From a virus, in IMG/VR virus record IMGVR_UViG_3300046010_005374, positions 1 to 31,055 of that record: DNA of 31,055 bases, one strand, 5' to 3'. Position 1 is the first letter of the stretch. The number at the start of each line of letters is the position of its first letter. This document shows positions 1 through 31,055 of this stretch, in pieces. The position numbers were made by a program, and so were the translations under genes. The notes beneath the pieces are model-generated. The model did not search any database and was not told the origin of the DNA. It was given only the letters and a program-made list of their open reading frames with translations.

Positions 1-179
1 CGCTTAATCTGGGATTCGTGGGGGCGAGTGTTCCATGTCATAATTAGTTTTTCATCTGTCTCGAAAACTCCCCTTGGCAAGAAAAGACCACAAGAGAAAC
101 ACTTCACTCCGCTATCACTGAAAGCAAATAGTTTTACATTGGAGCTTCCGCAGTAGCATGGCTTCAAATCACTTGTCAT
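1..179 (-). CDS. Lar-like zinc-ribbon small protein (3' end cut by window edge)
   Basis: Reading leftward from an ATG at 179, the frame stays open to base 1, giving 59 residues of an incomplete protein. It begins MTSDLKPCYCGS, has KCFSCG at residues 26-31 and MTWNTRP near the visible end. The pattern LKPC.CGS ... KC..CG ... W.TR is that of phage Lar-type restriction-alleviation or zinc-ribbon proteins, with C8, C10, C27 and C30 as probable zinc ligands. The first pair is CxC rather than the usual CxxC. The start overlaps the end of the upstream gene by 11 bases (ATGACAAGTGA), as expected in this packed leftward operon. A restriction-alleviation function is inferred from family resemblance only; a generic zinc ribbon is equally possible. 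Confidence 0.6.
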   Translation of the reverse strand, partial: MTSDLKPCYCGSSNVKLFAFSDSGVKCFSCGLFLPRGVFETDEKLIMTWNTRPHESQIK

Positions 180-348
180 CGGTGCGCTCCTTTTGTTGTT
201 GTACAATCTGCTTAATTCTCTCTTCGCTAATCGATCCGTAAATTACAAGCTCTTCATTAACTTGCTTGAAAGCTCTTTGAATGTGAGGGGCTTGCCATAT
301 TTCATCTAGGATTTGTTTGGCTATTTGCTCTATATCTTTATCACTCAT
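169..348 (-). CDS. Small hypothetical protein, 59 aa
   Basis: Short, charged, probably helical protein with no recognised domain, starting MSDKDIEQIAKQ and ending QQKERTDDK. An in-frame ATG exists at 381 (70 aa), but I prefer the ATG at 348: it has an AGGAG sequence about ten bases upstream and overlaps the upstream stop in the ATGAGTGA arrangement, the coupling pattern used by its neighbours. The 3' end overlaps the zinc-ribbon gene by 11 bases. Function unknown. Confidence 0.6.
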   Translation of the reverse strand: MSDKDIEQIAKQILDEIWQAPHIQRAFKQVNEELVIYGSISEERIKQIVQQQKERTDDK

Positions 349-646
349 CTCCCACGGGCTCCTTTTTAATCCAGTTGCCATCTATCTTGCGCCAAACTTC
401 CCCGTTTGCTTTGCGGATTTCATAAACAAATTCTAAGCTTTTCCCCATGGTATCCCGATATTTAAAAACGGCTGTGTGGTCGTCGTTCTTATCTACATAC
501 GCCACAAAATCCCCGACCTCAAGCTTTGGCTCGATGATTTCTCTAAGAACTACAGCTATTCCGTGTCGAGACTCTATTCTGTAACGCTTATTGTTTTGCT
601 CGCAGATAAATGTTTCTGGTAAGTGTTGTACGTCTTGTGTTGTCAT
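341..646 (-). CDS. Hypothetical protein, 101 aa
   Basis: A small soluble protein with a predicted beta-rich centre. It contains the segment LEVGDFVAYVDKNDD and a tryptophan-rich C-terminus (VWRKIDGNWIKKEP). No family is recognised. The start ATG at 646 overlaps the stop of the upstream 58-residue gene (ATGA) and has GGAG in the upstream bases. It lies in the distal part of the leftward operon among other small accessory genes, which phages use to modulate the host, but nothing in the protein shows what it does. Confidence 0.6.
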   Translation of the reverse strand: MTTQDVQHLPETFICEQNNKRYRIESRHGIAVVLREIIEPKLEVGDFVAYVDKNDDHTAVFKYRDTMGKSLEFVYEIRKANGEVWRKIDGNWIKKEPVGDE

Positions 647-819
647 TTCCCCATCTCCTCTAGTTTTTTTCGTAGCCTATATAAATTCTTTTCTAGTTGC
701 TTATACTGCTTCATCTCTCGCTGTGTCATCTCGCCAAATCGCTCTCGTGATAGCTGTGCTTGCCTATCATCAATCGCTTTTCTAAGTTCTTCTTTTGTTT
801 TGTATTTGCTCAAATCCAT
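643..819 (-). CDS. Small helical hypothetical protein, 58 aa
   Basis: Leftward frame starting MDLSKYKTKEELRKA and ending LYRLRKKLEEMGK. It is almost entirely charged and helix-forming (Arg/Lys/Glu/Gln), suggesting a small coiled-coil or helical hairpin. The start overlaps the stop of the metalloprotease gene by one base (TAATG) and the stop overlaps the next start (ATGA), so it fills the gap between two genes exactly. That fit is the main support for it being real. No family is recognised. Rightward open frames across the same bases have no comparable spacing or ribosome site. Confidence 0.65.
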   Translation of the reverse strand: MDLSKYKTKEELRKAIDDRQAQLSRERFGEMTQREMKQYKQLEKNLYRLRKKLEEMGK

Positions 820-1379
820 TACGGTTTATTCACCTTACAATCTAGCTGATCTAACACTGACATATCATCGATAAATAAAAACCTCCTAGCGTGTCTAACA
901 AACCTATATGCGTACAAGCTCCAATCCATTATTGAGATCTCGCTGCCATCGAAAAACGAAACATGGTCAAAGCCTAGCTGATGCCCTGTCTCATGTGCCG
1001 TTGCTGCTCCTCGATAGGCGATACTAGTGTCAAGTTGTGGGAATGTAAGAGATACTTGTTTCCGTCTATGCATCGGCTGACAAAGGAAAGCTACTCCAGC
1101 AAGTTCCATATCTCTATCAACGTCGAATACATGAATATAATTGCCTGCATTATGTCTGCGCATGAAATAATTATTCCATTTAGCTATTCTTCTATAGCCG
1201 CTGTTCTCGGTAGGAAAAGGATCGCGCATACGTCTTAATGGCAAGGCTTTAAACTTAACCTTAGTTGATAGGGTATTAAGCTTATCAACCGCAACCTTAA
1301 CAACCTTCCTAGCCTCTGGAACTGGCATACTGTTTGGTTGCCCAACGATGAGAATAAAACTTAGTAAGACTGTCTTCAT
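819..1379 (-). CDS. Secreted metzincin-type zinc metalloprotease
   Basis: 186-residue protein with a hydrophobic N-terminus (MKTVLLSFILIVGQPNS) that looks like a signal peptide or anchor. Residues 129-139 read HETGHQLGFDH, a complete HExxHxxGxxH motif: three zinc-binding histidines (129, 133, 139) and the catalytic Glu130. Twelve residues later SIMD (Met151) fits the methionine turn that defines metzincins such as matrixins and reprolysins. Fold and metal dependence follow from the family. The substrate is unknown: export would put the enzyme in the periplasm or outside the cell, so envelope proteins or surface receptors are candidates. The protein is small for the clan and has no visible propeptide cysteine switch. 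The start overlaps the stop of a 25-residue membrane peptide (ATGA). I do not know of this as a standard phage early gene. Confidence 0.8.
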   Translation of the reverse strand: MKTVLLSFILIVGQPNSMPVPEARKVVKVAVDKLNTLSTKVKFKALPLRRMRDPFPTENSGYRRIAKWNNYFMRRHNAGNYIHVFDVDRDMELAGVAFLCQPMHRRKQVSLTFPQLDTSIAYRGAATAHETGHQLGFDHVSFFDGSEISIMDWSLYAYRFVRHARRFLFIDDMSVLDQLDCKVNKP

Positions 1380-1453
1380 ATCTTAGTATTCGTAAAGATT
1401 GCTGCTACTATTAGAATCCAAAGGACGATTGATATTGCGTATTGCCACCACAT
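1376..1453 (-). CDS. 25-residue single-pass membrane peptide
   Basis: Tiny leftward frame: MWWQYAISIVLWILIVAA, then IFTNTKI. It is almost wholly hydrophobic with aromatic residues at the start, a classic single transmembrane helix. Translation signals are good: AGAGGG lies about eight bases before the ATG, the start overlaps the previous stop (TAATG), and the stop overlaps the metalloprotease start (ATGA). Tight coupling suggests co-production with the protease, possibly as a membrane partner, but that is inference. At this length a purely leader or coupling role is also possible. Confidence 0.55.
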   Translation of the reverse strand: MWWQYAISIVLWILIVAAIFTNTKI

Positions 1454-1608
1454 TACTTAACCCTCTTAACACGCTTAGCCTTTACTGCTCCGTTAGTTCG
1501 GTTTTTAACTACTAAGGCTTTACCAAGCTCTGATTCGATAACTTCAGGCTTTACTCCTCTATTAGGTAAAAACAAGTATCTTAATAATTTATGTAACCAG
1601 CTTTTCAT
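1453..1608 (-). CDS. Small basic hypothetical protein, 51 aa
   Basis: Leftward frame starting MKSWLHKLLRYLFLP and ending in a very basic tail (AVKAKRVKRVK). An amphipathic or hydrophobic N-terminal helix followed by a lysine/arginine-rich tail suggests membrane or nucleic-acid contact. The start overlaps the stop of the XRE gene (ATGA) and the stop overlaps the start of the 25-residue membrane peptide (TAATG). No family is recognised. Confidence 0.5.
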   Translation of the reverse strand: MKSWLHKLLRYLFLPNRGVKPEVIESELGKALVVKNRTNGAVKAKRVKRVK

Positions 1609-1835
1609 ATAAATATATCCATTTCTAAAATATCTTGAATCTTATAGAGTAAATCAACTGTAGGGTTTGCGTGTCCGTTTTCTACTGTTGATAAATATCC
1701 TCTATCGATTTCTATAACAGCGGCTAACTCTTCCTGGCTAAACTTTTGCAGTTTTCTACGCTCTGCAATTTTTTGCCCTAAATGTTTTAGCCGCTCTTTG
1801 TTTTTCCTACTAATCTTTCTTTGTCGCGTTCTCAT
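1605..1835 (-). CDS. XRE-family helix-turn-helix regulator
   Basis: 76-residue protein with a Cro/CI-type HTH. The segment HLGQKIAERRKLQKFSQEEL leads into AAVIEIDRGYLSTVENG and then HANPTVDLLYKIQDIL, the standard five-helix XRE pattern with the recognition helix around IDRGYLSTVE. There is no C-terminal cleavage or oligomerisation domain, so it is Cro-sized, not a full CI repressor. A basic N-terminal arm (MRTRQRKISRKNKER) precedes the domain. It lies inside the leftward operon, with both ends overlapping neighbouring genes. Likely targets, by inference, are the perfect dyad at 3143-3178 or the divergent region near 5900. Confidence 0.85.
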   Translation of the reverse strand: MRTRQRKISRKNKERLKHLGQKIAERRKLQKFSQEELAAVIEIDRGYLSTVENGHANPTVDLLYKIQDILEMDIFI

Positions 1836-1993
1836 AACTCTATTACAATTGGTTTTCTTATGTTGAGTATAGTACCGTCCTGACTATAGTCAATAACAAA
1901 TCCTGCTTCAAGAAGTTTTTTCTCGTAATAGTCTTTTTTTAACGCTGCAACTCTTAGCTCATCTGCTGCTTTTTGTTCTTCTTCTTTTGTCAT
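1832..1993 (-). CDS. Small hypothetical protein, 53 aa
   Basis: Leftward frame starting MTKEEEQKAADELRVAALKK and ending in ILNIRKPIVIEL. It has an acidic helical N-terminus and a short beta-like C-terminus. AAGGGG sits before the ATG, and the stop overlaps the XRE start (ATGA), supporting translation. It fills the gap between the Gp157-type gene and the XRE regulator. No family is recognised. Confidence 0.6.
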   Translation of the reverse strand: MTKEEEQKAADELRVAALKKDYYEKKLLEAGFVIDYSQDGTILNIRKPIVIEL

Positions 1994-2002
1994 TCTAACC
2001 CC

Positions 2003-2479
2003 TTATGCTATTTGTAAATTGTTTTTATGTATTAAAACTGCTCCTGATATTTTTTCACCGTTTTTAAAAGCTGTTTTAATTGCAGTCTTATCAGGCTCTT
2101 TTTTAATTCTCCAATAGTCGTCAGGTAACAGCTCCTCATTGGTTATTTCTACCGAGTCAGAAGCTCGCCAAGATAATTTATGCACTCCGTTTGTCCATTT
2201 CTCACCAGGCAACATATTGTTTTCAATATAACGCTTAAAGTTATCTAGCTTGTTTTCTATTAACTCTTGTTTAGCTCTTAGGCGTTTAATCTCATTGGCT
2301 ATCGTGTCGCGTTCTGCTTGCATATTCTTATACACAGCACAACACGCTTCTAATTTTTCATCTCTTGCTACTTCAATTTCGTGTATTTGCTTTAAGCACT
2401 CCTCGCTGTACGAGGAGTCACTATCTGCGTAATAACTTAATAATGTAGCTAGAGCGCCTGTTAGTTCGTATAGTTTCAT
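2003..2479 (-). CDS. Siphovirus Gp157-family protein
   Basis: 158 residues. It begins MKLYELTGALATLL, has a long charged helical middle (about residues 30-90, probably coiled coil) and ends in a beta-rich domain with the succession LSWRASDSVEIT, LPDDYWRIKKEPDK and GEKISGAVLIHKNNLQIA. This matches the Gp157 family (named from Streptococcus phage Sfi genes), whose members lie in phage early or replication regions beside recombination nucleases and single-strand-binding proteins. The biochemical role of the family is not settled. AGGA precedes the ATG. The neighbourhood (DUF2800, DUF2815, helicase upstream) is typical. Confidence 0.8.
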   Translation of the reverse strand: MKLYELTGALATLLSYYADSDSSYSEECLKQIHEIEVARDEKLEACCAVYKNMQAERDTIANEIKRLRAKQELIENKLDNFKRYIENNMLPGEKWTNGVHKLSWRASDSVEITNEELLPDDYWRIKKEPDKTAIKTAFKNGEKISGAVLIHKNNLQIA

Positions 2480-2485
2480 ATTGTT

Positions 2486-2689
2486 TTATTTCCTTTTTGT
2501 ATATTTACCGTTTTCATCAATATCGCCAGTGTATGCCATATTAATTGCGTTTATTTGTTTGCTACCTGTCCAGCTAAATACGCACCCAACGTAGCCACCA
2601 GCCCATGCTCCTACTAGCAGCAGAGATCCTACCCCTGCTGCAAATATAAAGTCGTGCAAGCTGTTTAATAATCTATCTTTAGTTATCAT
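2486..2689 (-). CDS. Small membrane protein, 67 aa
   Basis: One strong hydrophobic glycine-rich segment at about residues 14-38 (FIFAAGVGSLLLVGAWAGGY) followed by a hydrophilic tail, so a probable single-pass inner-membrane protein. GAGGAG lies just before the start, and the start overlaps the end of the preceding lipoprotein-like gene by 11 bases. No family is recognised. With the next gene and the 25-residue peptide it forms a set of small envelope-directed proteins in this operon. Confidence 0.6.
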   Translation of the reverse strand: MITKDRLLNSLHDFIFAAGVGSLLLVGAWAGGYVGCVFSWTGSKQINAINMAYTGDIDENGKYTKRK

Positions 2690-2861
2690 TTTGCTGCTCC
2701 TCTGTTTGTTGTTTTAATCCTGCTTGATTGTTTAGTTGCTTAACTGGGCTAATACCGATTTCAAATCTCCAACCAGTAGAGCCAGCGCAACCCGAACACC
2801 ACACTAGGATTATTGCTGCTAGTGTAACAATTGCCATTTTGTCTAGTACTTTATCGTCCAT
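2679..2861 (-). CDS. Small lipoprotein-like or membrane protein, 60 aa
   Basis: N-terminal hydrophobic stretch (MAIVTLAAIILVWCSGCAG) followed by a polar region with WRFEIGISPVKQLNNQAG and a Gln/Asn-rich C-terminus. The cysteines at the end of the hydrophobic segment (CSGC) resemble a bacterial lipobox, but the residue at -3 is not the usual leucine, so lipidation is uncertain. AAAGGA precedes the ATG. It lies directly upstream of, and overlaps, the 67-residue membrane protein. No family is recognised. Confidence 0.6.
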   Translation of the reverse strand: MDDKVLDKMAIVTLAAIILVWCSGCAGSTGWRFEIGISPVKQLNNQAGLKQQTEEQQNDN

Positions 2862-2892
2862 GTTGTTTTTTCCTTTTTGTTTAACCTTAAAT

Positions 2893-3120
2893 TTATTCGT
2901 TGCTTGCGTAGTCGTATCTATCAGCTTTATACATATCCTGCATATCAGCGTGGTATTGAACTTCTGACCACTCCCTATCTGTATACGGCTCTATGTTGTA
3001 TGTCTCGATTAGCAATCTTGCATCTTCTTCTGACATACCTTTATCACGCATATCGGATAGTAGCCGTCCGTCTACCGCTAGGATTTTATTGTTGTAGTTT
3101 TCGTATTTATTAGTTTCCAT
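2893..3120 (-). CDS. Hypothetical protein, 75 aa
   Basis: Acidic, hydrophilic protein (METNKYENYNNKILAVDGRL ... MQDMYKADRYDYASNE) with no signal peptide, membrane segment or recognised domain. GGGAG lies about eleven bases before the ATG. It is the first gene after the 107-bp gap that holds the 12-bp dyad, so if a promoter lies there this is the first gene of a sub-operon. Confidence 0.55.
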   Translation of the reverse strand: METNKYENYNNKILAVDGRLLSDMRDKGMSEEDARLLIETYNIEPYTDREWSEVQYHADMQDMYKADRYDYASNE

Positions 3121-3142
3121 TGTTTTTAATCTCCCTTAATCG

Positions 3143-3178
3143 TTGTAGAGTATAACCTCTATATTATATACTCTACAA
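3143..3178. promoter_or_regulatory. Perfect 12-bp inverted repeat, candidate operator
   Basis: TTGTAGAGTATA at 3143-3154 is matched exactly by TATACTCTACAA at 3167-3178, with a 12-base spacer. It lies in the 107-bp gap between the nuclease gene and the 75-residue gene. Read leftward, the right arm and spacer contain TATAAT, a perfect -10 box, but no -35 box lies at good spacing (TTGACG is 25 bases upstream). Neither side has a T-run, so it is not an ordinary intrinsic terminator. The best reading is a protein-binding dyad over an internal leftward promoter; the XRE protein is the obvious candidate binder (inference). Confidence 0.5.
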
Positions 3179-3227
3179 TCATAGATGCGAGGTCGTCAAG
3201 AAGTTTTTCACTAAAAAACAATTATTT

Positions 3228-3989
3228 TTAAAAAAATTCGGAACCCTCGTTTGAATCTGGTAACTTGTTAAATTCAGGGCAGATTTTTTTAGCAGAGCAG
3301 TATTTACACCAGTTTCCACGGCTAAACTGGCGTTCACTTTTGAACAAAATCTGCCTATACCCTTTTTCAGCTGCTCTAACTAGCAGCGTATACCATATCT
3401 CTAGTTCTTGCGCTGTGTAAGATACTGCGGTGATGGCGTTTTTAATCCGTGGCTGGACAATAGTAACCTCGACACTCTCTAACGGATTGTTACTAGTCGC
3501 CCATAGAGCTGCTGCATAGTATCCAAGCTGGGGATTTTCTTGTGCTTTAACTGCAACTTTTCCATATTTTAAATCAATAATTTTCCCATGCCATTGCCCG
3601 TTAAGTTTCCCAGTCATTGCAACATCAGCAGTGCCAAACATTTTTAAATCTTTGTTTAGTATTAATTGGGCTTCTATTCTAATACTTGGAGGTTGGTCAA
3701 AGTTCTGGGTTTTACGCTTGACGCACATTGTATAGGTCTTAACATGTTCAATCATTTCCTCATCATCAGAAACAATCTGTGTATTCTCACCTTTAACCCA
3801 AGCAAGCAAATGTTTTTCTGCCAGCTCATGGGCTTTAGTTCCCTCTAGTGCATAACTAGAGGTATCAGGTTGTGGACACTCTAACCCTAAGCCAACCGAG
3901 CCAGGGCAATTCATCCATCTTAACGAGCTACTTGCAGAGCATAGGGCATGCCCTCTTAAGGCATGCCCCTCTGTGTTATCAACAGACAT
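3228..3989 (-). CDS. DUF2800 Cas4/RecB-like exonuclease with four-cysteine cluster
   Basis: 253 residues of the PD-(D/E)XK nuclease superfamily, DUF2800 type. Landmarks in order: SSLRWMNCPGS (Cys28), EGTKAHELAE with His54, GTADVAM with Asp122, IIDLKYGKVAV giving the D139-x-K141 catalytic pair, NPQLGYYAAAL (the conserved Q..Y motif), and CKYCSAKKICPE with Cys228, Cys231 and Cys237. One N-terminal cysteine plus three C-terminal cysteines is the iron-sulphur layout of Cas4 and AddB nucleases. The protein likely acts as a DNA end-processing exonuclease in phage recombination or replication. It is somewhat shorter than many DUF2800 proteins but keeps all core motifs. Its start overlaps the stop of the single-strand-binding gene (TAATG). 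Confidence 0.85.
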   Translation of the reverse strand: MSVDNTEGHALRGHALCSASSSLRWMNCPGSVGLGLECPQPDTSSYALEGTKAHELAEKHLLAWVKGENTQIVSDDEEMIEHVKTYTMCVKRKTQNFDQPPSIRIEAQLILNKDLKMFGTADVAMTGKLNGQWHGKIIDLKYGKVAVKAQENPQLGYYAAALWATSNNPLESVEVTIVQPRIKNAITAVSYTAQELEIWYTLLVRAAEKGYRQILFKSERQFSRGNWCKYCSAKKICPEFNKLPDSNEGSEFF

Positions 3990-4564
3990 TAAAAGTTTGT
4001 CCTATCTTCTGATTCAACAGAGCTAAACTGGTCTTCAGGTCTACCAGCTCCACCGCCGAAAGCTTCCCCGCCTCCAATTATTTGTACGTTTTTTAATCCC
4101 CAAGCAACACCTTTATTACCTGGTTTTTTATATGCGTACACGTTTAGAGATAGCCTTGCATATTGACCGCCGTATACTTCTTCAGGGCTGTCAATTACAA
4201 CCTTTGGATTAGGTCCAACGATTGCAGGCCTGTTGTCTGATTTTGCTTTTAAAATCCAGTTTCCTGCATACTCCCCGCCTTTCTCATCTCCATCTCTTAG
4301 TGGTGGGTTTTTTAAGTCGTGGATACTCTCATATTCATCGTCAAACATATCTATCATGGCTTTATTAGCCGCCGCTTCTAATTCAGAAATATCCGCACTT
4401 TTAGGTATTAACAATATTGTTTCATACTTATCACTTGGATAGTTACCGCCTGTATTTCGCTCTAATAAATGCGGATATGATAAACGCCCTTTAGGGGTGA
4501 TTAATGTATCTGGTATTTTCTTTGCAACTTCTGCGGTTGTTGTCGGTTTTTTCGAGTTTTTCAT
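3989..4564 (-). CDS. DUF2815 single-strand DNA-binding protein
   Basis: 191 residues. The diagnostic segment LITPKGRLSYPHLLERN is followed by KYETILLIPK, LKNPPLRDGDEK, VYGGQYARLSLNVYAY and GVAWGLKNVQII, and the protein ends in a Gly-rich, acidic tail. This is the phage DUF2815 pattern, an OB-fold single-strand DNA-binding family; the acidic tail is typical of proteins that recruit partners. It is sandwiched between a helicase and a Cas4-like nuclease, the common arrangement for this family. AGGA lies before the ATG. Confidence 0.85.
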   Translation of the reverse strand: MKNSKKPTTTAEVAKKIPDTLITPKGRLSYPHLLERNTGGNYPSDKYETILLIPKSADISELEAAANKAMIDMFDDEYESIHDLKNPPLRDGDEKGGEYAGNWILKAKSDNRPAIVGPNPKVVIDSPEEVYGGQYARLSLNVYAYKKPGNKGVAWGLKNVQIIGGGEAFGGGAGRPEDQFSSVESEDRTNF

Positions 4565-4583
4565 TTTATTTTCCTATTTTAAG

Positions 4584-5834
4584 TTATTCTCCCAAAACTT
4601 TTGTAATGTCTCTTTGCTTCCTCATAACTGCACCAGTTATGGTGTCGTCTAAGGAATCAGGTATCACTAAGTAATGAGATCTTGTTACGTTTGTTTGAGA
4701 GATTCTATAACATCTCCCTTCTGCTTGTTCGTTAGTGGATGGAACCCAATCACATTCAACAAACACCACGTTACTAGCGGCTGTTAGTGTAATGCCAGTA
4801 CTAGCAGCGTGAAGGCTTGCAATAAATACTTGTATGTCACCTTTTTGAAATCTATCAACGCACTCTTGTCTTAGCTCAATATCAGTCTCGCCATTTACAA
4901 CGCAGCAACTAACGCCGCTTAAGCCTTTTACTAAACCTGTTATAACGTCTTTATGGTGTGCAAACACAACACAGTTTTTCACCTCGTTAAGGAGCGTTTT
5001 AATATAGGCGCAAGCGGCTCCAATCTTTGCAATGCCATGCGCTCGCCATGCTGACTTAACGTCTTCTGGTAATTCTTTACTAAAATCTAATTCAATATCT
5101 ATATCATCCCACGCTGGGAACCCGTCTAAGGGAACCTTCATTCTTACAAGCTCTGGAAGCTGCCCAACCGTTTCACTTCTCTTTCGCCGTATCATAAACC
5201 TATCGCGGCAAATGCGCCCTAAAACTTCCAAGTTTTTAGACTTGTTATAATTAACTCCCCATGGGGTGGCATCTCGAACGCAATACCTGTCTAGGTATTC
5301 TCTCTTTTTACCAAAGTCTATAGGTGATAATTTACTAAACAATGCAAAGCCTTCTATAGCTCTGCCATTGGGCAAAGGTGTTCCGGTAATTGCAATTCTT
5401 TTTTTTGCTTTTTTCCAATAACCATCAAGGCATGCTTTTGTTCTAGCGCTATCAGGGGTTTTAAGATAGTGCGCCTCGTCTAGTACAAGCAAGCAGCTAT
5501 AGACACCATCAGAATATTTAGTAGCAAACTCATAGCTCATGATTAGGACGTCACCTTTTAAAAGGTCTTCCATCTTCATGCAGATAGTGCAGGTTCTATC
5601 TAATCCACTCCACTTTTTAAACTCTCGTTTCCAATTCTCTCTTAAACTTGCGGGACAAATTACTATTATTTTTTTGCAGCTTAATTTGTCAGATGCAATT
5701 ATTACCTGACAAGTTTTTCCAGCTCCTGGATGGTCAGCCAATAAAACATCTTTATATTTATTGCATATTAAATCGATTCCTTTAACTTGGTAATCAAATA
5801 ACTTTGCCGCCGGTTTTTGCTGTGTGTCATTCAT
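4584..5834 (-). CDS. SNF2-family DEAH helicase/translocase
   Basis: About 416 residues from the ATG at 5834. SF2 motifs in order: LFDYQVKGIDLI (Q-motif region), DHPGAGKT (Walker A), VICPASLRENW (Ia), LVLDEAH (Walker B, DEAH), ITGTPLPNG (III), then the second RecA lobe with FAHHKD, ASLHAASTGITLTAAS (V) and QAEGRCYRISQ (VI). This is a compact SNF2-type DNA translocase, resembling single-domain phage versions and SMARCAL1-type annealing helicases. It probably remodels forks or recombination intermediates. An upstream GTG at 5912 would add 26 residues (MPQCASSWQV...), but it falls in the divergent control region, so I prefer the ATG; neither start has a strong ribosome site. It appears to be the first gene of the leftward operon. 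Confidence 0.85.
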   Translation of the reverse strand: MNDTQQKPAAKLFDYQVKGIDLICNKYKDVLLADHPGAGKTCQVIIASDKLSCKKIIVICPASLRENWKREFKKWSGLDRTCTICMKMEDLLKGDVLIMSYEFATKYSDGVYSCLLVLDEAHYLKTPDSARTKACLDGYWKKAKKRIAITGTPLPNGRAIEGFALFSKLSPIDFGKKREYLDRYCVRDATPWGVNYNKSKNLEVLGRICRDRFMIRRKRSETVGQLPELVRMKVPLDGFPAWDDIDIELDFSKELPEDVKSAWRAHGIAKIGAACAYIKTLLNEVKNCVVFAHHKDVITGLVKGLSGVSCCVVNGETDIELRQECVDRFQKGDIQVFIASLHAASTGITLTAASNVVFVECDWVPSTNEQAEGRCYRISQTNVTRSHYLVIPDSLDDTITGAVMRKQRDITKVLGE

Positions 5835-5893
5835 GCGAGTTTTTACGAGTTTAAAAAGTTTTTTCAAATAAAAAATAATTTTTACTTGCCAAC

Positions 5894-5920
5894 TACTAGC
5901 ACACTGTGGCACAACTAGTA
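5894..5920. promoter_or_regulatory. Divergent control region dyad
   Basis: TACTAG at 5894-5899 and CTAGTA at 5915-5920 form a 6-bp inverted repeat around a 15-base centre that itself holds CACACTGTG. It sits in the 116-bp gap (5835-5950) between leftward and rightward transcription units. The flanks are AT-rich on the helicase side and carry a short direct repeat, GCGAGTTT and ACGAGTTT, at about 5835-5852. I could not define a convincing -35/-10 pair on either strand. The location fits an operator for the adjacent ribbon-helix-helix protein or for the XRE protein. Confidence 0.35.
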
Positions 5921-5950
5921 CTCACTTGTAAACCAAAAATAAACCACTTT

Positions 5951-6136
5951 ATGAAAAAAACTTTTAAACAACATTCTAAGCGTTCATGGACTACAAAGCG
6001 GCATGCGATTTCAATTAGGTTAGATCCTTTACTACATAAAAACATTTCAAAGATTTCAGAGTCAAGAAAATTATCACTTAATAAAACGATTGAGTTTTTA
6101 TTATCTTACTCTGTAACTAATTACGGCTCTCTTTAA
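5951..6136 (+). CDS. Ribbon-helix-helix (Arc/CopG-like) DNA-binding protein
   Basis: 61 residues from the ATG at 5951 (an upstream GTG at 5906 would add 15 residues and reach into the dyad, so I reject it). The segment RHAISIRLDPLLHKNISKIS has the alternating beta strand of a ribbon-helix-helix fold, followed by two helices (SRKLSLNKTIEFLLSYSV). A basic N-terminal arm (KKTFKQHSKRSWTTKR) could add DNA contacts. Such proteins dimerise and usually autoregulate or control copy number or early promoters. It is the first rightward gene, next to the dyad at 5894-5920 and directly before the replication gene, so control of replication initiation or the divergent promoter is the natural inference. Confidence 0.7.
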   Translation: MKKTFKQHSKRSWTTKRHAISIRLDPLLHKNISKISESRKLSLNKTIEFLLSYSVTNYGSL

Positions 6137-6162
6137 CAACAACTATTAAAAGGTTTACTACT

Positions 6163-8082
6163 ATGATTAAAGGCGATTCAGTCTTAGATTATGCCACGGC
6201 GTATATCAATGCAGGTTTCCAAGTTCACCCATGCTATCCACCAACGGATTCAGATCCAAAACGTGCCGGTAAAGTTCCACGTTTAGTTTCTTGGCAGAAG
6301 CAACATCTATCAATCGAGCAGTTTAAAGGCATCTATCGCCCTAATGATAATCTTGGTGTTGTCATGGGTAAGTCTAACGGGCTTGTCTGTGTTGATATAG
6401 ACCCAAGAAACGGGGGCAATCATTGGTATGAGCAAAACTTAGAGCGCCTTGGGAACCCTGTTATTGAAAAGACAGGCTCAGGCGGGCTTCATCTTTACTA
6501 CCGCTATCCACCAAACGCTGATTACCTACGCTCTAGGAATGGTTATGCGCCTGGTGTTGATATCCTTGCAGACGGTGGAAAACAGGTTGTAACAGCGCCT
6601 TCAATACACCCTTCAAGCAAGCCTTATGTTTTTGACGATGCTAGAAATTTACTTGATGCTCTACTTGATGCCGACATCTTACCTGATTGGCTTACTAGTG
6701 AACTAATCGCAGAGCCAACAATTCCTCAGCACGTTGATAGCCCTAAATCTGACCCTGATTCTTTTTACTTAGAGCAGGCAATAGAAGCTATCAAAAAGTT
6801 TGACCCTGCGATACAAGGCCATGCTGGCGATCAGCAAACTCTTAAGGCTGCCTCCCTTCTTAGGTCTTTTGGTTTAACAGAGCAAACAGCGTTTATAATT
6901 CTTAAGGATTACTACAACCCAAGGTGTCAGCCTCGATGGGACGATAAAGAATTACGCATTAAAGTTGCTAATGCTTACAAGTATGCAAAGGAGCCAGCGG
7001 GCTTAAAATTGCCTGAGAATCAATTCTCTGAAGTTACCCCTGCTAGTATGTCAATACCCTCTGAATCTCCTGCCGTTGCCCCGTCTAAGGCTCCTGTTAC
7101 CCTATCGCTGCAAGATTTCTTAGCAACTCCTTTTCACAAGAAAGAGCATTATATCGGTCCATTTGTAAAACAGGGGATTAGTTTGGTGTATGCTGCCACG
7201 GGTGTAGGTAAAACGCATTTTTGCATTGGGTTAGCGTTTGCTATTGCGTCAGGTTCTGATTTCCTACGCTGGAAGTGTGAGCAAAAAGCACGGGTGCTCT
7301 ACATCGATGGCGAGCTACCCGGACATTACCTTAAAAGCATGATAGAGCCGCTATATAACGCCACAGAGGATAAAAACATACACCTAGATATAATCACCCC
7401 AGATACCCAACACGAAGCTATGATGCCAAACCTTGGAACTCCTGAAGGGCAAGCGTCAATTCAAACAGCGATTGAAAATGCTGATGTTATATTTGTAGAT
7501 AATTTATCAACCCTTATCAGGTCAGGTAAAGAGAATGAAGCAGAATATTGGCTGCCTGTCCAGAGTTGGTTCTTGAAGCTTAGACGTATGGGTAAGAGCG
7601 TCATATTTGTCCACCACGCGGGTAAAGGAGAGGCGGGTAGCTTCAGGGGTACTTCTAAGATTACGGATGCTCTTGACCTATCTGTGCAGCTTAGAAGCCC
7701 TACAGGGCACAAGGCTGAAGATGGGTGTGTATTTGAGGTGAGGTTTCCAAAGTATCGGCACTTTCGTAAGGGGGATGCAACCGAGTTTCAAGCAACATAT
7801 GTTAACACAGATTTTGGCGCGCCTTATTGGACTTGCTCGGAACTTGAAGAGATAAATTCAAACAAGGTTATAGAATTACATAATGAGGGGCTTAAGCCAA
7901 AAGAGATTATGGAAGAAACCGGCTTATCAAAGAAAACCGTTTACAAGTGGCTCAAGCAACTTCCTCAAGAAGAGCCAAGTGATTATTCAAAAGCTATGAA
8001 AGCACTCAAAGCTAAAAAGCCAACAAAACCAACAAAGGCTTTAAAGAAAATTGACCCTAAAACTGATGATCTCGATTTTTAA
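6163..8082 (+). CDS. Prim-pol / RecA-like ATPase fusion, probable replication initiator
   Basis: 639 residues, two enzymes in one chain. Residues about 8-180 form a bifunctional primase-polymerase domain: LVCVDIDPRNGG with Asp78 and Asp80 as metal ligands, GSGGLHLYYRYP with His110, and GVDILADGGKQVV with Asp133. Residues about 315-545 are a RepA/RecA-type hexameric helicase ATPase: VYAATGVGKTHF (Walker A, Lys350, Thr351), VIFVDNLSTL (Walker B, Asp446) and SVIFVHHAGKGEAGSFRGTS. Residues about 562-600 are a helix-turn-helix (LKPKEIMEETGLSKKTVYKW), then a lysine-rich tail. It could synthesise primers, unwind DNA and bind a site with one protein, as in phage and plasmid primase-helicases. AAAAGG lies nine bases before the ATG. 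The iteron array starts eleven bases after its stop. Confidence 0.88.
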   Translation: MIKGDSVLDYATAYINAGFQVHPCYPPTDSDPKRAGKVPRLVSWQKQHLSIEQFKGIYRPNDNLGVVMGKSNGLVCVDIDPRNGGNHWYEQNLERLGNPVIEKTGSGGLHLYYRYPPNADYLRSRNGYAPGVDILADGGKQVVTAPSIHPSSKPYVFDDARNLLDALLDADILPDWLTSELIAEPTIPQHVDSPKSDPDSFYLEQAIEAIKKFDPAIQGHAGDQQTLKAASLLRSFGLTEQTAFIILKDYYNPRCQPRWDDKELRIKVANAYKYAKEPAGLKLPENQFSEVTPASMSIPSESPAVAPSKAPVTLSLQDFLATPFHKKEHYIGPFVKQGISLVYAATGVGKTHFCIGLAFAIASGSDFLRWKCEQKARVLYIDGELPGHYLKSMIEPLYNATEDKNIHLDIITPDTQHEAMMPNLGTPEGQASIQTAIENADVIFVDNLSTLIRSGKENEAEYWLPVQSWFLKLRRMGKSVIFVHHAGKGEAGSFRGTSKITDALDLSVQLRSPTGHKAEDGCVFEVRFPKYRHFRKGDATEFQATYVNTDFGAPYWTCSELEEINSNKVIELHNEGLKPKEIMEETGLSKKTVYKWLKQLPQEEPSDYSKAMKALKAKKPTKPTKALKKIDPKTDDLDF

Positions 8083-8092
8083 ATTTTTGCCC

Positions 8093-8139
8093 GTTTGTCA
8101 CCCCTCACCCTTATAAGATAAGGGTGACAGGTGACAAAC
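8093..8139. repeat. 22-bp near-perfect inverted repeat with 3-base loop
   Basis: The left arm 8093-8114 and right arm 8118-8139 pair at 20 of 22 positions around the loop AAG; the inner ten pairs (TCACCCTTAT / ATAAGGGTGA) are perfect. Each arm contains iteron-like sequence. No T-run follows on either strand, so a simple terminator is unlikely. It may be an extruded cruciform or a double binding site at the left edge of the array. Confidence 0.6.
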
Positions 8140-8325
8140 TAAGGGTTTTTGTCACCCCAGGGGTGACAAAGGGGTGACAGCAGCTTTCAACACGTTGATT
8201 TTATTAGAAAAGCTTGTCACCCCTGGGGTGACAAAGGGGTGAAAAAGTTGTCACCCCATGCTAAAAAAAAAGTAGCAAAAAATTACCGTTTGTCACCCCT
8301 ATTTTTTATGTTTTTTTGAGGTGAC
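8093..8325. repeat. Iteron array of GTCACCCC / GGGGTGAC
   Basis: Eight exact copies of one octamer. GTCACCCC starts at 8097, 8151, 8216, 8250 and 8292; the reverse complement GGGGTGAC starts at 8160, 8171 and 8225. Degenerate copies lie near 8122, 8130, 8236 and 8319. Most exact copies carry TT or TTT before GTCACCCC (or AA after GGGGTGAC). Two 29-base units, at 8149-8177 and 8214-8242, share the same arrangement (TTGTCACCCC, one variable base, GGGGTGACAA, A, GGGGTGA) and differ only at the central base, A or T. Spacing is irregular and orientation mixed, so this is a protein-binding array, not CRISPR. Confidence 0.75.
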
Positions 8326-8340
8326 ACATCCTCATTTTTT
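8317..8340 (+). terminator. Weak intrinsic terminator candidate
   Basis: TGAGG at 8317-8321 pairs with CCTCA at 8330-8334 around an eight-base loop, followed at once by six Ts (8335-8340). The stem is only five pairs, and it overlaps the last iteron-like copy, so it may instead be part of the origin. It would end transcripts reading on from the prim-pol gene. Confidence 0.3.
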
Positions 8341-8431
8341 AACGATGTGGATCACTAGTTTGTTAAATTAAATCTTGCTACATAATCAGAATTATATTAC
8401 TCTTAAGAGGTAGTACCTTATATCGTTGTTT

Positions 8432-8461
8432 CCCCTAGGCTTGTTTAGTTAGGGGTTTTTA
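8432..8461 (+). terminator. Intrinsic terminator upstream of the packaging genes
   Basis: CCCCTA at 8432-8437 pairs with TAGGGG at 8450-8455, extendable by a G-T pair, and is followed by five Ts and AT. This is a standard rho-independent structure for rightward transcription. It would separate the replication transcript from the late operon, implying that the late promoter lies after it (no clear one seen in 8462-8540) or that late transcription is antiterminated. Confidence 0.55.
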
Positions 8462-8540
8462 TACTAACGGGTAGGTAATTCTAAAAGCCCACCATAAGGC
8501 AGTACGGGGCTTTAAACGCATTCAGAGCAAATCGATTACA

Positions 8541-8840
8541 ATGGTATTTCAACCAGGTCAATCAGGTAACCCAGGCGGTCGCCAAAAGAAAGATACAACA
8601 ATCATCGATCTTGCACGTGCTGCAAGCCCAGAGGCCATTGCTAAAATAATAGAACTAGCCAAGAACTCCTCAGACCCTAAGATACAAATCCAGGCATGCC
8701 GTGAAATCCTAGACCGTGGCTACGGCAAAGCAGCCCAAGCCGTTGAACTATCAGGAGCAGAAGGTGAGCCGCTAAAAATCGGCATCACCTTCAACTTAAA
8801 AGACACTAAAAAACAACTACCACCTAGTGACACAGATTGA
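8541..8840 (+). CDS. DUF5681 protein, probable small terminase subunit
   Basis: 99 residues beginning FQPGQSGNPGGRQKKD, the signature of the DUF5681 family, followed by a helical segment (ASPEAIAKIIELAKNSSDPK, then ACREILDRGYGKAAQ). Members lie directly upstream of the terminase large subunit in many phages and are commonly taken as DNA-recognition (small terminase) subunits. Here the stop overlaps the TerL start by 14 bases. No clear ribosome site precedes the ATG at 8541. It is the first late gene, so the packaging site it recognises may be close, perhaps in the adjacent non-coding region. Confidence 0.8.
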   Translation: MVFQPGQSGNPGGRQKKDTTIIDLARAASPEAIAKIIELAKNSSDPKIQIQACREILDRGYGKAAQAVELSGAEGEPLKIGITFNLKDTKKQLPPSDTD

Positions 8841-10317
8841 CTTAAGCTTTGACCTGTATCCTAAGCAGATGCTGGCCTTAACCACATCGGCGCAGCTCAC
8901 ACTTTACGGAGGCGCGGCTGGTGGGGGCAAGTCACACTTAGCTAGAATTGCTGCTATTTACGCAGCGCTACAATACCCAGGATTACAGGTGTATTTGTTT
9001 CGTAGGCACTACAACGACCTAGTACTAAACCACATGAACGGGCCGACGGGCTTTCGTGAATTGTTGTTTGACTTAACGCAATCAGGAACCTGCAAGATTG
9101 TTGATGACCAGATACGGTTCTACAACGGACGCAATAAAACACTAGGCTCAACGATTCACCTCTGTCATTGCCAGTATGATTCTGATGTAGAAAAATACCG
9201 AGGGGCTGAAATCCATTACTTCATACCCGAAGAGACAACCCAATTCAGTGAAACGCAACTACGGTTCCTACTATCACGGGTTCGTATACCTGATACGCTT
9301 GGCATACCTGACAGCGAGCGCCACAAGTGGCCGCGTGTCTTAATGCCTACTAACCCAGGAGGGTTAAGCCACTCATTCATCAAGAACAGCTTTATCGATG
9401 GCAAAGAGGAACTAAAAATCTGGAGGCAACCAGAGATGGATGGCGGTAGAACTTGTATCTTTATACCTGCCAAGCTATCGGATAACCCATCAATTGACCC
9501 AGTTCAATACCGAATGGCTCTAATGGGACTAAAGCGCCCAGAGCTTATTGACGCTATGCTTAACGGCTCATGGGATATACCGCTTGGCGCGTTCTTCCCT
9601 GAAGCTGATGAGCGTATTCACCGCCTGCCAGTCTTTGAAATACCACAGCATTGGTTTAAGTTTCGCACTTACGACTGGGGATCAGGCGCTCCTTTCTGCG
9701 TTCAATGGTGGACAGTATCCGATGGAACACTACCGCACATTCCACGCGGTGCTTTAGTTTGTTACCGCGAATGGTATGGCTGCTCACCGATGGATACTAA
9801 AGTTGGGCTTGGCTTATCAAACTCACAAGTTGCAGAGGGAATAAAACAGCGTACTCCTGCAAATGAAATAATTTCAGCAACAATTACTGACTCCAAACCG
9901 TTTCAAGCAACGGGCATGACATCACGCGTTGATCTAGGCTCTACACCTGCAAAAGAATTTGCAAGCTATGGAGTTCCGCTCCAAAAAGGAGTTGTTAATC
10001 CAGGCTCTCGAGTACTTGGTTGGCAACAACTTCGCTCGCGACTAATAGATAAAATGATTTTTTTCCTTGACAACTGTCCTCATACGTGGCGTACTCTCAC
10101 AGAGATACAAGTTGATCCCAAAAATGTAGAGGACTGCGACTCGTCGATGGAAGATCACCCAGTTGATTGCGTTGGTCTAGCTGTTAAAGCGCAACCACTA
10201 ATCAAAGACCTTCCGAAGAAAAACGAGCCTAAGTTTATTAACGAAGCTAAGTTTGATGACGTCATTAATATGCACTTAAAGCTTAAACGGATGAGAGATA
10301 GTGGCGCAGGACGATAA
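8827..10317 (+). CDS. terL: Terminase large subunit
   Basis: 496 residues, the ATP-driven DNA-packaging motor and nuclease. ATPase: LYGGAAGGGKSHLA (Walker A, residues 27-39), the adenine-side QMLALTTSA region before it, and IHYFIPEETTQF (Walker B and catalytic Glu, residues 135-136), then LMPTNPGG (coupling motif). RNase H-like nuclease domain: RTYDWGSG (Asp283), ATITDSK (Asp355) and HPVDCVGLA (Asp447), the three metal-binding acids. Length and motifs are complete. It starts with GTG inside the end of the small-terminase gene. It docks on the portal encoded two genes downstream. Confidence 0.93.
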   Translation: MTQIDLSFDLYPKQMLALTTSAQLTLYGGAAGGGKSHLARIAAIYAALQYPGLQVYLFRRHYNDLVLNHMNGPTGFRELLFDLTQSGTCKIVDDQIRFYNGRNKTLGSTIHLCHCQYDSDVEKYRGAEIHYFIPEETTQFSETQLRFLLSRVRIPDTLGIPDSERHKWPRVLMPTNPGGLSHSFIKNSFIDGKEELKIWRQPEMDGGRTCIFIPAKLSDNPSIDPVQYRMALMGLKRPELIDAMLNGSWDIPLGAFFPEADERIHRLPVFEIPQHWFKFRTYDWGSGAPFCVQWWTVSDGTLPHIPRGALVCYREWYGCSPMDTKVGLGLSNSQVAEGIKQRTPANEIISATITDSKPFQATGMTSRVDLGSTPAKEFASYGVPLQKGVVNPGSRVLGWQQLRSRLIDKMIFFLDNCPHTWRTLTEIQVDPKNVEDCDSSMEDHPVDCVGLAVKAQPLIKDLPKKNEPKFINEAKFDDVINMHLKLKRMRDSGAGR

Positions 10318-10546
10318 CGAAGTAATAGAGCTAACGGAAGTAGTACAAGAAATGCAAGAAGCAGCAAAGGTTATTCCATTTCCCGGGAAGAATTACCTTC
10401 CACTCGCAGAAGCAGCAAGCTATATAAAATCATTTGTTCGTGCTGATATTCTAAAAATCCTATTCAATCTAAAAGAAGAAGCTAAGCAGCAACCAATCAC
10501 AGAAACAGAAATCGACAGGCTAATTGAGTATTATCAGATTCATTAA
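10301..10546 (+). CDS. Small hypothetical protein between TerL and portal, 81 aa
   Basis: Starts with GTG at 10301 inside the end of terL, and its stop overlaps the portal ATG by one base (TAATG). The N-terminal half is acidic, followed by KVIPFPGKNYLPLAEAASYI and a helical C-terminus (ITETEIDRLIEYYQIH). No recognised family. The exact gene packing argues that it is translated. A role in packaging or portal assembly is suggested only by position. Confidence 0.6.
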   Translation: MAQDDNEVIELTEVVQEMQEAAKVIPFPGKNYLPLAEAASYIKSFVRADILKILFNLKEEAKQQPITETEIDRLIEYYQIH

Positions 10547-13269
10547 TGGTAACAGAAATCACACCACCAGCCACCGATAAGGAAATACTAGCAAGAGCCA
10601 GAGATGAAGAGGCGTGGAAAACGCAGCAAGAAAAAGACGCAAGAGAACAGGCGTCTAAGGTTCGGTACATACTATCCCAGATTAAATCATCAAAGAAAGA
10701 AGCCGAGCCTTGGCTTGGTGAGGTACGTTCTGCATGGCGTGAGTTCCAATCGGAAAACACAGATGGTAAATACCGTATGCAGAAGTTCTGGCAGTGCAAT
10801 ACCTATAACAGGTATTGGGCTGATACGATGACTATCCTTCCTACACTTTACTGCAATACTCCAAAGACAGTAGCGCGTAGAAGATTCGATAAAGATCCAG
10901 TAGCAAAAACAGCATCAATTGTTATCGAGCGTCTTGCCACTTACTTAATTGATGCACAACCATTTAACCGCAATCTAGTTGCAACTGCTCTTGAGTTTTT
11001 AAACTCTGCAAGAGCAACGGGGCGTGTCTACTATTGCCACGACATTGTAACCCAAAAGCAAAGAGTCTACGTTGAGGAAATAATACCCGAAGCACCACTT
11101 CCTGACATTGATCCAGCGATGGTGGAGGAAGGAGCAGAACCGATGCCACCTCCTCCACCTCCTCAACCTATTTATGTCGATGAGCAAGGAAACGAAGCAC
11201 CACCCGATGCGATAATCACGCAAGACGATGCTGGGATGCTCTACTATGAAACAGAGCAAGACGAAGAGATTGTAAATCCTCGCGTGTTTTTTAAGCCTCT
11301 ACACTTTGACCAGATGCTAATCTCAACGGGAGCTAGAGACATAACAGACATTTGGTTTATTGCTTATCAAATCACAATTACTAGAAAGCAGGCGTTTGAA
11401 CTATTCGGGGATATAATCAAAAAGGTCGATGAGTCAGTTGCCGATGACCGTGACCCCGATGTACTAGACAGCAACCAAGAAGATACCAACTCAAAGCACC
11501 TATTCACCTACTGGGAATTCTGGGATAAATCAAAGAAAAAGATTTATTTTGTACACGAGAACTATCCCGATGACTTTCTCAAAGAAGAGGACGACATCTA
11601 TGGGTTGGTAAATTTCTTTCCTTCGCCTGACCCGTTAATGACTAACGAGCGTTACGATAACTGCTATCCAACGCCTGACTACACAATGACCAGGGATGGC
11701 TACGAGCAGCTGCATATCCTAGCCAAACGAATCAACCGAGTAACCAGAGCCATTAAGGGTGTATTGATTTATTCCGGTGACGTTGAAGCGCTTGATGCAT
11801 TGTTTACCGACCTAACTGACAATGAAGGAGTAGCCGTTGCAGGCTTTAAAGACTTAATGGGACAAGGCGGTCTTGATGCACTTGTGCAACTTCCACCTTA
11901 CGAGCGCCTTGCAATGGTGCTTGATAAGCTAATGCAAGCCTTTAGCAACCAAGAAATGATTCTAGACAAGCTTCGTGGCATCTCTGATATTATCCGAGGA
12001 ACTTCTGACCCGATTACAAGCGCAGCTGCGGAGAAGATAAAAAAGCAGATGGCTACAAATCGTAACTCTATCCGACAAAAGGATATGGTTAGGTTTGTAA
12101 GAGACACTATCGAGATGATGTGTGACCTTGCCTTGAAGGTATTTCCAGAAGATTACATACGAAAGATTGTAGGCTTTACGCACTTAGACCCGGGCGACCA
12201 ACAACGGTTCCCTCAAGCATTAGAGCTATTGCAAGACGATACTTCAAGACTTGTAAGAATTGACATCGAGACTGACTCTATAACAGCGGTTGATGACGAA
12301 GAGGACAAACAAGCTGCAAACGAAATGATGACAGCAGTTAGTGGTTATGTTGCGCAAACAGTAGCAGCTATAGAACAGAATCCAACAGTAGCACCTATAA
12401 TGTTTAAGCTATTAGAAATCGCACTAAACAGCTTTAAGTTTGGCAAACACGCGCAAGACGAATTAAATGAACTATTCGGCACAGTGATGGAGAAGATTCA
12501 AAATCCACCCCCACCAGAACCACCAGCGCCCGATCCAAAACTATTACAGATTGAAAGTAACGAGCGTATCGCAATGGCTCAATTGCAATTTAAATCTCAA
12601 GAGTTCCAGGCAAATCTTGAGAAGCAATACGCAGAGCATCAAGCAAAACTCACTAACGATCAGAACGAACTGCAGCTTAAGATTGCAGCGCTTAACCAAG
12701 ATATTGCTAAGTCTCAACAAGAAGCAGCTGATAAGCAGCAAGAACTTCAAGTTAAGATTATGGAGATTCAATCAACGGCTACTAACGACCAGTCGAAGAT
12801 TCAATCCGATGCTTACTACTGGGAGCAAGAAAACCAAATCGAGATGGAGCGTAATCAAATTGCATTGCGCCATAATGAAACAATGGCAATGCTTGAAGCA
12901 TCAAAAGCAGAACTTAAGAAGCAAGTTGATGACACTAACCAAGCTCTTGAGACATTACGATTGCAGCTTGAAAAGCAACGCGATGATAAGATTGCAATGG
13001 AAAAGCTAATGGAAGAGCGCAGGCTAGAGCGCCAAGATATGCTTGAACATATGCAAACAGTTACTAGGCTTCAAGCCGAAACAAAGGCAGAAGTTATGGT
13101 ATCTGCAATGCAACAACAGCACGCACAAAAAACACAACAAGCCCCACAAATGCCAGCGATTAACATCACGATGCCAAAGCGCGGTAAGAAAGTAGGCAAG
13201 ATTACTACAGACAAATCGGGTAATCCGATGGTTGAGATCGAAGAGCAAGACGACGAAACGGACGATTAA
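10546..13269 (+). CDS. Portal protein with long C-terminal coiled coil
   Basis: 907 residues. The N-terminal two thirds matches the large podovirus portal type: WADTMTILPTLYCNTP near residue 95, a helical stem region, and IRGTSDPITSAAAEKIKKQM around residue 485. Twelve copies would form the head vertex channel that binds terminase. Unusual parts are a proline/acid-rich insert at about 180-225 (six consecutive prolines) and a proline hinge at about 653-663 leading into about 190 residues of Gln/Glu/Lys-rich helix (coiled coil) and a basic-then-acidic tail (PKRGKKVGKITTDKSGNPMV). The C-terminal helices may form a barrel or contact ejection proteins. Family identity rests on position after terL, size and these segments. 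Confidence 0.82.
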   Translation: MVTEITPPATDKEILARARDEEAWKTQQEKDAREQASKVRYILSQIKSSKKEAEPWLGEVRSAWREFQSENTDGKYRMQKFWQCNTYNRYWADTMTILPTLYCNTPKTVARRRFDKDPVAKTASIVIERLATYLIDAQPFNRNLVATALEFLNSARATGRVYYCHDIVTQKQRVYVEEIIPEAPLPDIDPAMVEEGAEPMPPPPPPQPIYVDEQGNEAPPDAIITQDDAGMLYYETEQDEEIVNPRVFFKPLHFDQMLISTGARDITDIWFIAYQITITRKQAFELFGDIIKKVDESVADDRDPDVLDSNQEDTNSKHLFTYWEFWDKSKKKIYFVHENYPDDFLKEEDDIYGLVNFFPSPDPLMTNERYDNCYPTPDYTMTRDGYEQLHILAKRINRVTRAIKGVLIYSGDVEALDALFTDLTDNEGVAVAGFKDLMGQGGLDALVQLPPYERLAMVLDKLMQAFSNQEMILDKLRGISDIIRGTSDPITSAAAEKIKKQMATNRNSIRQKDMVRFVRDTIEMMCDLALKVFPEDYIRKIVGFTHLDPGDQQRFPQALELLQDDTSRLVRIDIETDSITAVDDEEDKQAANEMMTAVSGYVAQTVAAIEQNPTVAPIMFKLLEIALNSFKFGKHAQDELNELFGTVMEKIQNPPPPEPPAPDPKLLQIESNERIAMAQLQFKSQEFQANLEKQYAEHQAKLTNDQNELQLKIAALNQDIAKSQQEAADKQQELQVKIMEIQSTATNDQSKIQSDAYYWEQENQIEMERNQIALRHNETMAMLEASKAELKKQVDDTNQALETLRLQLEKQRDDKIAMEKLMEERRLERQDMLEHMQTVTRLQAETKAEVMVSAMQQQHAQKTQQAPQMPAINITMPKRGKKVGKITTDKSGNPMVEIEEQDDETDD

Positions 13270-13272
13270 TAA

Positions 13273-13551
13273 ATGGCAACAACTGTAACCAACAGTTCGG
13301 CAACGTCAAACCCCGATTATGACGCCAAGACCACGTCTACTGTTGATGGGTTAGTGCAGCATGTTAACGTGGATAATATCGCAGGGATTAGTTTGCCCGA
13401 ATACGATTATTTTGCAGTTACGTACCCACTAACTACACAAGAAGTGTACGTATTTAAGACTGGTGGAGCTGGGGGAACTACGGTTGCGACTGTAACGCTT
13501 AACTATACTGATGCAACTAAAGAGTTTTTACTTAACGGTGCTAAAACTTAA
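13273..13551 (+). CDS. Small virion-type hypothetical protein, 92 aa
   Basis: Thr/Ala/Val-rich, beta-prone protein (MATTVTNSSATSNPDYDAKT ... TTVATVTLNYTDATKEFLL) lacking charged helices, membrane segments or a signal peptide. It starts three bases after the portal stop and ends directly against the next ATG, so it is translationally coupled to both. Composition resembles head or tail surface proteins. Function unknown. Confidence 0.6.
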   Translation: MATTVTNSSATSNPDYDAKTTSTVDGLVQHVNVDNIAGISLPEYDYFAVTYPLTTQEVYVFKTGGAGGTTVATVTLNYTDATKEFLLNGAKT

Positions 13552-15414
13552 ATGGGTATTACGTTTAATCCGTTATCAGGTCAATTTGATAATACAGGGC
13601 CTAAGACTTCCCCCGGTGGTTCTACCACGCAGGTGCAATATAACGATGCAGGAGTCTTTGGAGCGTCAGCAGCTTTTACTTACATAGATAATCCAGCATC
13701 GGGGTCAGATAGTGCGCTTCTTAATATTTCAAAAAACTTAAATAGAACTGGAATAGATGTAGACAGCGAAACGTTTGCAGCAAAATACTATCTAACATCC
13801 TCTGATGACCTACAAGCAACAAACGATGGTTCGATACTCCAAGGGGCAAGCTCTAATAATTTCTATTTCAACGGAACTGTAGAAGCTGGAGGGGCTGTCT
13901 TATCTGACCAAAAGCTGGGTAGCTTTAATCAGCTAGCTACTAACGGAATCTATTCCATACAAAATGCAAGTTCAGATTATTATCTTTCACTAACCGCAGG
14001 GTTAAACCAAGTAGTAGGAAATCAAGTTGTAATTGATGCAAGTTCCGATTCTCCAAATATTGATTTCATTGGAAGTAATAATACTTGCTCAGGTTTTGTC
14101 ACTAATAATGGAACAGGTACTCCTACTATAAGATTTATAGGGGTTAAGGGCACAGGAGTAAGACCAGCAGGTGCGGCAGCGCAAGAAGCTATTGGCGGGG
14201 ACTTTACAGGAAGCGGCGCAACTGCAAACTACGGAGTAAAAGCGCAAGGTACAACAGCGGCAGTTTATGCGACAGGTCACTATCTTTTTTCAGCAGCTAA
14301 CACTTACGATCTAGGTACTGTAACAAACATTGCAAGAACAATTTATACAAAACGAATTGACTTAAGTACTGCGACAACATCATCGGACGGTGTTGTTATC
14401 GGAGGAGGTAGATTTTATCAAGATATAGCAACTTCAGGAAGCGGTGGTACTTTAATCAATCCAAGGGTTCAATTTAGAACTGCTAACCTATTAATTAGTG
14501 CACCGACTCACACATCGAGTACTGCAAACGAGTTTGCGCTTCAAGCACAAAAAACATTTACCCCCGTTGCTAACACATCAGGAAGATTGTGGGGGCTGAA
14601 CTTTTCAGTTGCAGGGTCAGGCGGTTTTAACTTTACGGATGCAACATCTTCAATCGTTGGAGTTGAAGGAACAGTCTCTAATAACTCAACCGGCACAGTG
14701 AGTGCTATGTCAGGCGCGATTCTATTTAATTCTCTTGGTGCAAACTCAGTAACTACTCGTTATGCAGGGCTTGATGTCTATGGGGTTGATGTTTCAGGAG
14801 CAGCAGGAACCGGAGCAACTGTTACAGAAGCAGCAGGAATAATTCTTAGAATGGGGCGAAGCTCTGGCAACACTTCTTTGGGCAATGTAACAAGTCTTTG
14901 GGGTGTTCAGCATAGGGCATCTACTTGGTCAGGCACAGGGCACATGACTAACCAGTACGGGATGGCTTACACATCCGGCGGTACGATGAACTCTATTACC
15001 GCCAATAGCCAAGTTAGAAAATATATAGAAGTGCCAGCGATGCCAGATCCGGGCGCTTTTACTGGAACTACCGTTGTCGGTTTGGATTTTCTTGGAACTG
15101 GCGGAACCAATAGGGATGGTATTAGATTCGGCGGAGATACAAACCTTTATAGGAGTGCCGCTAACACTCTAAGAACTGATGATAGTTTTGTTGCTACTGG
15201 TACAGTTACAGGCTCAAACCTTTCAGGTACAAATACAGGCGACCAGACAACTATCGTTGGAATCACTGGCACAATGTCGCAATTTAATACTGCGGTAACA
15301 GATGGGAATATACTTTTCAATGACGAACAAGGTTTAGGTTTTAGATTTGAAAATAGAACTTCTGATCCGGGCTCTCCCACGGTGGGACAAGTTTGGTTAA
15401 GAACAGATTTATAA
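13552..15414 (+). CDS. Tail-fibre-like protein, 620 aa
   Basis: Long Gly/Thr/Ser/Ala-rich, beta-repetitive protein. Near the N-terminus STTQVQYNDAGVFGASAAFT is a segment widely seen in phage fibre and appendage proteins. The middle is a series of short glycine-turn strands, and the C-terminus holds GSNLSGTNTGDQTTIVGITG and SDPGSPTVGQVWLRTDL, also typical of virion fibre proteins. It has few cysteines and no enzyme motif. It likely forms a trimeric host-contact or decoration structure. Its position between portal and scaffold, not at the end of the tail genes, is uncommon. Confidence 0.6.
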   Translation: MGITFNPLSGQFDNTGPKTSPGGSTTQVQYNDAGVFGASAAFTYIDNPASGSDSALLNISKNLNRTGIDVDSETFAAKYYLTSSDDLQATNDGSILQGASSNNFYFNGTVEAGGAVLSDQKLGSFNQLATNGIYSIQNASSDYYLSLTAGLNQVVGNQVVIDASSDSPNIDFIGSNNTCSGFVTNNGTGTPTIRFIGVKGTGVRPAGAAAQEAIGGDFTGSGATANYGVKAQGTTAAVYATGHYLFSAANTYDLGTVTNIARTIYTKRIDLSTATTSSDGVVIGGGRFYQDIATSGSGGTLINPRVQFRTANLLISAPTHTSSTANEFALQAQKTFTPVANTSGRLWGLNFSVAGSGGFNFTDATSSIVGVEGTVSNNSTGTVSAMSGAILFNSLGANSVTTRYAGLDVYGVDVSGAAGTGATVTEAAGIILRMGRSSGNTSLGNVTSLWGVQHRASTWSGTGHMTNQYGMAYTSGGTMNSITANSQVRKYIEVPAMPDPGAFTGTTVVGLDFLGTGGTNRDGIRFGGDTNLYRSAANTLRTDDSFVATGTVTGSNLSGTNTGDQTTIVGITGTMSQFNTAVTDGNILFNDEQGLGFRFENRTSDPGSPTVGQVWLRTDL

Positions 15415-15424
15415 GGGAGAATTT

Positions 15425-15958
15425 ATGGCAGGATATTTTAGTGTTGGTGGATTTAGAACGTTAGGTACAGCGGCAACACCGCAGAACTTAATGACGATTG
15501 AAAATATTGATGCAACTAAGCTTGTTTGGATTAGAAGCATTACTGTTCAGATGGATGCAACGGCTGTGCTAGTTTCTGTTACTCCACAGATAAAGCTATC
15601 AAGAGCAACAGCGGTTCCAACAGGTGGTACAGCTCTAAACAAAGGGCAGTTTGATACAACAGCCGCTTCAAATGCTAATACAATTATTAGATGTGGAACT
15701 GCTTCAGATGGCGGTGCTGCTACAGCAATTACAGCAACAGCAGGAACTACTCTTTGGCAACAGTACGCTATGAGGATGCATACTGTAGTTGGACAAGTGT
15801 TACAGATTGATCAAATAGTTGCTCCTGAATTGGTAGCGTCTCAGAGTTTTATACTAAGACAAAACCAAGCGTTATTGGTTCAAATCGTAGCAAGTGCCGG
15901 AGCATCCAACCCTGCAACAAACCATTGGACTTGTAATATCGTTTGGGAAGAGGATTAA
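15425..15958 (+). CDS. Virion-type protein, paralogue A (177 aa)
   Basis: Beta-rich, uncharged protein beginning MAGYFSVGGFRTLGTAATPQ and ending CNIVWEED. It is clearly paralogous to the next gene: shared segments are ATPQNL/ATTQNL, IKLSRATAV/VKCSRATAI, RMHTVVGQVLQID/RMHTAVEQVVQMD and the final WEED. GGGAG precedes the ATG. No named family is recognised. Composition and location in the late operon suggest a surface or decoration protein. Confidence 0.65.
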   Translation: MAGYFSVGGFRTLGTAATPQNLMTIENIDATKLVWIRSITVQMDATAVLVSVTPQIKLSRATAVPTGGTALNKGQFDTTAASNANTIIRCGTASDGGAATAITATAGTTLWQQYAMRMHTVVGQVLQIDQIVAPELVASQSFILRQNQALLVQIVASAGASNPATNHWTCNIVWEED

Positions 15959-15962
15959 TTAA

Positions 15963-16739
15963 GTGGCGTTTAGTTTTAACGGCGCTATTCCCGGGTTAAT
16001 TGCTCTAGGGAATGACGCCACAACACAAAACCTATATACCCTTACTAACAAAGTGGGCTCGCGAGTTAATGTTTTAATTCGCAAAGCTATAGTGCAACTA
16101 GATACTATTGCAGCACTAGCAACCGTAATGCCGGTAGTAAAATGTAGTAGGGCAACAGCAATTAGTGGTGGAGCGATACTTAGCCCTTCTACTTATAACT
16201 CCACACAATCATCGAGCGCATCAGTTGAGATTAGAACGGCTGCTATGGATGGTTTCCCGATTACAGCAACTCAAGGAGATACTATCTATCAGAGTTATTG
16301 CGGAAGGATGCACACAGCAGTTGAGCAGGTGGTTCAGATGGATGAGTATGTATTGCCTAAATTAGTTAAGACGCAAGATTTTGTCGTTAGACCGGGAGAG
16401 TCAGTTTTGTTTCAAGCGGTAGGAGCAGCAACAACTAGTAACGCAAGATTGGCTAATTACTGGTGGGTAAATTGTGAATGGGAAGAAGATCCTATTTCTA
16501 CATTTGCTATTTCAGGCACAGTTACATTAAGTGCTGTACCAGTAACAGGGGCAATTGTCACAGTGATTGAAGCTGACGACATAAACATGACTAACCAAGT
16601 TTTAGTTGAAAAGATTGTCACAGGTGCAGGTGGTACTTGGGCGTCATCAATTAAAACAGGGAAAGTGGGAGCTGCATTTGTACAATATGAATCAGGAGGA
16701 ACATATTATACGGCGCCGGGGAGTCCGTATCTAGCATGA
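15963..16739 (+). CDS. Virion-type protein, paralogue B with extra C-terminal domain (258 aa)
   Basis: Residues about 1-176 repeat the fold of the preceding gene (same order of conserved segments, ending NCEWEED). Residues about 178-258 are an added domain, ISGTVTLSAVPVTGAIVTVI ... GTYYTAPGSPY, resembling a carboxypeptidase-regulatory-like beta-sandwich, a common carbohydrate- or surface-binding add-on. It starts with GTG at 15963 behind GAGG, and its stop overlaps the next ATG (ATGA). A tandem duplication followed by domain gain explains the pair. Confidence 0.65.
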   Translation: MAFSFNGAIPGLIALGNDATTQNLYTLTNKVGSRVNVLIRKAIVQLDTIAALATVMPVVKCSRATAISGGAILSPSTYNSTQSSSASVEIRTAAMDGFPITATQGDTIYQSYCGRMHTAVEQVVQMDEYVLPKLVKTQDFVVRPGESVLFQAVGAATTSNARLANYWWVNCEWEEDPISTFAISGTVTLSAVPVTGAIVTVIEADDINMTNQVLVEKIVTGAGGTWASSIKTGKVGAAFVQYESGGTYYTAPGSPYLA

Positions 16740-17155
16740 GTATTTATGTAGTGCCAGCACTAAATGCGGTTGATTTTGCGTTGACCTCGTTTACCCCTGC
16801 TGATACTACACCGTACGAAGTAGGGCTTACCCCGTACACAGTGCCAGCGTTAAATGCAGTTGATTTTGCGCTGGTTACTTACACGTTACCGACTTTTGTG
16901 GCGATTGATTGGGAGCTTTTACCCGGAGGGTTCCCGACTCAATATGCAGGATTAAGGTGCTTTTATGGGGGTACTGTAAAAGAACTTTGTTTGGTAGCAG
17001 AAGCGGACGCACCATCAGGAATGGGGGGAGTATTAAAGGTTGATAAGAATGGCACAACGTATGCGGTGTACTTGGTTGATACCTCAGACGGTGACGCATC
17101 GAGTGTTAGAATTAACACATCAACAGGAGTTAAGGCGATTAGATTGAAAACTTAA
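16736..17155 (+). CDS. Small virion-type protein with internal repeat, 139 aa
   Basis: Residues 6-16 and 36-46 are the same eleven residues, VPALNAVDFAL, thirty residues apart, with a degenerate third version (FVAIDWELL) near 54. The remainder (about 66-139) is a compact beta-rich domain with LRCFYGGTVKELCLVAEADA. The repeat segment resembles a docking or linker motif seen in phage surface proteins. It overlaps the previous gene by four bases (ATGA). Function not recognised. Confidence 0.6.
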   Translation: MSIYVVPALNAVDFALTSFTPADTTPYEVGLTPYTVPALNAVDFALVTYTLPTFVAIDWELLPGGFPTQYAGLRCFYGGTVKELCLVAEADAPSGMGGVLKVDKNGTTYAVYLVDTSDGDASSVRINTSTGVKAIRLKT

Positions 17156-17164
17156 AGGAATATT

Positions 17165-17401
17165 ATGAAACTAGCATTTACAATTAAAGACGATAAGGCA
17201 ACAGAAGTGTTGGAGGCTTTTTGTGCTCAACACGAATACAAACCAATTATCAACTCTCCGGAAGGATTAATACCTAATCCAGAAAGTAGGGATTTTTATG
17301 CTGAAAAGGTTATAAGAGAGTTTTTTATAGCTCCTTACAAGCAAAAGAAAGCACAAGAAGCGGTAAACGAGAGAATGGCGATGGTTAATCAAGACTTGTA
17401 A
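17165..17401 (+). CDS. Small hypothetical phage protein, 78 aa
   Basis: Begins MKLAFTIKDDKATEVLEAFC, then IPNPESRDFYAEKVIREFFI and a charged helical C-terminus. I recognise the overall pattern (MKL.FTI.D.KATE.LEAF ... IPNPES ... FA...IREF) as a recurrent small late protein of podovirus-like phages without a settled function. AAAGGA sits just before the ATG. The next gene starts right after the stop. Confidence 0.65.
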   Translation: MKLAFTIKDDKATEVLEAFCAQHEYKPIINSPEGLIPNPESRDFYAEKVIREFFIAPYKQKKAQEAVNERMAMVNQDL

Positions 17402-17629
17402 ATGACTTTAACCTTTTTTTTAAGACCAAGGAATTTTGGTGGGGGACACTCGATTCTTTATCGAGGTTATGCAGGGGAATATAAAAGAAAGAAAAAAAAG
17501 AAAATAGACAAACAACTAGACGCAATGTTTGGCGATGATAGACCAGGATTTTTGCAGCTAATGGATGATGATTATAACGCTAATTTAAAGAAAATATTGT
17601 TAGTAATGTTAATGGAGGACGATGACTAA
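17402..17629 (+). CDS. Small basic/acidic hypothetical protein, 75 aa
   Basis: N-terminal part MTLTFFLRPRNFGGG, a lysine run in the middle (KRKKKKKIDKQ) and an acidic C-terminus (LLVMLMEDDD). No domain is recognised. The ATG directly follows the previous stop with no ribosome site, so translation would depend on coupling; its 3' end carries the GGAGG used by the next gene. A plausible but weakly supported gene. Confidence 0.5.
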   Translation: MTLTFFLRPRNFGGGHSILYRGYAGEYKRKKKKKIDKQLDAMFGDDRPGFLQLMDDDYNANLKKILLVMLMEDDD

Positions 17630-18062
17630 GATAGTAAGTAGAACGATTGCAAAAGATGCTCCTTGGCCTTTTGAAAAGCAGGAATCAACGGGGAATAAAG
17701 GGCGATTTTATCGGTTTATTAATGGCGAGTTTGTTGAAGTAGTTCCAGACTATTCACCAAAAGAGCCAGTGGCACCGATGATAAAGTTTCCAACACCGAT
17801 GAATGATTTTCACCCAGTAACAGGTGAGTATGTAAGTGATTCCTCACATTTTAGAAGAATAAATAAAGAGTGTGGGGTAGAAGAGCGCGATATGTCACCA
17901 GTTGCGGCTAACGTTCCAGAGATGAAAGGAATTTCAGAAGATGACTATGCGCGTGATGTTGCAATAGCAAGAGAGCAAGTTATGTCAGGGACAGCGCCAC
18001 TAACAGATCACGATAAACATGTATGTAAACAAATTAATGAGAGGATTAAAAACCGCGTATGA
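17622..18062 (+). CDS. Hypothetical late protein, 146 aa
   Basis: Contains FHPVTGEYVSDSSHFRRINK, the type of segment (D.VTG.....S...FRR..K..G..E) found in small proteins encoded just upstream of scaffold genes in podovirus-like phages. The rest is hydrophilic. GGAGG lies five bases before the ATG, the best ribosome site in this stretch, and the stop overlaps the scaffold start (ATGA). Function unknown. Confidence 0.65.
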   Translation: MTKIVSRTIAKDAPWPFEKQESTGNKGRFYRFINGEFVEVVPDYSPKEPVAPMIKFPTPMNDFHPVTGEYVSDSSHFRRINKECGVEERDMSPVAANVPEMKGISEDDYARDVAIAREQVMSGTAPLTDHDKHVCKQINERIKNRV

Positions 18063-19189
18063 ATGATGAAATTGACACAATAGAAGATACCGTCGAAGAA
18101 ACGCCCGAAGAATCAACCACCACCGAAATGTCTGTAGAAGACGAGGTTAGAAAAGCTTATGAAGAAATTACTGGAGAAGAGTCTACTAGTGATGTTCCAG
18201 ACGATGTTGAAGAAGTACCAGAACAAGAAAGCAATAACCAAGAGAGCCAGGAAGTACAAAGTAGTGAGACGCCTAAAAGAGGTCGGGGACGACCAAGAAA
18301 AGAACCGGAACAACCAGTAGAATCGGTTGATCCTCCGGCTGATTGGGATGCTGAAGGTAAAGAGACTTTTAGAGAATTGCCAGCAGTTGCGCAAAAGCAA
18401 ATTAAAAGAATTGCTGACGAGTATCAAAAATGGCGCAGACAAAACGCAAGTGAGCAGACAAGAGTTGTAAAAGAATATCAATCTAAAGCTGAAGAACTTG
18501 AGCCAGCGTTAAGGGTTGTTAGGGGATTTTTGCCAAGATGGGCAGCTGAAGGAATGACACCGGAAGCGGCTTTATCAAAGCTTGCAGCGTTTAACGAACT
18601 AGCTATCAAAGATCCAGATACTGCTTTAGAACAACTAGCCGCAGCTACTGGAAGACAGATAGAGATAAAAAACAGACAAACTCAAAGTCAGCCACAAAAT
18701 AATTCCTTGACACAACGGCCTATTGATGTTAATGCTGAAGTGGAAAGGGTTATCAATGCCCGTATACAGCAAGCCCAAGTGCAAACTTTGGCTCAAGCTA
18801 TAGACGATGCACATAACTCTTTAAAGAATGAGGTAAACGGTTTGGGTAGGTATTCTTATCCAGATTTTCATAACCCTCAATTCGAATCCGACCTTGTGCC
18901 ACTGGTCGAGCGTATACTGGGTTCCAACCCCGATTTAGATCCGAAAGAAGCTATTAGGCGAGCCTATATAGCATCTGGAGGAAGATATTTCGGCGGCAAT
19001 ACCCAAAACGGCGCGACGACAACCAGACCCGTAGGAACGAATCGAAACAATTTAGCAGCCGCAAGACGCGCAGCAACTTCTGTTTCTGGTTCCTTTGGTG
19101 GTAATTCGGCACAAATTCCCGAAGCAAGACCTGGAGAATCAGTAGAAGAAACTGTTAAGCGTACTTACGGTTATATATTTAATCGATAG
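18059..19189 (+). CDS. Scaffolding protein
   Basis: 376 residues with scaffold features: a very acidic N-terminus (residues 1-75, mostly Glu/Asp/Ser/Thr), a short basic KRGRGRPRK stretch like an AT-hook (about 75-83), PPADWDAEGKETFRELP, then a long helical Gln/Ala-rich region (about 105-270), and a C-terminal helical portion. It is encoded directly before the major capsid gene, the standard position. It would shape the procapsid and leave before maturation. The basic stretch is an unusual addition that could contact nucleic acid or coat protein. Confidence 0.75.
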   Translation: MNDEIDTIEDTVEETPEESTTTEMSVEDEVRKAYEEITGEESTSDVPDDVEEVPEQESNNQESQEVQSSETPKRGRGRPRKEPEQPVESVDPPADWDAEGKETFRELPAVAQKQIKRIADEYQKWRRQNASEQTRVVKEYQSKAEELEPALRVVRGFLPRWAAEGMTPEAALSKLAAFNELAIKDPDTALEQLAAATGRQIEIKNRQTQSQPQNNSLTQRPIDVNAEVERVINARIQQAQVQTLAQAIDDAHNSLKNEVNGLGRYSYPDFHNPQFESDLVPLVERILGSNPDLDPKEAIRRAYIASGGRYFGGNTQNGATTTRPVGTNRNNLAAARRAATSVSGSFGGNSAQIPEARPGESVEETVKRTYGYIFNR

Positions 19190-19211
19190 TTTAATTTAAT
19201 AGTTTAATAAA

Positions 19212-20201
19212 ATGGCAGAACCAGGATTAAGCGAACTCATTACCACAACTTTGAGAAATCGCACAAAAGTCTTAAAAGACAACGTAACAAATAACAACGT
19301 AGTCTTTGCAAAAGGAAAAGAGTTTGGAATGTTCGAAGCAGTTTCGGGCGGTCGTACTCTTATCGAAGAGCAAAGCTACGATGAAAACGATTCATTTATG
19401 TGGTATCAAGGAAGTGAATTACTTTCTACCGCATACAACCCAACAATGACAGCTCCAGAGTTTAACTGGAAGCAAGCAGCCGTAGCTGTTACAGCTTCTG
19501 GACTAGAGCAGCGTCAAAACTCAGGGCCTGAAGGAGTTATCAAGCTTGTTGCATCACGATTAAAAATTGCAGAAGCAACTATGCAAAACCAACTAAACGC
19601 AGCGGTATTCGGTGACGGTACTGGAAGCGGTGGTAAAACTCTTGGTGGTCTTGATCTTCTTGTTGCTAAAACTCCTACTAACGTAGTTGGTGGAATTGAT
19701 AGAAATACAGCAGGCGGAGCGTACTATAAGAACTATACTTACGGTGTAGTGGCTAACTTAGGTGTTGCAGCTTCTGCTTCTAACATCAAGTTAATTACTA
19801 ACCTTGCTAAGATTAGTACTACTCGTGGTAATGACGGTGCAAACCTAATTATTGCAGGTAATAACTATTACAACTACTTCCTACAAGCTGCTCAAGCTAC
19901 TCAGATGTTAACTACTGACCCAACACTTGCAAAACTTGGATATGAGAATATCGTGTTCTCTGGTATCCCAGTAGCGCTTGGAGGCGGTGTTAACTTTGGT
20001 GGTGAGACTTTAATTGGGGACAACGAAATGTATGTTCTTAACTTGAAGTACTTAAAGCTTAAATACCATAGAGATTGCTTTATGGATCCTCTAGAAGAAA
20101 GATTGTCAATTAACCAAGACGCAATGATTAAATACCTTGCGTTTATGGGTAACATGACTATGTCAATCGGAAAACTACAAGGTAGAGTTTTTGATTCTTA
20201 A
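19212..20201 (+). CDS. Major capsid protein
   Basis: 329 residues starting MAEPGLSELITTTLRNRTKV. Segments SGGRTLIEEQSYDENDSFMW, PEFNWKQAAVAVTASGLEQR and DGTGSGGKTLGGLDLLV match a known family of HK97-fold coat proteins from podovirus- and siphovirus-type phages, including the N-terminal helix, E-loop-like strand and long spine helix (ASRLKIAEATMQNQLNAAV). The 3' end has RLSINQDAMIKYLAFMGNMT, also typical. Located between the scaffold and a small possible decoration protein. No strong ribosome site; the ATG is preceded by AATAAA. Confidence 0.9.
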   Translation: MAEPGLSELITTTLRNRTKVLKDNVTNNNVVFAKGKEFGMFEAVSGGRTLIEEQSYDENDSFMWYQGSELLSTAYNPTMTAPEFNWKQAAVAVTASGLEQRQNSGPEGVIKLVASRLKIAEATMQNQLNAAVFGDGTGSGGKTLGGLDLLVAKTPTNVVGGIDRNTAGGAYYKNYTYGVVANLGVAASASNIKLITNLAKISTTRGNDGANLIIAGNNYYNYFLQAAQATQMLTTDPTLAKLGYENIVFSGIPVALGGGVNFGGETLIGDNEMYVLNLKYLKLKYHRDCFMDPLEERLSINQDAMIKYLAFMGNMTMSIGKLQGRVFDS

Positions 20202-20228
20202 TTTTTAAAATAGAGGAGAAATAATAAA

Positions 20229-20738
20229 ATGGCTATTTCAGCTTTAACAAGTGCAGATATTTTCCCAACGGATGGATCTGTTCGCATTGACTTTACGCAA
20301 GTTGATGACGAGGCGATATTCGCGGTAAATGGCACTGAAGTAATGACAAATAAAGGCCCTGCGGTTTACTGCAAGGTTGGAGCGGGCAACGTGATTGCTG
20401 GTTCTTACTGCGCTTTGAGCCAAGTGGTTGCAACTGGAGTTGTTACAGCAACTGAAGAGGATACAACTACTTCTGGGTCAGCGCCAAGAAAAGGTTGTAT
20501 TGCAATTGCTCCAGCAAGTGCGAACAAATTTGCATGGTTCCTACGTGGACCATTCGATAGGGTTCCTGTCGATGTTGCAAACAGTGTATCCAGCCTAGCG
20601 GCTGCAACTACTACTGGAACAGCAGGACAACTGGGAGCTGGTGGGGACACTGTTCTTGGTTTGTATTTAATAGAAGCTTCTGGTGCTTCAGGCTTGACAG
20701 CTTGCAGTGCAGCTCTTCCATTAGGTACTAATATCTAA
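20229..20738 (+). CDS. Possible head decoration protein, 169 aa
   Basis: Ala/Gly/Thr/Val-rich beta protein (AVYCKVGAGNVIAGSYCALS, SAPRKGCIAIAPASANKFAW, TVLGLYLIEASGASGLTACS) with no enzymatic motif. Sequence character and position right after the coat gene fit a head decoration or stabilising protein (DUF2190-like in style, not confirmed). GAGGAG precedes the ATG. A strong hairpin follows the stop. Confidence 0.6.
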   Translation: MAISALTSADIFPTDGSVRIDFTQVDDEAIFAVNGTEVMTNKGPAVYCKVGAGNVIAGSYCALSQVVATGVVTATEEDTTTSGSAPRKGCIAIAPASANKFAWFLRGPFDRVPVDVANSVSSLAAATTTGTAGQLGAGGDTVLGLYLIEASGASGLTACSAALPLGTNI

Positions 20739-20743
20739 TTGAT

Positions 20744-20770
20744 ATAGGGGGGCAATTAAGCCCCCCTATT
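20744..20770 (+). terminator. Strong hairpin after the capsid genes
   Basis: ATAGGGGGGC at 20744-20753 pairs perfectly with GCCCCCCTAT at 20760-20769 around a six-base loop (AATTAA). The stem is ten pairs, seven of them G-C. The following TAACTTAAT has no clean T-run, so it may terminate only in part. It separates the capsid genes from the next structural block and would give higher mRNA levels for the coat genes. Confidence 0.6.
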
Positions 20771-20788
20771 AACTTAATACAAGGATTT

Positions 20789-21445
20789 ATGAGCTTAAAT
20801 ACTTTTCCAGAGGAGTGGCAATCAGCAACAACTCCTACACAACTAGGTCAGGCTGCTCAATTTGGCCATGACTCGCAACTATTCGTAAAGTTTTATAACG
20901 AAAAAGTTTACAACCATATAGAATCAGAAAAAGCAGGATTTAAAGTATTCGACGATAAAGAATATGTTCATATTATGCGCCCAGGAGATAGAACTTGGAG
21001 CGTTAAAAGACCTGTAAAACAATCTGATTTAAGAAGATTTCCTTTACAATATGAAGCTTTTAAAACAGGAAAAACAGAAAAACTAGGTATTCCAATAGCG
21101 CAATGGGATATTCCTGGATTATCCGAAGGCGAGATTTCGATTTTTAAAGCTTACGGTATTGAATACGTTCACCAAGTAGCACAGATGAACGAAGTGCAAC
21201 AACAATCGCTAGGCGTTAATGCTAAATATCTTGTTTCTAGAGCAAAGCTAGAAGTACAAGAGCAGAACGCAATTCAGCAAAATACTGAATTACAAGCGAA
21301 ACTTGACGAGGTATCTGCAAAACATCGTGCTGAAATGCAAGAGATGGAAGAAAGACTTTTAGCATTGATGGCGACAAAGTCAGCAGAGTCTGCACAGAAA
21401 GAAGTTAAGGAAAAAAAAGTTAAATCAGGATTTTTAGAGGATTAA
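20789..21445 (+). CDS. Hypothetical structural protein with C-terminal coiled coil, 218 aa
   Basis: Sequence pattern FVKFYNEKVYNHIESEKAGF, FDDKEYVHIMRPGDRTWSVK and PVKQSDLRRFPLQYEAFKTG is one I recognise from a recurrent head/connector-region family in podovirus-like phages, without a settled function. Around 110-150 LSEGEISIFKAYGIEYVHQV resembles a helix-hairpin-helix-like segment, and residues about 150-205 form a coiled coil (LQAKLDEVSAKHRAEMQEME), ending in a basic tail. AAGGA precedes the ATG. Confidence 0.65.
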   Translation: MSLNTFPEEWQSATTPTQLGQAAQFGHDSQLFVKFYNEKVYNHIESEKAGFKVFDDKEYVHIMRPGDRTWSVKRPVKQSDLRRFPLQYEAFKTGKTEKLGIPIAQWDIPGLSEGEISIFKAYGIEYVHQVAQMNEVQQQSLGVNAKYLVSRAKLEVQEQNAIQQNTELQAKLDEVSAKHRAEMQEMEERLLALMATKSAESAQKEVKEKKVKSGFLED

Positions 21446-21449
21446 TTAA

Positions 21450-21944
21450 ATGAAAAATATTTATTTATTTGTTTTATTTGTTTTATTAGCGCCATCGGTA
21501 GCATTATCACAAAATAATGTTAACGATTTAATGGGGCTTAGAATGTCGGCAGAATTAGCTAGTAAAATCGACCAGATTTATTCTAGCAATATTACAACTG
21601 ACCCTAAGTTTGCAGCTGGTATACAACCTAAATTTCCAGCGGCGGCGGTAATTACGCCATCAACAAGTGTACCAACGCCTAGCGCTGGAAATACTTTGAG
21701 CAACAGAAGAACAATTGTTGCAGCAGGGGCGCCGACAGCAGCATTTGTAGTACTACCAAGAGCTACTGAAGTTGTTGGTGAAACTTTTACGGTATTAAAC
21801 CAAGGGTCAAACCCAGTAGCGATAGTGCCGCAAACCGGAAGTATCAACGTATCAGGAGCATTAACGCCGTTTCCTTGTACTACTCTTAAAGAGTGTCAAT
21901 GTACTGGTTTAACTAACTCCACGTTTAGCTGTTCGCAACAATAA
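21450..21944 (+). CDS. Signal-peptide protein with beta-rich domain, 164 aa
   Basis: The N-terminus MKNIYLFVLFVLLAPSVALS is a textbook Sec signal peptide with cleavage expected after ALS, unusual among virion genes. The mature part is Ala/Thr/Pro-rich, then a beta-rich segment (RTIVAAGAPTAAFVVLPRAT, VVGETFTVLNQGSNPVAIVP), and a C-terminus with four cysteines (FPCTTLKECQCTGLTNSTFS C) that could form disulphides in the periplasm. GAGG precedes the ATG. It may be exported rather than packaged, for example into the host envelope, but the role is unknown. Confidence 0.6.
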   Translation: MKNIYLFVLFVLLAPSVALSQNNVNDLMGLRMSAELASKIDQIYSSNITTDPKFAAGIQPKFPAAAVITPSTSVPTPSAGNTLSNRRTIVAAGAPTAAFVVLPRATEVVGETFTVLNQGSNPVAIVPQTGSINVSGALTPFPCTTLKECQCTGLTNSTFSCSQQ

Positions 21945-22111
21945 TGCATCCTTTAGCAGCTTTTATAGTGGGAATGTGTGCAATGGCTTTAACTTTTAGC
22001 GCGGTACAAGTATCGCCAACAAAAGGAGAAATTGCACACGCTTTTCAACAAAGAGATCAGGCTATAAATATTTTAGTTGATGAAATTAATAAACTAAAAA
22101 AGAAAAAATAA
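21944..22111 (+). CDS. 55-residue membrane-anchored small protein
   Basis: Frame MHPLAAFIVGMCAMALTFSA, then VQVSPTKGEIAHAFQQRDQA and INILVDEINKLKKKK. An N-terminal transmembrane segment is followed by a helical tail ending in five lysine-rich residues. The start overlaps the previous stop by one base (TAATG), and the stop lies one base before the next ATG, so it fits the gap perfectly. With the upstream signal-peptide protein it could form a small envelope pair (lysis or exclusion are guesses). No family is recognised. Confidence 0.5.
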   Translation: MHPLAAFIVGMCAMALTFSAVQVSPTKGEIAHAFQQRDQAINILVDEINKLKKKK

Positions 22112-22112
22112 A

Positions 22113-22415
22113 ATGGCATTTATAAATGAACGCACCCCAACGATAGCAAACGCCACAAGCGTTACATTGTTGGCTGCAAATCCTAGTAGAAAATTCTTAC
22201 TTATACAAAATAATAGTGCTGCTAATATTATGGTAAGTTTAGAAGGTAATACACTAACAGGAATTGCGCCAACATCCACAAATATTGGTTTTGTTTTAAC
22301 CGCTGGTAGCTCTTATAGCCATGAATTTGGAACAGATAGTTGCCCACAGGGTGCTATTACAGTTTACCAAACAAGCGGCGGTGCTATTAACACTGTTTAC
22401 GCAGGGGAGGGCTAA
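22113..22415 (+). CDS. Small virion-type protein, 100 aa
   Basis: Beta-rich protein with SRKFLLIQNNSAANIMVSLE, GFVLTAGSSYSHEF and CPQGAITVYQTSGGAINTVY. This pattern (RK.LLIQN.S...I.VS, AI.VY..SGG) recurs in small phage structural proteins, often encoded near fibre genes, without a settled role. It begins one base after the membrane protein's stop with an A-rich leader. Confidence 0.6.
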   Translation: MAFINERTPTIANATSVTLLAANPSRKFLLIQNNSAANIMVSLEGNTLTGIAPTSTNIGFVLTAGSSYSHEFGTDSCPQGAITVYQTSGGAINTVYAGEG

Positions 22416-22418
22416 TAA

Positions 22419-23285
22419 ATGCCTATAATTAATCCTGGCGGTGGTAGCAGTAATAGTGGTTCAAATACGCAAGTCTTTACATCGAGTGGTACTTGGACAA
22501 AACCAAGTGGCAGTTATACTACAGCGGTTATTACTGTTATCGGCGGTGGTGGCGGCGGTGGTTCAGGCCGTAGAGGAGCAGTAGGAAATCATCGTGGTGG
22601 TGGTGCTGGCGGTGGTGGCTCTGGAATGGCTAATGCTTGGGTTCCTTTTTCGGCTTTAGGAGCCACCGAGACTGTTACTGTTGGAGCTGGAGGAACTGGT
22701 GCAACTGGAATAACTGTTGACGATACTAATGGAGCAACTGGTGCAACTGGAGGAACATCATCATTTGGATCTTGGGCTTCGTGCACAGGTGGAAATGGGG
22801 GCTCTGGTGGCACTACTGGTTCATCTACTGGCGGAACAGCAGGCACTACTTCTGGATATGGTATTACAAGCTCATTAAACGCTAACAGTGGGGCTAATGG
22901 ATCTACTACAGGCAGCAACTCAACGAACGCAACAAGCGCAAGCCCAAGAGGCGGCGGCGGTGGTGGCGGAATATCTACACTAAATTCTTCGGACGTTGGA
23001 GGTACTGGAGGAACTACAACAAACTTTTGCACTGGTGGAACTGCTGGAGCAGCTAACGGAGGAGCTGGAGGTAGCGGCGCAAATTTCCCAACTGGAAATC
23101 CATTAGGAGGTGCTGGCGGTGGTGGCGGCGGTGGTGGTAATCCTGCTGGTGGCACTGGTGGTAATGGTGGGAATGGTGGAAATTACGGAGCTGGCGGTGG
23201 CGGTGGTGGAGGTTGCCTCAATGGATCTCTTTCCGGTGCTGGTGGTAACGGTGGTAATGGAGTTGTAGTTGTAACTTGTTTTTAA
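22419..23285 (+). CDS. Glycine-rich adhesin-like tail protein, 288 aa
   Basis: After SNTQVFTSSGTWTKPSGSYT the protein is dominated by glycine runs (up to nine) separated by Thr/Asn/Ala-rich loops, ending GNGGNGVVVVTCF. This is the glycine-rich domain found in phage fibre-tip adhesins and tail proteins (polyglycine-II-like packing in T-even gp38 adhesins). Loop sequences between the glycine stretches usually set receptor specificity. GGGGAGG precedes the ATG. The coding strand is strongly G-rich here, which produces a misleading proline-rich open frame on the other strand. Confidence 0.7.
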   Translation: MPIINPGGGSSNSGSNTQVFTSSGTWTKPSGSYTTAVITVIGGGGGGGSGRRGAVGNHRGGGAGGGGSGMANAWVPFSALGATETVTVGAGGTGATGITVDDTNGATGATGGTSSFGSWASCTGGNGGSGGTTGSSTGGTAGTTSGYGITSSLNANSGANGSTTGSNSTNATSASPRGGGGGGGISTLNSSDVGGTGGTTTNFCTGGTAGAANGGAGGSGANFPTGNPLGGAGGGGGGGGNPAGGTGGNGGNGGNYGAGGGGGGGCLNGSLSGAGGNGGNGVVVVTCF

Positions 23286-23291
23286 AATGAA

Positions 23292-23669
23292 ATGGCAGAC
23301 TTTCAAAGGCTTAATCCACTAGCGTTTTATGAGACACCAAAAGAGGCGTGTCCAGTACTTAATAAATTTGTTTCGCTAGGTGTTGCCGCTAATCAGACTG
23401 TAGTGTCTGCTGTAACTAGCCAACGTATTCGAGTAATGGGGTTACTAGCTCAATCTAATAATGCTGCTAGTGGTACATTATCACTATTAGATGGCTCTGG
23501 TGGTACGGCTCTTTTTACCTACCCTCTACCAACAAATGCACAACCTGCGTTATTTATTCCAATTGCAAACGCAGGTTATTTTGAAACAACTACAGGAACA
23601 GGCTTGTTTGCTACAGTAACAAATCAAGCCATTATTGCTAACGTTTTTTATATTGTTTACACACCATGA
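23292..23669 (+). CDS. Hypothetical virion-type protein, 125 aa
   Basis: Small beta-rich protein (CPVLNKFVSLGVAANQTVVS, RIRVMGLLAQSNNAASGTLS, NQAIIANVFYIVYTP) with no enzymatic or membrane features. The pattern of strands separated by NAASGT- and GSGG-type turns resembles tail or capsid surface proteins. Its stop overlaps the ATG of the gp10-like gene (ATGA). Function unknown. Confidence 0.6.
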   Translation: MADFQRLNPLAFYETPKEACPVLNKFVSLGVAANQTVVSAVTSQRIRVMGLLAQSNNAASGTLSLLDGSGGTALFTYPLPTNAQPALFIPIANAGYFETTTGTGLFATVTNQAIIANVFYIVYTP

Positions 23670-25291
23670 CGGCGTATCAATTTGCTAAAGGCTTGGTACT
23701 TCCGGCTCCTGTTATGGGGATGAACACCGAAGATCCCGTTGCGGCAATGGATCCGCTTTATGCTACTTGGCTCTGCAACGTTGATGCTGAAACGCAATAC
23801 TGCCAAATGCGCGGCGGTTATAGGATTTACGGCAGTATTCCGCTAGTTGCTCCTGATGTTTGGTCTATTATTTTATCACTTGGCGTTTATGGTGTTGGCT
23901 CTTCTCAAAAACTTTTTGCTTATGTTCAGGGTGGTTCTGGGGGAGCTGGAGTTAACAGAGTTATAGATTGCTCAACCGCTGGCACTGGAACATTAGCTTT
24001 TTCTTGTGTCGATAATGCAGCAGATGAGGCAATCTGGGTAAATTATAAATCAAGGGGCTCTTTTTTATTAGAAGCCTTTCCGATTGGATCCGACTGGCCT
24101 ACTTATAATGGCGCTTCCTGGGCTAACGGTTGGATTGGTGCTGGTGGTGGTAAGTATCGCATAGGGGCTTCTGTTTGGTACAAATCAAGAATTTATACCG
24201 CAGAAAACGGTAACGGTACTGTTTATTATGGAGCTGTTGGGCAAATTACAGGGGACGTTACGACCTCTTTTCCAGTAGGGGATGTTTTTACCTACGATTC
24301 TAATATCAAAGCAATGGGCACTTTTTCTTCTACAGAAGGAGTAATTTCTCAAGAGTATATTGTTTTTGTTAACTCTTATGGCGAAGTTTTAGTTTATACT
24401 GGTGATTATCCAGGATCTTCAAGCTGGCAAATAGCAGCTAAGTTTATAATTGGAGAGCCGTTAGGGTATAGAACAAATTCCGGTTTTGCTTATAGAAATG
24501 ATTTTCTTATCATTACTAAAACAGGCTTATTTTCTTGTAGGCAATTAATGCAGCAAGGTAATCAAGCAGCAATAGAGCAATCAATTTCTCAAAAAATAGA
24601 TCCGTATTGGAAAGAACTATTTTCTTATTATCCTGCAATTTCTGGTAGTACAATTGCAAACTCTACTGGCGCGTATTCTGAAACACAAAGAAAAGTGTAC
24701 GTTTTAGCACCTGGGCATATTGACTCAGCTGGTAATTATAATTCCACAGACTATACAATGTTTGTTTACAACACAGACAACGGAGCGTGGAATATTCATA
24801 GAGTCTATGGATATTCTGGATGGACTTACGGAAATATCGTTTGCTACAAAGGCGATATTTATTTCGGAGCAAGCCCAGATTCTGGGTCTACAGCATACAT
24901 TATAAAGCTAGATAATACTGTTTTTACGGACGAAGATATTACGGATCCTGGAGAATATTTAAGCTATTCTCCAGAGATTCATAGCGCCTATGCTGTTTAC
25001 GGGGAGCAACAAGCCGTTACAAAATTAGGAAGTTATCAACCTATCGTTGAGCATGACTTGCCATATTTTCAAATTAATCCTCACATCGATTTTGAGCTTA
25101 AAAGAGGGGCTCCAACGGCCCCTAATGCCCCTGCTGGAGTAAGTAAGCCTAATACCTCTGTTGGGGGAGAAGGGACATTTTTTCAGTATAGATTCTCAGG
25201 AAATACTATAAACGGAGCAGAAACGTGTTTAACAGGATTTAAGTTTTATTCTATGAACGCAACACTTCAAAAAGGTGGCCCATTATCATGA
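23666..25291 (+). CDS. P22 gp10-like DNA-stabilisation / tail-hub protein
   Basis: 541 residues beginning LPAPVMGMNTEDPVAAMDPL, which is followed by CQMRGGYRIYGSIP. This opening (APV.G.NT.DP.A.M....A..L.N......Y...R.GY) is characteristic of a podovirus virion protein built as a beta-propeller/beta-barrel hub, in P22 called gp10. The remainder is repeated beta blades rich in Tyr/Trp/Gly/Ser. In the tail it closes the portal channel and supports the needle or fibres. Its stop overlaps the adaptor ATG (ATGA). Identity is by pattern and position; fold is inferred. Confidence 0.65.
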   Translation: MTAYQFAKGLVLPAPVMGMNTEDPVAAMDPLYATWLCNVDAETQYCQMRGGYRIYGSIPLVAPDVWSIILSLGVYGVGSSQKLFAYVQGGSGGAGVNRVIDCSTAGTGTLAFSCVDNAADEAIWVNYKSRGSFLLEAFPIGSDWPTYNGASWANGWIGAGGGKYRIGASVWYKSRIYTAENGNGTVYYGAVGQITGDVTTSFPVGDVFTYDSNIKAMGTFSSTEGVISQEYIVFVNSYGEVLVYTGDYPGSSSWQIAAKFIIGEPLGYRTNSGFAYRNDFLIITKTGLFSCRQLMQQGNQAAIEQSISQKIDPYWKELFSYYPAISGSTIANSTGAYSETQRKVYVLAPGHIDSAGNYNSTDYTMFVYNTDNGAWNIHRVYGYSGWTYGNIVCYKGDIYFGASPDSGSTAYIIKLDNTVFTDEDITDPGEYLSYSPEIHSAYAVYGEQQAVTKLGSYQPIVEHDLPYFQINPHIDFELKRGAPTAPNAPAGVSKPNTSVGGEGTFFQYRFSGNTINGAETCLTGFKFYSMNATLQKGGPLS

Positions 25292-25998
25292 CAGCATTAA
25301 GTACAATACAAAGTTTTTGTTACGAAATGGGATTAAATCCAGTTCCAACAACATTGTTATCATTAGGAACCGATCAAACAAAAAATCAATATCTTTATAC
25401 ATTTTACGCAGTAGGACGTGATTTATTACAAGCCAAATGCTGGACGCAACTTAAAAGAACTCACACAATTACAACAGCAGGTAGTGCAAATGATTATCCA
25501 TTACCGACTGATTTTTATTGCTCACTATTTGACACCATGTGGAACACCACGCAAAAGTGGAAAATGATAGGGCCAATGACCGATAGCAATTATAATAATT
25601 TCTTATACGGCTACGGAATTTATACTAACCAAACTTATTACAGAATCTTTGGAAAACCTGATGTTGATCAACTTCAGCTTCAGCCAGTGCCGCCAGATGG
25701 TGAAACGATTAAATTTGATTATATATCTAATGGATGGATCAACAACGCTGGAACTTACGGGCAGACAGTTACTAACGATAATGCAACTTTTGTCTTTGAT
25801 GAGGACTTGATGATTTTGGGTATGAAGTGGAAATGGCTGCAAACTAAAGGGCTAGATTATCAAGCAATTCAAGCCGAGTATTTGGATAAGATTGGAAAAG
25901 CGCAGGCTAGATTTAAGGGCGATCATAGAGTTTTGTTATCACCTTCGGATTATTGGAGCATTTTACCAAACGTCCCAGAGGGCAGCTTTTCCATGTAG
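25288..25998 (+). CDS. Head-to-tail adaptor / tail tubular protein A-like
   Basis: 236 residues. The core segment LLQAKCWTQLKRTHTITTAG, then NDYPLPTDFYCSLFDTMWNT and KWKMIGPMTDSNYNNFL, matches the phage adaptor type (T7 gp11-like), where DYPLP.DF and a later W.L.P..P are hallmarks. RIFGKPDVDQLQLQPVPPDG, a FDYISNGW strand and a C-terminal helical region follow. It would attach to the portal ring and form the upper tail. A four-base overlap with the gp10-like gene supports joint translation. Confidence 0.75.
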   Translation: MTALSTIQSFCYEMGLNPVPTTLLSLGTDQTKNQYLYTFYAVGRDLLQAKCWTQLKRTHTITTAGSANDYPLPTDFYCSLFDTMWNTTQKWKMIGPMTDSNYNNFLYGYGIYTNQTYYRIFGKPDVDQLQLQPVPPDGETIKFDYISNGWINNAGTYGQTVTNDNATFVFDEDLMILGMKWKWLQTKGLDYQAIQAEYLDKIGKAQARFKGDHRVLLSPSDYWSILPNVPEGSFSM

Positions 25999-26001
25999 GT
26001 T

Positions 26002-26496
26002 ATGAAAATGAAAATTGAAATGTCACTAGAAGAAAAAAGATTTAATAAATTTGCGACTAGTATTGCTATTGATGAGCCTGATAAATGTTGGAATTGGCAA
26101 CGAAGAAAATTCAAAGGCTACGGAATGGTAAGGGCGGAATATATCGGCAAAAGAGAAACTTTTAGAATGGCAGCCCATAGATTTTCTTTTTTACATTTTA
26201 AAGGTGAAATTCCGAAAGGAATGAGCGTTTGCCACAAATGTGATAATCCTGCTTGCGTTAATCCAGAGCATTTATTTTTGGGAACTCACAAACAAAACTT
26301 TGAAGATGCTGCGAATAAAAAAAGAATGGCACATGGAGAGCGCCATTATAGAACTAAGTTACAAATAGCGGACGTAATTAATATTCGTGAAAGGTTTTCT
26401 CTTGGCGAGCAAATAAAAAAAATAGCATTATCTTTTAACTTAAGGGCATCAACTATATCTGGGATTGTTCATAGAAGAACCTGGAGGCATGTTTAA
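26002..26496 (+). CDS. Free-standing HNH homing-type endonuclease
   Basis: 164 residues. CWNWQRRKFKGYGMV opens the domain, then AAHRFSFLHFKGEIPKG and VCHKCDNPACVNPEHLFLGT carry the HNH site (His78, Asn87, His90) plus CxxC-type zinc ligands (Cys77, Cys80, Cys85). Residues about 119-164 form a helix-turn-helix (IKKIALSFNLRASTISGIVH), as in homing endonucleases of the SPO1/HNH_3 type that bind a long target. It lies between the adaptor gene (3 bases away) and the first ejection-type gene (2 bases away), with no intron or split gene visible. Most likely a selfish element inserted between structural genes; a packaging helper role is less likely this far from terL. Confidence 0.85.
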   Translation: MKMKIEMSLEEKRFNKFATSIAIDEPDKCWNWQRRKFKGYGMVRAEYIGKRETFRMAAHRFSFLHFKGEIPKGMSVCHKCDNPACVNPEHLFLGTHKQNFEDAANKKRMAHGERHYRTKLQIADVINIRERFSLGEQIKKIALSFNLRASTISGIVHRRTWRHV

Positions 26497-26498
26497 TT

Positions 26499-28412
26499 AT
26501 GGCAATTAATCCATTTGCAGGAATAGATTTTTCGGGTTATCAAAAGTGGCCTTCAATAGTATCTGCTATTGACGGCAAGCGTTATTACGAAGTGCCTGGA
26601 CATCCTGGAACATACTTTGACCCATTAAGAGGTCGTAACGGAACGGTTACTAGAACACCAGAGCAACAAATAGAGCAAAAGAAAAAAGCGGATTCTATTC
26701 TTAACCCACAGCCTAGTACTGGAACACAAATTGCAAGCACATTAACGCCGATAGTGGGAACTGCTGGTGGTATTGTATTAGCGAATCAAATTGCAAATAT
26801 GGGGACAGCCGCTGCGACGACTGGCGCAACTACAGGCGCAACGGTAGGCACAACAGCTGGAACGACAGCTGGAACGACAGCTGGAACGACAGCTGGAACA
26901 ACCGCCGCTACCACAGCAGGACAAGGCGCTGGAATACTAGGGACTACAGGAACTGCGGCTTCAACATCGGCAGCTTATCCAGTTGGGACAGCTGTTAACG
27001 GTGGCACCTTAATGAGTGATGGAACTGTTGTTGCGGCTGAAGGCCCAGGAATGTTTTCAGGAGCGGCTCCTGGAACTGCTGGCACTGTAGCAGGTGCGTT
27101 ATTAGCTGCTAAAGGTGGTTATGATACGGCAAGAGGCTTAGACAATGGTGGTGAAGGACTAAGATCTGGAACGACAGAGTTGGGTGCTGGTATTGGTATG
27201 ATGACAGCAGGCCCCCTGGGAGCTGGCGTTGGTGCGTTATATGGTAATGTTTTAGGTTATGGGCTTCAGGGTACTGGTTGGAAAAACCAAGCAGCCCTAC
27301 TAGCTACTAACCCTGCCTTATTTGCGGCTCGATTAGCTGGTTTTAATCCAATTCGTAAAACTACAAAACAATATCAACAAGAGCATAGCGAAGAGTTATT
27401 AAAACAAGGGAAAGACAATAAAGCTTGGCAAGATTATGTTAATGCAATGAGAGCGAGACAAATTGCAGGTTCTGGCCCTGAAAATCCTGACGCTCCTTTT
27501 GCTGGTAAATATAAAGATTGGAACGAATATAAAAACGCAGGGTTAATAGCTTCTGATTTAACTGGTGTTTATGGAAACTTAAAAGTTTTCGGCCCTGAAT
27601 GGGCATCTTTAACGCAACAACAAAGAGAGGCTGTTACACAAGGGCTTATTAATGCAAATCTTTATGATTCGAAAAAAGGTGAGGTTATTATCACTGACGA
27701 AGAAGCTGCTAAAAAAATAAAAACAGCTATTCTTGCTGATAAGAAAAATCAACCTAAGGGGGCGCAACCGACTCAACAACGGTCTGCACAGCAACCAGTA
27801 CAACAGCAGCCTGTGCAGCAGCCAGTGCAAACCCCTGTTAACCAACAGGCTACGCAACCGCAACCAACTACAAATTTACCGACTAACACAGTACCTTATG
27901 GACAGCAAGGCATGAAAAATTATTATGACCCAAATGCAGGAATGATGGTTGGAGGGCAGCAAGTAGCGCCTCAAGATGTTATGCAAGCGCGCAACAGGTT
28001 TTTACCTCAACAGCAGCAACAACCTGTTGGGATTTTAGCAATTCCGCAAATGCAGCAACCCGTTGCAAATCAGCCAACGACTAACAACTTCTTGCCTCAA
28101 CAACCTGTAGTAAATTATGGGGCACCAATGCAGCAACAAGCGCCAAACGCTGGGATATTAAACACGCAAATACCAACAGGAATAACGCCACAACAGCAAA
28201 TGCAACAAATGCCAATTGTTAACGTTGGACAACAGCCAGCAGTACAACCACAAGTAGCTCCCCAACCTCAAAAAAGAATTGAAGGAAAGCCAAATGTGGC
28301 TCAAAATGTAAAACCAACTAAAGAGGAAATAATTGCAGAGCTTAACAAACCTGGAGCATTAGCAGGATTATTTAACGGACGTAGAGATTTACCAAAAGGA
28401 ATATACCCATAA
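26499..28412 (+). CDS. Ejection/internal-virion-like protein, 637 aa
   Basis: Low-complexity protein. Residues 1-70 include INPFAGIDFSGYQKW and a Tyr/Pro patch; about 78-255 is Ala/Gly/Thr-rich with several hydrophobic glycine-zipper-like stretches (GIVLANQIANMG, GTAGTVAGALLAA, GAGIGMMTAGPLGAGVGAL) and a (TAGT)n tract at 118-135; about 290-420 is charged and helical; about 420-600 is Gln/Pro-rich; the C-terminus is basic (PKGIYP). Such composition and the location after the adaptor fit a P22 gp7/gp20/gp16-type or T7 gp14-16-type protein that is ejected and inserts in the envelope. GGAGG precedes the ATG. No catalytic motif is seen. Confidence 0.55.
   Translation: MAINPFAGIDFSGYQKWPSIVSAIDGKRYYEVPGHPGTYFDPLRGRNGTVTRTPEQQIEQKKKADSILNPQPSTGTQIASTLTPIVGTAGGIVLANQIANMGTAAATTGATTGATVGTTAGTTAGTTAGTTAGTTAATTAGQGAGILGTTGTAASTSAAYPVGTAVNGGTLMSDGTVVAAEGPGMFSGAAPGTAGTVAGALLAAKGGYDTARGLDNGGEGLRSGTTELGAGIGMMTAGPLGAGVGALYGNVLGYGLQGTGWKNQAALLATNPALFAARLAGFNPIRKTTKQYQQEHSEELLKQGKDNKAWQDYVNAMRARQIAGSGPENPDAPFAGKYKDWNEYKNAGLIASDLTGVYGNLKVFGPEWASLTQQQREAVTQGLINANLYDSKKGEVIITDEEAAKKIKTAILADKKNQPKGAQPTQQRSAQQPVQQQPVQQPVQTPVNQQATQPQPTTNLPTNTVPYGQQGMKNYYDPNAGMMVGGQQVAPQDVMQARNRFLPQQQQQPVGILAIPQMQQPVANQPTTNNFLPQQPVVNYGAPMQQQAPNAGILNTQIPTGITPQQQMQQMPIVNVGQQPAVQPQVAPQPQKRIEGKPNVAQNVKPTKEEIIAELNKPGALAGLFNGRRDLPKGIYP
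26853..26900 (+). repeat. Four tandem 12-bp repeats (ACAGCTGGAACG)
   Basis: Four in-frame copies; the last ends in A rather than G. They encode the TAGT tract of the 637-residue protein. The copies are nearly identical, so this is a young slippage minisatellite and likely variable in length between related phages. Confidence 0.85.
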
Positions 28413-29419
28413 TGGCAACACCTAAAAGATTATCCCCTGGAGTTTATGAAATTGACGGTAAAACTTACCGAGGTAAAACATCAGCCGAGGCAATGGCGGC
28501 TTATAATGCAGCGCAGAAAAAAACTACTACTAGCAAAACAGGCGGTGGCACTAAAAAAACACTACCTAACACAACTGTTAGTAACACAGCTGGAAAAGTT
28601 AATTTTTCTGATCCTAATTCAGTTGCCTCTAGTGATATAAAAATCAAGCAAGAGATTGCGAATCAAGATACTATACGAGCTAACCCTAATGAAATTAGCG
28701 ACTTTGGCGAAAAGACCGTTACTTACGACCCTGTTACTGGTCAGCCAACAATTACAAGTAGGTTAACTGGAACCAATAAAGAGCTTGTTGAAGGTCAACA
28801 AAGATCTGGAAGTTTAGGCGCTCAGGTAGCTGGTAATTTAATTGGAAATGTTGGCTCTTACGATCCTAATAGTCTTAACGAAAAATACGGCATTCCGCAA
28901 GTTAACGATCAGTATATGCAAAGATACCAGGACGCCGCATACAATCAGTTAACTAGAAGGCTAGAGCAAAGCTATGCAAAAGATAAGGAAGCAAAAGCGC
29001 AAGAATTAGTAAACCGTGGAATACCGCAAGGATCACAACAATTTCAAGATGAAATGAATCGAGACGTTGAAAATCGTTATGCTGATGAAAGATCAGCTGC
29101 GGCTAACCAAGCATATAGTGCAGGGCTAGGAGCTGGAAAAAGTTACTTTGATATGGGGCTATCTGCCAACCAACAAGCTAACCAAAACTATAACGAAGGT
29201 TTTGGGAATCGGGTCTTATGGGGTGGACAATTAAATAAAATGGCAGAAGGTCAGAATGCACCTGGGCAGGAATTCCAATCAGCGCAAACTGGTCAAACTG
29301 ATTTAGGCGGTATTTACGGAACTAGAACAGCCGAGCAAGTTGCTAGAGAACAAGCTAGAAGACGCGCAGCAGGCGGTGGTGGAGCACAACCTAGCAATCA
29401 ACCAGCAGTAGATTTATAA
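28412..29419 (+). CDS. Ejection/internal-virion-like protein, 335 aa
   Basis: N-terminal SPGVYEIDGKTYRGKTSAEA and a lysine/Thr-rich linker, then a helical section (YMQRYQDAAYNQLTRRLEQS, RYADERSAAANQAYSAGLGA) and a Gly/Ala-rich C-terminus. The helical section (Y...D......L.......A...A.G..) resembles a recurrent podovirus minor virion protein encoded between the adaptor and the largest ejection protein. Its start overlaps the previous stop (TAATG) and AAAAGGA lies upstream. No enzyme motif. Confidence 0.55.
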   Translation: MATPKRLSPGVYEIDGKTYRGKTSAEAMAAYNAAQKKTTTSKTGGGTKKTLPNTTVSNTAGKVNFSDPNSVASSDIKIKQEIANQDTIRANPNEISDFGEKTVTYDPVTGQPTITSRLTGTNKELVEGQQRSGSLGAQVAGNLIGNVGSYDPNSLNEKYGIPQVNDQYMQRYQDAAYNQLTRRLEQSYAKDKEAKAQELVNRGIPQGSQQFQDEMNRDVENRYADERSAAANQAYSAGLGAGKSYFDMGLSANQQANQNYNEGFGNRVLWGGQLNKMAEGQNAPGQEFQSAQTGQTDLGGIYGTRTAEQVAREQARRRAAGGGGAQPSNQPAVDL

Positions 29420-29429
29420 GGGTTAAAAG

Positions 29430-30740
29430 ATGGCATCAATAAACGATTACATTAGGGGATTACAAGCGGATTACGCAAAGAATAATATTTATTCTCAGCT
29501 TGGAAGCGGCTTGTTGGGTGCTGATGTTAATATTAGAGGTGGTAGCCCTTGGACTAACTTGGCAACCAACTTTGTAAAGGGTTTGTTAGGTGGTGGGCTA
29601 AATGAGTACGGGCAGATACAAAATCAAGAATACAACACAGGGTTAAGAAGCGTATTAGAGGATACTTTAGCAGGAAACGCTATTAGACCCGTTGAAGGTC
29701 TAAGCGAAGGTGAACTTAAAAACGCAGCCGACTTAATGAGCATTTTTAAGACTTCAAACGAGCAAGATCTTATAAACTCAGGATTGTTGAAAAAATCAGA
29801 AAGCAAGGGTGCTATGCTTGGGCAACTTGAAGCGCAGAATGAAATGTTAGATGCTAGACGAAAAGCGCTTTTAGGTAACTCTGCAACCTCTAAACCTGAT
29901 GATACTACTGGATCTCCAGGCGCATCTCTTAGAAAAACTTTAGAAGAAAAAAGAAAGGAAGCTGTTTTAGAAGGTCAGCTTTCAGGAATTAGCCAAGGAG
30001 ATTTAAACGAGTATGCCGCAAATAAACTAAAACTTGAAACCACTGCAACGGATAGAGCCTTAAAGGATCTTGCCTTAAAAAGAGAAACTTCTAGACAATT
30101 AGATGAGATTGCAGCAGAAGCTGATATGGCTATAAAAAAAGCTGGTAATACAGGAGGGCTTGGAGCTGGCGCAAAAAGGTTTGGAGATTCTGTTTTGTCT
30201 ATAATTCCAGGTTTAGGAGATGCGGCAGATCAGAGAATGGCAGGAGATACCTTACTTGATTCTTTAGCACAAAAAGGAATTGCATTAAATAGAGTTGCTG
30301 GAAGTGGCGCATTATCTGATTTTGAATCTAGGGCATTATTTAATGCTTTTTTAAGCAAAGATAAAACGCCAGCAGAAAACCAAGCTATTTTAGATAAGAT
30401 AATTAGAACCAAAGCAGTTAATGATGAATATTTAAGTTTTAAAGAAAATTGGATTAACACTTTCGGAAGTGATCAAGGGTCTGAGATTGCATGGCAGGGA
30501 TATAAAAAAGTAGCTCCAATACTAGTTCCTGATCAGCAAGGTCAACTACAATTTAATCCAATGAGAAAACCTTGGCAGGAGTTTGATTTAGGTAAATTAG
30601 AATTGCTAGGGAAAAGTGCCACTCCAACAGTACCTTCAACAAATTCTGTTGAGCTAACCCCAGCTAATACTCAAGTAGACTTAAGTCGTTATAGACCCGA
30701 CCAAATAGAATATATGCGTAAAAAAGGAATATTACCTTAA
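29430..30740 (+). CDS. Ejection/internal-virion-like protein, 436 aa
   Basis: Helical, Ala/Leu/Lys-rich protein. Around 290-360 it has LDSLAQKGIALNRVAGSGAL, then SDFESRALFNAFLSKDKTPA and ENQAILDKII, a pattern I know from podovirus internal/ejection proteins (a helical SGA.SD.E.......SK.P..N..I). AAGGG precedes the ATG. A Gly-rich hydrophobic stretch (GLGAGAKRFGDSVLSIIPGL) lies just before it. No catalytic residues for a transglycosylase or protease are evident. Confidence 0.6.
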   Translation: MASINDYIRGLQADYAKNNIYSQLGSGLLGADVNIRGGSPWTNLATNFVKGLLGGGLNEYGQIQNQEYNTGLRSVLEDTLAGNAIRPVEGLSEGELKNAADLMSIFKTSNEQDLINSGLLKKSESKGAMLGQLEAQNEMLDARRKALLGNSATSKPDDTTGSPGASLRKTLEEKRKEAVLEGQLSGISQGDLNEYAANKLKLETTATDRALKDLALKRETSRQLDEIAAEADMAIKKAGNTGGLGAGAKRFGDSVLSIIPGLGDAADQRMAGDTLLDSLAQKGIALNRVAGSGALSDFESRALFNAFLSKDKTPAENQAILDKIIRTKAVNDEYLSFKENWINTFGSDQGSEIAWQGYKKVAPILVPDQQGQLQFNPMRKPWQEFDLGKLELLGKSATPTVPSTNSVELTPANTQVDLSRYRPDQIEYMRKKGILP

Positions 30741-31055
30741 ATGGCATTACCAACACCCGAAGAAATTGATGCAATGATGGCAGCCGAGAGTGGGGCATCT
30801 AGTCCTATTTCTAATCCTATATCAAGTTTACCTGCTCCTGAAGAGGTAGATGCAATGATGGCAGCAGAGCGACCTAAATTATCTACCAACGAAGCTCGCG
30901 TAGGGATGTTAAGTAATTTTCTTAACGGGTTAGGATTCAATCAAGCTGATGAGCTAATTGGAGCAGGTGTTGGTGCGATTGATTATGGAAAAGATAAAAT
31001 AGCAAGTCTTTTTGGCGCTCAAGATCCTGGCTTATCGTTACAAGATTACGCATTC
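30741..31055 (+). CDS. N-terminus of a further virion protein (cut by right edge)
   Basis: The frame opens with ATG at 30741, right after the previous stop, and is still open at the last base (105 residues). MALPTPEEIDAMMAAESG is repeated as LPAPEEVDAMMAAERP 27-33 residues later, then NEARVGMLSNFLNGLGFNQA DELIGAGVGAIDYG. The latter phrase resembles the start of the largest ejection or lytic virion protein in podovirus-like phages (ELIGAGVGA.D). What follows is outside the window, so enzyme content is unknown. Confidence 0.6.
   Translation, partial: MALPTPEEIDAMMAAESGASSPISNPISSLPAPEEVDAMMAAERPKLSTNEARVGMLSNFLNGLGFNQADELIGAGVGAIDYGKDKIASLFGAQDPGLSLQDYAF

Follow-up and report, generated by a model that had tools for sequence, protein, structure and literature searches.

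The repeat array at positions 8096–8326 of the window (the whole stretch of DNA analysed here, 31,055 nucleotides, which is one whole IMG/VR record) is very probably the iteron part of a phage replication origin, bound, as comparison of sequences suggests, by the C-terminal helix-turn-helix (HTH) domain of the protein encoded upstream of it. The octamer GTCACCCC occurs in eight exact copies between 8097 and 8299, five on the plus strand and three on the minus strand, and has no exact copy in the rest of the window; in 100 dinucleotide-preserving shuffles, the mean was 0.37 octamers per window and the maximum was three. When up to two mismatches to TGTCACCCC are allowed, 12 sites in both orientations are found from 8096 to 8326, of which eight are exact (8096+, 8150+, 8160-, 8171-, 8215+, 8225-, 8249+, and 8291+) and four are degenerate, with one or two mismatches (8121-, 8128-, 8236-, and 8318-), so that the dense octamer cluster claimed in an earlier note on this DNA is borne out. 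Two blocks of the form TTGTCACCCC(A/T)GGGGTGACAA are near-perfect palindromes (8148–8170 and 8214–8234, 65 bp apart). The array is intergenic, not lying inside any O-like HTH_36 gene (see below), and since the primase gene ends at 8082, it does begin about 11 bases after the stop codon, as had been claimed. The AT-rich DNA that the same note placed behind the array is also present, in a moderate form: the stretch 8260..8410, which takes in the rightmost part of the array plus the DNA beyond it, is a candidate melting region in which most 30-base windows have 70–77% AT (8260–8409), against about 59% genome-wide. A literature search for the octamer returned no phage-origin paper among the matches listed.

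A short hairpin with a T run behind it at 8317..8334 on the plus strand, which overlaps the last degenerate iteron, is a possible terminator of the replication operon according to a consensus scan. That the entire array is a set of transcription-terminating RNA hairpins at the end of this operon is hardly credible: the two palindromes can form hairpins, and four terminator-like matches were found in 700 bases where 0.8 would be expected, but on the coding strand the array region contains only one of these, the sites occur in both orientations, many of them without a hairpin, and no Rfam match was found.

The proposed initiator gene (6163..8082, plus strand) encodes 639 amino acids, in which Pfam recognised a Prim-Pol domain (PF09250, residues 11–176, 3e-22), an AAA_25 ATPase (residues 317–490, 2.1e-20), and an HTH_23 domain (residues 569–599, 2.1e-6), in full agreement with the earlier description of a prim-pol/ATPase with a C-terminal helix-turn-helix. 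The ATPase resembles RepA of RSF1010 (1g8y, E=0.00028), so that the helicase part is an AAA_25/RepA-like ATPase and not an SF3 helicase of the pRN1 type, and no TOPRIM primase match was found in the protein, its primase being the Prim-Pol domain. The presumed DNA-recognition helix is SKKTVYKWL (residues 589–597, codons at 7927..7953 on the plus strand), whose register was set from sequence pattern, not from structure; it is the sole helix of its pattern inside a recognised HTH domain in the window and carries Lys at both basic positions. An AlphaFold model of the initiator, built on an alignment of 10 sequences, had a mean pLDDT of 41.9 and was not used. Beyond one identical record, no close relatives of this initiator were found, and none in cellular genomes; therefore, its own pairing of word and helix cannot be traced across variants. 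A second, O-like initiator in the window was considered and rejected, because the HTH_36 profile matched none of its 301 ORFs.

Gene content on each side places the array between a replication module on the left and a packaging module on the right. To the left, divergent genes on the minus strand (3228..5912) encode an exonuclease, a ssDNA-binding protein, and a SNF2-type helicase, and complete the replication module. To the right follow a DUF5681 protein (8541..8840, plus strand; Pfam 8.4e-7), which is a presumed small terminase with a weak match to the small-terminase family phrog_2538 (0.00046) and a neighbour thought to lie outside the origin, and then the large terminase, portal, and head genes. 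A second record, L008, shares 15.5 kb of identical sequence with the window, the array included; it extends the window 2183 bases leftward (L008:1-2183) with small reverse-strand genes, so the left end of the window is not the end of a complete genome.

The possible incompleteness of the genome bears on the idea that the array serves to control replication or incompatibility, again as a target of the initiator, with the melting origin located elsewhere. The satellite phage P4 has such a second iteron region (crr) besides its ori. We consider this rather unlikely, and leave it a small chance because the genome may be incomplete; against it, no second array was found in the window or in the overlapping record L008, and AT-rich DNA borders the array.

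The origin reading draws most of its support from distant relatives of the initiator gene. Phage MW202867, whose gene order resembles that of the window, has a relative at 24% identity, and RepA-type primase-helicases that are similar over the ATPase are encoded by the Roseobacter phages CRP-811, CRP-821, CRP-823, and CRP-831 (the Prim-Pol model had no match in the two CRP proteins tested). In each of these phages, an array lies directly behind the stop codon, and its word is unlike that of the window: TGGGACA, CTACAAA (TTTGTAG), or GTATAAA (TTTATAC). The paper describing the CRP phages mentions neither iterons nor repeats (PMC12629253). Two scans of IMG/VR yielded 150 more loci, of which the 140 with a usable 3' flank were counted, and when an array was defined as one 7-mer present at least four times within 260 nt past the stop, 131/140 had one. 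A control stretch inside the same genes held at least four copies in 1/140, and this number was reached in any of 30 shuffles at only 8/140 loci. In the 140-locus set, the median distance from the stop to the first copy is 3 nt, and about 25 different iteron words occur across the relatives. According to the earlier note, an origin would be refuted if relatives lacked the octamers at this place; the place proved to be conserved and the octamer did not, so that this test cannot be used as it was worded. GC skew, a check suggested in the note, gave a broad minimum about 3.5 kb off the array in the window, where the reversal of gene direction at 5.9 kb is a confounder, and no consistent relation between skew and array was seen in the complete relatives MW202867, CRP-811, and CRP-821.

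Two loci among these relatives deserve separate mention. Phage CRP-810 (L248:4924-5722) has a related Prim-Pol gene with no array within 260 nt past its stop, and an 800-base stretch without annotated genes behind it. At L390:4406-4735, 12 copies of GGGTACC iterons were found in 260 nt, and the C-terminus of this relative is unlike that of the rest of the family.

Within both families of relatives examined, the iteron word follows the C-terminal domain and not the ATPase core. In partial Mantel tests, the word was correlated with the C-terminal 110 amino acids when the core was controlled (partial r 0.42, p=0.0005 in the CRP family; 0.52, p=0.0005 in the MW202867 family) but not with the core when the C-terminus was controlled (-0.03, p=0.76, and -0.23, p=1.0, respectively), although the relatives share descent, for which these permutation tests and the Fisher test given below correct only partly. 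A comparison of CRP-811/823 with CRP-821/831 agrees with this: DNA identity is 91–98% in the 400 columns upstream, drops mostly to 57–80% across a segment that starts about 350 nt ahead of the stop and ends about 250 nt past it, and is 86–97% again farther on. The divergent segment encodes the C-terminal domain and contains the array, whose word changes from CTACAAA to GTATAAA. The two types thus differ as if a cassette of binding domain plus iterons had been exchanged as one. Such an exchange would be possible because the DNA-binding domain is encoded at the very end of the gene, immediately before its sites, so that both could be swapped together. A host factor reading GTCACCCC was judged less likely, because the word changes among relatives with the C-terminus of the initiator.

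The same pairing would be left unexplained by a role as operator or terminator only. An array of operators, through which the HTH protein or a phage repressor would act on the late operon or on its own gene, with no origin function, would suit a position between a replication gene and late genes, and initiators often autoregulate. We regard it as quite unlikely, since there are twelve sites over 230 bp, all 3' of the gene, a simple scan detected no sigma-70-like promoter inside the array, and arrays are kept beside initiators in phages in which the next genes differ. By contrast, an iteron origin with the C-terminal HTH of the initiator as the candidate binder, the central proposal of the earlier note, is strongly supported by comparison, through the frequency of arrays behind the relatives and the tracking of the C-terminal domain by the word; as far as the compared sequences go, the array, its position, its conservation with a changing word, and its covariation with the C-terminus are all directly visible.

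The word itself offers a further line of evidence. GTCACC arrays are widespread, as a pattern scan of IMG/VR revealed. In a set defined by at least four clustered copies of GTCACCC, to which the array of the window was added, 77 of the 94 distinct arrays overlap a gene with an N-terminus from a single family, identified as HTH_36 in the two members tested; these genes resemble initiators of the lambda O type that carry their origin internally. As this set had been chosen by word, a second sample of O-like HTH_36 genes was picked by protein, regardless of word. Proteins with Arg at one position of the recognition helix had GTCAC arrays in 7/7 cases, against 0/64 for other residues (Fisher 7.5e-10), while Asn at the same position went with TGCACC in 42/50; the single protein with Lys there had a word different from GTCAC. 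The helices SKRSVMRHI and SKRSVMNHI differ in that one residue. Named phages agree in part, with TGCACCA in SfV (RSVMN) and GGTGACA in Gordonia phage DatBoi (RTVQR). Among the O-like genes at L411-L490 and L401-L410, Arg occurs with GTCAC, Asn or Ser with TGCACC, and Gly or Gln with CCCGCA.

These arrays also bear on whether the repeats are a pac site for the DUF5681 small terminase, which is encoded 200 bp downstream of the array. The gene after the array is indeed the presumed small terminase, a GTCACC array at L132:10545-10591 overlaps the start of a small-terminase-like ORF preceding a large-terminase-like gene, and many of the O-like genes with arrays directly precede terminase genes. However, O-like initiator genes contain many of the GTCACC arrays, the iteron word changes together with the primase C-terminus, and the terminase genes of MW202867, CRP-811, and CRP-821 are about 2–5 kb from the array, which in these phages comes after the primase. 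Because the array keeps with the primase at such a distance from the terminase genes, the packaging site that the earlier note offered as an alternative found no support, and we hold it to be highly improbable.

Returning to the reading of the array by the initiator, two further proteins pair a comparable helix with this word. Within the window's family, GTCAC iterons occur in L326 alone, with 10 copies in 330 nt, and its helix, SARTFLRSW, is the sole one of window-like pattern among 96 distinct C-termini. L198 encodes a Prim-Pol/DUF3987 protein with a C-terminal HTH, whose Prim-Pol and HTH_23 matches fall below the Pfam cut-offs, and its helix SKRTLQRYL stands beside GTCACCCC arrays. Because the helices of L326, of L198, and of the O-like proteins pair with GTCAC words, it is likely, we infer, that SKKTVYKWL reads the array of the window. 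It counts against this that O-like proteins with GTCAC arrays carry Arg at the position occupied by Lys in the window helix, and that the one O-like protein with Lys there has another word. We would give roughly even chances to the broader proposal that unrelated initiator families (Prim-Pol/RepA-like, Prim-Pol/DUF3987, and O-like HTH_36) share a helix rule, by which a basic residue at a fixed position of the recognition helix leads to GTCAC and Asn to TGCACC, and that phages swap a 3'-terminal origin cassette, perhaps escaping origin-directed interference or replication competition.

At L198:650-950, the GTCACCCC arrays form a large inverted repeat with an AT-rich centre directly upstream of the gene, a compact candidate origin in a phage contig of 34% GC. 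GTCACC arrays were also seen beside Api92-like (DUF1281_C) genes at L009:1348-1482, L010:5059-5193, and L092:928-1053, those of L009 and L010 being built of GGGGTGAC-5-GTCACCCC palindromes; no initiator was recognised near these three arrays.

For the array of the window, we infer a sequence of binding, oligomerisation, melting, and priming. The C-terminal HTH, through the helix SKKTVYKWL, would bind the GTCACCCC iterons, several copies of the initiator would gather on the array, the RepA-like ATPase would open and then unwind the adjoining AT-rich DNA, and the Prim-Pol domain would lay the first primers. For a broad set of marine and uncultivated phages, a likely replication origin can thereby be assigned from sequence alone. 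The pairing of about 25 iteron words with variable DNA-binding domains constitutes a natural library, which makes the choice and change of origin by initiators directly testable. In addition, the association of Arg or Asn at one helix position with GTCACC or TGCACC could provide a rule that helps to predict origins in many phage genomes.

The general kind of origin is already known, with precedents in pRN1, P4 alpha, RSF1010, and the PLE RepA. ORF904 of the crenarchaeal plasmid pRN1 (PMC4234260) likewise joins a Prim-Pol of the archaeo-eukaryotic type, a helicase, and a C-terminal DNA-binding domain in one protein, and an essential element resembling an origin lies immediately 3' of the ORF904 gene, as does the proposed origin of the window, but the pRN1 helicase is of the SF3 type and a large stem-loop takes the place of iterons. 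The P4 alpha protein (PMC4234260) binds origin repeats by means of a winged-helix domain and then unwinds and primes, as proposed here, with a TOPRIM-type primase where the window has a Prim-Pol and a RepA-like AAA_25 ATPase; the binding domain is a winged helix in both pRN1 and P4, and HTH_23 of unconfirmed winged-helix fold in the window. The oriV of RSF1010 (PMC4234260) is similar in having an iteron origin, a RepA-type helicase, and a dedicated primase, but RepC, RepA, and RepB' are separate there, whereas the window fuses these tasks in one protein. In the PLE RepA system, the DNA-binding domain and the iterons covary, as here, and have been exchanged together, as we propose for the CRP phages, and cognate pairing of domain and iteron has been demonstrated experimentally (PMC8263062). 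The PLE initiator is, however, a different one, with a RepA_N DNA-binding domain and a conserved C-terminal domain, and its ori occupies a noncoding region of its own and not the DNA directly behind the binding domain. The lambda-type origin within the O gene (PMC3985674) resembles that of the window in that the iterons adjoin the codons of the DNA-binding domain, and many O-like HTH_36 genes in IMG/VR carry the GTCACC word, but there the iterons lie within the coding sequence and the encoded protein lacks both primase and helicase. The present case differs from these precedents in that iterons are combined with a single protein of fused Prim-Pol/RepA-like/HTH architecture, in that one gene family is followed by a large set of different words and, as our data hint, in a recognition rule shared with O-like initiators.
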